57,548 nucleotides of DNA. Source: Flavobacteriales bacterium. Lineage in GTDB: Bacteria > Bacteroidota > Bacteroidia > Flavobacteriales > UBA7312. Location of the stretch: the NCBI GenBank assembly GCA_016779935.1, contig JADHMQ010000012.1:1-57548 (forward strand), read 5' to 3'. The notes beneath the pieces are model-generated. The model was given only the letters and a program-made list of their open reading frames with translations, was not told where the DNA came from and made no database searches. A program made the translations under genes and the position numbers. Below, piece by piece: positions 1 through 57,548 of the stretch (position 1 is its first letter; every line of letters begins with the position of its first letter).

Positions 1-1
1 C

Positions 2-46
2 CCGCAAGAGTTACTTGAAAATATAGGAAAATACGGACTCAATTGA
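2..46 (+). CDS. possible C-terminal end of an unidentified gene entering from the left
   Basis: An open frame runs from the window edge to a TGA at 44-46 and would end in PQELLENIGKYGLN. It is only 14 residues long, so no family can be recognised. If real, it is the last gene of whatever lies left of the tRNA-Asn half at 103-144, which I read as the end of a putative integrated element. It could equally be a chance open frame. Confidence 0.22.
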   Translation, partial: PQELLENIGKYGLN

Positions 47-102
47 GAGAGGTGATAGTTTCAACCCTCAATAAAATGGGTTCAGTTATGGTCCTGAAAA
101 TC

Positions 103-144
103 CTGTTAATCAGAGGGTCCTTGGTTCGAGCCCAAGAGGAGGAG
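103..144 (+). other. 3' half of a tRNA-Asn gene (attachment-site-like remnant)
   Basis: From 103 on, the spacing is that of a tRNA 3' half: anticodon loop CTGTTAA (103-109, anticodon GTT, Asn), stem half TCAGA, five-base variable loop, T stem CTTGG/CCAAG around TTCGAGC (120-136), acceptor half AGGAGGA and G73 (144). The matching 5' half is absent: nothing upstream pairs with AGGAGGA, and the bases before the loop do not pair with TCAGA. A tRNA cut at the anticodon loop with its 3' end and terminator kept is the usual product left at one end of an integrated element. A simple pseudogene is the alternative. Confidence 0.6.
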
Positions 145-152
145 CAAAAGAT

Positions 153-182
153 AAAGCATCTACGAAAGTAGGTGCTTTTTTT
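153..182 (+). terminator. Rho-independent terminator after the tRNA-Asn half
   Basis: A 10-bp stem AAGCATCTAC / GTAGGTGCTT (one G-T pair) with a GAAA tetraloop is followed by a run of seven T. It lies nine bases after the tRNA 3' end, as expected for the terminator of the original tRNA gene. Confidence 0.85.
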
Positions 183-328
183 GCTTTTAGCCATATCTCT
201 TCAAAACCAAGCTCATTAATAAAGCTCATTTATCTTGTTACTAAAAGTATGAGCCAAATCATTTTTTATCCATCAAACTGTCACGATACTTGTAACGAGA
301 AAAATGTATAGTAATAAAACGGTTGTTC
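183..328. other. non-coding leader before the cytochrome fragment, with inverted repeat
   Basis: No gene is seen here. An imperfect inverted repeat has arms at 237-250 (GTTACTAAAAGTAT) and 286-296 (ATACTTGTAAC). It lies 33 bases before the start codon of the cytochrome fragment and could be a regulator site. No clear TAnnTTTG promoter element was found. Confidence 0.3.
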
Positions 329-556
329 ATGAAAAAATTTGGTTCACCTTGGTTTACGGTAGTTTTTATGTTCTCTTCCCTGCTTTTTGTAAAAGGTCAA
401 GATGGAGAGGTTATTTACAAACAAAACTGTACTGCATGTCACAAATTCGGACAAAAGCTAATTGGTCCTGATTTAACTGGGGTCAATGAAAAAAGAAGTG
501 AGGGTTTTACAAGTTCATTGCCTGTTACTACTATTGAAATTATTGGTTTTTTATAA
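329..556 (+). pseudogene. truncated periplasmic cytochrome c (5' part only)
   Basis: Starting at the ATG at 329, the product opens with a signal peptide (MKKFGSPWFTVVFMFSSLLF...) and reaches one haem site CTACH (C34-H38), then GPDLTGV, typical of small class I cytochromes c. Similarity stops at about residue 59 (KRSEG, near base 502). The following residues LPVTTIEIIGFL come from reading the antisense strand of the moeA fragment. The C-terminal half with the Met ligand is missing, so the product is probably not functional. The opening resembles small cytochromes c that accompany respiratory reductases in Bacteroidota, including nos clusters; that assignment is from memory and weak. Confidence 0.75.
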
Positions 557-1056
557 ACCTCTACTTCTGTAACTCCTAAAGCTGAAAGAAAACCTATAGC
601 TGCAGCATTTAGAGTTGTTCCTTTTTGTAATGCTCTTTGTTCTTTTTCTATTTGTTCACCAATTGGTCTTATATTCTGTTTTGGCTTTGGTAATGAATCA
701 ATTATAATTTTATTTCCATTAACACTTACATTTTCTTGCATTACAACAGCTATGGTCTTGCGTGGTATCATTGCTCCAGTAAAAATTCTAAAACACTCTC
801 CATTTTGAAGTGTATGGTTGTGACTATCTCCTGTTTTTATTTCTCCAACTATGTTGAGCTCTGTGTGTTCTTCCGATTCTGAGAAATTAAGAGCATAACC
901 ATCCATAGCGGATTGGTTAAAGGATGGTAGGTTTATGGTACTGTAAATGTCCTGAGCTAAAGTATAACCTAAAGCCTTATTAATATCACACTTCGTTTTA
1001 TTAAGAAAAGAGGTGTTGTTAATAATTATATTTTTTGCTTCTTCAATGGATGTCAT
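439..1056 (-). pseudogene. moeA: truncated molybdopterin molybdenumtransferase MoeA (N-terminal part)
   Basis: MoeA inserts molybdate into adenylylated molybdopterin. The product has the MoeA N-terminus: an EEA-type opening, the segment LPSFNQSAMDGYAL (typical PxFxxSxMDGYA), the GECFRIFTGAMIP segment, IRPIGEQIEKE and IISIVVTGNEL. Similarity ends at VKP, about base 503, where the gene meets the cytochrome c fragment head-on. The last about 20 residues are antisense of that fragment. A full MoeA is about 390-410 residues; only about 185 remain, without the rest of the MogA-like catalytic domain. It is probably inactive. Confidence 0.85.
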
Positions 1057-1099
1057 AAATAAGTTTTTAAAGAATAGTTGGCTTTAAGGTATTTGGTTT

Positions 1100-1288
1100 T
1101 TAATTCTCTTTTTGGTCTTTTGTTTTACTCTTTCTAAGAAGTTTGTCTACACCAATCCAAATAAAAATTATTGGCCAGTACACTCGTATTAATTCTCCTA
1201 TTGAAACTTGAATTAAATTGAGGTTGTTAGCTTAAAATAATAAGCCTAAGAGAATAAATAAAATACCGATACTTTTTCCTTTTTCCAT
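1100..1288 (-). pseudogene. small LiaI/LiaF-like (DUF5668) membrane protein with an in-frame stop
   Basis: Translation from the ATG at 1288 gives MEKGKSIGILFILLGLLF, then TAA at 1234-1232. In the same frame it continues ANNLNLIQVSIGELIRVYWP and IIFIWIGVDKLLRK to a stop at 1102-1100, 62 codons in total. The joined product has the two-helix layout of DUF5668 (GILLILLG ... WPLILI.GL.LLL). The TAA replaces what should be a sense codon between the two helices. No frameshift is needed, so this is a nonsense mutation, a sequence error, or a decayed gene. It is too short to appear as one open frame. Confidence 0.6.
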
Positions 1289-1300
1289 AGTTTTCTGTTT

Positions 1301-1492
1301 TTATAAAATCCCTTTTTTGAATAGTCCTTGCTTGGGTTTTTTGTGTTTTTTCTTTAGTTGAGTTTTAGTAAAAAAACTTTCTTTCTTCTTTATTTTACTA
1401 TCGGGTGTACATCCAACAGAGGTACAATTATACTGGCTTTTACACGATGTTAATATTACTATTAACAATAAATATTTAAAAGCTCTTTTCAT
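1301..1492 (-). CDS. small lipoprotein, function unknown
   Basis: The start chosen is the ATG at 1492 (MKRAFKYLLL...), giving 63 residues. A hydrophobic signal with lipobox LTSC places the lipidated Cys near residue 17. The rest is a short, very basic tail (KKKHKKPKQG) with two further Cys in NCTSVGC. A longer start reading MYD is possible by TTG, but the signal peptide favours the ATG. The gene is divergent from rnr. No known domain is recognised. Confidence 0.55.
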   Translation of the reverse strand: MKRAFKYLLLIVILTSCKSQYNCTSVGCTPDSKIKKKESFFTKTQLKKKHKKPKQGLFKKGIL

Positions 1493-1520
1493 GTCATACA
1501 AATTAAGTACAATAAATTCA

Positions 1521-1528
1521 TACTTTCG
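1521..1528 (+). promoter_or_regulatory. -7 promoter element for rnr
   Basis: TACTTTCG matches TAnnTTTG except for one base and ends four bases before the chosen rnr ATG at 1533, so the transcript would be nearly leaderless. Confidence 0.4.
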
Positions 1529-1532
1529 TGAA

Positions 1533-3653
1533 ATGCCAAAAAAAAAGAAAAGAAGGAAAGTAACTAAGCATAGTTTACAGTCTCAAACTTTGAATATTCT
1601 TAGAAAGAATCCTAAAAATTCTTTTAACTACAAACAGATTTCTAAACAATTAGGGTTAGGCGATGAATCCTCCAAATTATTGATACAAGTTGTGCTTAAA
1701 GAACTTGAAGAAAATGAAAAGATTATTTCTGTTAATAGAGGAAAATATAAATTAAAATCACAGTCTTCAGTAGTTGAAGGTATTGTAGATATTACAGCTT
1801 CTGGAAATGCATATGTGGCTATTGAAAATTTAAACGATGATATTTTTGTACACGGAAAATATCTTCCAAATATAGTTAGTGGAGATAGGGTAGAAGTTTT
1901 TGTTTTTTCTTCTTTTAACTCGAGACGATCAGAGGGTGAAATAATAGGAATTATCGAACGAAATACCCATCAATTTGTGGGTAAATTAGAAATATCTAAA
2001 AATTTTGCTTTCGTTAATATTAAAAATCCTAAAATACATTTTGATATTTATATAAATTCAAAAGAAATTACAAACCACAACTTAAAAAATGGTCAATTAG
2101 TGGTTTGTAATATTGATGATTGGGGCGATAAGCGAAACAATCCAAGTGGTACCATAAAAGAGGTGTTGGGTTATCCTGGAGAGCATCATGCCGAAATATA
2201 TTCTATACTGGCAGAACATAATATTGATAAAACTTTTGATAAAAGTATAGAAGAAAAAGCTAAAAGTATTTCTCAAACTATTACAAAAGAAGAAATAAAA
2301 AATAGAAGAGATTTTAGATCTATCACTACATTTACTATAGACCCTTTTGATGCAAAAGATTTTGATGATGCCTTATCAATTCAAAAATTAGAAAATGGTA
2401 ACTACGAAATTGGAATACATATAGCTGATGTTAGTCATTATGTATTAGAAAATGATAGTATTGATAAAGAAGCTCAAGAAAGAGCAACATCCGTATATCT
2501 TGTGGATAGAGTTATTCCTATGCTTCCAGAAATATTATCAAATAATTTATGTTCTCTCAGACCTAATGAGGAAAAATTATGTTTTTCTGCAGTTTTTGAA
2601 ATAAGTATTGAAGGAAAAATTAAAAATGAATGGTTTGGTAAAACAGTTATACTATCTGATAGAAGATTTAACTATGAAGAGGCTCAGGAACGTATAGAAA
2701 CTAAAGAAGGTGACTATTCTTCAGAGTTGTTAATATTAAACAACATAGCCAAACTATTTAGAAAAGAGAGAAAAAATAAAGGAGCTATATCATTCCATAA
2801 AGTAGAAACAAAATTTAAATTAGATGATGATAAAAATCCTATCTCTCTATTTATTAAAGAAAGTAAAGATGCTCATAAATTGATAGAAGAATTTATGCTT
2901 TTAGCTAACCGAAAAGTAGCTGAATTTATAGGTAAAAAATCACTTCCATTTGTTTATAGAATACACGATACTCCTAACCCAGAAAAATTAGAAACACTTA
3001 GTTTTTTCCTTAAGAGCTTTGGATATAAATTACAAACCGAAAACAAAAATAGCATTGCACAATCCATGAATAAAATACTTATGGATGTAAAAGGAAAAGA
3101 TGAAGCCAGTATGATAGAAACTTTAACTATTAGAACAATGGCTAAAGCTATATATTCTACAGAAAATATTGGTCATTACGGATTAGCTTTTAATCATTAT
3201 ACCCATTTTACTTCACCAATTAGACGTTATCCAGATATATTGATTCATAGATTACTTTATCATTATCTAAATAATAACAGTAGAGTGGATAAAGAACGCA
3301 TAGAAAAATTATGTAAACACTCTTCAGAAATGGAAATTATAGCTTCCAAAGCAGAACGTGATTCTATTAAGTATATGCAAACTGTATATATATCAAAGTT
3401 TGTTGGTGAAAAATTAGATGGTATAATATCTGGTGTAACAGACTTTGGAATTTTTGTAGAGGTCAGTAATACTAACTGTGAAGGATTAATACGACTAAAA
3501 GATATTCAAAGCGACTTTTACACTTACGATGAACAAAACTATTGCATAAAAGGTAATCAAACCAACACAGTTTATAGAATAGGAGATAAAGTAAATGTTA
3601 AAATAAGAAAAGTAAATATTGAGAAAAGAGAAATCAATCTTATATTATTATAA
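1533..3653 (+). CDS. rnr: ribonuclease R
   Basis: A 3'-5' processive exoribonuclease that degrades structured RNA. The start is taken as MPKKKKRRK at 1533, because an earlier ATG at 1491 lies inside the divergent lipoprotein gene and upstream of the promoter element. This gives 706 residues. Order of domains: basic N-terminus and winged-helix region (about 10-65), cold-shock/OB domains (about 75-220), RNB catalytic domain (about 255-580) with the acidic signature at residues 270-279 (D-P-F-D-A-K-D-F-D-D), and a C-terminal S1 domain (about 625-705). The Lys-rich tail of the E. coli enzyme is absent. Base composition is clearly more AT-rich than genes after 5.6 kb. Confidence 0.95.
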   Translation: MPKKKKRRKVTKHSLQSQTLNILRKNPKNSFNYKQISKQLGLGDESSKLLIQVVLKELEENEKIISVNRGKYKLKSQSSVVEGIVDITASGNAYVAIENLNDDIFVHGKYLPNIVSGDRVEVFVFSSFNSRRSEGEIIGIIERNTHQFVGKLEISKNFAFVNIKNPKIHFDIYINSKEITNHNLKNGQLVVCNIDDWGDKRNNPSGTIKEVLGYPGEHHAEIYSILAEHNIDKTFDKSIEEKAKSISQTITKEEIKNRRDFRSITTFTIDPFDAKDFDDALSIQKLENGNYEIGIHIADVSHYVLENDSIDKEAQERATSVYLVDRVIPMLPEILSNNLCSLRPNEEKLCFSAVFEISIEGKIKNEWFGKTVILSDRRFNYEEAQERIETKEGDYSSELLILNNIAKLFRKERKNKGAISFHKVETKFKLDDDKNPISLFIKESKDAHKLIEEFMLLANRKVAEFIGKKSLPFVYRIHDTPNPEKLETLSFFLKSFGYKLQTENKNSIAQSMNKILMDVKGKDEASMIETLTIRTMAKAIYSTENIGHYGLAFNHYTHFTSPIRRYPDILIHRLLYHYLNNNSRVDKERIEKLCKHSSEMEIIASKAERDSIKYMQTVYISKFVGEKLDGIISGVTDFGIFVEVSNTNCEGLIRLKDIQSDFYTYDEQNYCIKGNQTNTVYRIGDKVNVKIRKVNIEKREINLILL

Positions 3654-4097
3654 TATATTTTATTAATTTAATTGTATATAATTATATATATAGTCTGTTA
3701 GTTTAGTTAACAATATTTTTGATAAAAATTTTACTTTCTACATTATTAATACTTTATAACAATCAATTAACAAAATAAATAGTTTATATAATTAATAATC
3801 AAATCTTTACAAAGATATTAACACGTAATATATTTTACAATTAACAAAATTTATTTGATAAAAATAGTTGATTAAAAAGCAAAATTTTTGTTAAAAACAC
3901 TGACATAAAATATTCATATATTTAATAACAAATAGTTGCATAGATAATTGATTTACATAACAGAAAATAATAATTAAAAAGTCAATTAAAACTTATTAAA
4001 GTTTTTAACTCATTTTAACAAAAAATCAATTTTGTTTGTTAATTAAATATCTGTTATAGAAATTAGTATTTAAATATTATAAACATACCAATGATTT
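3654..4097. other. 444-nt extremely AT-rich intergenic region
   Basis: There is no gene here. The line 3661-3720 has only 7 G/C in 60 bases. The region repeats short motifs such as TTAACAA and TTGATAAAAAT (near 3717-3733 and 3850-3868) and a small palindrome AATCTTTACAAAGATATT near 3801. No TTATCCACA-type DnaA box, tRNA or terminator was found. It may hold the rpiB promoter, but no clean TAnnTTTG element is seen. Confidence 0.6.
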
Positions 4098-4532
4098 ATG
4101 GATAAAAAAATAGGAATAGCATGTGATCATGCAGGTTTTGAATACAAAGAAAAGCTAGTTAAATTATTAGAAAATAAAGGATATTCAGTTACAGATTACG
4201 GCTGTTTTAATGAAGAAAGTGTAGATTATCCAGACTATGCTCACAGTCTAGCAAAATCACTAGAAAATAATGAAAATACAATAGGTATTCAATTTTGTGG
4301 TAGTGGAAATGGAATAAATATGAGTGCTAATAAACACCAAGCTATTCGCTCAGCTTTATGTTGGGAAACCGAAATAGCAGAACTTGCCCGCTTACATAAT
4401 GATGCTAATGTATGTACTATGCCCGCTCGATTTATATCATATCAAAAAGCAGTAGAAATTGTTGAAGTATTTTTATCCACTGAATTCGAAGGCGGAAGAC
4501 ACCAAAGAAGAGTAGATAAAATAAGCTGTTAA
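4098..4532 (+). CDS. rpiB: ribose-5-phosphate isomerase B
   Basis: Interconverts ribose 5-phosphate and ribulose 5-phosphate in the pentose phosphate pathway; some family members act on other sugar phosphates. The 144-residue product is full length for RpiB/LacAB. It shows the N-terminal GIACDHAG (C9-D10-H11), the catalytic Cys67 in FCGSGNG and the phosphate-contacting HND and Arg-rich C-terminal segment (GGRHQRRVDKI). It lies 10 bases before the M28 peptidase gene on the same strand, so the two may be co-transcribed. Confidence 0.93.
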   Translation: MDKKIGIACDHAGFEYKEKLVKLLENKGYSVTDYGCFNEESVDYPDYAHSLAKSLENNENTIGIQFCGSGNGINMSANKHQAIRSALCWETEIAELARLHNDANVCTMPARFISYQKAVEIVEVFLSTEFEGGRHQRRVDKISC

Positions 4533-4542
4533 ATAAAAACAA

Positions 4543-5556
4543 ATGAAAAAACTATTACTATTATTATTACCTATTAGTCTATTTGCTCAAACACCTACAC
4601 TATTAAATGATTCTTCAAAGCTCAATTATGCTAATAGTATAACTGTAGAAGATTTAAAGGATTATTTATACGTCTTAGCTAGTGACTCTATGAAAGGTAG
4701 AGAAACCGGAACTATTGGACAAAGAAAAGCTGCAAACTATATTGCTGATTTTTTTAAAGAAATAGGAATACCTCCTTATAGATACAATACATACTTTCAA
4801 AAATTTAAAGTTAGGATTGTCAAGCGTTATGGAAAATGGAAAAAATCTTCTAATAAAAAGTACTTAAAGGGAGAAAATATAATAGGCTTTATAGAAGGAA
4901 GCGACTTAAAAGATGAAATAGTGGTTATTACTGCTCATTATGATCATTTAGGCATAAAAGAAGATTCACTTATTTATAACGGTGCAGATGATAATGGTTC
5001 AGGAACAAGTTCCATTATGGAAATAGCTCAAGCATTTATGTTGGCAAAAAAAGAAGGAAAAGGACCTAGAAGAAGTGTGTTAATAATGCCCGTTTCAGGA
5101 GAAGAGAAAGGCTTATTAGGATCAAAATACTATGCAGACAACCCAATTTATCCATTAGAAAATACCATAGCAAATTTAAATGTTGATATGATAGGCAGGA
5201 TAGATGATTATCATGATAATGCAAACTATGTTTATTTAATAGGTTCAGATAGATTAAGCACTGAATTACATCAAATTAGTGAGGAAGTCAACCAAAAATA
5301 CATCAATCTAGAATTAGATTATAAGTTTAATGAGGAAGATGATCCAAACAGATATTATTACCGTTCAGACCATTATAATTTTGCTAAAAATAATATTCCA
5401 GTCATTTTTTATTTTAATGGAGTACACGCTGATTATCACAAAGCTTCAGACACTGTAGAGAAAATAAATTTTGAAAAGATTGAGAAAATATCTAGGTATA
5501 TATTCCTAACGGCTTGGGAGTTAGCCAATAGAGATGAACGACCAAAACTAGATTAA
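4543..5556 (+). CDS. secreted M28 family zinc aminopeptidase
   Basis: A predicted di-zinc peptidase exported by a Sec signal peptide (MKKLLLLLLPISLFAQ). In 337 residues the full M28 ligand set is visible: H132 (TAHYDH), bridging D149 (NGADDNG), catalytic/ligand E187-E188 (SGEEKG), D215 (NVDMIGR) and H299 (HADYHKASD). The family releases N-terminal residues from peptides, probably in the periplasm here since no sorting domain or lipobox is present. Substrate cannot be told. The 3' end overlaps the convergent propeller gene by 4 bases. Confidence 0.9.
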   Translation: MKKLLLLLLPISLFAQTPTLLNDSSKLNYANSITVEDLKDYLYVLASDSMKGRETGTIGQRKAANYIADFFKEIGIPPYRYNTYFQKFKVRIVKRYGKWKKSSNKKYLKGENIIGFIEGSDLKDEIVVITAHYDHLGIKEDSLIYNGADDNGSGTSSIMEIAQAFMLAKKEGKGPRRSVLIMPVSGEEKGLLGSKYYADNPIYPLENTIANLNVDMIGRIDDYHDNANYVYLIGSDRLSTELHQISEEVNQKYINLELDYKFNEEDDPNRYYYRSDHYNFAKNNIPVIFYFNGVHADYHKASDTVEKINFEKIEKISRYIFLTAWELANRDERPKLD

Positions 5557-6734
5557 GGTTTTAGAATTAGAGAGCGTTCGTTATCTATAGAAGCTACATA
5601 AAAGCCTTTTGAAAAACCATCAAAAGAAAGCTTACTACAGCTGTCTTTACTTAACAGTTTTTTACCATCTATTGAAAAAATAATAATACTTGAAGGCTTT
5701 TCAGTTCTTAAAATAGTTCCATCGAAAGAAAATACAGATTTTATTTTATAATTATCTACGCTGGAAGTTTCGCCCCAATAAACTAAGCCGCCTTCTGTTC
5801 CTATCCAAAAACCCTCATTTTCTTTTCTAATACACAGAACACCATTATTAATTAAACCGCTGTTAGATGTATTATAAATGGTTGTGTTTTGAACACCATT
5901 TTCATAGTTTAAACTAAACATTCCAGCCTCATTAGTCCCTATATAATATAAACCATCATCTTCAATTATACAGTTTAAACTATTACTTGGCCAGCTTTCA
6001 AAAAAACCAGTGTTAAAGACTATAAATGAGCCTGTATTCAAATGAGTAATTAAGCCGCCATATGGAGCTGTAATCCATACATTTTCATCAGAAACCAATA
6101 AATCTGTGGCACTATTATCAACCAATCCATTACTACCGTTATACCATGAAATACTGTCGTTATAATAATAAGCCAACCCCCCATTTACAGTACCAATACA
6201 CAGCGAATCACCCTTCATTTCTAAACACCTTACATTAATGAATGTTGGCTCTAAAGAAGAAGAATCTAAAACAAGACTAATCGTTTCATCATCAAGCTTA
6301 TAAAGTCCATCAATAGTGCCTATATAAGCTATATTATCACTATTGAATACAATTGCATTTATATGTCCAGGCAAGATGCTTTTATCAGGGGTTATTGTAT
6401 ACCAATCATTCCCATCAAAAACAGCAATACCGTTTAATGTGCCAACATATAAAACCCCATTATTATCTAATGTAAGCGAGCGAACTTGAGGATTGGGTAA
6501 GTGTTCAGAATAATCTATCCAAGTAGAATTATCATATGTATATAATCCCCAGCTCGTACCAATCCACTTTACCCCATCAACAATCAAAATATCATTGATT
6601 TGATTATCAACCAGAATAGTATTTTCGGTAGTATAGCTTATCCAATTATCTTGTGCAAAAAGAGCCCCTAAGGGCCCTAATTGAAATAAAATTACCGATA
6701 TGAGGGCTATTCTATTGTAAAACAATTTTTTCAA
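5553..6734 (-). CDS. T9SS-exported two-component-regulator-type propeller protein
   Basis: A 393-residue secreted protein. After a signal peptide (about 1-27, ending LFAQ) come Reg_prop-like beta-propeller repeats, recognisable by recurring IGT..GLY / VGT.NGI / IGTNEAG / IGTEGGL strands. The last about 65 residues form a type A T9SS sorting domain (...IIIFSIDGKKLL...GFYVASIDNERSLILKP). It is secreted to the surface or medium. The start overlaps the end of the lysyl-oxidase-like gene by 23 bases, so the two are co-transcribed and probably translationally coupled. Ligand unknown; it lacks any kinase or DNA-binding part. Confidence 0.8.
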   Translation of the reverse strand: MKKLFYNRIALISVILFQLGPLGALFAQDNWISYTTENTILVDNQINDILIVDGVKWIGTSWGLYTYDNSTWIDYSEHLPNPQVRSLTLDNNGVLYVGTLNGIAVFDGNDWYTITPDKSILPGHINAIVFNSDNIAYIGTIDGLYKLDDETISLVLDSSSLEPTFINVRCLEMKGDSLCIGTVNGGLAYYYNDSISWYNGSNGLVDNSATDLLVSDENVWITAPYGGLITHLNTGSFIVFNTGFFESWPSNSLNCIIEDDGLYYIGTNEAGMFSLNYENGVQNTTIYNTSNSGLINNGVLCIRKENEGFWIGTEGGLVYWGETSSVDNYKIKSVFSFDGTILRTEKPSSIIIFSIDGKKLLSKDSCSKLSFDGFSKGFYVASIDNERSLILKP

Positions 6735-8907
6735 ATGTTTTTTGATTATTAATTTCTAAACAAACGGTGTATATACCTTTTGGTAGCAACGACCAATCGT
6801 ATGTATTATTAAACGAACTAGTAGTACCAATAGTTTCACTGTACATAACTTGACCAAGCGAATTGGTTAACGATAACGCTATAAAGCTTTCTTTTTCTAA
6901 AGAAGCCGTTACATAAATAAGACCCTCTGTTGGATTAGGATATACAGCCATTTCTATAAGAAGCTCATCTATTGAGCTACAATCTTCAACGATAATTGGC
7001 ACAGGAACAACCCCGCAATCAACAGTGTCAGCACTAACTACCCAATCATACAAATAGTAGTAGTAAGTGGTGTAATCGTCACCACCGGAATCGTCAAGAC
7101 CATTTCCATAATAAACCGCCTTATTGATAGAGGCTTTGCCGTCTAAAACATAAGGATAAGATAAGTTGCCGTTTGTGCCAGTTCTTTTAAGCAGAGGGTT
7201 TTGACCACCCACATTATTTTCGTTTACAGAAGCGTCAGTTCCTAATAAATAATCGTTTCCTTGAGGAACATTGAAGTTCAACATTATTGTTTGTGGCTCA
7301 TCATCAGCAAAACCAACAAATTCGGTGTGCTCAGCGATTACATTACCATCAGAGTTCATAAGAATAAACGATCTCTCAGCGGGTTCGTTGGTGTAAACAT
7401 TTACACTAAAAAGAGTGAAATCATTAATAGCATCAAAAGATAAAAACCCAATAGAATTTTCACCCCCGCTATAGTTAGAATCGCCATTATGCTCTTCTGG
7501 GCCTACCTTATTGTCTATAAAGCTGTTTGACACATAATAAGTAGTACTCACATCCAGATTTGGGGTAGAGTAAGAATTACCACCACCAACGGCATTCATA
7601 TTTTCATCATACCATGTTACAGAGTAGTCGGATTCAATAGAAAGTTCAGCAGGGTTGTTTTTACATATAATTACCTCATCAACTACAGGAGCATCAATTC
7701 CGCTTAATGTTATATTTCTTGTCGCCGGACATTCCGAATCAGGCGTGTTAACAGTAACAGAGTACGTACCTAGGCTATTTACTGTAATAATTTCATCTGA
7801 TGAGCCGTTTGACCACAATACAGTAGCGTTTTCAGGAGCTTCTATAGATAAACTAATTTCATCGCCTTCACAAACCAAACCTTCAATAGAAGAAGTAATG
7901 TTTGGAACGTTAGGTGTTTCGGTTTGCATCGTTAATGTAATTGGAAACCAAGTATAGTTGTTGTCAAGATTAGCCTCAACCATTACCTGAGGAACCTCTA
8001 ATACCACCGCATATTCGCCATTACATGTGCCTAGAGGAATATTTAAAAACATTCCATCTAAATAAGAACCATAAGTATCATTGTATCCTGAAGATATTCC
8101 TTGTTCAACCGGACTACAGCCGTACGAACCCCCACCAAGACCGTAGTTTGGAAAATCATCTTCACTTAATAAGTTACCCTCATTATAAACACTTTCATCG
8201 TCTCTACAACCAGCGTTTTCACTACTGCAGTTACCCAAGTCCATTACACAAAAACCAACCTTAGCCCCATCACCAATAGTTTCCCATTCTAATGGATTAT
8301 CCATATTATTTGGATCTGGAATTCTTAAAGTCATTATTGTCCACTCATCAAAGTGCATATGGCCGTGTGTTGGGTGATATTCCATGGTTCCCACCATCTC
8401 TTCGTAAAAGCTCATAGACCCGTCAGAATTCTTATGATAAATTCTTTGCCATGAAATATGTTTAGGGTTTGTGCCGTCAGGACATACATCCGTAGAAATT
8501 TGCCATTCAGGGTCATACACAGTAAAAGTATCCGCCACACCATCATTATAGCACACCATATGGCGGTAACCATATTGGTCAGCACCCCTTAGCGTTAAAG
8601 GACCAACACCAATATTTGGTGTTCTTGCAGAAATACGAATTCTTCCCATTTCTTGTACTTCGGGGGTAATCTCAAACCAATTTTCAGGATAGTTTATTTC
8701 ACCATTTTGTAAACCTTCACCAGGAGCATATTCCTGAGAGCCGTTTATACCTGTTTGCCAGCAAACTGTAATATCAGGCAAAAGATCGCAATCGTTTTGA
8801 TCTGAATCAGCACATTCACAATCAATCGCATTGTCTACCGTACACTGTGCGTTAGCGACAGCATAAGAAAATAAACCAAGGATAAAAAAGATACCGAATT
8901 TCTTCAT
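6712..8907 (-). CDS. lysyl-oxidase-like protein with T9SS sorting domain
   Basis: The start is set at MKKFGIFFILGLF (8907), where the signal peptide begins; an upstream in-frame start at 8949 would precede the promoter element. The product is 731 residues. Residues about 60-330 resemble the bacterial lysyl oxidase family, with the copper-type His cluster YHPTHGHMHF (H178, H181, H183, H185) and a Cys-rich body (CVMDLGNCSS, CRDD). Next come an Ig-like/PKD-type segment (about 335-420), a beta-rich region, and a type A T9SS domain beginning MAVYPNPTEG. Lysyl oxidases oxidise peptidyl lysine amines; that activity here is inference. Confidence 0.75.
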   Translation of the reverse strand: MKKFGIFFILGLFSYAVANAQCTVDNAIDCECADSDQNDCDLLPDITVCWQTGINGSQEYAPGEGLQNGEINYPENWFEITPEVQEMGRIRISARTPNIGVGPLTLRGADQYGYRHMVCYNDGVADTFTVYDPEWQISTDVCPDGTNPKHISWQRIYHKNSDGSMSFYEEMVGTMEYHPTHGHMHFDEWTIMTLRIPDPNNMDNPLEWETIGDGAKVGFCVMDLGNCSSENAGCRDDESVYNEGNLLSEDDFPNYGLGGGSYGCSPVEQGISSGYNDTYGSYLDGMFLNIPLGTCNGEYAVVLEVPQVMVEANLDNNYTWFPITLTMQTETPNVPNITSSIEGLVCEGDEISLSIEAPENATVLWSNGSSDEIITVNSLGTYSVTVNTPDSECPATRNITLSGIDAPVVDEVIICKNNPAELSIESDYSVTWYDENMNAVGGGNSYSTPNLDVSTTYYVSNSFIDNKVGPEEHNGDSNYSGGENSIGFLSFDAINDFTLFSVNVYTNEPAERSFILMNSDGNVIAEHTEFVGFADDEPQTIMLNFNVPQGNDYLLGTDASVNENNVGGQNPLLKRTGTNGNLSYPYVLDGKASINKAVYYGNGLDDSGGDDYTTYYYYLYDWVVSADTVDCGVVPVPIIVEDCSSIDELLIEMAVYPNPTEGLIYVTASLEKESFIALSLTNSLGQVMYSETIGTTSSFNNTYDWSLLPKGIYTVCLEINNQKTFEKIVLQ

Positions 8908-8937
8908 AAATAAAGGTTGTTTAGGTTTTAGTGGGAA

Positions 8938-8945
8938 CAAAAATA
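8938..8945 (-). promoter_or_regulatory. -7 promoter element for the lysyl-oxidase/propeller operon
   Basis: On the minus strand the sequence reads TATTTTTG, a full TAnnTTTG match, 30 bases before the chosen start at 8907. It supports that start over the upstream one at 8949. Confidence 0.5.
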
Positions 8946-8994
8946 GCAAAATTCTTGCAATGGAACTAATGTGTACGTATACGAGTCTTAGATA

Positions 8995-9774
8995 TTAATT
9001 GTTCTGTGCCCCTTGAGCAATCCATAATAGGATGGTTTCAATTTCGAAAGGAGTGAGTTCCGAGTTAGGCGGCATAGCGTATTCAACATTGTCGTTTGTA
9101 ATTAGCCTGTATAGATAGCTTTCTTCAGCTTGAACTGTATTGATGTACGTTACGCCACCATCGTTATTACTCACACCATTGATAAGCTCACTATAAGCCA
9201 AACTAGAAGGGACAAGTAGCATTTGACCCCCATCATCGTTATGACAAGGCATACATCTACCCTCTCCATTGTTGTAAAAAATAGGCTCGTAAATATCGTT
9301 TTTAAAACTAACCATTGGAGCTTCCGCATTAATGTCCAAAAGCTGATAATAATCCCTGTACTCTCTTAGGTATTCACCATTAAGTATAGAGGTTTCTAAA
9401 ACTAACAGAGAATCTTCTTTTACTACAACCCTATGTTTTAAGGTGTCAACATCATATAAATACAAGCTATCCGTATCAAAAGAAAAAGTGCCAGCTGTAG
9501 AACCAAGGCTCGCACTACCTTTGTTTTCTTCTAAAAAAGTAAGTTCAAAAGAGTTTGTTTCATAAGTTAGGGTAAGAGTATCAGGGGAAGCAATACCATA
9601 GGCTGTTACTTGTCTATTAAGCTTAATACCTCCTTGATAAAGGGTATACACTAGAGAATCTTTTTTCCAATACTCAATCGGGTAAACAATAGGGGTTATA
9701 TCTATTATTCTATCTTTTGTGCAAGACAGAAAAAAGAACGTTAAAACCAGAAGAAACAAGCTATATTTTCTCAT
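8995..9774 (-). CDS. lipoprotein with one haem c motif
   Basis: A 259-residue lipoprotein: signal ending FFLSC with lipidated Cys18, a beta-rich middle (about 25-150) without a known domain, and a C-terminal mono-haem domain with CMPCH (174-178) and a likely Met ligand in YAMPPNS near 235. The C-terminal half resembles planctomycete-type cytochrome c domains. It would be anchored in the outer membrane. It follows the DUF5777 barrel gene by 13 bases and is the last gene of the operon that starts at 11037. Role in electron transfer is likely from the haem site, but partner and direction are unknown. Confidence 0.75.
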   Translation of the reverse strand: MRKYSLFLLVLTFFFLSCTKDRIIDITPIVYPIEYWKKDSLVYTLYQGGIKLNRQVTAYGIASPDTLTLTYETNSFELTFLEENKGSASLGSTAGTFSFDTDSLYLYDVDTLKHRVVVKEDSLLVLETSILNGEYLREYRDYYQLLDINAEAPMVSFKNDIYEPIFYNNGEGRCMPCHNDDGGQMLLVPSSLAYSELINGVSNNDGGVTYINTVQAEESYLYRLITNDNVEYAMPPNSELTPFEIETILLWIAQGAQNN

Positions 9775-9787
9775 AAATTATTAGTTT

Positions 9788-10654
9788 CTAAAACCACCAA
9801 ACACGCCTAATGTTAAAACCTAAAACAAAATCATTAGGGGAATTTAAAAAATCATACGGTTCTTCAGTGTAAATGTTCGCTTCTCTCAAGTAATAGCTAT
9901 TACTCATAAAAACCTGAAAAACGTGACCGGCAGTACCAAACTCAAAACCCAAAGAAAACGGGTTATTCAAGGTTGACTCTGAACGGTTGTTAAGTTTGTG
10001 TGCATATTCGAACAGAATAGCACTACCAAATGAATATTGGTATCGTCCGCTAAATGGTAAGACAAATGTAAAGTGATCCTCATCTACACCGAGCACAAGG
10101 TTTTTGTAGATAAATGTTGGACTAAGTTGAAGCGATATTCTTTCGCTAAACTTTTTTGATAAAATGAGTTCAGTTGTATATGTAATTCGGTGTGCAAACT
10201 TACTTTTATAAGGGCTAAGACTATCACCAAAAAAGGCATTAGGCCCATAGTTTTTGTCTTCCTCAGTGTTTATGCCAGTATTATTAAATAAAGCAATACT
10301 TAACGGGTTTGAGTTGTCGCTAGTTTGTTTTAGAAGAATGTATTTACCTTCTACATCAATAGTTTTTCCAATTTTTGTTCTTCCAACCCCAACATAGGCT
10401 CTATCGTTTAGTTTGTAAGAAAGCGAAAAACGAACATTTGCCGGACTATCAAAACCTAAAAAATCCTTATAAATTCTATCGTCAAGTCCAATTTTACCAA
10501 AACGGTGCATGATAGTAAAATCAAAACCTTCGGGTATTACAGCCGTTTGGGCATTTATAAGTTGTTTGTTTTTAAAAGCATTGACGTACTCTTTCTCTTG
10601 AGCGTTTAAGCCAAGAAAACAAACCATCAAACATAAAAGTGTGATACACCTCAT
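9788..10654 (-). CDS. DUF5777 family outer-membrane beta-barrel protein
   Basis: A 288-residue protein with a signal peptide (MRCITLLCLMVCFLGLNAQ) and alternating hydrophobic strands throughout, ending in an aromatic residue (RRVWWF), as expected for an outer-membrane barrel. The segment FDFTIMHRFG near residue 46 is typical of DUF5777. The start overlaps the upstream cytochrome c gene by 4 bases and the haem lipoprotein follows 13 bases later, so the three are translated as one unit. Function is not established; the neighbours suggest a link with electron transfer or with c-type haem proteins. Confidence 0.8.
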   Translation of the reverse strand: MRCITLLCLMVCFLGLNAQEKEYVNAFKNKQLINAQTAVIPEGFDFTIMHRFGKIGLDDRIYKDFLGFDSPANVRFSLSYKLNDRAYVGVGRTKIGKTIDVEGKYILLKQTSDNSNPLSIALFNNTGINTEEDKNYGPNAFFGDSLSPYKSKFAHRITYTTELILSKKFSERISLQLSPTFIYKNLVLGVDEDHFTFVLPFSGRYQYSFGSAILFEYAHKLNNRSESTLNNPFSLGFEFGTAGHVFQVFMSNSYYLREANIYTEEPYDFLNSPNDFVLGFNIRRVWWF

Positions 10655-11037
10655 TTTTCTGCTTTTAATGTTCTAATATAATTGATGAGTTGCCAACGCT
10701 TCTCTTTATCTAACGAATGCTTGTAAGGAACCATCATCCCTTTGCCGTTTGACAGTTTCCAGAACAACTCTCCGTCTGTTTGGTTTTGCACGCCCTTATC
10801 AGAAAAACTCTTAGGTTTTGGGTTTAAGCCTGCGCCCGCAGGACCATCGCCTAATCCACCTTTACCATGACACGTCCAGCACAATTTAGAGTATAATGCT
10901 TGACCTTTTTGTGTGGCAATATTATTTCCTTCGTAAGGGTTAAGCACTTCCTTAGCTTCGGCTGGAGCCACCCAAACTTCTTGAGCATAGCTAACGTTTA
11001 CGATTAAAAATAGAACAAGCAAAGCAAAGACTCTCAT
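10651..11037 (-). CDS. soluble class I cytochrome c
   Basis: A 128-residue periplasmic cytochrome with a signal peptide (to about residue 19), one haem site CWTCH (C53-H57), the GxGxGPAGxGLxPxPxxF segment after it, and a Met axial ligand at M101 or M102 (GKGMMVPY). This is the full fold of a cbb3/SoxX-like mono-haem cytochrome. It is first in the operon with DUF5777 and the haem lipoprotein, with which it overlaps by 4 bases. The exact electron partner cannot be told. Confidence 0.88.
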   Translation of the reverse strand: MRVFALLVLFLIVNVSYAQEVWVAPAEAKEVLNPYEGNNIATQKGQALYSKLCWTCHGKGGLGDGPAGAGLNPKPKSFSDKGVQNQTDGELFWKLSNGKGMMVPYKHSLDKEKRWQLINYIRTLKAEK

Positions 11038-11054
11038 AAGAAAAGGTTAAAGTG

Positions 11055-11062
11055 CAAAGATA
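11055..11062 (-). promoter_or_regulatory. -7 promoter element for the cytochrome c operon
   Basis: The minus strand reads TATCTTTG, a full TAnnTTTG match, ending 17 bases before the cytochrome c start at 11037. Confidence 0.55.
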
Positions 11063-11073
11063 CGACCTAAATA

Positions 11074-12633
11074 CTATAAATCGAATTTAATTCCTTGAGC
11101 AAGAGGAAGTTCATCCGAATAATTTATAGTATTAGTTTGTCTACGCATATATATTTTCCATGCATCAGAGCCAGATTCTCTACCGCCTCCAGTTTCTTTT
11201 TCTCCACCAAAAGCACCGCCAATTTCCGCTCCGGACGTACCAATATTTACATTAGCAATACCGCAGTCAGAACCAGCATATGACAAGAATTTTTCAGCAT
11301 CTTTAATGGTTGAGGTCATAATTGATGATGACAAACCTTGTGGAACATCGTTTTGTATTTCAATTGCATTTTCAACATCACCCTTGTATTTTATAAGGTA
11401 TAATATAGGCGCAAATGTTTCGTGTTGAACAATTTCAAAACTGTTTTTTGCCTCTACAATAGCAGGTTTAACGTAACAACCGCTTTCATATTCGTTGCCT
11501 TTTAAGACCTCGCCTTCAACCAAGACTTTACCACCCTCTTTAATAGCGTGTTCAAGCGCGGACAAATACATGTTTACAGCATCCTTATCAATTAACGGAC
11601 CAACGTGATTATTTTCATCTAAGGGGTTACCAATTTTAATCTGTTCGTAAGCACCCACAACAGCGTCTTTGACTTTATCATATACGGATTCATGAATAAT
11701 CAAACGACGCGTTGATGTGCATCTTTGACCACACGTTCCAACAGCACCAAATACAGCGCCAGGAACAACAATTTTAAGGTCAGCAGTTGGCGTAATTATT
11801 ATTGCGTTGTTTCCGCCAAGCTCTAAGAGTGATTTTCCAAATCGCTCTGCTACTCTAGACCCTACAATTTTACCCATTCTAGAAGAGCCTGTTGCAGAAA
11901 CAAGAGGTATACGTTTGTCTGAGGTCATCATTTCACCAACCTTATTGTCTCCAGTAACGATACACGAAATACCCTCTGGTAAATCATTTTTTTCTAGCAC
12001 TTCGGCTATTAAATTTTGACAAGCTACCGAGCAAAGCGGGGTTTTTTCAGACCCTTTCCACACGCAAACATCTCCACATATCCAGGCTAAAGCCGTATTC
12101 CAACACCATACCGCAACAGGAAAGTTAAATGCAGAAATTATACCAACAACCCCAAGCGGGTGATATTGTTCGTACATTCTGTGGTTTGGACGTTCTGAAT
12201 GCATTGTAAGGCCATGAAGCTGTCGTGAAAGACCAACAGCAAAGTCACAAATGTCAATCATCTCTTGAACCTCACCCAACCCCTCTTGATAGGATTTTCC
12301 CATTTCGAAAGAAACCAGCTTTCCCAAAGCCTCTTTATGTTCTCTTAATTTATCTCCAAATTGACGAACTATTTCACCTCTTTTTGGGGCAGGAATAGTT
12401 CTCCAATACTTAAAGGCAGATGTGGCAGACGCCATTACCCTTTCATAATCGCTTTCTGAAGTGCATTTCACACTCCCGATAAGCTCACCAGTAACGGGTG
12501 AATAAGATTTAATCACATCACCATTTGAAAAGCAGTTTTTTCCAGTTGAGCTTCCCTCATTAATCTCGTTTAATCCTAACTCTTTTAAAGCCTTAGTTAT
12601 TCCAAAAGTATCGTTCATAAATTTGTTTGTCAA
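11074..12633 (-). CDS. amaB: ALDH7-type aldehyde dehydrogenase (probable aminoadipate-semialdehyde dehydrogenase)
   Basis: Oxidises an aldehyde to an acid with NAD(P)+. In 519 residues the whole ALDH fold is present: the NAD site (SAFNFPVAVW), the general base Glu in LLELGGNNA (about residue 270) and the nucleophile Cys in GQRCTSTRR (about 304). The pattern FGAVGTCGQRCTSTRRL and the C-terminal GGAFGGEKETGGGRESGSD place it in the ALDH7A1/AmaB group, which acts on alpha-aminoadipate semialdehyde in lysine breakdown. That substrate is inferred from family. A second ATG five codons in is possible. It is the last gene of the M23-GH3-dxr-rseP operon, 4 bases after rseP. Confidence 0.85.
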   Translation of the reverse strand: MTNKFMNDTFGITKALKELGLNEINEGSSTGKNCFSNGDVIKSYSPVTGELIGSVKCTSESDYERVMASATSAFKYWRTIPAPKRGEIVRQFGDKLREHKEALGKLVSFEMGKSYQEGLGEVQEMIDICDFAVGLSRQLHGLTMHSERPNHRMYEQYHPLGVVGIISAFNFPVAVWCWNTALAWICGDVCVWKGSEKTPLCSVACQNLIAEVLEKNDLPEGISCIVTGDNKVGEMMTSDKRIPLVSATGSSRMGKIVGSRVAERFGKSLLELGGNNAIIITPTADLKIVVPGAVFGAVGTCGQRCTSTRRLIIHESVYDKVKDAVVGAYEQIKIGNPLDENNHVGPLIDKDAVNMYLSALEHAIKEGGKVLVEGEVLKGNEYESGCYVKPAIVEAKNSFEIVQHETFAPILYLIKYKGDVENAIEIQNDVPQGLSSSIMTSTIKDAEKFLSYAGSDCGIANVNIGTSGAEIGGAFGGEKETGGGRESGSDAWKIYMRRQTNTINYSDELPLAQGIKFDL

Positions 12634-12637
12634 TTAG

Positions 12638-13963
12638 TTATGATAAAAGTTTAAAAATATCGTTTCCGTTAGCGTAGAGAACAAGCCCAAGCAATAAAAT
12701 AATACCTACCGTTTGAGCATATTCCATTACCTTTTCATTTGGTTGGCGACCTGTTAACACTTCGTACAGAAGGAAAACTACATGACCACCGTCTAATGCG
12801 GGTATTGGAAGTAAATTAAGTACGGCCAACATAATAGATAAAAAAGCCGTTAGACTCCAAAAACGCTGCCAATCCCATACAGAAGGGAAAATATTTCCTA
12901 TAGAAATAAAACCCCCTACAGATTCTGGAGATTGTTTTATTAACTTAAACTGTTTTAAGTAATTAGCGATTTCATCTCCTGTTTTTGTTAGTGCAGCCGG
13001 AATTACACTTATAGCGTTATATTGCTCTTTCTCAAGCTCGTAAAGGGCGGAAAAAGGCCTTAATTGAACCCCCATTACTCCCTCCTCAAGAAAAACGTTA
13101 AATGAAACTTCTTCTCCACCTCTGTCCACCACAATAGTGGCGCTATCACCTTTTAAAGTTGGGGTGTATTGCATTACATCTCCAGCATAACCCATATTCT
13201 CATTATTAATTCTAAGGATTTTATCCCCAACCTCAGCGCCAGCCAATTGCATTACTGATGTTTCTGAAAAACCATCAATGATGAAAGGGATGTTTGGTGT
13301 AAATAATTTTGTTTTTGCCAATACTAAGCTTTTAACCTCTTCGGTAAAAGGAACATCTACTTTAACGCCCCCTCTAGTTACGGTAACCAATTTAGCATCA
13401 TCTAGTATTAATCGTTCAATAACCTCTGGATGAAGAGCACCGCTTTCGCTTGCAAATCGATTTACAAGCATATTGTCAATGGAGTAAATCATATCTCCCT
13501 CTTGAAAACCAGCCGCTAAAGCTAAAGAGTCGCAATGAATTCCGTATGTAGCTTTTTCGCTTGGCAAGTATTTTTCACCCCAAATAACCAAACTAAAAGA
13601 ATATATAACGAAAGCTAAAATGACATTTACAGTAACACCGCCAAGCATAATAATAAGCCTTTGCCAAGCAGGCTTAGAACGAAACTCCCATGGCTGTGGT
13701 TCTTTTTTCATTTGCTCCTTGTCCATTGATTCATCAATCATACCAGAGATTTTCACATAGCCACCAAGGGGTAACCAGCCGACACCATATTCGGTACCGC
13801 CAACTTTCTTTTTAAACAAAGAAAACCAGGGGTCAAAAAACAAGTAAAACTTCTCTACTCTTGTTTTAAATAGTTTTGCAGGAATAAAGTGACCTAACTC
13901 ATGTAAAATCACAAGGATTGATAAACTCAAAAGAAGTTGACCAGCTTTTACTAGTATTTCCAT
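12638..13963 (-). CDS. rseP: RseP-type site-2 (RIP) zinc metalloprotease
   Basis: An inner-membrane protease that cuts transmembrane anchors such as anti-sigma factors and remnant signal peptides. The 441-residue protein has the zinc motif HELGH at residues 21-25 in the first membrane helix, a long periplasmic part with two PDZ-like regions (about 125-300), and the second metal motif NLLPIPALDGGH near residues 383-394. Length and order match RseP. It starts directly after the dxr stop, as in many bacteria where the two genes are paired. Confidence 0.93.
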   Translation of the reverse strand: MEILVKAGQLLLSLSILVILHELGHFIPAKLFKTRVEKFYLFFDPWFSLFKKKVGGTEYGVGWLPLGGYVKISGMIDESMDKEQMKKEPQPWEFRSKPAWQRLIIMLGGVTVNVILAFVIYSFSLVIWGEKYLPSEKATYGIHCDSLALAAGFQEGDMIYSIDNMLVNRFASESGALHPEVIERLILDDAKLVTVTRGGVKVDVPFTEEVKSLVLAKTKLFTPNIPFIIDGFSETSVMQLAGAEVGDKILRINNENMGYAGDVMQYTPTLKGDSATIVVDRGGEEVSFNVFLEEGVMGVQLRPFSALYELEKEQYNAISVIPAALTKTGDEIANYLKQFKLIKQSPESVGGFISIGNIFPSVWDWQRFWSLTAFLSIMLAVLNLLPIPALDGGHVVFLLYEVLTGRQPNEKVMEYAQTVGIILLLGLVLYANGNDIFKLLS

Positions 13964-15124
13964 TTATTTTATTAATTCATTAGCAAACATTCGACTTTGC
14001 TCGTTTGTTGACACAAAATCATCGTATGTAGGAGTGGCCACAAAAGTACTCTTTTCCATACAATTTTCTATGACATCTGACATTTCTAAAAAACCAATTT
14101 TGTCTTTCAAGAAGGCATCTACCACAACTTCGTTAGCGGCATTTAAAATACAAGCCATATTACCTCCTTTTGCCATTGCCTTATAAGCTAAAGATAAGTT
14201 TCTAAAGGTTTCAACATCAGGCTTTTCAAAAGTCAAACTCGGGTACTCCATGAAATCGAAACGCGGGAAGCTTGATTTTATTCTTTGTGGGTAACCCAAA
14301 GCGTATTGAATGGGCAACTTCATGTCTGGCAGACCCATTTGTGCTTTCATAGAGCCGTCTTCAAACTGCACTATTGAGTGAATTATAGATTGGGGGTGAA
14401 CAACAACATCAATTTGCTCTTCTTTTAGTCCAAACAGCCATTTTGCTTCAATTACTTCTAACCCTTTATTCATTAAACTAGCAGAGTCAACAGTTATTTT
14501 TGCTCCCATTTCCCAGTTTGGATGTTTCAAGGCTTGCTGTTTGCTCACTCTAGTGAGCCTATCTTTTTCCCATCCTCTAAACGGACCGCCAGAAGCGGTG
14601 AGATATATTTTTTCAATAGGGTTGTGAAATTCACCTACTAAACATTGAAATATGGCAGAGTGCTCAGAGTCTACAGGATAAATATTTACCCCATTTTCTT
14701 TAGCCAAAGCGGTTATTAAAGAGCCAGCAACGACTAAGGTTTCTTTGTTGGCAAGCGCAATGTTTTTCTTAGCTTTTATGGCGTTAATGGTTGGCTTCAA
14801 GCCAGAATAACCTACTAATGCTGTTAGAACAACATCTATTGTTTCCATTTCAACAACTTGAGATAAAGATTCAACACCAGCATAAACTTTTATCTTTGCA
14901 GACGCCAACGCGTCTTTAACCTCATCATACTTATGCTCATTGGCAATTACCACTGCGTTTGGCTTATATTTTAAAGCTTGTTGAATGAGTAGCTCACTAT
15001 TAGAATTAGCGGTAAGAACCTCAACTTCAAATAAATGCTGATTAGCTTCGATTACATCAAGCGCTTGTGTTCCAATTGAGCCGGTTGAGCCTAATATCGC
15101 CACGTGTTTTTTTGTTTTATCCAT
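13964..15124 (-). CDS. dxr: 1-deoxy-D-xylulose 5-phosphate reductoisomerase
   Basis: Second step of the MEP isoprenoid pathway: converts DXP to 2-C-methyl-D-erythritol 4-phosphate with NADPH. The 386 residues show the dinucleotide site LGSTGSIGTQAL (11-22), the metal-binding PVDSEHSAIFQ, the flexible active-site loop TASGGPFRGW and the SMKAQMGLPDMKLPIQYALGYP segment. It overlaps the GH3 gene upstream by 8 bases and abuts rseP downstream. Confidence 0.96.
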   Translation of the reverse strand: MDKTKKHVAILGSTGSIGTQALDVIEANQHLFEVEVLTANSNSELLIQQALKYKPNAVVIANEHKYDEVKDALASAKIKVYAGVESLSQVVEMETIDVVLTALVGYSGLKPTINAIKAKKNIALANKETLVVAGSLITALAKENGVNIYPVDSEHSAIFQCLVGEFHNPIEKIYLTASGGPFRGWEKDRLTRVSKQQALKHPNWEMGAKITVDSASLMNKGLEVIEAKWLFGLKEEQIDVVVHPQSIIHSIVQFEDGSMKAQMGLPDMKLPIQYALGYPQRIKSSFPRFDFMEYPSLTFEKPDVETFRNLSLAYKAMAKGGNMACILNAANEVVVDAFLKDKIGFLEMSDVIENCMEKSTFVATPTYDDFVSTNEQSRMFANELIK

Positions 15125-16616
15125 TTTTAAAATCGGTTAAACCGTCTGCAAGTTTACGATTATTTGACAAACGAGGGGGTTTGTTTTGACCACCCAATTT
15201 ACCAATAGATTTCATGTAGTTATAAAATCCACCTTCACATATTTTGCTTATAAATAAAGGCCTTAAGACATTACCCCTGACTAAGTCGCTATAGTAGCTG
15301 TTCTGTGAGCACATAAAATCGTCAAGGTTTTTACTGAAACTCTCCATGTCTTTTGGCTCTGATTTAAACTCTATAAACCACTCATGATAAGGCAACCCTT
15401 CTTCAGGGTTCACTTGAGGGGCAACATGAAACTCATTTATTATTGTTTCAGGGTGCATCTCTAATGTTTGCTGAACCGCTTTTTCAACCTCTTTTCCTAT
15501 AACGTGTTCACCAAAAGCTGAGGTGAAGTGTTTGATACGCCCACTTACAACTATTCTGTACGGCTTTTTAGAAACAAATTGTACTGTATCACCAATATTA
15601 TAACCCCAAAGACCCGCGTTCGTATTTAATATAACCACATAATCCTTTCCAAGCTTAACCTCTTTTAAGGATATTCGCCTTCTGTTTTCTTCAAAAAACT
15701 GACTTGCCTCAATGAACTCAAAAAAGATACCGTGGTTAACACATAAAAGCAAACCCTCTTCTTTTTGACTGTCTTGATAAGCGATAAACCCCTCAGATGA
15801 TGGGTACGTTTCAACACTTGGCAGCTGTTTGCCAACCAACTCCAAGAACTTGCTTTTGTAGGGGTCGAAATTAACGCCGCCAAACACAAACAAAGAAAAT
15901 TTAGGAAAGACCTCAGAAATAGTCCTGCCAGTTTTTTTATGAATCCTTTCGAAATACATTTGAACCCAGGGAGGTATACCACTAATTAAACTCATTGGTT
16001 GCTCAATAGTTTCATCTACAATACCATCTATTTTTTTCTCCCAATCCTCAACACAGTTGGTTTTAAACGACGGTAGATTATTGAGTTTCAAGTACCACGG
16101 CATGTGATGTGCCACAATTCCAGAGAGCCTACCTGTTGGTATTCCACTAATATAATCTAAGTGCGGGCTTCCTTGAATAAAGATCGTTTTACCCTCTAAA
16201 AAGGAGGCGTCTTTCGTTTCCTTGATGTAGCATAACAAGGCTTCTCTTGCCCCCTTTAAATGATAAGGCATAGATGATTTGGAAATGGGTATATATTTTG
16301 TACCTGAGGTTGTTCCAGATGTTTTTGTGAAATAAAGCGGTTTACCACTCCATAAGACGTTTTTTTCTCCATCAAGAACCCTATTTATATAGGGTTTTAG
16401 TGCTTCATAATCCCTTATAGGCACCTGATTTTTGAAGTCATTATAAGAGTTTATTTTATCAAAAGAATGGTCTATTCCAAAGCGAGTGTTCTTGGCTGAT
16501 TTTAAGAGCGAACGCAGTATTTTTTCTTGATGTTCAACGGGGTTTTCAATCCATTTTTTATTCCTTTTACTAACCCATTTTGCATAAGGAAGACTTAAAA
16601 AAGAAAGAATGCTCAT
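15117..16616 (-). CDS. GH3 auxin-responsive-promoter family acyl-adenylating enzyme
   Basis: The 499-residue protein has the GH3 fold of the adenylate-forming superfamily: the ATP motif TKTSGTTSGTKYIPIS (residues about 98-113), YPSSEGF and the C-terminal GEHVIGKEVEKAV segment. Plant GH3 proteins couple carboxylic acids to amino acids. The bacterial members are common in Bacteroidota but their substrates are largely unknown. It sits 4 bases after the M23 gene and overlaps dxr, so it is expressed with envelope and isoprenoid genes. Confidence 0.85.
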   Translation of the reverse strand: MSILSFLSLPYAKWVSKRNKKWIENPVEHQEKILRSLLKSAKNTRFGIDHSFDKINSYNDFKNQVPIRDYEALKPYINRVLDGEKNVLWSGKPLYFTKTSGTTSGTKYIPISKSSMPYHLKGAREALLCYIKETKDASFLEGKTIFIQGSPHLDYISGIPTGRLSGIVAHHMPWYLKLNNLPSFKTNCVEDWEKKIDGIVDETIEQPMSLISGIPPWVQMYFERIHKKTGRTISEVFPKFSLFVFGGVNFDPYKSKFLELVGKQLPSVETYPSSEGFIAYQDSQKEEGLLLCVNHGIFFEFIEASQFFEENRRRISLKEVKLGKDYVVILNTNAGLWGYNIGDTVQFVSKKPYRIVVSGRIKHFTSAFGEHVIGKEVEKAVQQTLEMHPETIINEFHVAPQVNPEEGLPYHEWFIEFKSEPKDMESFSKNLDDFMCSQNSYYSDLVRGNVLRPLFISKICEGGFYNYMKSIGKLGGQNKPPRLSNNRKLADGLTDFKNG

Positions 16617-16620
16617 ACTA

Positions 16621-17487
16621 TTAAAAAAGAATGTAATTTTCTGGATTTACGGCTTGGTTGTTGTGCCACAACTCAAAGTGAAGGTGAGGGCCGCTTGACC
16701 ACTTTCCTGAGTTTCCAATAATAGCTATTGACTCGCCAACCTCAACCATTTCCCCTTGTTGTTTTAATAATGCTGAATTATGCTTATATACGGAAACGAA
16801 ATTATTGGCGTGTTGAATAGCAATGACGTTTCCAGTCTCTGAGGTCCAAGAGGAAAAAACAACTATTCCGCTCAAAGTGCTTTTTATTAATTCATTTTCT
16901 TTAGAAACCACATCAACACCATAGTGTTCTTCATCAGCGTTAAATGACTGGGTAACCAAGCCATCTACAGGCTTAAAAAACAAAAGTTTTTCAACGGATA
17001 AGTTTTCTGTGTTTTCAGAACTAAAGAAATTAAAACGATCTTCAGATTCAATTCGTTCCCTCAACAAAGAGTCTTCATACACTCTACCTACCGCCCCATC
17101 GTTTTGAACGCTTATTTTTTCAGGAATATAAAACGTGCTTGTGTCAACAGGAACACCCTCAATTATATTTCTAATGTTTTGTAAGTAGCGCCCCCTACTG
17201 TCAAGTTCTGATTTTAAGGAGTCGGACAACTGATTAAGAGACACCATTTGACGCCTAATATTTGTACTAGTATAACCAGGAATATATTCTCGTAACGGGC
17301 TAAACGCTATTATTAAGGTTGTACCGCCAATTAGCAAGGTTATGGAAACACAAGTCAATAAAAAAACGTTTAACCGTGACATATTAAATGATAAACGCTC
17401 TTCAAAGGTTTCGCTATTTAAAATAACGAAACGGTATTTAAAGCGCCACTTTTTCCAAAACGATTGTTTTTTATTTCCAATTGACAT
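16621..17487 (-). CDS. membrane-anchored M23 (LytM) peptidoglycan endopeptidase
   Basis: A 288-residue protein with a basic cytoplasmic N-terminus, one membrane helix (about 39-62), a coiled stretch (about 75-110) and a C-terminal LytM domain. Metal ligands are visible: HYGVD near residue 190 and HLHFE near 271, with the supporting YKH between. The domain looks catalytically complete, unlike the EnvC-like protein at 31.6 kb. It is the first gene of the operon with GH3, dxr, rseP and the ALDH. Confidence 0.88.
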   Translation of the reverse strand: MSIGNKKQSFWKKWRFKYRFVILNSETFEERLSFNMSRLNVFLLTCVSITLLIGGTTLIIAFSPLREYIPGYTSTNIRRQMVSLNQLSDSLKSELDSRGRYLQNIRNIIEGVPVDTSTFYIPEKISVQNDGAVGRVYEDSLLRERIESEDRFNFFSSENTENLSVEKLLFFKPVDGLVTQSFNADEEHYGVDVVSKENELIKSTLSGIVVFSSWTSETGNVIAIQHANNFVSVYKHNSALLKQQGEMVEVGESIAIIGNSGKWSSGPHLHFELWHNNQAVNPENYILF

Positions 17488-17495
17488 AATCGCTG

Positions 17496-17503
17496 CAAAT
17501 ATC
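17496..17503 (-). promoter_or_regulatory. weak -7 promoter element for the M23-GH3-dxr-rseP-ALDH operon
   Basis: The minus strand reads GATATTTG, one base off TAnnTTTG, 8 bases before the M23 start. The region is a divergent promoter gap shared with sprE. Confidence 0.3.
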
Positions 17504-17553
17504 CTAAATTTTTAACTTACATCACTTAAATACTATTATTCAGAAAATTAAAA

Positions 17554-17561
17554 TAATTTTG
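17554..17561 (+). promoter_or_regulatory. -7 promoter element for sprE
   Basis: TAATTTTG, a full TAnnTTTG match, ends 22 bases before the ATG at 17584. It makes a TTG start at 17566 unlikely. Confidence 0.5.
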
Positions 17562-17583
17562 CCGATTGAAAGTTATTGCAATA

Positions 17584-20163
17584 ATGTTTAACAAAGGTGT
17601 TCATTCTGTTCGATTAATTGTGCTGGTGTTTTTGCTAGTACTGCTGGGCTCATGCAAAACCACCAAAAACACCTTTCTCAATAGAAACTTTCACAATACC
17701 ACAACAAGATACAATTGGTATTTTAACGCTAATGAAAGTTACAAATCGGGGGTTAAAAAATTACAAGAGCAAAACAAGGACGACTTCAATCAACTGCTAA
17801 GTGTGTATCCGTTAGGCACTAAAAAAGAAGCCCAAAGCGTATCGCCACAGATGGATAAAGCACTAAAAAAGTGTGCCACAGCCATTAATAAGCACTCGAT
17901 GTTAATCAAGGGAAAAGAATATAACCGTTGGATTGACAACTCCTATCTGCTTATTGGAAAATCGTATTTCTATAAGCGGGAATACATCAAAGCAGTTGAA
18001 GCTTTTCGTTTAGTAAGCCGTCAATTTCTAGGTGATATTACCTCTTATGAAGCCTTTATTTGGCTCATCAACACCTACGTTGAAATGAAGGACTACGGTT
18101 CAGCAGACTTAGTTATCGAAAACGTTTTAATGGACGAAACATTTCCTCAAGAGCTTAGCCAACAACTTTCGCTAGCTCTTGCCCATTACCATATTGCCAT
18201 TGAGGATTATGATTTAGCCATTGAGGAGTTGAACACTGCTGTTTCTTTGACAAAAAAGAAAAGAGAAAAATCTAGATACCTATATATTTTAGCTCAACTG
18301 TATTCCATGCAGGATAACTACAGCTTTGCAACAGACTACCTCACCAAGGTTATTCGTACCAGTCCCGATTATGAAATGGTCTTTAACGCAAAAATTAATA
18401 GAGCGCGTTCTTTCGACACATCTACAGGGGGGTCGGATGTCATTATTGCCGAACTTCAAAAAATGCTGAAGGACGACAAAAACAAAGAGTTTTTAGACGT
18501 TATTTATTTTGGTTTGGCGGAACTTAGTAGTCGACAGAACAAGCTTAATGAAGCCATCCCCCTTTACAAACTGTCTGTTTCAGCAAGTGTAAAAAACGAT
18601 GCTCAAAAAGCCCTTTCAAGTGTAACCTTAGCAGATATTTATTACGACAAGCAAAACTACCGACCAGCTCAAGCGTATTACGATACAACTGTAGCCTTCA
18701 TGAACACAAACCACCAAAGCTTTAAAAATGCTCAACAAAAACAACTAACTCTAACTGAGCTTATTTCAAATCTAGACATCATTTCAAATCAAGATAGCCT
18801 TCAACGTGTAGCACTTATGCCGGAAAAAGAAAGGCTAGCCTTTATTGATGATTTGATAAAAAAAATTGAGGAGGAAGAACGTCAAGAAAAAGAGTTAGAA
18901 AATCAAAGACGCTCTGAAAATAGTTTCTTTACAGACCGTTCACAAACATTAAACAAGTTTAACACCAATCAAAATCGAGGTGGAGGTTGGTATTTTGATA
19001 ATCCAAACACATTAAGTTTTGGTTTTTCTGAATTTAAAAGAAAGTGGGGGAAAAGAAAATTAGAAGATAATTGGCGACGTTCAAACAAGAAAACATTAAG
19101 TGTTGAAGAGGCTTTGGCAGATACAATAGACGAAGATGTTTTTGACCCTAAAAATAGAGATTCATACGTCAAAAACCTTCCGTTAACCATAGAGGCTATA
19201 AAAGAGTCAAACAATATGATTATTGAGGCGTATTTTGACGCTGGGGTTATCTACAAAGAGCAATTAGAAGACATTCCACAAGCGATTAAAACCTTCGAAA
19301 CGCTCAACGATAGATTTCCTTACAGTGAAAACAGAGTAATGGTTTTGTATTTCTTACATCGCCTTCACGATGAAAAAGGAAATATTGACTTTGCTGATGA
19401 TTATAGAGACATGCTTGTTAAAGAGTTTCCAAATAGCGACTACGCAAAACTAGTTATGGACGCTTCTTATATGGAAGAGTTGTCAGAAGCGAACTCTAGT
19501 CTTCAATCACAATATGAACAGGCGTTTAATTTATACAATCGTTCAAAATATAAAGAGTGTTCCGCCATATGTAAGCGCGTTAATACCAAGAACCCAAACA
19601 ACCTGTTGTATCCAAACTTTGACTTTTTAAACACACAGGCAAGCGCACACAAATCCAATAAAACCACATACATGGCGAAGTTGGAGCAAATCATTAAAAA
19701 GTATCCAAAACACAGTGTTGCAGAGTCTGCTAAACAAATATTATCTCTACTCAAATTGGAGGCTGAATCTGAAGAGACGCCATCTTTAATGGGCGACAGC
19801 CCGTATGTGGTAAAGCCTGAAGCAGCACATTATTTTATCTTGCTTTTTAATGACTATGACCTTGAGTTAAGCATTGCTAAATCAACACTATCGGATTATC
19901 ATTCTGAGTATTATAGGCTAAGCAGACTAAACATTAGCAGCCTATTGTTTAAAGAGCACACCCACCTTATAACAATTAGAGAATTTAGCAATCAAGCAAA
20001 AGCAATGGAATATTTTCAAGCCTTCCAAACTGGAGATGTTCGTGGAGTGTTTGGCGGCGACTATACGGCATTTGTAATAGCAGGACCAAATTTCCCCTAT
20101 TTTTTCAAGAATAAAGACATAGAAGGATACACCGAAATGTTTAAGGAGAATTACAAAAACTAA
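17584..20163 (+). CDS. sprE: T9SS/gliding lipoprotein SprE (PorW)
   Basis: A TPR lipoprotein needed for type IX secretion; PorW links the periplasmic ring to the motor. The start is the ATG at 17584, giving 859 residues, close to the length of F. johnsoniae SprE. The signal peptide ends in LLGSC, followed by the family opening KTTKNTFLNRNFHNTTTRYNWYFN (in pieces: NTFLNRNFH and TRYNWYFNANE). TPR units run from about 95 to 390 and again from about 555 to 740, separated by a charged linker (about 425-540). It is divergent from the M23 operon. The assignment rests on remembered family features. Confidence 0.85.
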   Translation: MFNKGVHSVRLIVLVFLLVLLGSCKTTKNTFLNRNFHNTTTRYNWYFNANESYKSGVKKLQEQNKDDFNQLLSVYPLGTKKEAQSVSPQMDKALKKCATAINKHSMLIKGKEYNRWIDNSYLLIGKSYFYKREYIKAVEAFRLVSRQFLGDITSYEAFIWLINTYVEMKDYGSADLVIENVLMDETFPQELSQQLSLALAHYHIAIEDYDLAIEELNTAVSLTKKKREKSRYLYILAQLYSMQDNYSFATDYLTKVIRTSPDYEMVFNAKINRARSFDTSTGGSDVIIAELQKMLKDDKNKEFLDVIYFGLAELSSRQNKLNEAIPLYKLSVSASVKNDAQKALSSVTLADIYYDKQNYRPAQAYYDTTVAFMNTNHQSFKNAQQKQLTLTELISNLDIISNQDSLQRVALMPEKERLAFIDDLIKKIEEEERQEKELENQRRSENSFFTDRSQTLNKFNTNQNRGGGWYFDNPNTLSFGFSEFKRKWGKRKLEDNWRRSNKKTLSVEEALADTIDEDVFDPKNRDSYVKNLPLTIEAIKESNNMIIEAYFDAGVIYKEQLEDIPQAIKTFETLNDRFPYSENRVMVLYFLHRLHDEKGNIDFADDYRDMLVKEFPNSDYAKLVMDASYMEELSEANSSLQSQYEQAFNLYNRSKYKECSAICKRVNTKNPNNLLYPNFDFLNTQASAHKSNKTTYMAKLEQIIKKYPKHSVAESAKQILSLLKLEAESEETPSLMGDSPYVVKPEAAHYFILLFNDYDLELSIAKSTLSDYHSEYYRLSRLNISSLLFKEHTHLITIREFSNQAKAMEYFQAFQTGDVRGVFGGDYTAFVIAGPNFPYFFKNKDIEGYTEMFKENYKN

Positions 20164-20179
20164 TCTAGATTAGTTTTTA

Positions 20180-20187
20180 TATATTTG
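20180..20187 (+). promoter_or_regulatory. -7 promoter element for bactofilin-atpZ
   Basis: TATATTTG, a full TAnnTTTG match, ends 22 bases before the bactofilin ATG at 20210. Confidence 0.5.
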
Positions 20188-20209
20188 TTGAACCAAAAAC
20201 AAATTCAAA

Positions 20210-20629
20210 ATGTTTTCAAATAATAAAGACAAAAGCATGGCAAAACAATTAGACAACACAGGAGTAGTTAACTTAATCGGAGTAGGAACAACTATTGACG
20301 GAGAAGTAACATCTTCTGGCGACATTCGAGTTGACGGTAGACTGTCTGGCTCAATTAATACTAAAGGAAAAGTTGTAATAGGTTCAACTGGAATTGTTGA
20401 GGGTAATGTTATTGCCTCAAATGCTGATATTTCTGGAGAGTTAAAAGGAGCAATCTCTGTTGCCGAATTATTATCTCTTAAATCTACAGCTAAACTAGAT
20501 GGAGATATTGTCACTAACAAATTAGCCATAGAGCCAGGGGCAGCCTTCACGGGTTCTTGTAGCATGGGTGCAGTAATTAAAGATATTAGCCATGCCGGAA
20601 AACAAGAAAAACAAGAGAAAACAGCCTAA
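20210..20629 (+). CDS. bactofilin (polymer-forming cytoskeletal protein)
   Basis: A 139-residue bactofilin. The core, about residues 22-115, is made of short repeated beta turns rich in Gly, Val, Ile and Ser (IDGEVTSSGDIRVDGRLSGS, IEGNVIASNADISGELKG and similar), giving the right-handed beta-helix that self-assembles into filaments. Bactofilins scaffold cell-wall enzymes or organelles. Its 3' end overlaps the atpZ start by 38 bases in another frame, so it is probably the first gene of the ATP synthase transcript in this organism. Confidence 0.92.
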   Translation: MFSNNKDKSMAKQLDNTGVVNLIGVGTTIDGEVTSSGDIRVDGRLSGSINTKGKVVIGSTGIVEGNVIASNADISGELKGAISVAELLSLKSTAKLDGDIVTNKLAIEPGAAFTGSCSMGAVIKDISHAGKQEKQEKTA

Positions 20630-20828
20630 CCGACTACTTACTCTAACTATGGTTGCCACCCAAATGGGTGTCACCATTTTTTTAGGAGCCTCACTCGGAA
20701 AATATCTAGACCAAAGGTATTCTACACCAAAACCGTGGTTTACTATATCTTTAACCCTATTTTCTTTGCTCGTTTCCCTATATTCAGTCCTCAAGCAAGT
20801 CAATAAGTTAAATGATGACGAGCATTAA
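20592..20828 (+). CDS. atpZ: AtpZ/AtpI family ATP synthase assembly protein
   Basis: A 78-residue protein with two membrane helices (about 20-38 and 49-66) joined by a loop with GKYLDQRY, the usual AtpZ/AtpI pattern (G..LD...). The family helps build the c-ring or carries magnesium; the exact role is debated. It overlaps the bactofilin gene by 38 bases and the next gene by 17 bases. Confidence 0.85.
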   Translation: MPENKKNKRKQPNRLLTLTMVATQMGVTIFLGASLGKYLDQRYSTPKPWFTISLTLFSLLVSLYSVLKQVNKLNDDEH

Positions 20829-21210
20829 GTTTATTATCAACTTTAGTTGGAGCTTAGCATTGGCGCTTGCTGTTACCTTTGCCCTACAAGCCTTCGTTTA
20901 CCATCAATTAGAGCTTATCTTGTATTTTAACGCTCTTCTATTCTCCAATATATTTAACTTTTTTATGGCGATGTTTGCTGTGATTTTGATATACCAACTT
21001 CGTCATTCTCACACCCAAAGTTTGGGATATATATTTTTACTTTCAACTCTATTCAAATTTTTAGGTTTTTATTTATTGCTTTACCCTCTATTGAGCGAAT
21101 TCTATTCTGAAGCTAATAAGTTAAGTGGTTTTATGTTGTTTTTCATCTCATACGTAGTGGCTTTAATAATGGAAGTTCGGTGTTTATTAAAGCTTTTAAA
21201 CAGCTTTTAA
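20812..21210 (+). CDS. DUF6168-like four-helix membrane protein
   Basis: A 132-residue protein with four predicted membrane helices (about 8-28, 35-58, 68-88, 100-122) and little else. It occupies the place between atpZ and atpB that is held by DUF6168 proteins in Bacteroidota, and by AtpI-like proteins elsewhere. A role in ATP synthase assembly is inferred from location only. It overlaps atpZ by 17 bases. Confidence 0.65.
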   Translation: MMTSIKFIINFSWSLALALAVTFALQAFVYHQLELILYFNALLFSNIFNFFMAMFAVILIYQLRHSHTQSLGYIFLLSTLFKFLGFYLLLYPLLSEFYSEANKLSGFMLFFISYVVALIMEVRCLLKLLNSF

Positions 21211-21284
21211 ATCGAAGATTTTACCCTCCAAAAAAAAGACGAAAATTATTTCTCAATTTTATTTTTAGAATAAACATTAATATT

Positions 21285-21292
21285 TAGTTTTG
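21285..21292 (+). promoter_or_regulatory. -7 promoter element for atpB
   Basis: TAGTTTTG, a full TAnnTTTG match, ends 34 bases before the atpB ATG at 21327. It lies in a 116-base gap, so the structural ATP synthase genes probably have their own promoter besides the one before bactofilin. Confidence 0.5.
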
Positions 21293-21326
21293 CAGCGAAC
21301 TCTTTAACAGCAATTTGTTGCCTACA

Positions 21327-22493
21327 ATGAGAAGAAAATTAAGTTTAATAGCCTTACTTTTTACACTTTCAATTGGAAGTGTAGCATTTGCTCACGACGA
21401 CCACTCTCATGCAGGCGAGCATTCTGAGGCTCACACAAAAAAGGACACTCCTGAAAAAGTAAAAAGCTTTATCAAGCACCACCTAAAAGACGCCCATTAT
21501 TTCGAGCTCTTTCATGGTGCAAAAATGCCCCTACCAATTATCATATGGGATGAGGGTATTAAAGTCTTTTCGTCAGGCGACTTTAAGAAAGTTGAAGTGA
21601 AAGAGATAAGTGCTGCCGATTCAACGATTACCTTTGAAAAACTTAATGCAACCGATTCTGTCGACAAAGACGCTAAAGATTATCTGTACGAGTCTGTAAA
21701 TTCAGAATACTCCATATTTCATGGAAAAATTTTAGCAGCTAAACATGCTGACATTCAACTTAAACGTAACAAAGAGGGCAAGAAAAAGCTAATCAGCCAT
21801 TCTGCTCTAATTGACTTTTCCGTTACAAAAACCGTCTTAATGACGTTTTTAATTTGTGTTTTGTTGTTCTTGGCCTTTAGAGGTTTGTCAAGCTCTTACA
21901 GAAAAGGACCGATTCCAAGCGGTTTTGGTAGACTACTAGAGCCTTTGGTTTTATTTATTAGAGATGACATTGCTATTCCTAACATTGGAGAAAAGCACTA
22001 TAAAAAATACATGAGCTATTTACTAACCGTATTCTTTTTCATATGGTTTGTAAATCTAGCGGGAATGACTCCTCTAGGAATTAATATAACAGGTAATATA
22101 GCCATCACGCTTTCATTGGCTTTGATTACTTATTTGATTACACAATTTACAGCTAACAAAAACTATTGGGGACACATCTTTTGGATGCCAGGCGTGCCTG
22201 TACCCATGAAGTTTGTTCTAATGCCAATAGAGCTTTTAGGAACTATTATTAAGCCTTTCTCACTAATGATTCGTTTGTATGCAAACATTACAGCGGGTCA
22301 CGTGGTGTTGATGTCTCTTATTGGTTTAGTATTTTTTGCTTCTAATCTATTTTCATTTGGAGCGTTTTTTGGATTAACATTATTCTTAGGGGTAATAGAA
22401 CTGCTTGTAGCATTTTTACAAGCATACATATTTACGATGCTAACGGCTTTATATTTTGGAGCTGCAGTAGAAGAGCATCACGATGAACATTAA
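21327..22493 (+). CDS. atpB: F1Fo ATP synthase subunit a
   Basis: The start is the ATG at 21327 (MRRKLSLIALL), not the TTG at 21315, giving 388 residues. A signal peptide ends at AFA and is followed by a His/Asp-rich stretch (HDDHSHAGEHSEAH) and an about 130-residue N-terminal extension found in Bacteroidota subunit a. The conserved core follows with the essential Arg in IKPFSLMIRLYANITAGH (near residue 318) and five or so helices. The C-terminus is again His-rich (EEHHDEH). The protein forms the proton half-channels. Confidence 0.93.
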   Translation: MRRKLSLIALLFTLSIGSVAFAHDDHSHAGEHSEAHTKKDTPEKVKSFIKHHLKDAHYFELFHGAKMPLPIIIWDEGIKVFSSGDFKKVEVKEISAADSTITFEKLNATDSVDKDAKDYLYESVNSEYSIFHGKILAAKHADIQLKRNKEGKKKLISHSALIDFSVTKTVLMTFLICVLLFLAFRGLSSSYRKGPIPSGFGRLLEPLVLFIRDDIAIPNIGEKHYKKYMSYLLTVFFFIWFVNLAGMTPLGINITGNIAITLSLALITYLITQFTANKNYWGHIFWMPGVPVPMKFVLMPIELLGTIIKPFSLMIRLYANITAGHVVLMSLIGLVFFASNLFSFGAFFGLTLFLGVIELLVAFLQAYIFTMLTALYFGAAVEEHHDEH

Positions 22494-22528
22494 TATATTA
22501 ACTGAGTATTAACTTTAAATTTTTTATT

Positions 22529-22720
22529 ATGACTATTCCAAATATTGTAGGAGCGGGATTAATTGTAATCGGAGCAGGTTTAGGTATTGGTAAAATCGGT
22601 GGTTCTGCCATGGATGCTATCGCTAGACAGCCTGAAGCGACTTCAAAAATCCAAACAGCAATGATTATTGCTGCTGCACTTATTGAAGGTATTGGATTTG
22701 CTGCATTATTTGCTGCATAA
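22529..22720 (+). CDS. atpE: F1Fo ATP synthase subunit c
   Basis: A 63-residue hairpin of two helices around the polar loop RQP (33-35). The ion-carrying acid is Glu53 in ALIEGIGF. The residues of a sodium-binding signature are not evident, so protons are the likely coupling ion. A strong stem-loop follows the gene, see 22736. Confidence 0.95.
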   Translation: MTIPNIVGAGLIVIGAGLGIGKIGGSAMDAIARQPEATSKIQTAMIIAAALIEGIGFAALFAA

Positions 22721-22735
22721 TCTATAAACAACAAT

Positions 22736-22764
22736 CAAAACTGTAAGGGTTGCTTACAGTTTTG
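22736..22764 (+). terminator. 12-bp hairpin between atpE and atpF
   Basis: A perfect 12-bp stem CAAAACTGTAAG / CTTACAGTTTTG with loop GGTTG lies 15 bases after the atpE stop and 36 bases before atpF. Only a weak T stretch (ATTTTAG) follows. It may be a partial terminator or an RNA-stabilising processing site that yields more subunit c than b. Confidence 0.6.
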
Positions 22765-22799
22765 ATTTTAGCATTTTAAAAGAAAAATGAAGATATAAT

Positions 22800-23297
22800 A
22801 TGGATTTATTTAACGATTTTTCAATTGGTCTGTTTGTTTGGCAAACCGTTTTGTTTTTGGCCTTATTGTTTTTACTAAGAAAGTACGCTTGGAAGCCCAT
22901 TCTCAGTGCAGTAGAAGAAAGAGAAGAAGGCATCAAAAGCGCTTTAGACGCTGCGGACAACGCCAAGAAAGAAATGGAAACCCTTAATGCAGACAACGAG
23001 CGCATTTTACGCGAAGCAAAAGCAGAAAGAGATTCTATACTAAAAGAAGCAAGAGAAATAAAAGACGGCATTATTGCTGAGGCTAAAACCCAAGCTACGG
23101 AAGAAGCAGATAAGGTTTTAGCGTCCGCAAGAGAGCAAATCAACAATGAGAAAATGGCAGCTATTACTGAGCTAAAAAATCAAGTAGCTTCATTATCAGT
23201 CGATATTGCAGAAAAAATATTGAAGTCAGAATTGAAGGACGACAATAAGCAAAAAGAAATGGTGAACAGTGCTTTAGAAGAAGCAAGCATAAACTAA
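22800..23297 (+). CDS. atpF: F1Fo ATP synthase subunit b
   Basis: A 165-residue protein: one N-terminal membrane helix (about 8-27) then a long charged helix (about 30-145) with the heptad character of the peripheral stalk. Start ATG at 22800; the stop is 1 base before atpH. Confidence 0.93.
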   Translation: MDLFNDFSIGLFVWQTVLFLALLFLLRKYAWKPILSAVEEREEGIKSALDAADNAKKEMETLNADNERILREAKAERDSILKEAREIKDGIIAEAKTQATEEADKVLASAREQINNEKMAAITELKNQVASLSVDIAEKILKSELKDDNKQKEMVNSALEEASIN

Positions 23298-23298
23298 T

Positions 23299-23853
23299 AT
23301 GAAAAACACCAGAGCAACATACAGATACGCCAAGGCGCTATTAGAATTAGCCAAAGAGCAAGGTACCTTAGAGGTTTGCAAAACCGATATGGAAACCGTT
23401 GTTTCTATTTGTAAAGACTCTAGAGAATTAATGCTTTTATTAAAAAGCCCGGTAGTTAAGACGGATAAAAAACAAGCCATTTTTTCTGAAATATTTAATT
23501 CTTGTTCAGCATTAACAATGAGTTTTATTCAACTCATCACTAAAAAGAAAAGAGAGTCATTATTATTTGATATAGCCGAACGTTTTCTATTGGTTTACAA
23601 AGAAAGCTTAGGCATTGGAACTGCTGTTCTTACAACAGCCACATCCATCGATGAAGATACAAGACAAAATGTTCTTGACTTCATTAAAAAACAAGGTATT
23701 AGTCAAGTAGACTTAACCGAAAAAGTAGATATAAGCCTAATAGGTGGAGCAGTTCTTCGACTTGGCGACAAACAACTTGACGTAAGTGTAGCGCGTCAGA
23801 TTAAAGACTTAAAACAATCGTTTAATAAAAACCTTTATATAAAGGACTTCTAA
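23299..23853 (+). CDS. atpH: F1Fo ATP synthase subunit delta
   Basis: A 184-residue OSCP/delta subunit that ties the peripheral stalk to F1. Typical opening [18 protein letters not shown] and C-terminal [21 protein letters not shown] (the family's G-x-x-I-x-x-G-D-x-x-x-D-x-S motif). Tight spacing to atpF (1 base) and atpA (10 bases). Confidence 0.93.
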
Positions 23854-23863
23854 ATTAATAAAC

Positions 23864-25444
23864 ATGGCAGAAGTAAAACCAGCTGAGGTATCAGCAATTT
23901 TAAGACAACAACTAGCAGGTTTCAAATCAGAATCGGATTTACAAGAAGTAGGAACCGTATTACAAGTAGGTGATGGTATCGCTCGTATATATGGACTTAC
24001 CAACGTACAGTCTGGTGAGCTTATTGAATTCGAAAGTGGACTGCAAGGTATCGTTCTTAACCTAGAGGAAGATAATATTGGTGCAGTACTATTAGGGCCA
24101 TCAAAAGGTATCAAAGAAGGAGATGTTGTAAAAAGAACTAACCGCATTGCCTCAATTAATGTTGGGGAAGGTATGTTGGGTCGTGTTGTAGATACTTTAG
24201 GAAACCCTATTGATGGTAAAGGACCTATTCAAGGCGAAACATTTGAGATGCCAATTGAAAGAAAAGCTCCTGGTGTAATATATCGTCAGCCAGTAAACGA
24301 GCCATTACAAACAGGCATTAAGGCTATTGACGCTATGATTCCTGTAGGTAGAGGACAAAGAGAGCTTATTATTGGTGACCGTCAGACAGGAAAAACAGCT
24401 GTAGCGATTGATACTATTATTAACCAGAAAGAGTTTTACGATAAAGGCGAGCCAGTATTTTGTATTTACGTTGCTGTAGGTCAAAAAGGATCAACAGTAG
24501 CTTCTATTGCAAAAACGTTAGAAGATGCAGGAGCACTAGCTTATACGGTTATTGTTGCCTCAAACGCTTCTGATCCAGCTCCTATGCAGTTCTACGCTCC
24601 ATTAGCCGGTGCAGCGATTGGTGAATACTTTAGAGATACAGGTAGACCAGCACTTATCGTATTTGATGATTTATCAAAACAAGCGGTAGCATATCGTGAG
24701 GTATCCTTGTTATTAAGAAGACCTCCAGGTCGTGAGGCTTACCCGGGAGATGTATTCTACCTTCACTCAAGATTACTAGAAAGAGCAGCAAAAGTGATTA
24801 ATGATGATGCTATTGCGTCTCAAATGAACGATTTGCCAGACTCTTTAAAAGGAAAAGTAAAAGGCGGTGGTTCATTAACGGCATTGCCAATTATTGAAAC
24901 GCAAGCAGGTGATGTATCGGCTTATATTCCAACAAATGTAATTTCAATTACAGATGGACAGATTTTCCTTGATGGTGACTTATTCAACTCGGGTGTTCGT
25001 CCAGCGATTAATGTAGGTATTTCAGTATCTCGTGTGGGCGGTTCTGCTCAGATTAAATCAATGAAAAAGATTTCAGGTACATTAAAGCTTGACCAAGCAC
25101 AGTACCGTGAACTTGAAGCCTTTGCTAAGTTTGGTTCTGACCTTGATGCAGCAACAACTGCTGTAATTGAGAAAGGACAACGAAACGTGGAAATTTTGAA
25201 GCAAGGTCAATATTCACCTCTAAGAGTAGAAGAGCAAGCCGCTATCATTTTCTGTGGTACTAACGGATTATTGATGGATGTTCCTACCAATAAGGTTAAA
25301 GAATTTGAGCAAGAGTTTATCGCTTTCTTACACAACAAACACCAAGATACTCTCGACGCTTTAGCAGCAGGTAAATTGAACGACGATATCACAGACACAC
25401 TACGCTCTGTATGTGCAGATCTATCTAAAAAATACGCAGCATAA
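23864..25444 (+). CDS. atpA: F1Fo ATP synthase subunit alpha
   Basis: The 526-residue non-catalytic nucleotide-binding subunit of F1, with Walker A GDRQTGKT at residues 171-178, the Walker B-like segment [11 protein letters not shown] and the signature [22 protein letters not shown]. Codon use is richer in G/C than that of surrounding genes, as for highly expressed proteins. atpG follows 3 bases after the stop. Confidence 0.97.
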
Positions 25445-25447
25445 AGG

Positions 25448-26302
25448 ATGGCTAACTTAAAAGAAATACGGGCAAGAATTACTTCTGTAGGTTCTACTAT
25501 GCAAATCACTAGTGCCATGAAAATGGTATCGGCGGCTAAACTCAAAAGAGCTCAGGATGCCATTACTCAGATGCGTCCGTATGCCAATAAGTTGCGTGAA
25601 TTATTAGTTAACCTAAGCTCTACATTAGAGTCTTCGGATGGCGGTGCGTATTCAGATGCTCGTCCAGTGAAGAAACAATTAGTAGTTGCTATTACCTCAA
25701 ATAGAGGTTTGTGTGGTGCCTTCAACAACAATGTTATCAAACAAGCTAAAGTACTAGCTAAGGACTGTGATAACACCTCATTTCTGACTATTGGTAAAAA
25801 AGCCTCAGAGCACTTTACTAAAAATGGTTTTGATGTTGTCTCTACACATGATGAGCTTTATTCTGATTTAACTTTTGCCAACACTTCAGCAATTGCTCAA
25901 GATTTAATGAATCATTTTACTGAGGGAAGATACGACAAGGTCGTATTGGTATATAATCAGTTCAAAAATGCAGCTTCGCAGATTTTAATGTCTGAACCCT
26001 TCTTACCAGTAGAAACACCTTCTGATGATTCGGCAACCATTGGGGACTACATATTTGAACCAGAAAAAGAGGAGATTGTAGCAGACCTTATCCCTAAATC
26101 ATTGAAAATACAATTGTTTAAGGCTGTTTTAGACTCTCAAGCTTCAGAACATGGCGCTAGGATGACTGCTATGCATAAAGCTACAGATAACGCAGGAGAA
26201 CTCAAAAGAGAACTAACCCTTACCTATAACAAAGCTAGACAAGCAGCTATTACTGGTGAAATTCTAGAAATTGTAGGCGGAGCAGAGGCGTTAAACTCTT
26301 AA
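25448..26302 (+). CDS. atpG: F1Fo ATP synthase subunit gamma
   Basis: The 284-residue central-shaft subunit. The N-terminal helix contains TSAMKMVSAAKLKRAQ and the C-terminal helix contains AMHKATDNAGELKRELTLTYNKARQAAITGEILEIVGG (seen in parts: MTAMHKATDNA, KARQAAIT). The operon ends here with a terminator. The atpD (beta) and atpC (epsilon) genes are absent, as usual in Bacteroidota where they sit at another locus. Confidence 0.96.
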   Translation: MANLKEIRARITSVGSTMQITSAMKMVSAAKLKRAQDAITQMRPYANKLRELLVNLSSTLESSDGGAYSDARPVKKQLVVAITSNRGLCGAFNNNVIKQAKVLAKDCDNTSFLTIGKKASEHFTKNGFDVVSTHDELYSDLTFANTSAIAQDLMNHFTEGRYDKVVLVYNQFKNAASQILMSEPFLPVETPSDDSATIGDYIFEPEKEEIVADLIPKSLKIQLFKAVLDSQASEHGARMTAMHKATDNAGELKRELTLTYNKARQAAITGEILEIVGGAEALNS

Positions 26303-26325
26303 CTAATCATATAAATAGAAATTTG

Positions 26326-26352
26326 AAAAGACCGATTAATTCGGTCTTTTTT
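26326..26352 (+). terminator. Rho-independent terminator after atpG
   Basis: Stem AAAAGACCGA / TCGGTCTTTT with loop TTAAT followed by more T, 23 bases after the atpG stop. Confidence 0.9.
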
Positions 26353-26389
26353 CATTTAGAAAGCGTTAATTCTCTCTAATAGAAAAAAC

Positions 26390-26397
26390 TATCTTTG
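26390..26397 (+). promoter_or_regulatory. -7 promoter element for the crotonase gene
   Basis: TATCTTTG, a full TAnnTTTG match, ends 21 bases before the ATG at 26419. Confidence 0.55.
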
Positions 26398-26418
26398 TCC
26401 AAATAACAAATTACAAAG

Positions 26419-27195
26419 ATGTCCTACCAACTTATTTTATCAGAACACCTTAATGGTTTAGCAAGAATAACTATAAATCGACCACAACAACTTAATGCCT
26501 TAAATAAGGAGACAATTGAGGAGTTAAACGATGCCATTTTAAAAGCAGATAGAGATAGTGGCGTGAGGTGTATCCTCATTACAGGCTCAGGAACAAAAGC
26601 GTTTGTGGCAGGTGCTGATATCAAAGAGTTTGCTCACTTCAACGCTGAAGAAGGCACAAACTTATCAACTGATGGACAGTACATGTTGTTTGATTTATTG
26701 GACAACTTATCTACACCAAGTATTGCAGCAATCAATGGTTTTGCTCTTGGCGGAGGATTAGAGTTAGCCATGTCTTGTCATATTCGAGTAGCATCTACTA
26801 ATGCCAAAATGGGTTTACCCGAAGTGTCTTTAGGGGTTATTCCTGGCTATGGAGGCACCCAACGTTTGCGAGAGCTTGTAGGCAAAGGAAAGGCTTTGGA
26901 AATGATTACCACCGCAGCTATGCTAAGCGCTGAAGAAGCTAAAGAATGGGGTTTAGTTAATCACGTTTGTGAACAAGACGAACTAATAGCTTTCTGTGAA
27001 AAGATTGCTGGTCGAATAATTAAAAACTCTCCCATAGCCATAGCCAAAGCAATAAAATCCGTTAATGCCGGTTGTAATACAGACGGTTATGAAGTAGAGA
27101 AACAATCCTTCGGCGAATGCTGTTCTACCGACGACTTTAAAGAAGGAACAAGTGCTTTTATGGAAAAAAGAAAACCAAATTTCACAGGCAAATAA
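26419..27195 (+). CDS. enoyl-CoA hydratase (crotonase family)
   Basis: Adds water to trans-2-enoyl-CoA in fatty-acid or amino-acid breakdown. The 258 residues hold the oxyanion-hole segment AFVAGADIKEF (61-71) and GFALGGGLELAMSC, with both catalytic acids, E115 and E135 (GLPEVSLGVIPGYGGTQRL). Having both Glu points to a true hydratase and not an isomerase. The chain length preferred cannot be told. The flippase gene begins 3 bases later with GTG. Confidence 0.9.
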   Translation: MSYQLILSEHLNGLARITINRPQQLNALNKETIEELNDAILKADRDSGVRCILITGSGTKAFVAGADIKEFAHFNAEEGTNLSTDGQYMLFDLLDNLSTPSIAAINGFALGGGLELAMSCHIRVASTNAKMGLPEVSLGVIPGYGGTQRLRELVGKGKALEMITTAAMLSAEEAKEWGLVNHVCEQDELIAFCEKIAGRIIKNSPIAIAKAIKSVNAGCNTDGYEVEKQSFGECCSTDDFKEGTSAFMEKRKPNFTGK

Positions 27196-27198
27196 ACA

Positions 27199-28662
27199 GT
27201 GAACCCTCTCAAAAAACTACTAGGACAAACGGCTATTTATGGGCTGAGTAGTATTGTTGGGCGTTTACTCAACTACCTATTAGTACCCCTTTATACTCGT
27301 TATTTTACAACATCAGAATATGGAGACGTTACCCTTCTATACGCCTATGTTGCCTTCCTGCTTATTGTTCTTACCTATGGAATGGAGACTGCTTTTTTTA
27401 GATTCTCACAGCGCCACCCCAATAAAAGCGCAGTATATAGCACCTCATTAATCTCTTTACTTATCAGTTCTGTTGTATTTGTGGTGCTAATGTTCAGCAA
27501 CGCTCAGTCTATCGCCGACTTTCTTTCTTTTTCTTCCAAACCTGAATATGTTCAGTATTTTGCGTTAATCCTTGGCTTAGACGCTTTAAGCGCCATTAGT
27601 TTTGCCAAACTAAGAGAACAAAACCGAGCCGTTCGTTTTGCCAGTATTCGACTCTTCAACATTTTCGTAAATATTGGTCTAAATCTCTTTTTCATAGTGT
27701 ATTGTCCTCTAGCGCTATCAAATAACCTTCTGGGTGCAGAATTTATACAAACCATCTATTCAGAAGATATAGGAATCGGTTATATATTTATAGCAAACCT
27801 AGTTGCTAGCGTCCTTACATTGTTGTTATTCGTTCCTGAAATGGTAAAATCTACCTGGCGATTTGATGTAGCACTATGGCGAAAAATGATGATTTATGCC
27901 CTACCACTAATGCTTGCTGGTCTAGCGGGAATTACTAATGAAACGATTGATAGAATTCTTTTAAAACACCTTTTACCAGCTGATATCTCAGCCTCGGAAA
28001 TAGGTTTATATAGCGCATTTTATAAATTATCTATCATAATGACGCTTTTTGTTCAAACCTTTCGATTTGCTGCAGAGCCTTTCTTTTTTGCTCAAGAAAA
28101 AGAACAAAATGCTAAAGAAGTCTATGCATTGGTAATGAAATACTTTACCATTGTTACCGCCTTAATATTCTTGACTGTAACCATATACTACGATATTGTA
28201 AAGCAATTTATAGGCTCAGATTTTCATGACGATAGAGGAGCAATCATTGTGCCTATCTTGTTGCTAGCAAATCTATTTTTGGGGCTGTATTATAATTTAT
28301 CAGTATGGTATAAGCTCACCGAAAAAACACTTTTTGGAGCCTACATGTCTCTTTTTGGAGCAGGAGTTACTATTGTTTTAAATCTTCTTTTAATACCAAA
28401 ACTAGGCTTCGTTGGTTCTGCATGGGCAACCTTATGTTGTTATTTACTTATGGTATTATGCTCATATTTCTTGGGAAGAAAGTACTACCCTATCCCTTAT
28501 CCATTACAAAGAATGGGGCTTTATTTTGTCCTTATGTTCGCCTTATATTTTCTCAGCATAAATTGGTCTTTAGGGATGCTAAATAATACCCTTTATCTTC
28601 TTATATTTATAGCGGTAGCTTTTGTACTAGAGCGACCTAAAAAATCAAGTCTTAATATTTGA
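27199..28662 (+). CDS. polysaccharide flippase (Wzx/MATE-like, oligosaccharide flippase family)
   Basis: A 487-residue membrane protein with about 12-14 helices. The opening [33 protein letters not shown] is that of polysaccharide-biosynthesis flippases ([17 protein letters not shown] is the key part). Such proteins move lipid-linked oligosaccharides across the inner membrane. Start codon is GTG at 27199. No sugar-synthesis genes are adjacent. It is followed by dut after 7 bases; this order looks like a core-genome block of Bacteroidota. Confidence 0.87.
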
Positions 28663-28669
28663 TAAAACG

Positions 28670-29104
28670 ATGCAAGTAAACGTAATAAACCGCTCAAAAC
28701 ACCCTTTGCCTCAATACGAAACTATAGCGTCAGCAGGTATGGATGTACGCGCCAATATTGATGAACCTATAGAGCTTGCTCCCTTACAACGCCAACTGAT
28801 AAAAACTGGATTGTTTGTGGAAATACCCGTTGGTTACGAAATACAAGTTCGTCCTCGAAGCGGACTAGCTTACAAAAAAGGAATAACGGTTTTAAATAGC
28901 CCTGGCACTATCGATGCAGACTATAGGGGTGAAATCGGCGTTCTATTAGTGAACCTGTCCTCCGAAACCTTTGTGGTGAATGATGGTGAGCGAATAGCAC
29001 AGCTTGTATTAGCCGCACACGAACAAGCCCAATGGCAAGAGGTCAGCGCTTTAGAAGAATCAAATCGAGGTCAAGGAGGCTTCGGTAGTACTGGAACAAA
29101 ATAA
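28670..29104 (+). CDS. dut: dUTP diphosphatase
   Basis: Hydrolyses dUTP to dUMP and PPi. All five dUTPase motifs can be read in 144 residues: AGMDVRA (1), RPRSGLA (2), [13 protein letters not shown] (3), [10 protein letters not shown] (4) and the C-terminal [10 protein letters not shown] (5) that closes over the active site. It forms a trimer in this family. Confidence 0.97.
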
Positions 29105-29108
29105 ACTC

Positions 29109-30842
29109 ATGAGAATAGCCATTATTTTTTGTTTATCATTTGTGTTGCTTGAAACAAAGGCACAAGACCACCCGTTTTATTCTGCTGATGACCCCATCAT
29201 TAAAAAAGCACTTAATGCAGTAGACCCAGTAGAATATCAAAACGCCTACTTTAGGGGGCTCAAGTATAAAATATTGGGCGATAATGAAAAAGCGTTAGAG
29301 GCCTTCAAGAATTGCATACGACTAGATGGAAGCGAGCCTACACCTATGTACGAATCGGCACTAATTTATTTTGATGCAGGACAACTTGACCAAGCCTTAT
29401 TTTTCATAGAAAGTGCTTGCGAAATAGAAAAGGATAATAAATGGTTTCAACAGCTACTCGCAACAACCTATCTAGAGATAGGTAAATACAGTAAAGCCAT
29501 CATAGCGTTTAAAAAACTATTGGAAATTGAGCCTGGAAATGAAGACTGGCATTTTGAATTAGCATCAGCTTACCTAATGAATAATCAAGGTAGAAGCGCT
29601 ATAAAAGTATACGATGACCTTGAAAAATATATTGGTCCATATAGCATGTTGTACCAACAAAAAAAGCGGATTTACAATGAAATTGGTGACAAAAATTCAG
29701 CTATTTCCGAAATAGAAAAATGGGTAAAGTCTGAGCCAGGAAATATTGAAGCCCTAAACGAATTAGCAGAACTTTATCTTCTTAGTGGTAAACAAGAAAA
29801 AGCGATTTCTACACTTGAAAAGGTCTTTGAAATCAATGAAAATGATGCTAGAGCTTTTATCATTTTATCAGAACTCTATCGCAACATCAAACAAGCAGAC
29901 AAGTCCTTCGAATACACTAAAAAAGCCTTTGCTTCACAAGATTTAAGCATTGACACAAAGATGCGCACCCTCCTTACTTATTACGATTTCACTGATAAGG
30001 ACACTATGCTTTTATCAAAAACATATGAGCTCATAGAGGTTCTGAAGCTTGCGCATCCCGACAATGCAAAACCCTACACTATTGCAGGTGACTTTTATTA
30101 TAGAGACGGGAAAATTGACCAAGCACAATCAAACTTTAGAGCCGCTGTAGAACTTGACGCAAGCCGTTACCCCATCTGGCAGCAACTTATGATTATTGCT
30201 TTTGATAAAAAAGAGTATGAAGAGGTGGTTCAATTAGGAGAAGCATCACAAGAGTTATTTCCAAGTCAGCCTACAAGCTATTATTTTTCTGGGCTTGCCT
30301 ATTTGCAACAAAAGAAATATTCCTCAGCAATAGATCAATTCAATACTGGTAAACTCATGGTCATTGCCAACGACAATTTATTAGCTCAGTTTTATGCTTC
30401 TTTAGGCGATGCTTACCATGCTATTGAAAACTATAAGGATTCCGATAAGGCTTATGACAGATCGTTGGAGCTGTTCCCAGAGAACACCTATGTTTTAAAT
30501 AATTTCAGCTACTATTTGTCGCTTAGAAATACCAAGCTTGATCAGGCCGAAGATATGATGAGTTCTTGCGTAAAATTACAGCCGAACCAATCCTCATACG
30601 AAGATACTTATGCTTGGATTTTCTACCAGAAGGGAGACTATAAAAACGCTTTATTATGGTTAGAAAAATCCATTAAAAACGGCGGGGGCTCTAGCGCTAC
30701 TATTATTGAACATTATGGCGATGTTCTCTTTCAACTTGGCAGAAACAGCGAAGCCCTGGAGCAGTGGATGAAAGCTAAGGAGCTTGGCTCTGACTCGGAG
30801 TGGATTGATAAAAAAATAGCAGACAAAACTCTTTATGAATAG
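29109..30842 (+). CDS. secreted tetratricopeptide repeat protein
   Basis: A 577-residue TPR protein with a signal peptide (MRIAIIFCLSFVLLETKAQ). About a dozen 34-residue helical repeats fill the length from about residue 45. No lipobox or enzymatic domain is seen, so it is probably a periplasmic scaffold. It sits between dut and the DUF4292 lipoprotein (overlap 8 bases) and near the EnvC-like gene, which hints at a role in envelope assembly. Confidence 0.8.
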   Translation: MRIAIIFCLSFVLLETKAQDHPFYSADDPIIKKALNAVDPVEYQNAYFRGLKYKILGDNEKALEAFKNCIRLDGSEPTPMYESALIYFDAGQLDQALFFIESACEIEKDNKWFQQLLATTYLEIGKYSKAIIAFKKLLEIEPGNEDWHFELASAYLMNNQGRSAIKVYDDLEKYIGPYSMLYQQKKRIYNEIGDKNSAISEIEKWVKSEPGNIEALNELAELYLLSGKQEKAISTLEKVFEINENDARAFIILSELYRNIKQADKSFEYTKKAFASQDLSIDTKMRTLLTYYDFTDKDTMLLSKTYELIEVLKLAHPDNAKPYTIAGDFYYRDGKIDQAQSNFRAAVELDASRYPIWQQLMIIAFDKKEYEEVVQLGEASQELFPSQPTSYYFSGLAYLQQKKYSSAIDQFNTGKLMVIANDNLLAQFYASLGDAYHAIENYKDSDKAYDRSLELFPENTYVLNNFSYYLSLRNTKLDQAEDMMSSCVKLQPNQSSYEDTYAWIFYQKGDYKNALLWLEKSIKNGGGSSATIIEHYGDVLFQLGRNSEALEQWMKAKELGSDSEWIDKKIADKTLYE

Positions 30843-31569
30843 ATTAAGCCTTTTCATAGTTATATTGTTTTTGTCATCATGTGTGGGTACTAAATGGGCA
30901 ACTAAAACAACCACTCAGTCCGCAAAATCAGTATTAAAAAAAGCGGAATACAACACAAACGATATTCAATGGTTCACCACAAACATTAAAGGCAAAGCCG
31001 ATTTTGATAAAACAAGCGTGCCTATTAGCGCTCAATTACGCATGAGAAAAGACAGTGTTATTTGGATGTCTATGTCTGCCCTAATGGGTATTGAAGCAGT
31101 GCGCGTTCACATAACCCCTGATAGTGTAAAATTTATTAATCGATTGAATTCCACTTATTTTGTAGGTGGGATAGAGTCTCTTTCTGTAAAATACAATTTA
31201 CCCCTTTCCTTTTATGAGTTACAAGACGTTTTACTAGCGTCTATCAGTCCAAAAGAAAATAGTTCATACACTTTAGATGTTACGCCAGAGGCATATACCC
31301 TGTTTTCTTCTAGTAATCAAAACGTTATTAAGCTAAACACAAGCTATTTGCCTGTGGAGGTTTTTCATAGCCGTTCGGATAGTCAGTTTGTCAAAATTAA
31401 TTATCAAAACTACCTTCAAACAGACTCTATTTGGCTACCTAAATCAGTAAGTATTGACGCACAATCTTCTGAAAAGACGGCTAAAGCAACGCTTAACTAT
31501 TCTAAAGCGACTGTAAATAGACCCAAAAAAGTAAAATTCTCCATACCTTCGTCATATGCACCGATGTAG
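30835..31569 (+). CDS. DUF4292 lipoprotein
   Basis: A 244-residue lipoprotein: signal ending LFLSSC, then the DUF4292 pattern (W..TNIKGKADFD, LRMRKDSVIWMSMSALMGIEAVRV). The fold resembles LolB/LolA-like outer-membrane lipoprotein carriers, so a function in lipid or lipoprotein transport has been suggested for relatives; this is inference. It overlaps the gene before it by 8 bases and the EnvC-like gene by 14 bases. Confidence 0.82.
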   Translation: MNRLSLFIVILFLSSCVGTKWATKTTTQSAKSVLKKAEYNTNDIQWFTTNIKGKADFDKTSVPISAQLRMRKDSVIWMSMSALMGIEAVRVHITPDSVKFINRLNSTYFVGGIESLSVKYNLPLSFYELQDVLLASISPKENSSYTLDVTPEAYTLFSSSNQNVIKLNTSYLPVEVFHSRSDSQFVKINYQNYLQTDSIWLPKSVSIDAQSSEKTAKATLNYSKATVNRPKKVKFSIPSSYAPM

Positions 31570-32815
31570 TTCATACCTCCTGACTATAGTATTTGTTTTT
31601 GGAATTTGCTTATTTGCCCATTCGCAATCCAAAGAGGTTTTACAATCCAAGAAAGCACAAATACAAAAGGAGATTCAATTGACTAATAAGTTGATTAAAA
31701 AGGCAAAAAAGGAAAAGAATCAATCCATAAATATTTTATCTACACTCAATAAGCAGATAGAATCTCGAAGCGAAATCGTTAAAACTTTAGACTTAGAAAT
31801 TAAGATGACTATTATTCAAATAGACAATCTTAAGTCCGAAATAAAAGATACTAAGCAGTCCATACAAGACCAGCAAAACTTACTTGACACACTCAAAAAA
31901 GAATATGCTTTAATGATTCGCCACGCCTATCACAATCGAAATTCTTACGACCGCTTAGCGTTTGTTTTTTCAGCACAAAGCTATAATCAAGCCTTCAAGA
32001 GAATAAGATACTTACAAGAATATAGCCGTTTTAGACAAAAGCAAGTAGAAGAAATAAAACAAGTAGAACAACAATTATCAGAAGAGTTGTTAAGTTTAAA
32101 ACGTCAAAAAGCCTTACTTACCGTAGCCATGAACGAACGGAACGCTATGCTTGGAGAATCCCAAATAGAAATAAATCTTCTTACAACAGAAAAGCAATCG
32201 CAAAACACCTTCTTATCTAGCCTCAGGAAAAAAGAAAAGAAATTAAAGAAAGACTTATCCAAACAGCAACAACTTGCCAAAACACTTGATGATAAAATCA
32301 AAAAAATTATTGCTGAAGAAATTCGTAAGGCCAAAGAAAAAGCCAATACTGCAGGTGGGGTGAAATTGTCACTAACCCCTGAAGAACAACTATTATCCGA
32401 TAATTTCAGTTCAAACAAAGGTAAACTCCCTTGGCCGGTTGAACGTGGGGTTATAATTGAGCGTTTTGGAATACAGCCCCATCCGGTTTTAAGAGGCATA
32501 GAAACACTTAACAACGGTGTAAAAATTACCACTGAAGAGGGCTCTTTCGTTCGAGCAATTTTTGAAGGAAAGGTTTCGCGAATTATTGATATTCCAGGCT
32601 CAGGAAAAGCAGTCATTATAAGTCATGGCGATTATTTTACAGTTTATTCAAACCTTATAGAGGTTTTTGTAAAGCGAGGTCAGACTGTAGCTTTAAAAGA
32701 AGATATCGCTAGAGTTTTTACAAAATCATCAAACAAAGAATCCATTACCGAGCTTCAAATATGGAAGGGCAGCGAAAAGCTTGACCCATCCTCATGGCTT
32801 TATAAAGCTTACTAG
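31556..32815 (+). CDS. EnvC-like murein hydrolase activator with degenerate LytM domain
   Basis: A 419-residue protein with a signal peptide (ending FAHSQ), a long coiled coil (about 25-265, rich in Lys/Glu/Gln) and a C-terminal M23/LytM domain (about 295-419). The zinc ligands are lost: the HxxxD motif reads NGVKI and the final HxH reads LQIW. That matches EnvC and NlpD, which activate amidases without cutting peptidoglycan themselves. It probably regulates septal wall hydrolysis in the periplasm. Confidence 0.87.
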
Positions 32816-32827
32816 TAAAAAAATCTG

Positions 32828-32835
32828 TACTTTTG
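32828..32835 (+). promoter_or_regulatory. -7 promoter element for tatA
   Basis: TACTTTTG, a full TAnnTTTG match, ends 24 bases before the tatA ATG at 32860 and overlaps an upstream in-frame start candidate at 32833, which is therefore not used. Confidence 0.5.
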
Positions 32836-32859
32836 CTAGCATCAAATACCTTATTAATT

Positions 32860-33039
32860 ATGACATCATCTACATTACTTGTAATAGGTTGGCCTCAAAT
32901 CGTTCTTATAGTAGTTATTGTTTTAATCCTTTTTGGAGGAAAAAAACTTCCTGAATTAATGAAAGGCCTAGGAAAAGGCATGAAAGAATTTAAGGACGCT
33001 ACAAAGGAACTAAACGAAGACAATAAAGAGGAAAAATAA
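32860..33039 (+). CDS. tatA: twin-arginine translocase subunit TatA/E
   Basis: A 59-residue protein: short N-terminal membrane helix (about 9-25), hinge [20 protein letters not shown] typical of TatA (key residues F-G, LPEL, GKG), and a charged C-terminal tail. It builds the Tat export pore for folded proteins. Start chosen at ATG 32860 downstream of the promoter element. Confidence 0.92.
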
Positions 33040-33059
33040 AAAATACTCTTTAAAAATAT

Positions 33060-34475
33060 ATGAACACTTACCGCTCTTTAGACGCTATTCAGCAGGATAT
33101 ACTATCAGGAAAAACCAGCTGTCTTTCTATTACAGAATCTTATCTAAGTCGTATTTCTGAACACAAAAACCTCAACGCCTTTCTTGAAGTTTATACAGAC
33201 GAGGCATTAGATAATGCTCGACGTATAGATGAAAAAATGAAAGCTGGCAATGCTGGAAAGCTTGCCGGAATGGTTATCGGCATTAAAGATAACATCTGTT
33301 ACAAAGACCATAAAGTTTCAGCCGCTTCTAAGATATTAGGCAATTTTGAAAGCCTGTTTAGCGCAACCGTTGTTGAGCGATTAATAGATGAAGACGCTAT
33401 AATAATTGGCAGACTAAATTGCGATGAATTTGCAATGGGCAGCACCAATGAGAACTCGGCTTATGGGCCTGTTTTAAACCCACTAAACACCGATTATGTT
33501 CCTGGTGGATCTTCAGGAGGTTCTGCTGCTGCCGTTGCTGCAGATTTATGCTTAGCAAGCCTAGGTAGCGATACTGGTGGATCAATCAGACAGCCAGCTA
33601 GTTTTTGTGGCGTTGTTGGTTATAAACCTTCATATGGACGCGTAAGCCGTTGGGGCCTTATCGCCTACGCTTCTTCTTTTGACCAAATAGGGCCTCTAAC
33701 TCATAATGTCAAAGATGCCGCCTTAATTATGGAGGTGATTTCTGGAAATGACGATTTTGATAGCACTTCTTCAACCAAGGAAGTCCCTAGTTTTGAATTA
33801 GAACCCATCAAAAAAGCAAAAGTTGGATACTTAAAAAGCACTATTGAAAGTCCCGCACTTGATCCAGAAATTAAGCAACACATTTTAAACACGATTGATA
33901 CTCTAAAAGAGGAAGGGCATGAGGTTTTAGAAATTGATTTCCCATACCTGGATTATGTTGTGCCTACCTATTATGTATTAACTACTGCAGAAGCATCTTC
34001 CAACCTTTCTAGATATGACGGAATACATTTTGGTTACAGAAGCGATGACGCTAAGGACATCCCGTCAGCCTATCAAAAATCCAGGTCGGAGGGTTTTGGT
34101 AAAGAAGTACAGCGACGAATTATGTTGGGTACATTTGTCTTAAGTGCGGGTTATTATGATGCATATTATACCAAAGCGCAAAAAGTAAGGCGATTGTTAT
34201 CAGAGAAAACCCAGTCCATTTTTGACAGCTGTGATTTTATATTATCACCAACATCGCCAAATACAGCACTTAAAATAGGTCAAACCTATGATGAACCAAC
34301 ACAACTTTATTTAGAAGACATATTTACTGTTCATGCTAATATTGTAGGTATACCAGCAGTGTCTTTGCCAACAGGAAAACACAGCAACGGTATGCCTTTT
34401 GGTATACAGCTAATGGCGCCCGCTTTCAAAGATGCAGAGCTAATGGCTTTTGCCAATCAGATAATGAACAAATAA
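33060..34475 (+). CDS. gatA: aspartyl/glutamyl-tRNA amidotransferase subunit A
   Basis: Releases ammonia from glutamine for transamidation of misacylated Glu-tRNA-Gln and/or Asp-tRNA-Asn. The 471 residues have the amidase Ser-cis-Ser-Lys triad: K76 (GIKDN), S151/S152 (GGSSGGS) and S175 (GSDTGGSIRQPASF). gatB and gatC are not in the window. It starts 20 bases after tatA. A 12-bp hairpin follows. Confidence 0.95.
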   Translation: MNTYRSLDAIQQDILSGKTSCLSITESYLSRISEHKNLNAFLEVYTDEALDNARRIDEKMKAGNAGKLAGMVIGIKDNICYKDHKVSAASKILGNFESLFSATVVERLIDEDAIIIGRLNCDEFAMGSTNENSAYGPVLNPLNTDYVPGGSSGGSAAAVAADLCLASLGSDTGGSIRQPASFCGVVGYKPSYGRVSRWGLIAYASSFDQIGPLTHNVKDAALIMEVISGNDDFDSTSSTKEVPSFELEPIKKAKVGYLKSTIESPALDPEIKQHILNTIDTLKEEGHEVLEIDFPYLDYVVPTYYVLTTAEASSNLSRYDGIHFGYRSDDAKDIPSAYQKSRSEGFGKEVQRRIMLGTFVLSAGYYDAYYTKAQKVRRLLSEKTQSIFDSCDFILSPTSPNTALKIGQTYDEPTQLYLEDIFTVHANIVGIPAVSLPTGKHSNGMPFGIQLMAPAFKDAELMAFANQIMNK

Positions 34476-34480
34476 GCGTT

Positions 34481-34524
34481 AATAATTATACTGTCAACAC
34501 CTCTTACTATAGTGTAATTATTTT
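34481..34524 (+). terminator. terminator hairpin after gatA
   Basis: Arms AATAATTATACT (34481-34492) and AGTGTAATTATT (34511-34522) pair over 12 bp with one G-T pair and are followed by T residues, five bases after the gatA stop. The 18-base loop is long, so termination may be weak. Confidence 0.55.
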
Positions 34525-34537
34525 GAATTTTGTAGCT

Positions 34538-35995
34538 ATGAAAAGAATACACATCTCTTTTTTTATTTTCACAGCAGTCGTGCTTTCAGTTTTTTCAGCT
34601 AAATCAAACACTTCTGATACTCTTAGCGTTGACTCTGTTTCTCTACATTTTGTAGTAGAAAACCCAACACATTCAAAAATGGACTCTTTGTGGGTGAATG
34701 AGCAACTATCATCACAGCAAATCGAAACCGACACGAATATTCTGAACAAATGGTCTTATGAGCCGGATAGTATCCCCAGCTTTCACGACAGTATCATTGC
34801 CGGTCGTTTGGCTTTTTTGGACGAGCACACTCCATTTCGTTTGGACTATAATAAAGCTGTACAGCGTCAAATAAATATTTATGCCAACACTTATCGAAGG
34901 CACGTTTCTAATATGCTCGGTAAATCAAATTATTACTTTCCATTGTTTGAGTCTGTCTTAGATCAATTTGACTTACCTCTAGAGTTTAAATACTTAGCTA
35001 TAGTAGAGTCTGCCTTAAAACCTCATGCACGTTCACGCTCAGCTGCTACAGGTCTTTGGCAATTTATGTACACAACAGGAAAAATTTACGACCTAAAAGT
35101 TACTTCATATATCGATGAACGAAGTGACCCCTTACAATCTACGATTGCTGCTTGTGAGTACTTTACATTTTTATATAAGATGTTTAACGACTGGGAGTTA
35201 GTATTAGCTGCTTATAATGGTGGTCCTGGCTACGTTTCAAGAGCAATGCGACAACATGGCGTTAATGATTATTGGTCTTTACGCCCTTATCTAAGGAAGG
35301 AAACACAGAATTATGTGCCAAAATTTATTGCGGTAAATTACATCATGAATTACGCTTCACATCATAATATTTACCCTACACCCTATCGTTTTACTCAGGC
35401 AGAAACAGATACTATAAGCATTAGTCAGTCGGTTACTTTTGAGGCGCTTTCAGACCTGCTTGATATTGAAATCGATGTACTTAAAGAGTTAAACCCCATC
35501 TACAAAACCAATTTATTACCGGTTTCAAAAGGAAAAACAGCATCCCTCAAATTGCCTGTTAAAAAAATGGCTTTGTTTGTAAATAATATGGATAGCATAT
35601 ACGCTTATGCTGAACGCTCTCAAGAACGTTTTGTAAGTGTTGACGAACCCATAGTACACCGAGTTAAAGATGGTGAATACTTAGGTAAAATAGCTAGTGA
35701 TTATAATACTACCGTCGGTCGGATAAAAAACTGGAACAAACTATCATCTAATAACCTTAAAATAGGTCAAAAGCTGATTATTTATATCAATCCTGATGCA
35801 GCACCAAAAGCTTCTAATGCAACTAAGGTTAATAGTAAAGGGGAAAGGCTTTATACTGTACAAGTCGGTGACACCTTATGGGATATAGCGCGTAAATATT
35901 CGGGTGTTTCAGTAGCTCAAATCGAACGAATGAATAATATTAGTTATCGTGATATTAAGCCTGGAATCACCTTAAAGATTCCAAACACTGGATAG
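34538..35995 (+). CDS. MltD-like lytic transglycosylase with LysM domains
   Basis: Cleaves glycan strands of peptidoglycan. Start at ATG 34538 (MKRIHISFF), giving 485 residues with a signal peptide. The SLT domain (about 133-255) has the catalytic Glu157 in LAIVESALKP, the SAATGLWQF motif and AAYNGGPG. Two LysM domains follow near 375-420 (VHRVKDGEYLGKIASDY) and 435-483 (LYTVQVGDTLWDIARKY). The DUF4837 gene begins directly after the stop. Confidence 0.92.
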   Translation: MKRIHISFFIFTAVVLSVFSAKSNTSDTLSVDSVSLHFVVENPTHSKMDSLWVNEQLSSQQIETDTNILNKWSYEPDSIPSFHDSIIAGRLAFLDEHTPFRLDYNKAVQRQINIYANTYRRHVSNMLGKSNYYFPLFESVLDQFDLPLEFKYLAIVESALKPHARSRSAATGLWQFMYTTGKIYDLKVTSYIDERSDPLQSTIAACEYFTFLYKMFNDWELVLAAYNGGPGYVSRAMRQHGVNDYWSLRPYLRKETQNYVPKFIAVNYIMNYASHHNIYPTPYRFTQAETDTISISQSVTFEALSDLLDIEIDVLKELNPIYKTNLLPVSKGKTASLKLPVKKMALFVNNMDSIYAYAERSQERFVSVDEPIVHRVKDGEYLGKIASDYNTTVGRIKNWNKLSSNNLKIGQKLIIYINPDAAPKASNATKVNSKGERLYTVQVGDTLWDIARKYSGVSVAQIERMNNISYRDIKPGITLKIPNTG

Positions 35996-36958
35996 ATGAA
36001 TCGTCTTTTTTTATTTGTTATTATTTTCTTTAATGCTTGTCAAAATACGAGCGTTTTACCCTCGTATAGCGGCGCAATAAATGAAGTCGTTGTAGTGGTG
36101 GAAGACAACATTTGGGAGAGTAATGCGGTTGACACCCTTCGCCAATCTCTATTTGCAGAGGTTGAGGGCTTGGCATGGAAAGAGCCCATTTTTGATGTTA
36201 TACAAATACCTAAAGCGGCATTTAGTCGTTTTTTTGAAACACACAGAAACATTATTATTATTCAGAAAGGAGTTCAGTCCAAAATAGCCTTTGAGCCCCA
36301 ACCTTTTTCAGAAGACCAATGGCTGTGTATAATCGAATACAAGACTAAAAAAGAGCTCACCCAATTACTAAATCAGTATTCGCCTGTAATTGCTTATAAA
36401 ATTAACCAAAAGGAAAAGGACCGATACCGTTCTTCTTCTGCAGGTCTATCACTTTCTCAAGCCATAAAGGATAGGTTCAACGCCTCTTTGAGCTTACCAA
36501 AACCCTTTTCTTTAGTGTTAGACACTACCAATTTTATTTGGTACGAATACAACCCGAAAGACCTAGAGTTAATAAAAGGTGTTTTTGTATACAGCTTCCC
36601 TCTGACCGAATCACTAAGCGTTGAAAGTGTTTTAAGCGCGCGAGATAGTCTTTTGAAGCAATTTGTTCCGGGACTGTTAGAGGGTAGTTATATGACAACA
36701 GAGCGGCTTTATTTACCTTATGTTAGTACTTTTGAAGCTAATGGCGCCACTTCTTTTACAATTAAAGGTCTATGGAAGATGGAAAATGCATTTATGGGAG
36801 GCCCATTCGTTTCATATATTTTTCAGGACACCCTTCGAAATGAGGTTGTCGTTACTGAGGGTTTTTTGTTTAGCCCAGGAGAAGATAAGCGAAATGCTCT
36901 TCAGGAGTTGTCGTGGTTAATTTCAGAGACTAAAATCCAGCAGCAAGCGACAAGATAA
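35996..36958 (+). CDS. DUF4837 lipoprotein
   Basis: A 320-residue lipoprotein with signal ending FFNAC. The sequence after it (SYSGAINEVVVVVEDNIW) and the C-terminal half with two-domain alternating strands match DUF4837, a family restricted to Bacteroidota with no known function. It starts immediately after the MltD-like stop. Its last 29 bases overlap the 3' end of the convergent TonB receptor gene. Confidence 0.8.
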   Translation: MNRLFLFVIIFFNACQNTSVLPSYSGAINEVVVVVEDNIWESNAVDTLRQSLFAEVEGLAWKEPIFDVIQIPKAAFSRFFETHRNIIIIQKGVQSKIAFEPQPFSEDQWLCIIEYKTKKELTQLLNQYSPVIAYKINQKEKDRYRSSSAGLSLSQAIKDRFNASLSLPKPFSLVLDTTNFIWYEYNPKDLELIKGVFVYSFPLTESLSVESVLSARDSLLKQFVPGLLEGSYMTTERLYLPYVSTFEANGATSFTIKGLWKMENAFMGGPFVSYIFQDTLRNEVVVTEGFLFSPGEDKRNALQELSWLISETKIQQQATR

Positions 36959-39035
36959 TGTTTCTTCCTGGGGCACTTATTCCGCTTGAGTAGGTCTTAT
37001 AGTGCACGTCAAATATGTTTTCAATATTTAGTTGAGCAGTTATTTTATCGTTTAGAGGAACACTATAATTTAAGTTTAAGGTCCACCATGAGGGCGTTCC
37101 GTCAACGGTCGCTTCTTCAGGGTTATCGCTTCCATTAGGACTATAATCTTCCGCCATCTTCCAGGCGTTGTAATGAACGATTATGCTTGTCTTGCTTTTT
37201 GTTTTTGGCGAGTTGAGCTCTATTTGGCTTTTGCCATAGAATGGAGGTATATGATCAAGTAATACGCTCTCGGTATTGTCTTTTCCAAAGGTGTAAGAAC
37301 AGGAATGAGTTGTTGACCATTTATCGTTAATTTCAAGGAAAGCTTGTAGATTATATCCAAATAAATAAGCGTCTTGGGAGTTGGTATTGGCATACAAAGG
37401 AAGCAGTTCACCATCATATATAAGACTATCTTGACCGTTTAAAGAAAACGGTTTTTTGATTATTGCATCTTTCAATTGAGTATAAAAATATGTTCCACTG
37501 ACGTAGCTATTACCAAAACGCTTAGTCAAACCAAACTCATAATTAGTAGAGAATTCTGGTGTTAAATCTTTGTTCGGAACGGTAAGCTTGCCAGACTTTG
37601 CGAATACTTTGGTAACATCATCAACATTAGGGCTTCTAAAACCAGTTGCGAATGATAATCTTCCCTCCCATCCTTTTTTCAAACCAATAAATACACCTGC
37701 ACTTGAAGTTAAAGCACTGTTTTCAATCGTGATTTCTTCAAATGGAAAATTATAGTTTTGAACCTCTATGAATGTAGCATTGAGTGAAGACATATTATAT
37801 CTTAATCCACCACTGAAGAACGACCGTTTGCCAAATGGATGTTTGTATTGAGAGTATACCCCAAGAGAACTAAGTTCACTACCCCCGTCTGCATATCTTG
37901 TGCTAGTACCTTCAGACGCTGTTGATTCTACAATATTGTGCTGAAGGTCAAGGCCATAATTTAGGCTTTTATACCCCCATTTTTTTATAAAATCTGAAGT
38001 GTTTGCAAAAACAGATACTTTTTCGAAACGTTGAATTAAGTTGCTATTTGATTTTTTACTGTTTCGGCTTTCATGTATTTCTTGAAAGGACACAGTATTA
38101 TTAAAACTATCGTATAAAGGTGTTTTTTTCTGGTGTTCAGAGCCTAAACCTATTAAAAGCCGTTTTTGAGGACCGTAATACCATTCTTCATATTTTGGCA
38201 CATCATCATTAATATCATTGAGCTGATCAAAGCGATTGATGTTTGTACTTGTGGAGAGTTGAAGGTTCAACTTGAAGCCCAAATACTCATTAGCATTAAA
38301 GCGTATTTTTTGAATAAAATCAGCTTGGTCATAAGCTGTTTTAAGTTGTTCGTTCCCATCAACAATATGCTCTTCAGTCCCCCAGTCGTCGTAGCCATGA
38401 AGTCTATTGCCTCCCATTTTAAGGTTGCCAAACCTATTGAGGTTGATGGCTTGAAAGAACCCCCATTTTTCACTTCCCCACTTTTGATCAAAATAAAGGT
38501 TGACACCATTATTCACGCTACTATAACGCTGCAAAATATTTCCTTTCCAGCCTTTGCCAACACTAGCATTTTTAGTGTGATAGTGAATGACACCTCCAAG
38601 AGCATCGCTTCCATACTTCACCGAGGACGGTCCAAAAATGATATCTACCCTGTCTAAAGTAAGAGGGCTAATACTGATACTGTTTTGCAAGTGTCCAGAC
38701 CTATAAATGGCATTGTTTAGACGAACACCATCCACTACAAGAAGGACCCTGTTTGCTTCGAAACCTCTGATGATGGGGCTACCTCCACCGGATTGACTCA
38801 TTTGCACCATTACAGCCCCTGTTTTTTGCAGTAAATCTGCCGAAGTTGTTGGGGCGTTATAGTTTATTTTTTTACCATCAATTTTTTCTATTTGTGAGGG
38901 GCTAAATACACGTTCATCTTCTTCTTTGTCTTCAATAAATATTATTTCTGGAAGGCTTTTGAATAGCAGGGTGTCTTGACCAAAACTAAATAATGGTAAT
39001 CCAAATCCTAGGAGTATATAAATGTATCTTTTCAT
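36930..39035 (-). CDS. TonB-dependent outer-membrane receptor
   Basis: A 701-residue receptor: signal peptide (ending FSFGQ), plug domain (about 40-160) with the typical GSPIIRGFEANRVLLVVDGVRLNN (in parts: PIIRGFEANR, LLVVDGVRLN) and GPSSVKYGSDALGGVIHYHT, then a 22-strand barrel ending in a terminal Phe (LAAGF). The N-terminal carboxypeptidase-like domain common in SusC-type receptors is missing, so it is more like the haem/siderophore/BtuB class. Substrate unknown. It is last in the porZ-recO operon (overlap with recO of 4 bases). Confidence 0.88.
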   Translation of the reverse strand: MKRYIYILLGFGLPLFSFGQDTLLFKSLPEIIFIEDKEEDERVFSPSQIEKIDGKKINYNAPTTSADLLQKTGAVMVQMSQSGGGSPIIRGFEANRVLLVVDGVRLNNAIYRSGHLQNSISISPLTLDRVDIIFGPSSVKYGSDALGGVIHYHTKNASVGKGWKGNILQRYSSVNNGVNLYFDQKWGSEKWGFFQAINLNRFGNLKMGGNRLHGYDDWGTEEHIVDGNEQLKTAYDQADFIQKIRFNANEYLGFKLNLQLSTSTNINRFDQLNDINDDVPKYEEWYYGPQKRLLIGLGSEHQKKTPLYDSFNNTVSFQEIHESRNSKKSNSNLIQRFEKVSVFANTSDFIKKWGYKSLNYGLDLQHNIVESTASEGTSTRYADGGSELSSLGVYSQYKHPFGKRSFFSGGLRYNMSSLNATFIEVQNYNFPFEEITIENSALTSSAGVFIGLKKGWEGRLSFATGFRSPNVDDVTKVFAKSGKLTVPNKDLTPEFSTNYEFGLTKRFGNSYVSGTYFYTQLKDAIIKKPFSLNGQDSLIYDGELLPLYANTNSQDAYLFGYNLQAFLEINDKWSTTHSCSYTFGKDNTESVLLDHIPPFYGKSQIELNSPKTKSKTSIIVHYNAWKMAEDYSPNGSDNPEEATVDGTPSWWTLNLNYSVPLNDKITAQLNIENIFDVHYKTYSSGISAPGRNIILSLAAGF

Positions 39036-39715
39036 GAGTTTAATACTTTTTCTAAAACGTCTTTTGACTTTATAGTATTGAACCCCTCAATATGTAGTTT
39101 GTAATACTCTAGTAAAATGTTCAATGTTTCTCTTTTGTTTTTCACCTTGTCATGCTTAAACGCCAAGAACACATCTTTCGTATTTTCGGTATAATGTTTG
39201 TGTTGATTATTGTCGTTTGTGAATTGACCGTTAAGAAGGTCAAAATATGCAAGTTCATGATTGTCGATGTTAGGGGATATTCCTAAATATTGACTCAAAG
39301 CGACAAGAAACTTAATGTGAAATTGACTATCAAAATCTTTGTTGTCTAAATCGATTAGAGCGGTCTCTAAAAACCCAAATAAATCCGAATTACTTACCTC
39401 TTCTTTTAAGCATTTACTAAGAATTTCTGCTATGAATAAAGCAATTGAACTTTTATAAACATCGAAAGGGATACTAGAATAAATGGCTGACATTTTAACC
39501 TCTTTTATCCTGTGAAGCTCTTTACCGTTTTTGTTGTAAACGTTGAGCTCTAGTTGATTCAGGACTTGATAGTAACCACTATTTCCTTTCTTTTTTCTTA
39601 CTCCATTTACAATGTAAGATTGAGTGCCAAACTCAGATGTATATATTTTACATATTATACTGCTTTCAGCATATTTAACCTTACTCAACACGATTCCCTT
39701 TGTCTGCTGATGCAT
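39032..39715 (-). CDS. recO: DNA repair protein RecO
   Basis: Helps load RecA with RecFR at gaps. The 227-residue product has the N-terminal OB fold opening KGIVLSKVKYAESSIICKIYTSEFG and a helical C-terminal part. The zinc Cys quartet of some RecO proteins is not seen. It starts next to the porZ stop and overlaps the TonB receptor gene. AT-rich like porZ. Confidence 0.88.
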   Translation of the reverse strand: MHQQTKGIVLSKVKYAESSIICKIYTSEFGTQSYIVNGVRKKKGNSGYYQVLNQLELNVYNKNGKELHRIKEVKMSAIYSSIPFDVYKSSIALFIAEILSKCLKEEVSNSDLFGFLETALIDLDNKDFDSQFHIKFLVALSQYLGISPNIDNHELAYFDLLNGQFTNDNNQHKHYTENTKDVFLAFKHDKVKNKRETLNILLEYYKLHIEGFNTIKSKDVLEKVLNS

Positions 39716-42007
39716 CTATTTTATGAATAAAATTTTGGCAACATTGGTTTCTGTTCCTGTTGGATTAGTGGTAAAAACGAGATAGACCCCAGTGCTTGGG
39801 CGCTCTCCAAATTGATTTTTACCATCCCAAACTGCCTGACCGCCTAGCGCAGTAAACGATGAGATAAGATTGCCATTGATATCCGTAATTTTCACACTTG
39901 CATTTTCCACTACATTCTTGACGGCAATTGGACCGTAGTAGTCTTCTCTAACTGGGTTAGGATATACCAGTACATTTTGACTGGAGCTTGTTGATTCTAT
40001 TGCTCCGTTTAAGTATGAGATAAGACCTTTTTCAGTGGCTATATAGACTTCTCCTGTTTTCTGATTTATTTTTATGTCGTTTATATTATCTGAAAATATA
40101 GGGCTGTTTTTAGTATTAAAGTGATGTATTTGTTCCGTCCCGTCATCTGAGTATACAAACACGCCTGAGCTTTGTGTTCCAAACCACTTTCTATTGGCGC
40201 CATCAATAGCAATTGCTTTTACAGTCTCATTGGCAATTATAGGCTCTACATAGCCATCATTTTCTACTAAAATTAGCTGTGCGTCATTGTTTAGGTCAAA
40301 TATATTTTCTGGGCTGTAGAATACCGCTACACCCTTATCTGTTCCTACCCATATTTCTCCATCTCTATCTTTTGCTATGGAATGGACAAAGTTTGACGGT
40401 AACCCTCCGCTTCCAGCTGTAGTGCTTAGCCTTTTGTCTTTATCGTCTGACGTTAAATCAGGCGTGCCATTATCGTCATATACAATGATACCTCCACCCC
40501 TTCCAATATAAAACCATTTTTGACCACTTTCATCAATAGTGATGTCGCCAAGGTTGCTATTTGTGGTATTGTAGCTTTTTATCTCTAAAGACTGCCACTC
40601 CTCATTGGTATTCATAAAGGCTAATCCTTTTTCTGTCATGGAATTTGTAATCCATAATAGACCGTTTTCGTCAAAGACCATTCCTCTTATTCTTAACCAG
40701 CCATAGTTATCAGCGTTTGGACCGTTTTCTAATGTTTCTAGGCCTCCGCCTGTTGTTATATGGTTATATTCTTTGTAAAGAATGTAGTTGTTTATTTCTT
40801 CGCTATATTTTAAATGTAAAACGCCATCATTCCAGGTGCCTAAAAAAAGATCGCCATTTGATGCTCCTACTATTTTAGTAACATCTCTTGTTCCTGCTAA
40901 GCTTGTATAAGGCACATTATTCCAGTCGTAGCCATTCGCCCAATAAAACCCTTCATAAGTAAAATTATTACCCCAAACTACGGATAAGCCGCCTGGAGAA
41001 ATAAACAATTTATCGTCTGAAAAGTTAATGGTGTAGGCCAAGTTTGTTACGGGCCCTTGTGGATGATAGAATTTAACCTGCTCTGTGTTTGATATTGAAA
41101 CCAGAGACCTCTTTTCTTCCGCCGCCCAATAATACTCTTCATCGAAATAAATGTCTGTAATATATTCTATCGAAGAGCTTTCAGTTATATTTATTAATTG
41201 GTTGTATTGATTTAGTTCGTCTATTTTGCCGGTTGACCCAGCAAATAACCTGCCTTCTACTGTCTCTATAAATCTCAAGCCTTCTACTCTAACAAGGTTT
41301 GTGATGCTATCCTCGTAGGTAAAAATACTATCTGAATTTTCTATGGTTAAGTAAAGTCTACCAAATGCAGTTTCTAAGTCGTTAATCCCTGTCTTTTCTG
41401 CGATCAACGACCAGCTATTAAAGTCTGACAAATTGCTGTTCATCTCAGCTAAATATATCCCTTGTGGTGTTGCAGCATATATTATTTCGTTTTTAAACTC
41501 TACGTCTATAATGTTTAGGTTTCCCATAGGGCTTAGATAAAATGTGTTCAATATTTCTCTTTTAATAACATCTAGTTCTATAACCCCAAATGAGCATGAG
41601 AGATAAGCGTTGTTGTTGTAAAAGGTAATATTGTTTATCTTTTTTTGTCCAATAATATTTTCTCTTTCAATATCTTTTATGCTAAATACCGAGTCGTCTT
41701 TAAGAATATCTATAATTGCACTTTCATAGGCGACCAAAATTATATTGTTGTTCGGGTCTTTTTCCATACAACTAATACCTACATCTGACATTCCATTGAT
41801 TTTGTTTAGCCTTTCAATGCTCTTGTTGTCTGTATCAACATAAAACAAGCTGTTTTCTGTAGCCGTATAGATTCTGTTATCTATTTTACAGACAGAAATA
41901 GAGTTGTTGTACGGTAAATAATCTTTCCATTCCCCTATTCCAATATCTTGTGCTTTAGAATTTAATAAACACACCAAAATAACTGTAAGTGATAAAATTT
42001 TTTTCAT
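39716..42007 (-). CDS. porZ: type IX secretion system protein PorZ
   Basis: PorZ is part of the surface complex that attaches lipopolysaccharide anchors to T9SS cargo. The 763-residue product starts with a signal peptide (MKKILSLTVILVCLLNSKAQ) and GIGEWKDYLPYN, then two or three beta-propeller units with Reg_prop-like repeats (WITNSMTEKG, WVGTDKGVAVF, WFGTQSSGVF), and a C-terminal T9SS sorting domain beginning VLVYPNPV. Length and position next to recO fit PorZ of other Bacteroidota. A generic propeller protein is the alternative. Confidence 0.8.
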   Translation of the reverse strand: MKKILSLTVILVCLLNSKAQDIGIGEWKDYLPYNNSISVCKIDNRIYTATENSLFYVDTDNKSIERLNKINGMSDVGISCMEKDPNNNIILVAYESAIIDILKDDSVFSIKDIERENIIGQKKINNITFYNNNAYLSCSFGVIELDVIKREILNTFYLSPMGNLNIIDVEFKNEIIYAATPQGIYLAEMNSNLSDFNSWSLIAEKTGINDLETAFGRLYLTIENSDSIFTYEDSITNLVRVEGLRFIETVEGRLFAGSTGKIDELNQYNQLINITESSSIEYITDIYFDEEYYWAAEEKRSLVSISNTEQVKFYHPQGPVTNLAYTINFSDDKLFISPGGLSVVWGNNFTYEGFYWANGYDWNNVPYTSLAGTRDVTKIVGASNGDLFLGTWNDGVLHLKYSEEINNYILYKEYNHITTGGGLETLENGPNADNYGWLRIRGMVFDENGLLWITNSMTEKGLAFMNTNEEWQSLEIKSYNTTNSNLGDITIDESGQKWFYIGRGGGIIVYDDNGTPDLTSDDKDKRLSTTAGSGGLPSNFVHSIAKDRDGEIWVGTDKGVAVFYSPENIFDLNNDAQLILVENDGYVEPIIANETVKAIAIDGANRKWFGTQSSGVFVYSDDGTEQIHHFNTKNSPIFSDNINDIKINQKTGEVYIATEKGLISYLNGAIESTSSSQNVLVYPNPVREDYYGPIAVKNVVENASVKITDINGNLISSFTALGGQAVWDGKNQFGERPSTGVYLVFTTNPTGTETNVAKILFIK

Positions 42008-42073
42008 TAATGTAAAATTACTAAACTTCTAACTATTGTGCCCCCAAATTATTGTTTGATTAAAAACTAGCTA

Positions 42074-42081
42074 TATCTTTG
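42074..42081 (+). promoter_or_regulatory. promoter for tRNA-Arg
   Basis: TATCTTTG, six bases before the tRNA 5' end, with a TTG at 42052-42054 exactly 19 bases upstream; both fit the Bacteroidota promoter pattern. Confidence 0.6.
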
Positions 42082-42087
42082 TTTTTT

Positions 42088-42161
42088 GGCTTCGTAGTTC
42101 AACTGGATAGAATATCAGATTTCGGCTCTGACGGTTGGGGGTTCGAATCCCTCCGGAGCCA
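42088..42161 (+). tRNA. tRNA-Arg (anticodon TCG)
   Basis: All arms pair: acceptor GGCTTCG/CGGAGCC, D stem GTTC/GAAT, anticodon stem TCAGA/TCTGA around TTTCGGC (anticodon TCG), T stem GGGGG/CCCTC around TTCGAAT, discriminator A. CCA is not encoded. Confidence 0.95.
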
Positions 42162-42173
42162 CTATTCTTCAAG

Positions 42174-42216
42174 AAAAACCATAAAACTCTGACTATCAAG
42201 ACTTTATAGTTTTTTT
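42174..42216 (+). terminator. terminator after tRNA-Arg
   Basis: Arms AAAAACCATAAA and TTTATAGTTTTTTT (one mismatch) close a 17-base loop and end in seven T. Confidence 0.55.
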
Positions 42217-42565
42217 CATATATTCTTTTTTAAGGGCCTTTTTCTTGGTTTTGATGTTCTGGGCTCAAAACAGGCTGCACGGTCTTTAAATCGCTTTAAA
42301 AGGGGCGGTTTTGTGGGTTTACAGCTGTTTTTTTGAATGTTTATTGTTTGTGCTACATCTTCGGTCAAACTGTCTTGCAAATAATGTCCGTCTAATTTTT
42401 ATAATCGCCTTGCGTATGTATAAATTTTAGGGATGAACTTCATTAAGTGTCCCAATTCAAACAGCTATCATTTGTTTAGTTCAGCATATAAACCTCATTA
42501 AATATTTACTGTTTAGGCTTAAGTTTTTACTTGTTTTTGGAAAAACTAATGTGAGTGTTCTTTTG

Positions 42566-42581
42566 TGTTCCACGTGGAACA
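42566..42581. promoter_or_regulatory. parS: parS site (ParB-binding centromere)
   Basis: TGTTCCACGTGGAACA is a perfect 16-bp palindrome and differs at one base from the B. subtilis Spo0J/ParB consensus TGTTNCACGTGAAACA. It lies 54 bases downstream of the mnmG stop; mnmG is often close to the replication origin. A partial copy, TGTTCCACG, starts at 42586, 20 bases (two helical turns) later. Confidence 0.82.
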
Positions 42582-42585
42582 TTGT

Positions 42586-42594
42586 TGTTCCACG
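42586..42594. promoter_or_regulatory. parS half-site
   Basis: TGTTCCACG repeats the left arm of the full parS, displaced by exactly 20 bases. It may be a second weak ParB contact or a decayed copy. Confidence 0.4.
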
Positions 42595-42635
42595 CTGATG
42601 TTGAGATGGTAAGAAGAGTGTGCTTTAAGCCGTTT

Positions 42636-44498
42636 TCATCGTCCCATAAATACTAACAAGACGTTAATGTCAGAGGGAGAAACGCCACTTATTCTGGATG
42701 CTTGGCCTATCGTATCTGGCTTAACTTGATTTAGCTTTTCACGAGATTCAGCAGAGATTGCGTGAAGTTTACCGTAGTCAAACTTATTGGGAATTCGTAT
42801 TCCTTCTAGTTTATTTGTTTTCATTACGGTTTCTCGCTCTCGTTCTATATAGCCGTTGTATTTAATTTGTATTTCAGCTTGTTCTAAAACGTCTAGTTTT
42901 ATTTCTTTTGTTTTTTCTTTTACGCTTTTTAACTTTAATAAGTCGTCAAGTTTAATTTGTGGTCTGCTTAAAATTTTACCAAGCTTTGTTTTTTGTTTTA
43001 TTAGGCTGCTATTATTGTTTTCAAGAATTGGATTCATTTCATCAGGGCTAATGCTTTCTTTTTGAAATAATGAAAGTGCATTTTCAATATTATGCTTCTT
43101 TTTGTCAAGCTCTGACATTCTCAAATCACTGACCAAACCTATGTCTCTTCCAATTTTCGTTAATCTCAGGTCGGCATTATCCTGTCTTAGAAGTATTCGA
43201 TATTCAGCTCTTGAGGTAAACATTCTGTATGGCTCATCTGTTCCTTTTGTAACTAAATCATCAATTAACACACCAATGTAAGCTTCTGAACGCTTCAGTA
43301 CTATTGGTTCCAATTCATTAGTTCTTCTGCTTGCATTAATACCAGCCATTAAGCCTTGACAGGCAGCTTCTTCGTAGCCTGTTGTTCCATTGATTTGTCC
43401 TGCAAAATACAGCCCATTAACCAGTTTTGTTTCAAGGCTTCTTTGCAATTGAGTGGGCGGAAAGTAATCGTATTCAATAGCGTAGCCTGGTCTGAATATC
43501 TTAGCATTTTCAAAGCCAACAATTTGTTGAATGGCTTCATGTTGTACGTTTTCTGGTAAGGATGTCGAAAATCCATTTACGTATACTTCAACAGTATCCC
43601 ACCCTTCTGGTTCTACAAAAATTTGATGACGATCTCTTTCAGCAAAGCGTTCAATTTTATCTTCTATTGATGGGCAATACCTTGGTCCTAAGCCTTGTAT
43701 TCGCCCTGTAAACATAGGCGATTTTTCAAAGCCTGTTTTCAGGATTTCGTGTACTCTGGGATTGGTGTATGTGATGTGACAGCTTCTTTGATTTTTTAAT
43801 GGCGGCGTATCCATAAATGAGAATTTTGAGGGGTTTATATCACCCGCTTGCTCCTCCATTTTTGAATAGTCTAACGACCTACCGTCTACCCTTGGCGGCG
43901 TTCCTGTTTTCATTCTGCCACTTTCAAAGCCTAGTCGGTTTAAGCATTCGGTTAGCCCAACGGCAGCTCTTTCGCCAGTTCTTCCACCACCAAATTGCTT
44001 TTCTCCAATATGTATGGTTCCGTTTAAAAAGGTTCCGTTTGTTAGAATGACTGTTTTACTTTTGACATTTATTCCCATTGCGGTTTTTACTCCTTTTATT
44101 TCGCCCTTTTCTATTAATAGATCAGTAACCATATCTTGCCAAAAATCTACATTTGGAATGCTTTCTAGTGTCAATCGCCATTCTTCAGCAAACCTCATCC
44201 TATCGCTTTGTGCTCTGGGACTCCACATAGCTGGTCCTTTTGAACGGTTTAGCATTCTAAACTGTATCATTGTTTTATCGGTGATTATTCCAGAATAACC
44301 TCCTAAAGCATCTATTTCTCTTACAATCTGACCTTTAGCCACCCCTCCCATTGCTGGGTTACAAGACATTTGAGCGATGGTCTGCATGTTCATAGTTATT
44401 AGCAATACAGAAGATCCTAAATTTGCTGCTGCCGCTGCTGCTTCGCAACCCGAGTGTCCTCCTCCAACTACAATTACGTCATATTCTTGTTTAAACAT
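42636..44498 (-). CDS. mnmG: tRNA uridine-5-carboxymethylaminomethyl modification enzyme MnmG
   Basis: With MnmE it makes the cmnm5 group on wobble uridine 34. The 620 residues have the FAD motif GGGHSGCEAA (12-21), the NPAMGGVAKGQIVREIDALGG segment (in parts: CNPAMGGVAKG, REIDALGG), GTFLNG, GYEEAACQGL and the helical C-terminal domain ending FMGR. Last gene of DUF4175-ybeY-mnmG, 19 bases after ybeY. Confidence 0.96.
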   Translation of the reverse strand: MFKQEYDVIVVGGGHSGCEAAAAAANLGSSVLLITMNMQTIAQMSCNPAMGGVAKGQIVREIDALGGYSGIITDKTMIQFRMLNRSKGPAMWSPRAQSDRMRFAEEWRLTLESIPNVDFWQDMVTDLLIEKGEIKGVKTAMGINVKSKTVILTNGTFLNGTIHIGEKQFGGGRTGERAAVGLTECLNRLGFESGRMKTGTPPRVDGRSLDYSKMEEQAGDINPSKFSFMDTPPLKNQRSCHITYTNPRVHEILKTGFEKSPMFTGRIQGLGPRYCPSIEDKIERFAERDRHQIFVEPEGWDTVEVYVNGFSTSLPENVQHEAIQQIVGFENAKIFRPGYAIEYDYFPPTQLQRSLETKLVNGLYFAGQINGTTGYEEAACQGLMAGINASRRTNELEPIVLKRSEAYIGVLIDDLVTKGTDEPYRMFTSRAEYRILLRQDNADLRLTKIGRDIGLVSDLRMSELDKKKHNIENALSLFQKESISPDEMNPILENNNSSLIKQKTKLGKILSRPQIKLDDLLKLKSVKEKTKEIKLDVLEQAEIQIKYNGYIERERETVMKTNKLEGIRIPNKFDYGKLHAISAESREKLNQVKPDTIGQASRISGVSPSDINVLLVFMGR

Positions 44499-44517
44499 AT
44501 AAAATACTGATATACAG

Positions 44518-44946
44518 TTACTTGTGTTTTTGTTTGAGATAAAAATCTTCTTTTTCTCTCATTAATTCTTTTTCTTCGTCTGACTTGTCATTATAGCCGA
44601 TCAAGTGTAGTACACCGTGAATCATAACTCGTCTAAGTTCAGTATCAAAAGGAACTGCAAATTTACGAGCATTTTCTTTTACTCGATCAATACTTATGAA
44701 AATATCCCCCCCTATACCGTTTTCATCTGAATAGTCAAATGTGATAATGTCTGTTAATGTATCGTGATTTAAGAAGGTTTGGTTTTTTTCTAAAAGGTAA
44801 TCGTCGTCGCAGAAAATATAGTTGATTTCTCCCAATGTTTTTTTCTCACTAACAATTGTGTTTTTAATCCACGAATCCAAATGAGATATGGAGTTGGTTT
44901 CAAAATTACATTCTGAATGAAGGAAAATTTTACTGTCCGTTTTCAT
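44518..44946 (-). CDS. ybeY: endoribonuclease YbeY
   Basis: Needed for 16S rRNA 3' maturation and ribosome quality control. The start is taken at ATG 44946 (MKTDSKIF); longer in-frame starts lie inside the DUF4175 gene. This gives 142 residues. The metal motif reads HGVLHLIGYNDKSDEEK: the first two His are present, while the third ligand position has Asn-Asp instead of Asp-His, a variant I recall from other Bacteroidota. It overlaps the DUF4175 gene by 17 bases. Confidence 0.9.
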   Translation of the reverse strand: MKTDSKIFLHSECNFETNSISHLDSWIKNTIVSEKKTLGEINYIFCDDDYLLEKNQTFLNHDTLTDIITFDYSDENGIGGDIFISIDRVKENARKFAVPFDTELRRVMIHGVLHLIGYNDKSDEEKELMREKEDFYLKQKHK

Positions 44947-47900
44947 TGAAATATTCTTTGACTTTTTGTTTGTAAAAAGGCGTGAAAGAGGGCGGCATAG
45001 TTCTGAGCAACTCTTGCTGTTTTTCTTTCTCTTTTTGGTATTCCTCATACGGATTTACCAATCGTTTGGACAAATCATTCATCCATTCTGTTGACTCTCT
45101 TTTTTCTTCCTCATCTCTTTCTCTCTCAGCCTTTTCGGCTTCAAGTAAACGACTCATTATTGTTTCTTGTCGCCTGATGCTTTCCAAGGTTATATTATCG
45201 TTTATAATATCAACCTCATTTTCTTCCATTTGATTGATGAGTTGATCAAGGTTGTTTTTTCCGTTTTTGTCATTGCCTAATTCATCTCTTAGTTCGCTCA
45301 TCCGGTTTCGAATCATTTCTTGTTGGGCGGCGAGTTTTGCAAGCCCTTTATTTGATTTTCCGTTTTTGCCATCTTTGGATTGAAGCATTTGTTTCATCTG
45401 CTCTTTCACTTGCTTTTGCTTTTGCTTCATTTCTTTCATGCCCTCCCCTCCTGAAGAATTTGGTTTATTGCACATTTTACTGCTAGGCTTACTTTCCATA
45501 TTAGCCATTTCTTTTTGCATTTGCTCAAGCGTTTCAGAAAGTATAAGCGCTAGGTTGTTTGCTGAAGTCATGGCGAATTGTTGTCGTTCACTCGCTTTTG
45601 CTGAGCGTCTTTCGGCCATCTCTTCAAGTGCTTTTTCTGTACTTAAGTTAATGGTATTGATTTCTTTATTAACGATAGACTCAATTTGAGGTTGCCTTTT
45701 ACTAAGGGCAAAGAGGCTGTCTTCGATAATTTGTGCGTCTGTTTGAAGCTTTTTTTGCAGTTGTAAATAGTCTAAATAAAGAGGGCTGTTGATGTTAATT
45801 TGTGGGATAGTTTTAAGGATGTTTTCTTGATCAACGGAAAGGACAATCAGGTTTTCAAGAATTTGCCTTAAGGTTTGCATGTCTTCAGCTACTTGCTCTT
45901 GTTCAGCTGATTGCATGGCAGACTGTAAGGACTGACTCATTTCTTCCATTTTCTCAGCGGCACTTTTTTGACTTTTACCCGCTTGTTTTTTCATGTTTTT
46001 CTCTAGCTGATCTACACTTTTTTGCATGTCATTTTTTATCTCTTCTTCAGCAGGTTTTGTGTTTGGGATGTCTTGTTTATACTCCAGCTTATCATTCATT
46101 TCTTTAGCTTTTTCTAAATCTTTTTGGATATCCTCAAATTCTTTTTGGAGATTTTCTTGCTCTTGTTTCAAAGCCTCTTTATCGTCTTTTTTCTCTGAAA
46201 GTTCTTTTTGTTTTTCGGCTAGCTTCTTTAAGTTGTCAATGTTTTTTTCTAGCTTTTGTTCAACCTCCATTTGCTTAAAAAGTTCTAGTGTTCTATCTAA
46301 TTCTTTTTCGATGTCTTCATCACTTTTTTGCATGTCCTCAAGAGCTTTTTGGAGGTCTTCTTTTTTGATATCGTCCATCATGTCTTTAAGCTCGTCCATC
46401 ATCTTCTCCATCTCCTCATCCATCAGGCTTTCAAAAAGGCGTTGAATTTCTTCTTGTTTTTTAAGGAGCTCGTTTTTAGGGCTTTTATACTGTTTTTCTT
46501 GAAGGCTGTTTTTCTTTTGCTGTTTTTGAATCTTATCAATTTTATTTTTTAACTCATTTTGCTTTTCAAGTAGAGCATTAGTTTTTTGTTTGTCTTCCCA
46601 GCTTAGTTCTTTACTCTTTAGGAGTTGTTTTTGAAGCTCCTCAAGCTCTTTTTGTATTTCTTCTGCCAATTTTTTTGATTCACTGATGTCAGCCTTTAGT
46701 TCATTGTTTTTGCTGTCAGATTGTTGTTCCAACTCTTTAATACTTGCGGCTTGGAAAGTTGCGACACTAGATTTTGTTGATTTATTTCCGTTTATACCGT
46801 CATTATCCCACACTTCAAAATAATAGTTCATCCCTTGACCAAAAGCCAAACCCAAGTCAGCAAAGTTGTAATTAACAAAAAAACGCTCTTCATTATTTGA
46901 TGGGTTTACAACGATATCTACCTGTTGCCATTTGCTACTATCGCCTTCAATTAGTTGGTAATTAAATGTTAGTTTCAGAATGCCATAATCATCTTGAACT
47001 ACACCATCAAAATAGTGTAGCATTTCGTTGATACTATCTACAGTTGTTTCAACAGAAATATTTGGGTATTCATCTGCAAAAACGCTAATCTGGTATGATA
47101 TACTGTCCCCTTTTACGAAGTTGTTTTTTGTGAAAAGACTATAAGCTGTATTTTCTACAAATCGCTTTTGAAAACTAAAGGCGCTTTCTGAAGTTCGTTC
47201 ACACGCTTCACTTTCATTGAATTGCATAAAAACCTCATCTGAGTTTTCCGTGTAGAACAACCATTTAACCCGTGTTCCTTCTGGAATATTAAGGTTACCC
47301 GTATTCTCAAGGGTTTCGTTTGTCTTCTTGATGTAAGTTGGAAACACTAGTTCTGTAGTGAAGCGTACCACAAAGGGTTTTGGCACTACGGTTAGTGTCT
47401 TTGAGCTTGATGTAAACCCATTAGATGTAAACCTAAAATCTGAGCTGTTTTGGGGGTTTTTGAAGAGGTAGGAAAACTCTCCTTGTGCTTCTTTTTTCAT
47501 GTCAAACACATTATCTCCAACCATTATTTGGCTAGATTTGGGTATTTCAGAGCCTTCATAATGCATATAAAGTTGAAAATCGTCACCTTTTACCACTTGT
47601 AATGAAGTGTTGTCAATTATAAAATCAAAAGGAGCAACAGGCAGGTATTCGGTATTATAAGAGATGATTCTTGAAGAGCTTTCCAAAACCATATTTTTAT
47701 TTCCCGAAAGGAAAAGAATAATCAATACTGCAATTGGTGCTATGGCGTATTTCAGATATACCTTGTTGGCTCTTAAATCAATAGCCTTTGTAAAAGGTAT
47801 TGGCTTAAGCTGATTTATTTTTTGTTGTATGCTGGCTTCAATGAGGGCGTTATCATCTTCCGATAATTCTTGTAGCTGCAGAAGATTTACTAATTTATCT

Positions 47901-48214
47901 TCAACACTAGAGAAATGATTACCAATTATTTTAGCGGCTTCAAAGTAATCCAAAGATTGCCCAATCCTGTAAAGACCTATCAAAGGAATAACCACCCATT
48001 TCCATAAAACGAATAGATTAAAAACACTAAATGCCCAGAATAAAAACGTTCTAATTAGTGTGTTGAATTGACCGTAGTATTCGCCAACAGAAAACAGAAT
48101 GAAGAAACCTACAAAAACAGAAAAGAAGTAGATTACCCCTTTAAGGAGAAGGTTTTTATAATACTTACTAATAAACTCCTCAAGTTTTTCAAACAATTCG
48201 CTACGACCACTCAT
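44930..48214 (-). CDS. DUF4175 large coiled-coil membrane protein
   Basis: A 1094-residue protein. The N-terminus has three membrane helices (about 22-45, 53-75 and 150-168). Residues about 170-480 are beta-rich (Ig-like), and about 490-1060 are a very long Lys/Glu/Gln coiled coil with Met-rich stretches. The pattern is that of DUF4175 of Bacteroidota and alphaproteobacteria; function unknown. It leads a transcript with ybeY and mnmG. A promoter element sits four bases before its ATG. Confidence 0.82.
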   Translation of the reverse strand: MSGRSELFEKLEEFISKYYKNLLLKGVIYFFSVFVGFFILFSVGEYYGQFNTLIRTFLFWAFSVFNLFVLWKWVVIPLIGLYRIGQSLDYFEAAKIIGNHFSSVEDKLVNLLQLQELSEDDNALIEASIQQKINQLKPIPFTKAIDLRANKVYLKYAIAPIAVLIILFLSGNKNMVLESSSRIISYNTEYLPVAPFDFIIDNTSLQVVKGDDFQLYMHYEGSEIPKSSQIMVGDNVFDMKKEAQGEFSYLFKNPQNSSDFRFTSNGFTSSSKTLTVVPKPFVVRFTTELVFPTYIKKTNETLENTGNLNIPEGTRVKWLFYTENSDEVFMQFNESEACERTSESAFSFQKRFVENTAYSLFTKNNFVKGDSISYQISVFADEYPNISVETTVDSINEMLHYFDGVVQDDYGILKLTFNYQLIEGDSSKWQQVDIVVNPSNNEERFFVNYNFADLGLAFGQGMNYYFEVWDNDGINGNKSTKSSVATFQAASIKELEQQSDSKNNELKADISESKKLAEEIQKELEELQKQLLKSKELSWEDKQKTNALLEKQNELKNKIDKIQKQQKKNSLQEKQYKSPKNELLKKQEEIQRLFESLMDEEMEKMMDELKDMMDDIKKEDLQKALEDMQKSDEDIEKELDRTLELFKQMEVEQKLEKNIDNLKKLAEKQKELSEKKDDKEALKQEQENLQKEFEDIQKDLEKAKEMNDKLEYKQDIPNTKPAEEEIKNDMQKSVDQLEKNMKKQAGKSQKSAAEKMEEMSQSLQSAMQSAEQEQVAEDMQTLRQILENLIVLSVDQENILKTIPQININSPLYLDYLQLQKKLQTDAQIIEDSLFALSKRQPQIESIVNKEINTINLSTEKALEEMAERRSAKASERQQFAMTSANNLALILSETLEQMQKEMANMESKPSSKMCNKPNSSGGEGMKEMKQKQKQVKEQMKQMLQSKDGKNGKSNKGLAKLAAQQEMIRNRMSELRDELGNDKNGKNNLDQLINQMEENEVDIINDNITLESIRRQETIMSRLLEAEKAERERDEEEKRESTEWMNDLSKRLVNPYEEYQKEKEKQQELLRTMPPSFTPFYKQKVKEYFNENGQ

Positions 48215-48218
48215 ACCA

Positions 48219-48226
48219 CAAAGGTA
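48219..48226 (-). promoter_or_regulatory. -7 promoter element for DUF4175-ybeY-mnmG
   Basis: The minus strand reads TACCTTTG, a full TAnnTTTG match, only four bases before the ATG at 48214, so the mRNA would be leaderless or nearly so. Confidence 0.5.
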
Positions 48227-48270
48227 AGATATTTAGCACCATCACAAAACAGTCAATATAGAAGAAAACG

Positions 48271-48278
48271 TATCTTTG
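48271..48278 (+). promoter_or_regulatory. -7 promoter element for gltX
   Basis: TATCTTTG, a full TAnnTTTG match, ends 13 bases before the first gltX ATG at 48292. Confidence 0.55.
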
Positions 48279-48291
48279 TTGGCTTAATTAA

Positions 48292-49815
48292 ATGACATTG
48301 ATGGATAAAGTAAGAGTAAGATTTGCCCCAAGTCCGACAGGACCATTGCATATGGGAGGTGTGAGAACAGCCTTATACAACTATCTTTTTGCAAAAAAAC
48401 ACAATGGAGACTTTTTGTTGAGACTAGAAGATACGGATCAAACACGCTTAGTTCCTGGAGCGGAACAATACATTTTAGACGCTCTGTCGTGGTGTAAGAT
48501 AAATATTGACGAAGGCTTGGGTCATGGTGGCGATTTAGGGCCATACAGGCAGTCGGACCGCAAGCCAATGTACAGGCAGTATGCTGATATATTACTAGAA
48601 AAAGGGCACGCCTATTATGCTTTTGATACTGCGGAAGATCTTGACGAAATGCGCCAGCGCATGAAAAATGCTGGAGTGCCATCACCACAATATAATTCTG
48701 TAGTGAGGGATAGCATGCAGAATTCGATATCTCTTTCTGAAGACGAGGTTAAAGAAAGACTAGACAGGGGAGATTCTTATGTTATTCGTGTTAAAATGCC
48801 TAGAAATGAAGAGGTAAAAATAAACGACACTATACGCGGTTGGGTGGTTGTCAATACAAACAATCTCGATGACAAAGTCCTTTTTAAATCAGACGGTATG
48901 CCTACTTACCATTTAGCGAATGTTGTGGATGACCATTTGATGAAAATAACTCATGTTATTAGAGGGGAGGAGTGGTTGCCATCAGCGCCTTTGCATGTTC
49001 TGTTGTATCGCTTTTTTGATTGGGAATGCCCAGCATTTGCTCACTTGCCTTTGATATTAAAGCCTGATGGTAACGGAAAACTCAGCAAAAGAGACGGTGA
49101 TAGATTAGGCTTTCCTGTTTTTCCAACTGAATGGACCAATCCTGAAACAGACGAAGTTTCATCAGGCTATAGAGAAGAGGGTTATTTCCCAGAAGCCTTT
49201 ACAAATATGTTAGCTTTTTTAGGCTGGAACCCTGGAACTGCTCAAGAAATATTTTCAATGGATGAACTTGTTGAATCCTTTTCGTTGCAAAGGGTTGGAA
49301 AAGCTGGCGCAAAATTTGATTTTGACAAAACCAAGTGGTTTAATCAGCAGTATTTAAGAAGCAAAAGCGGTGATGAACTGGCCCAATTGATGCACTCTAA
49401 AATAACAGATTCAAAATCAGTTGACAGCGGTCTTTTGGCTAATGTTTGTGAGTTGATGAAAGAGCGAGCTACTTTTGTTGAAGACATTTGGGAAAGCAGC
49501 CAATTCTTTTTTGAACCCCCTTCTAAATATGACGAAAAAACCCATCGAAAAAAATGGAAAGAACATACGCCTGACATACTCAAAAAGGTAATGGATTTAT
49601 TCAGCGGAATGTCGGATTTTTCTTCTGAGAATATTGAAAAAGAGTTTAAATCCTTGCTAGAAGTAAATGAGTGGGCTTTAGGAATGGTGTTGCCAACCTT
49701 TAGGCTAGCCGTAACGGGAAAAGGCATGGGCCCGTCAATGTTTGAGATTTCAGCTTTGCTGGGCAAAGACGAAGTTGTTAAAAGGATTGAAACGGCTATT
49801 CAAAAGCTATCGTAG
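48292..49815 (+). CDS. gltX: glutamyl-tRNA synthetase
   Basis: Charges tRNA-Glu (and possibly tRNA-Gln, see gatA). The 507 residues carry the class I HIGH motif as PLHMGG (18-23) in FAPSPTGPLHMGG, and the KMSKS loop as KLSKRDGDR (about 263-271). A second ATG three codons later (48301) is equally possible; the promoter element does not decide. folB follows 2 bases after the stop. Confidence 0.95.
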   Translation: MTLMDKVRVRFAPSPTGPLHMGGVRTALYNYLFAKKHNGDFLLRLEDTDQTRLVPGAEQYILDALSWCKINIDEGLGHGGDLGPYRQSDRKPMYRQYADILLEKGHAYYAFDTAEDLDEMRQRMKNAGVPSPQYNSVVRDSMQNSISLSEDEVKERLDRGDSYVIRVKMPRNEEVKINDTIRGWVVVNTNNLDDKVLFKSDGMPTYHLANVVDDHLMKITHVIRGEEWLPSAPLHVLLYRFFDWECPAFAHLPLILKPDGNGKLSKRDGDRLGFPVFPTEWTNPETDEVSSGYREEGYFPEAFTNMLAFLGWNPGTAQEIFSMDELVESFSLQRVGKAGAKFDFDKTKWFNQQYLRSKSGDELAQLMHSKITDSKSVDSGLLANVCELMKERATFVEDIWESSQFFFEPPSKYDEKTHRKKWKEHTPDILKKVMDLFSGMSDFSSENIEKEFKSLLEVNEWALGMVLPTFRLAVTGKGMGPSMFEISALLGKDEVVKRIETAIQKLS

Positions 49816-49817
49816 AT

Positions 49818-50177
49818 ATGGGTGTAATTTCAGTAAAAGGCATAAAGGCATACGCCTATCACGGCTGCCTAGATGAAGAGCGTAAAATAGGGTCTGACTA
49901 CGAGGTTAATGTAACCGTTGAAACAGATTTACAAACATCTTCAATTTCTGATAAACTTGCTGATACTGTTGATTATGTCTCTATCAATAGCATTGTTAAG
50001 ACTGAAATGTCTATCCCAAGCAATTTACTGGAACATGTCGTAAAAAGAATCATCGATGCAATAGTTTTAAATCATACAATGATTGAAACAGTTGAGGTTT
50101 CAGTTTCTAAGATAAACCCACCTATAAATGGCGACGTTGAAAGCGTTTTAGTTAAAGAGAAATTCTTTAATGTGTAA
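49818..50177 (+). CDS. folB: dihydroneopterin aldolase
   Basis: Converts dihydroneopterin to 6-hydroxymethyl-dihydropterin and glycolaldehyde in folate synthesis. The 119 residues show the typical opening KGIKAYAYHGCLDEERKIG with the acid pair after HG, the DTVDYVSINSIV segment and the C-terminal INGDVESVLVK. It starts 2 bases after gltX, so both are co-transcribed. Confidence 0.9.
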   Translation: MGVISVKGIKAYAYHGCLDEERKIGSDYEVNVTVETDLQTSSISDKLADTVDYVSINSIVKTEMSIPSNLLEHVVKRIIDAIVLNHTMIETVEVSVSKINPPINGDVESVLVKEKFFNV

Positions 50178-50193
50178 ATTATAAAAAAAAGAT

Positions 50194-50201
50194 TAAGTTT
50201 G
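50194..50201 (+). promoter_or_regulatory. -7 promoter element for tRNA-Cys
   Basis: TAAGTTTG, a full TAnnTTTG match, ends 12 bases before the tRNA 5' end. Confidence 0.5.
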
Positions 50202-50213
50202 TTTCCCAATTTT

Positions 50214-50284
50214 GGTTTCGTGGCCGAGTGGCTAGGCAGTGGTCTGCAACACCATCTACAGCGGTTCGAATCCGCTCGAAACCT
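50214..50284 (+). tRNA. tRNA-Cys (anticodon GCA)
   Basis: Acceptor GGTTTCG/CGAAACC, D stem GCC/GGC, anticodon stem GTGGT/ACCAT around CTGCAAC (anticodon GCA), T stem AGCGG/CCGCT around TTCGAAT, discriminator T73 as required for Cys. CCA is not encoded. Confidence 0.96.
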
Positions 50285-50289
50285 CTTTT

Positions 50290-50319
50290 AAAACCGTAAG
50301 ATTTTTACGGTTTTTTTTT
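50290..50319 (+). terminator. Rho-independent terminator after tRNA-Cys
   Basis: Stem AAAACCGTAA / TTACGGTTTT with loop GATTT, followed by T to position 50319. Confidence 0.92.
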
Positions 50320-50349
50320 GCTTATTTGTTAACTAAATAGGAATTATAT

Positions 50350-50375
50350 AGTTAAGTTTGTAGAACTACTTAACT
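50350..50375 (+). promoter_or_regulatory. promoter with overlapping inverted repeat before the SprB-like gene
   Basis: The -7 element TAAGTTTG (50353-50360) is overlapped by an 8-bp perfect inverted repeat, AGTTAAGT (50350-50357) and ACTTAACT (50368-50375), 10-base spacer. Its place across the probable transcription start fits a repressor operator. Confidence 0.45.
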
Positions 50376-50390
50376 TAACACAACGCCTAA

Positions 50391-53300
50391 ATGAACAAGT
50401 TTTTTATGTTTTTTATCTGCGTGCTTTTTGGGCACACCTCAGTGTTTTCTCAAGGAGCAAGCTTTTACGGCGACGAATTAGTTTCAAGAGTTTATTTTGG
50501 CACACCGCCTTATGGCGCAGATGATATTATGAGTCCCCCCGTAGGCAATTACAGTAGTCCTTGTGCGGTATATAGTAATTACATGATTGTAAACTCCACT
50601 ATTGGCGATGGTAATACCGCAGGGTTCGTATATACCATGAGTGTGTCAAAAGATTCTACCTATCAATTTGAAATTGAAGGAGGAACATGTAATTCGGATG
50701 AAATTATAGGCACTAGGGCCGCTAGAGTTTACATTGATTTTAATGGAAATAGTGATTTTTCAGATGCTGGCGAACTTGTATTTACTTCTGCCCAATCCAG
50801 TTCAATGTACCCTGTTTTTAGCGGTTCGGTTACTATCCCTAGCGATGCTGTCGAAGGTGAAATAGCGATGAGAGTAGTATATGCTAGGGTTGGTGGTGTT
50901 GACGGAGCCGGTTCACTTTGGGATTTTGATTTTATAGACTGGTCAACCTGGGGTTACTTTCATGGTGAAACAGAAGATTATTCACTAGTTATAGCCGCTT
51001 ATATAGATACAGTTGAAGCAATAAACACTTCGTGTAGTAACACTAATGATGGTCAAATTATAATTACTCCTGCATCTTTAGCCAGTCCAGATATTGAGTA
51101 TTCTATTAATGGCTTAGCAGGACCATGGCTAACGGATGTTTTATATCAGAACTTAGCGCCAGGAAATTATTCAGTATTCGCTAGAGACCCCATTTTAGCA
51201 CCTAATTATGCTTACGAACAATTCGATGTTACTATTAGCCCTGCTTCAGCAGTTACAATTGACGCTCAAATAACATCCGATTACAATGGTGAAGTAATAA
51301 GTTGTTCAGGTGTTTCTGATGGCGAAGTAAGCGTGGTCGCAACAGGAGGAGAAGGCGTATCGTATTCCTATGAATATTTCAGTGATATAGAACCCCTGTC
51401 AGTTCCTTCAGCCAATATTGTTACAGGCTTAAATGCTGATAATTATTCATTTTATGCAATTGATGATTTAGGCTGTTTTTCAGATACAGTTCAATTAACC
51501 CTCACGGATCCTGCACCCATCAGTATTGATAATGTTGAAACTACCAGTGAGGTCAGTTGTACTGACGAATGCGATGCTGTTTTAACGATTATAACTTCAG
51601 GCGGAACAGCGCCATTTAATTATGAAGTGGACGGAGTAGACTATGGGAATACAAATGTTGTGGATAATATTTGTTCCGGGTCACCCTCGGTAACTGTTTC
51701 AGACGCAAATGATTGTAGTTTGTCTCTTAACACATTTTTAGCTAACCCAACACCTGTTAACTTATCTCTAACTTCTTTGTTGAATTATTCTGGTTTTGAC
51801 GTCAGTTGTGCAGACTCAACAAATGGGGCGGTTAGTTTTATAGCATCAGGAGGTACACCTTCTTATGAATTCAGTATTGACGGTGGATTAACATTCCCAT
51901 ATTCTGCTACAGAAGGGGATAGCGTCTATGGATTGCCAGCAGGCAATTACACTCTTATTGCTCGTGATACTAATTTATGTTTATCTACTGCAGAGGGAAT
52001 TAACCTTCAATCCCCACAACCCTTATCCCAAGACCCGGTATTAGTAAGTTCACCGATAAGCTGTAATGGGGCTGCGGATGGAGAGATTACTATTCAAGTT
52101 GTGGGTGGCGCTGGAGGGTATGCTTATTCTATCGACAATGGCACAACATATCAAGCCTCCCCGGTTTTTGCAAATTTATCAGCTTCAACACTTAATATTT
52201 CCATTGAAGATATTAATGGTTGTTCATTCCAAGAGAATTACGATTTAAACGAACCTACAGTATTATCCTTAACTGCGATTTCTGTTGTTTCCGATTATAA
52301 TGGATCCCAATTAAGCTGCCCATCATCATCTGATGCTACTATTGAAATTGAAGCAAATGGTGGAACAGGCGCCTATAGTTATTCGTTACCGCCCAATCCG
52401 ATATTAATTAATCTTCCTGCTAACAATCAGGTTACGGGATTTTCCGCAGGAACTCAATCTTTCTCTTTGTATGACGTCAATGGTTGCGTTTCGAACAGCT
52501 TAAATTTTGATGTAATACCACCTAATGAGGTGCTTATTACAAACATTACTATTGATTCCGTTAGTTGTTTTGGACTAGCAGATGGTGAAGTAACTATTGA
52601 AGGAACAGGCGGAACAGGCAATTACTCCTATTTTGTTGATGCTGTTTACCAATCTACTAATCAAGCACCATATACTATTTCTGGACTTGCTGAAAACAAT
52701 TATGGAGTGCTCATTACAGATGCCAATGGTTGTATTTCTAGTGTTACAAATGTATTTGTTCCTCAGCCCGCTACTATAGTGTCGAACCTAAGCATTTCAA
52801 ACCTTGGATGTTCTGGTGACGTAAATGGTTCAGCATCTGCCAATCCATCTGGTGGAAGCCCAAACTTCACCTATTTATGGTCAAACGGCTCTACGCAAAG
52901 TTCTGCTACTCAATTGCTTGCGGGTAATTATTCGGTAACAATCACTGATGCCAATGGATGTCAGCTTAATGAAAGTTTTGAGGTTACTCAACCGACAATT
53001 ACCCTTAATGTTACCCCAATTAATTGTAATATCCCTAACTCAGGAGAAATACAAGCTGTTTTAAATAATTCAAATCCAAGTTCAAATTTTTCTGTATTGT
53101 GGAATGATGCTAATGCACAAACAACTTTAACGGCTGTATCTTTAGCTCCTGGCGATTATACAGTAACGATGACTGATCAGTTTGGTTGTGTATTAAGTGC
53201 TTCTGAAAGCCTTGAACAGCCCGACTCTATCTTTGCTTTTGTAGAGCACACTCACATTTGTGAAGAAAATCCGGTTGCATCGGCATTGGTATTAACTTCT

Positions 53301-53954
53301 GGCGGACAAGTGCCTTATTCTTATCTTTGGACGAACAATGAAACTACAGAGTTAGTTCAAATTACAGACCCGGGCTCTTATTCTGTTGTGGTTACTGACT
53401 TTGGCGGATGTGAAAGAGAAGTATCATTTACTATTGACCCCATCATTCCACTACAGATTGATTATCTTATTCAAGAACCATCTTGTGCTGATAATAATGA
53501 CGCTAGTGCTGAGGCTGTAGTTTCTGGCGGATATCCTCCATATACTTTTATGTGGGATAATTTCACAGAAAACCCAATAAACGACAATATTCAATCAGGT
53601 GCTTATTCGCTTGTGGTTACAGATGCCAATGGTTGTATTTCAGAGACAGATGCACTTGTGCCAGAAGGGGTGGGCACATGTATTAATGCGTATTCTGCAT
53701 TTTCGCCTAATGGAGATCAAAATAATGATTATTGGCATATTGATAATATTGAATTATACCCTGATGGATTAGTCGAAGTATTCAACCGATGGGGCGATAG
53801 GGTTTACTCTACAAAAGCTTACATAAATGCTTGGGACGGTGCTTGGCAAGGAATGTATAATAACGAGCCATTGCCTTCAGCGACCTATTATTATGTGATA
53901 ACCCTAAACAATGGCGAAGAGCCAACGGTAGGAACTGTAACTATTGTTCGATAA
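50391..53954 (+). CDS. SprB-repeat T9SS cargo with type B sorting domain (adhesin-like)
   Basis: A 1187-residue surface or secreted protein. Signal peptide to about residue 20; GEVED-type domain (about 95-200: VYIDFNGNSDFSDAGE, ETEDYSL); then about eleven SprB-like repeats of 70-90 residues, each with C.(G)..DG....GG...Y.Y and ending in a D-x-N/G-G-C strand; then the about 90-residue gliding-motility C-terminal (CHU_C, type B) domain opening AFSPNGDQNNDYW and ending TVTIVR. Type B cargoes are usually exported with a dedicated PorP/SprF protein, which is the next gene (9 bases). Function in adhesion or gliding is inferred. Confidence 0.88.
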   Translation: MNKFFMFFICVLFGHTSVFSQGASFYGDELVSRVYFGTPPYGADDIMSPPVGNYSSPCAVYSNYMIVNSTIGDGNTAGFVYTMSVSKDSTYQFEIEGGTCNSDEIIGTRAARVYIDFNGNSDFSDAGELVFTSAQSSSMYPVFSGSVTIPSDAVEGEIAMRVVYARVGGVDGAGSLWDFDFIDWSTWGYFHGETEDYSLVIAAYIDTVEAINTSCSNTNDGQIIITPASLASPDIEYSINGLAGPWLTDVLYQNLAPGNYSVFARDPILAPNYAYEQFDVTISPASAVTIDAQITSDYNGEVISCSGVSDGEVSVVATGGEGVSYSYEYFSDIEPLSVPSANIVTGLNADNYSFYAIDDLGCFSDTVQLTLTDPAPISIDNVETTSEVSCTDECDAVLTIITSGGTAPFNYEVDGVDYGNTNVVDNICSGSPSVTVSDANDCSLSLNTFLANPTPVNLSLTSLLNYSGFDVSCADSTNGAVSFIASGGTPSYEFSIDGGLTFPYSATEGDSVYGLPAGNYTLIARDTNLCLSTAEGINLQSPQPLSQDPVLVSSPISCNGAADGEITIQVVGGAGGYAYSIDNGTTYQASPVFANLSASTLNISIEDINGCSFQENYDLNEPTVLSLTAISVVSDYNGSQLSCPSSSDATIEIEANGGTGAYSYSLPPNPILINLPANNQVTGFSAGTQSFSLYDVNGCVSNSLNFDVIPPNEVLITNITIDSVSCFGLADGEVTIEGTGGTGNYSYFVDAVYQSTNQAPYTISGLAENNYGVLITDANGCISSVTNVFVPQPATIVSNLSISNLGCSGDVNGSASANPSGGSPNFTYLWSNGSTQSSATQLLAGNYSVTITDANGCQLNESFEVTQPTITLNVTPINCNIPNSGEIQAVLNNSNPSSNFSVLWNDANAQTTLTAVSLAPGDYTVTMTDQFGCVLSASESLEQPDSIFAFVEHTHICEENPVASALVLTSGGQVPYSYLWTNNETTELVQITDPGSYSVVVTDFGGCEREVSFTIDPIIPLQIDYLIQEPSCADNNDASAEAVVSGGYPPYTFMWDNFTENPINDNIQSGAYSLVVTDANGCISETDALVPEGVGTCINAYSAFSPNGDQNNDYWHIDNIELYPDGLVEVFNRWGDRVYSTKAYINAWDGAWQGMYNNEPLPSATYYYVITLNNGEEPTVGTVTIVR

Positions 53955-53963
53955 AAAAGATAT

Positions 53964-54878
53964 ATGAGACGACTACTAATTTTATTGATGTTATCTGCTA
54001 CAGCTGTCCAATCGCAGCAGTTGCCGATGTTTAGTCAATATATCTCTAATGATTTTATTCTTAATCCAGCAGTTGCGGGTTCAAAACCGTATTTTCCTAT
54101 CAAAATTAGCTCGAGGACTCAATGGTCTTCTTTCGGCTCAATAGCTCCTCAAACAAACATATTAAGTTATCATATGCCTGTAGCTTTTGATGAAATTGGT
54201 GTTGGTGCAATTATCATGCAAGACCAGACAGGACCATACAGTCATTTGTCAGTAAACCTAGCGTTTGCTTATCATTTACAGCTAGAGAATGATAATGACA
54301 CTCGACTTTCATTAGGCTTAAGCGGTCAGTTGAGCCAACATAGCTTAAAAATGGATGAGCTTGAATTTAACAACCCAGACCCAGAGTTTCAAGGCGGAAA
54401 GTATTCTAAGATAGTGCCAGATGCTAATGTGGGGGCGTATTTGTATTCAGAAAATTACTTTTTATCCGTTGCTGCTCATCAATTATTTGAATCTACTTTT
54501 AAGGAAGCAATATCTCCAATATTTGGCGATAACGATGAGGTCAGGCACTATTATGCCAATGCAGGATATATCTTTAATGTGTACTACGATTTACAGATAG
54601 AACCTTCTGTTTTAGTTAAAGGTACGGAAGTCGGTCCTGTACAAGTTGATTTTAACACTCGCTTTCTATTTAACAACTCCTATTGGGCGGGCTTATCACT
54701 TAGAAGCTCACAAGCCTTAGTTGTCATAGCCGGTGTAAGAGCAGGCTCAATGAATTTATCGTATTCCTATGATTACGGCATTAGTTCAATTAGCACTTTT
54801 TCTTCTGGTTCACATGAAATCTGTTTAGGCTTCAATATAAACGATAAGCGAAACAGACGCCATTCTTACTACTGGTAA
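53964..54878 (+). CDS. PorP/SprF family T9SS outer-membrane protein
   Basis: A 304-residue barrel protein with signal peptide (to QSQ) and the family opening QLPMFSQYISNDFILNPAVAGS. SprF-type proteins help export and anchor the type B cargo encoded next to them, as SprF does for SprB. Here the cargo is the SprB-repeat gene 9 bases upstream. The C-terminus holds many short strands and ends RRHSYYW. Confidence 0.9.
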   Translation: MRRLLILLMLSATAVQSQQLPMFSQYISNDFILNPAVAGSKPYFPIKISSRTQWSSFGSIAPQTNILSYHMPVAFDEIGVGAIIMQDQTGPYSHLSVNLAFAYHLQLENDNDTRLSLGLSGQLSQHSLKMDELEFNNPDPEFQGGKYSKIVPDANVGAYLYSENYFLSVAAHQLFESTFKEAISPIFGDNDEVRHYYANAGYIFNVYYDLQIEPSVLVKGTEVGPVQVDFNTRFLFNNSYWAGLSLRSSQALVVIAGVRAGSMNLSYSYDYGISSISTFSSGSHEICLGFNINDKRNRRHSYYW

Positions 54879-54894
54879 AAACAACTTTATTAAT

Positions 54895-54902
54895 TACCTT
54901 TG
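54895..54902 (+). promoter_or_regulatory. -7 promoter element for the FAD oxidoreductase gene
   Basis: TACCTTTG, a full TAnnTTTG match, ends 18 bases before the chosen ATG at 54921. Confidence 0.45.
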
Positions 54903-54920
54903 GGGCCTATTCAAACTTCA

Positions 54921-55976
54921 ATGAAAAAGGTCGACTTCTTAATAATAGGTCAGGGTATTGCTGGCACGCTTTTAGCTCACGACCTTTTAGAAAAAGAATA
55001 TTCTATTGCAATTATTGATAAAAACTTTAGAGCTTCCGCTAGCCGAGTTGCTGCAGGAATTATCAATCCTGTAGGGATGAAACGCTGTATCCCCTCATTT
55101 AATGTTCATAATTTTTTACCTAAGGCGATTGAACGTTATCAGGAGCTGGAGAAAAAGCTAGGCACCTCCTTTTTTCATTTAAAGCCTATCCTGAGGTTGT
55201 TTTCGAATGAGGAGGTCAAACACCAATGGCAAGTTAAATATAGCAATACGGATATGCAGGAGTATATTCAGGCTTTCCATAAGGCTAAGCATTCTAGCCC
55301 TTTAAAAGATGATTTTGGTTCTGCTAGCATAAGCCCCTCTGGATACCTTGATACTAATGTGTTTTTGGATTCATCACGAGCATACTTTAAAACAACCTGC
55401 AATTTGCTAGAAGAGGAGTTTGATTTTTCTGCTTTTATAACTGAAAATAACACCTATAAAGATATTGAAGCTAAAACCATTATTTTCTGTGAAGGCTTTA
55501 GGGTAATGCATAACCCTTTGTTTAGTAAACTGCCGATTACACCTACAAAAGGAGAGGTTTTGACTATACGCATACCAGAAGTTGATCATTTTGATAGTAT
55601 AATAAGTAAGGGTGTGTACATTCTTCCTCTAGGAAATCACTTTTATACGGTAGGAGCGACCTATAATCACACAGATTTTACAGATGAGCTTACTAGGGAG
55701 GGACAAGAGTTCCTTAGGACTAAGTTGCAAGAGATCTTAGAGGTGGATTTTGAGGTAGTTACTAGTGAAGCGGGGGTTCGTCCAACGGTAAAAGATCGTC
55801 GATTTTTGATAGGTTTGCACCCAAAATACGACAGAATTGGCGTATTTAATGGTCTTGGCACTAGAGGAGTACTCCAGGGACCCTTATTATCGTATGATTT
55901 TAGTGTCTTTTTGACACAACCAAAACATGATGTTCAAAATGCTGAAAATCAACGAATTAGAAGATTTTTGTCCTAA
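54921..55976 (+). CDS. FAD-dependent amino-acid-oxidase-family oxidoreductase (DAO)
   Basis: A 351-residue cytoplasmic flavoprotein. N-terminal dinucleotide site DFLIIGQGIAGTLLAHDLLEKE with the acidic IIDKN after it, followed by SRVAAGIINPVGMKR. The C-terminal segment TSEAGVRPTVKDRRFLIG and NGLGTRGVLQGP matches DAO/ThiO-like proteins (glycine oxidase or D-amino-acid dehydrogenase related). Substrate unknown. Start chosen at ATG 54921, since the earlier start at 54900 overlaps the promoter element. Confidence 0.82.
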   Translation: MKKVDFLIIGQGIAGTLLAHDLLEKEYSIAIIDKNFRASASRVAAGIINPVGMKRCIPSFNVHNFLPKAIERYQELEKKLGTSFFHLKPILRLFSNEEVKHQWQVKYSNTDMQEYIQAFHKAKHSSPLKDDFGSASISPSGYLDTNVFLDSSRAYFKTTCNLLEEEFDFSAFITENNTYKDIEAKTIIFCEGFRVMHNPLFSKLPITPTKGEVLTIRIPEVDHFDSIISKGVYILPLGNHFYTVGATYNHTDFTDELTREGQEFLRTKLQEILEVDFEVVTSEAGVRPTVKDRRFLIGLHPKYDRIGVFNGLGTRGVLQGPLLSYDFSVFLTQPKHDVQNAENQRIRRFLS

Positions 55977-56056
55977 TACATAAACTCTATATACCCCCTA
56001 TTATCAACACTAGCGTGTTAAGAAGAACAAATTGATTTTTTTTGGTGGTTATAGAA

Positions 56057-56064
56057 TAAATTTG
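56057..56064 (+). promoter_or_regulatory. strong promoter for the porin gene
   Basis: TAAATTTG, a full TAnnTTTG match, with TTG at 56032-56034 about 22 bases upstream; it ends 41 bases before the ATG at 56106, leaving an AT-rich leader. Confidence 0.5.
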
Positions 56065-56105
56065 CATCTTGCGCTCGTTATTAACCAATTTTAACTAAAT
56101 TTATT

Positions 56106-57158
56106 ATGAAAAAGAATTTGCATTTTGTTCTAGCTTTAACGTTAGGACTAGCAACAACAGTTTCTGCACAAGATTGGTCTGTTGACTCTAGAACAAGAGT
56201 TAATTCGACTGAAGATGCTACGAGTACGGAGCAAAGAGTAAGAGCTGCTGTTGAATTCGGAGGAGAGGCAGTAAGCGTTTACGCTGAAGTTAACTCGTTT
56301 ACTACTTTAGGTGCCCTTGCTAATCAAGGCATTACTAACTCATTACGTCAGGCTTATGCTACGACTAACTTAATGGATTTTGCTTCATTAAAAGCTGGTC
56401 GTATGGCATTAACTTTTGGAAGCGGCCGTATCATGGGAGATAATGACTGGGTACAAGAAAACGGTAACACATGGGACGGTTTCTTATTCGGAATCAACAA
56501 CGATTTCGCTGATGTACATGTAGGTTATTCTACTGCAGATAACACTGAAGCAACTGACATGATTCCTTTTGCACACGATGCATCAAGAATGTTTGCTAAT
56601 ATTTCTAAAGATATGGGCAACATGGGCTTCAACTTATTTTACACGTCAACTCAGTCAGAAGATATGCTTAATATGGATGATGTTTCTATGGGTCTAGATG
56701 CAACTTATGCAATGGATAATGGAGCAGAACTATCTTTAGGTTACTACACAAATGACAACAACGGTACAGAAATGGACCTTACTTCATTAGGTGTATCTTA
56801 TGCTGTTAATGATGACTTAACTGTTCACGCTGGATACGATATGTACGGAGAGAATGGTTTTTACATGGCATCAGGTAGTTTCGGTGACTTCTACGGTTCT
56901 GGTATGGAATACTCTACTATGACTTATGAAGGTACTGATATGACTTTCGGTGGTTCTTATGCAATGGGTGACTTCATGATTGGAGCTACTATGCACACAA
57001 TTAAATCTGAAAACGAGACTATCGATTATTCTGTAATGGATCTTTCATTAGGATACTCTTTATCTGACAATTCAGGCGTATCTGTAAACTACGCTACTAC
57101 TGATAGAACAGGAGAAGACGTTACAAAAACTTGGATTTCTCTAAACGTTGGATTCTAA
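56106..57158 (+). CDS. probable outer-membrane porin (alginate-export-like barrel)
   Basis: A 350-residue protein with signal peptide (MKKNLHFVLALTLGLATTVSAQ) and amphipathic strands throughout, ending SLNVGF with a terminal Phe as in barrel proteins. The segment STEQRVRAAVEFGG followed by LKAGRMALTFGSGRIMGDNDW resembles the alginate-export/porin-like superfamily. It is Met-, Asp- and Gly-rich. Codon use is biased (many GCT, GGT, TCT), a strong terminator follows and the leader is long, so it is likely abundant. Transported solute unknown. Confidence 0.75.
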   Translation: MKKNLHFVLALTLGLATTVSAQDWSVDSRTRVNSTEDATSTEQRVRAAVEFGGEAVSVYAEVNSFTTLGALANQGITNSLRQAYATTNLMDFASLKAGRMALTFGSGRIMGDNDWVQENGNTWDGFLFGINNDFADVHVGYSTADNTEATDMIPFAHDASRMFANISKDMGNMGFNLFYTSTQSEDMLNMDDVSMGLDATYAMDNGAELSLGYYTNDNNGTEMDLTSLGVSYAVNDDLTVHAGYDMYGENGFYMASGSFGDFYGSGMEYSTMTYEGTDMTFGGSYAMGDFMIGATMHTIKSENETIDYSVMDLSLGYSLSDNSGVSVNYATTDRTGEDVTKTWISLNVGF

Positions 57159-57180
57159 TAAACTAGAATATAATATTTGG

Positions 57181-57212
57181 AAGGGCGGTGTTTTTCACCG
57201 CCCTTTTTTTTT
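57181..57212 (+). terminator. Rho-independent terminator after the porin gene
   Basis: Perfect stem AAGGGCGGTG / CACCGCCCTT with loop TTTTT and a following run of T; 22 bases after the stop codon. Confidence 0.96.
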
Positions 57213-57219
57213 AGTTTTG
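57212..57219 (+). promoter_or_regulatory. -7 promoter element for the epimerase gene inside the terminator T-run
   Basis: TAGTTTTG, a full TAnnTTTG match, begins at the last T of the porin terminator and ends four bases before the next ATG at 57224, which suggests a leaderless mRNA. Confidence 0.5.
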
Positions 57220-57223
57220 TTTT

Positions 57224-57548
57224 ATGAAGAAAGTTGAACACATCGGAATAGCCGTAAAAGATCTTACTAATGCCAACGCCTTATTTGAGAAGCTATTCAA
57301 TCAAGCCCACTACAAAGTTGAGGAGGTGGAATCGGAAGGTGTTTCTACATCTTTCTTTAGAGTAGGGGAGACCAAAATTGAACTCCTTCAGGCTCTTCAT
57401 CCAAATAGTCCCATTGCTAAGTTTATAGAAAAACGAGGAGAGGGCATTCACCACATAGCTTTTGAGGTTGATGATATTCAATCGGAGATGAAGCGCTTAC
57501 AAGCCGAAGGCTTTGAACTTATACATAGTGAAGCCAAAGAGGGTGCCG
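57224..57548 (+). CDS. mce: methylmalonyl-CoA epimerase (partial, runs off the window)
   Basis: Interconverts the 2R and 2S forms of methylmalonyl-CoA in propionate metabolism. The first 108 codons show the glyoxalase/VOC fold: KKVEHIGIAVKDL (metal His near residue 6), KIELLQA, and GEGIHHIAFEVDDI (second His pair). The length visible fits a protein of about 133 residues, so about 25 are beyond the end. Other VOC enzymes are possible, but the motif set favours the epimerase. Confidence 0.85.
   Translation, partial: MKKVEHIGIAVKDLTNANALFEKLFNQAHYKVEEVESEGVSTSFFRVGETKIELLQALHPNSPIAKFIEKRGEGIHHIAFEVDDIQSEMKRLQAEGFELIHSEAKEGA

Follow-up and report, generated by a model that had tools for sequence, protein, structure and literature searches.

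Near the left end of a contig from a member of the Flavobacteriales, a cytochrome c gene and a moeA gene on the opposite strand run into each other and both cease to resemble their families at the same place, which raises the question of how two genes came to lose their ends at a single point. The contig (C12) belongs to a draft genome of 1.68 Mb in 21 contigs (G000; 99.1% complete, 0.01% contamination), and its bases 1–57548 constitute the window analysed here. The first-pass annotation had described two open reading frames overlapping tail to tail, each lacking its C-terminal part and each reading into a short antisense tail of the other, and had offered a deletion, an inversion or a chimeric assembly as their origin. 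Both frames are present as described (Table 1), and comparison with DNA of a related genome places the break in both similarities at 501–504, within 2–3 bases of the positions first given.

The forward frame begins with a signal peptide (judged by eye), which is followed by the haem-binding motif CTACH, corresponding to the CxxCH signature of class I cytochromes c. It matches the Cytochrom_C profile (PF00034) above the cut-off only at positions 3–43 of 90. Its identity to the 277-residue counterpart in the related genome G006 is 66% over residues 1–58; the similarity stops at codon 58, and the distal, axial-ligand half of a class I cytochrome was not found in the stump. On the reverse strand, the MoeA_N domain (PF03453) is complete (profile positions 2–160 of 160, 2.1e-42), with no match in this frame to PF00994 (domain III, molybdopterin-binding) or PF03454 (domain IV). 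Models of full-length MoeA, comprising about 400 residues, align with the frame at their first 188–202 positions only, and identity to residues 1–184 of the G006 protein is 60%. At the switch point the DNA reads AGTGA, followed directly by GGGTTTTAC. Similarity to the DNA of G006 extends over 103–186, 249–501 (cytochrome side) and 512–969 (moeA side), and then from 1131 onward. A search of IMG/VR with the junction 28-mer, GAAGTGAGGGTTTTACAAGTTCATTGCC, gave no match.

Table 1. Features of the scar, its flanks and the corresponding loci in related genomes (positions refer to the window unless a contig or locus is named).
Feature	Position	Strand	Remarks
Putative C-terminal end of a gene of an integrated element	2..46	+	possible; PQELLENIGKYGLN followed by a stop; cut by contig end; from translation
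3' half of tRNA-Asn, attR of an integrative element	103..148	+	46 bp, one mismatch to the intact copy at C4:8030-8075 of the same genome
ORF, cytochrome c frame	323/329-556	+	overlaps the moeA frame tail to tail
Cytochrome c fragment	329..502	+	first 58 codons
Antisense tail, cytochrome frame	503..556	+	GFTSSLPVTTIEIIGFL; 17 residues translated from moeA antisense
ORF, moeA frame	439-1056	-	
Antisense tail, moeA frame	439..501	-	about 20 residues translated from cytochrome antisense
Deletion junction	501..504	.	cytochrome c similarity stops at 501-502, moeA similarity starts at 502-505; ~21.3 kb of the related island missing
moeA fragment	502..1056 (also given from 505)	-	codons 1-184/185, domains I and II
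Right flank syntenic with G006	1131..1494	.	two blocks, 76% and 73% DNA identity; between scar and RNase R
Second path into the region	1306..1441	.	136 bp identical to the end of C4 of the same genome (L132 1-136)
RNase R, intact	1491..3653	+	right-flank anchor, common to G006, G007, G008 and G002
RpiB, intact	4098..4532	+	right-flank anchor
Cytochrome c gene, G006	C4:119828 (G006)	+	277 aa
moeA, G006	C4:140667-141842 (G006)	-	391 aa
moeA relic, G007	L170:11169-11279		codons 1-39 (37-39 codons); 95% identical to G006

Both fragments have their nearest relatives, within the set of related genomes searched, in G006, a member of the same family. Its cytochrome c gene, which precedes narG, and its moeA gene are whole, convergent and situated on one contig 21.3 kb apart, in the order and orientation seen in the window. 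The interval between them contains the nitrate genes narG, narH, narJ and narI, together with a Crp/Fnr regulator and two NarK transporters; genes of molybdenum cofactor (Moco) synthesis, namely moaA, a fused moaC–moaB, moaE, moeB, a moaD-like frame and mobA; as well as genes for a hemerythrin-type protein, a porin-like protein, a TauE-type permease and a modE-type regulator. NarG (1445 bits), NarH (668 bits) and NarI (134 bits) of G006 exceed the NCBIfam equivalog cut-offs, and the presence of all three identifies the locus as that of a respiratory nitrate reductase. MoaA and MoaCB also exceed their equivalog cut-offs; NarJ, NarK, MoaE and MoeA match NCBIfam models below the cut-off, and the names of the remaining island genes were read from the sequences, not all of them being checked against a model.

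The surroundings of the two loci agree as well. Upstream of its cytochrome gene, G006 carries purN, rnhA, genes for an M1 peptidase and a biotin-carrier protein, pfkB, tRNA-Asn and a GDSL-type gene, and the order from purN to tRNA-Asn is identical on contig C4 of the window's own genome. Downstream of moeA in G006 lie a polysaccharide transporter gene, a sulfotransferase-like gene and the genes of RNase R and RpiB, the last two of which also come after the scar in the window. Since removal of about 21.3 kb from the G006 locus reproduces the window junction, no inversion is needed. The orientation of the genes is unchanged with respect to G006, and, of the origins first proposed, deletion is thus upheld and inversion is rejected.

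The rest of the island was sought in the window's own genome. MoeA_C, NarG and MoaC have no match there, narG, narH and narI were not detected, and a joined query consisting of the C-terminal half of the cytochrome, NarH, NarI, NarK, MoaE, MoeB, MobA and the C-terminal half of MoeA returned only two weak matches on contig C7, at a locus that the family's other genomes share. This absence holds for the island parts named in these queries, which include one of the two NarK transporters. Two candidates for the lost 3' ends were rejected. A PF00994 match on contig C1, considered for moeA, is CinA, the sole PF00994 protein, and the cytochrome match on C7 is a 425-residue frame in one locus with a 994-residue ACIII-type iron-sulfur/molybdopterin-fold protein, which gives the only PF00384 match in the genome. 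No missing 3' end was found elsewhere in the genome; both genes are truncated, as had been claimed.

The best explanation of this arrangement, and one that we hold to be very probable, is a single deletion of an island for nitrate respiration and Moco synthesis, whose breakpoints lie in the two terminal genes of the island and which left the relics of both tail to tail. Both terminal genes are cut at one point, and their order and orientation are those of the intact relative. An ancestor would have carried, between tRNA-Asn and RNase R, an island comprising the cytochrome c gene, narGHJI, the Crp/Fnr regulator, narK genes, the whole Moco pathway and moeA on the opposite strand. A single illegitimate deletion, some 21 kb long, would then have removed everything from cytochrome codon 59 to about moeA codon 185 and joined the two stumps, and the loss would have been tolerated because nitrate respiration was not needed. 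That the event was single, that the ancestral island was of the G006 type and that its loss was tolerated for this reason are all three what we infer from the comparison.

As to the mechanism, the sequence shared at the junction, both here and in the sister species of G006 described below, amounts to at most 1–2 bases, the ancestral sequence of the window junction being only approximated from G006. The breakpoint regions of G006 have no word longer than 9 bp in common, and no att copies flank the island there; because of these features, illegitimate joining would be preferred to homologous or site-specific recombination, and the junction sequences fit such a mechanism. Homologous recombination between repeats was rejected, the longest shared words being of 9 bp and both of these lying away from either junction.

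The window also contains the trace of an integrative element. The tRNA-Asn half at its left end, which ARAGORN did not call as a full tRNA, has its intact counterpart on contig C4 (L132:1–8107), next to about 8 kb of an element that encodes a type III restriction-modification (R-M) system, a resolvase and an excisionase-like HTH protein. The arrangement resembles that of integrative elements inserted at the 3' ends of tRNA genes, with the attR half in the window and the intact tRNA at the other end; this element, which lies next to the scar, is a type III R-M island and did not remove the nar genes. A 98-residue frame at the end of C4, which had no profile, viral or plasmid match, may be the cut N terminus of an integrase. 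In a search of Rfam over 1–1500, no hit exceeded a gathering score. The end of C4 is also identical to a stretch between the scar and the start of RNase R. This second path suggests either another deletion variant, with the element joined directly to position 1306 and the scar skipped, or a stray contig end; the overlap leaves the 501–504 junction untouched.

Clean removal of the island by an integrase at tRNA-Asn is nevertheless brought to mind by the attR-like half in the window and by the position of tRNA-Asn in G006, 1.2 kb upstream of the island. It is very improbable, as the tRNA 3' half occurs in a single copy within 36 kb around the G006 island, not at both of its ends, the cuts lie within coding sequence and differ in position between two species, and the window's att half is part of the other element, the type III R-M one on C4. 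A false bridge between the two stumps, made by the assembler while the island persisted in the cells, has in its favour that the draft consists of 21 contigs, that no more than 500 bases separate the junction from the start of the window's contig and that the overlap with the end of C4 creates competing paths at this very spot. Such an artefact is still improbable: the completeness and low contamination of the genome are hard to reconcile with the lack of every searched island gene on all contigs, and a random chimera would not strike both ends of one syntenic island with order and orientation preserved. Direct repeats longer than 9 bp, which could cause a collapse, are absent between the breakpoint regions of G006, and a sister species has a like loss with another breakpoint.

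A real deletion carried by only part of the population, with the cells that retain the island missing from the assembly, is a variant of the deletion account and does not exclude it. The youthful look of the stumps, which have no stop and keep their conserved residues, and the second junction at position 1306, a hint of structural variation at this spot, would both suit a mixture of strains; as no island sequence was found in the genome, we regard this variant as rather unlikely. The same open frames and conserved residues could also be expected of functional short genes, as domain-sized homologues. This reading has very little probability, since the MoeA stump is devoid of domain III with its molybdopterin site and no other searched Moco gene is left, and since the cytochrome stump retains CxxCH without its distal half. 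MoeA frames have 391–454 residues in all 15 other related genomes with a match.

A single deletion therefore remains the preferred reading; against it stands that G001, the one genome of the same genus, has a completeness of 66% and a contig break at tRNA-Asn. The state of the stumps bears on the age of the deletion. Of 36 residues that 90% of homologues share, the moeA stump keeps 34, a count equal to that of the intact MoeA of G006. It contains no stop and no frameshift (each 1% of neutral change should bring about 0.25 stops), and its differences, sorted by codon position, resemble those in RNase R, in a coding-type pattern. From this intact appearance, the cut would be young relative to the split from G006, with little neutral drift since. 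Because the genome has no nitrate reductase, no other searched Moco gene and no PF00384 Moco enzyme beyond the ACIII-type protein, both stumps are most probably non-functional relics, and the moeA stump in particular would be a pseudogene fragment and not a working member of the MoeA family.

The sister of G006, G007, which is 93% identical to it at the DNA level in this region, offers a second case. It retains pfkB, tRNA-Asn, the GDSL-type gene, the transporter, the sulfotransferase and RNase R, together with a much shorter moeA relic (Table 1). Its junction leads from about 105 bases before the start of the G006 cytochrome gene (C4:119723 of G006, L118:7724) to moeA codon 39 (L119:11726), corresponding to a deletion of about 22.0 kb in G006 numbering. 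RNase R of G006 is 93% identical to that of G007 and 68% to that of the window's genome. With the window's genome so much more distant from G006 and G007 than these two are from one another, the two deletions would be independent, unless G006 regained the island. Thus, the same island appears to have been lost more than once, by different cuts.

In the remaining genomes, the interval from tRNA-Asn to RNase R behaves as a variable spot, empty in G002, occupied by glycosyltransferase-type genes in G008 and by the nitrate island in G006. G002 (L155:4110–4549) has the order pfkB–tRNA-Asn–RNase R with nothing long in between; the glycosyltransferase-type genes of G008 lie at L172:1269–8001. No relics of the nitrate island were detected in either of these two genomes, and NarG is absent from all other family genomes searched, several of which are incomplete. 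In G003 (99% complete, L171:1–1387), tRNA-Asn is found beside a thioredoxin-like gene and a membrane protein gene, with no match to RNase R, a possible rearrangement. A 247-residue acyltransferase-like gene is present in G007 (L170:11282–12136), and only short similar stretches exist in G006 (L118:7480–7724), which suggests that G006 may have lost this gene beside the island.

That nar islands are patchy and can be lost is already known, and no new kind of system is described here. In Thermus thermophilus, the narCGHJIKT cluster is part of a nitrate respiration conjugative element and is distributed patchily between strains (PMC7694296; PMC5748679). The G006 island resembles that nar cluster in having a c-type cytochrome gene first (NarC in Thermus), followed by narGHJI and narK-type transporters, the G006 cytochrome being NarC-like in position. 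It differs from that element in lying at a chromosomal tRNA-Asn with Moco genes of its own and with no conjugative genes seen. In Alteromonas, an ancestral narGHI was lost in most descendants (PMC12388587); that loss was inferred from presence and absence, whereas the present case exposes the very junctions left by deletion.

It is less common for an intact locus to be seen along with the scars of two independent deletions. The loss of nitrate respiration, for which absence is usually the only evidence, is thereby recorded as an event, and a recurrent one. For annotators, the two short frames of the window are to be treated as relics, and Moco synthesis should not be credited to the organism on their account. 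We consider it likely that, within one family, a complete island at tRNA-Asn was repeatedly lost through independent illegitimate deletions with breakpoints at or in its terminal genes, as in G000 and G007. If this is true, the family would provide a natural series in which the loss of the island could be dated and its selection tested.
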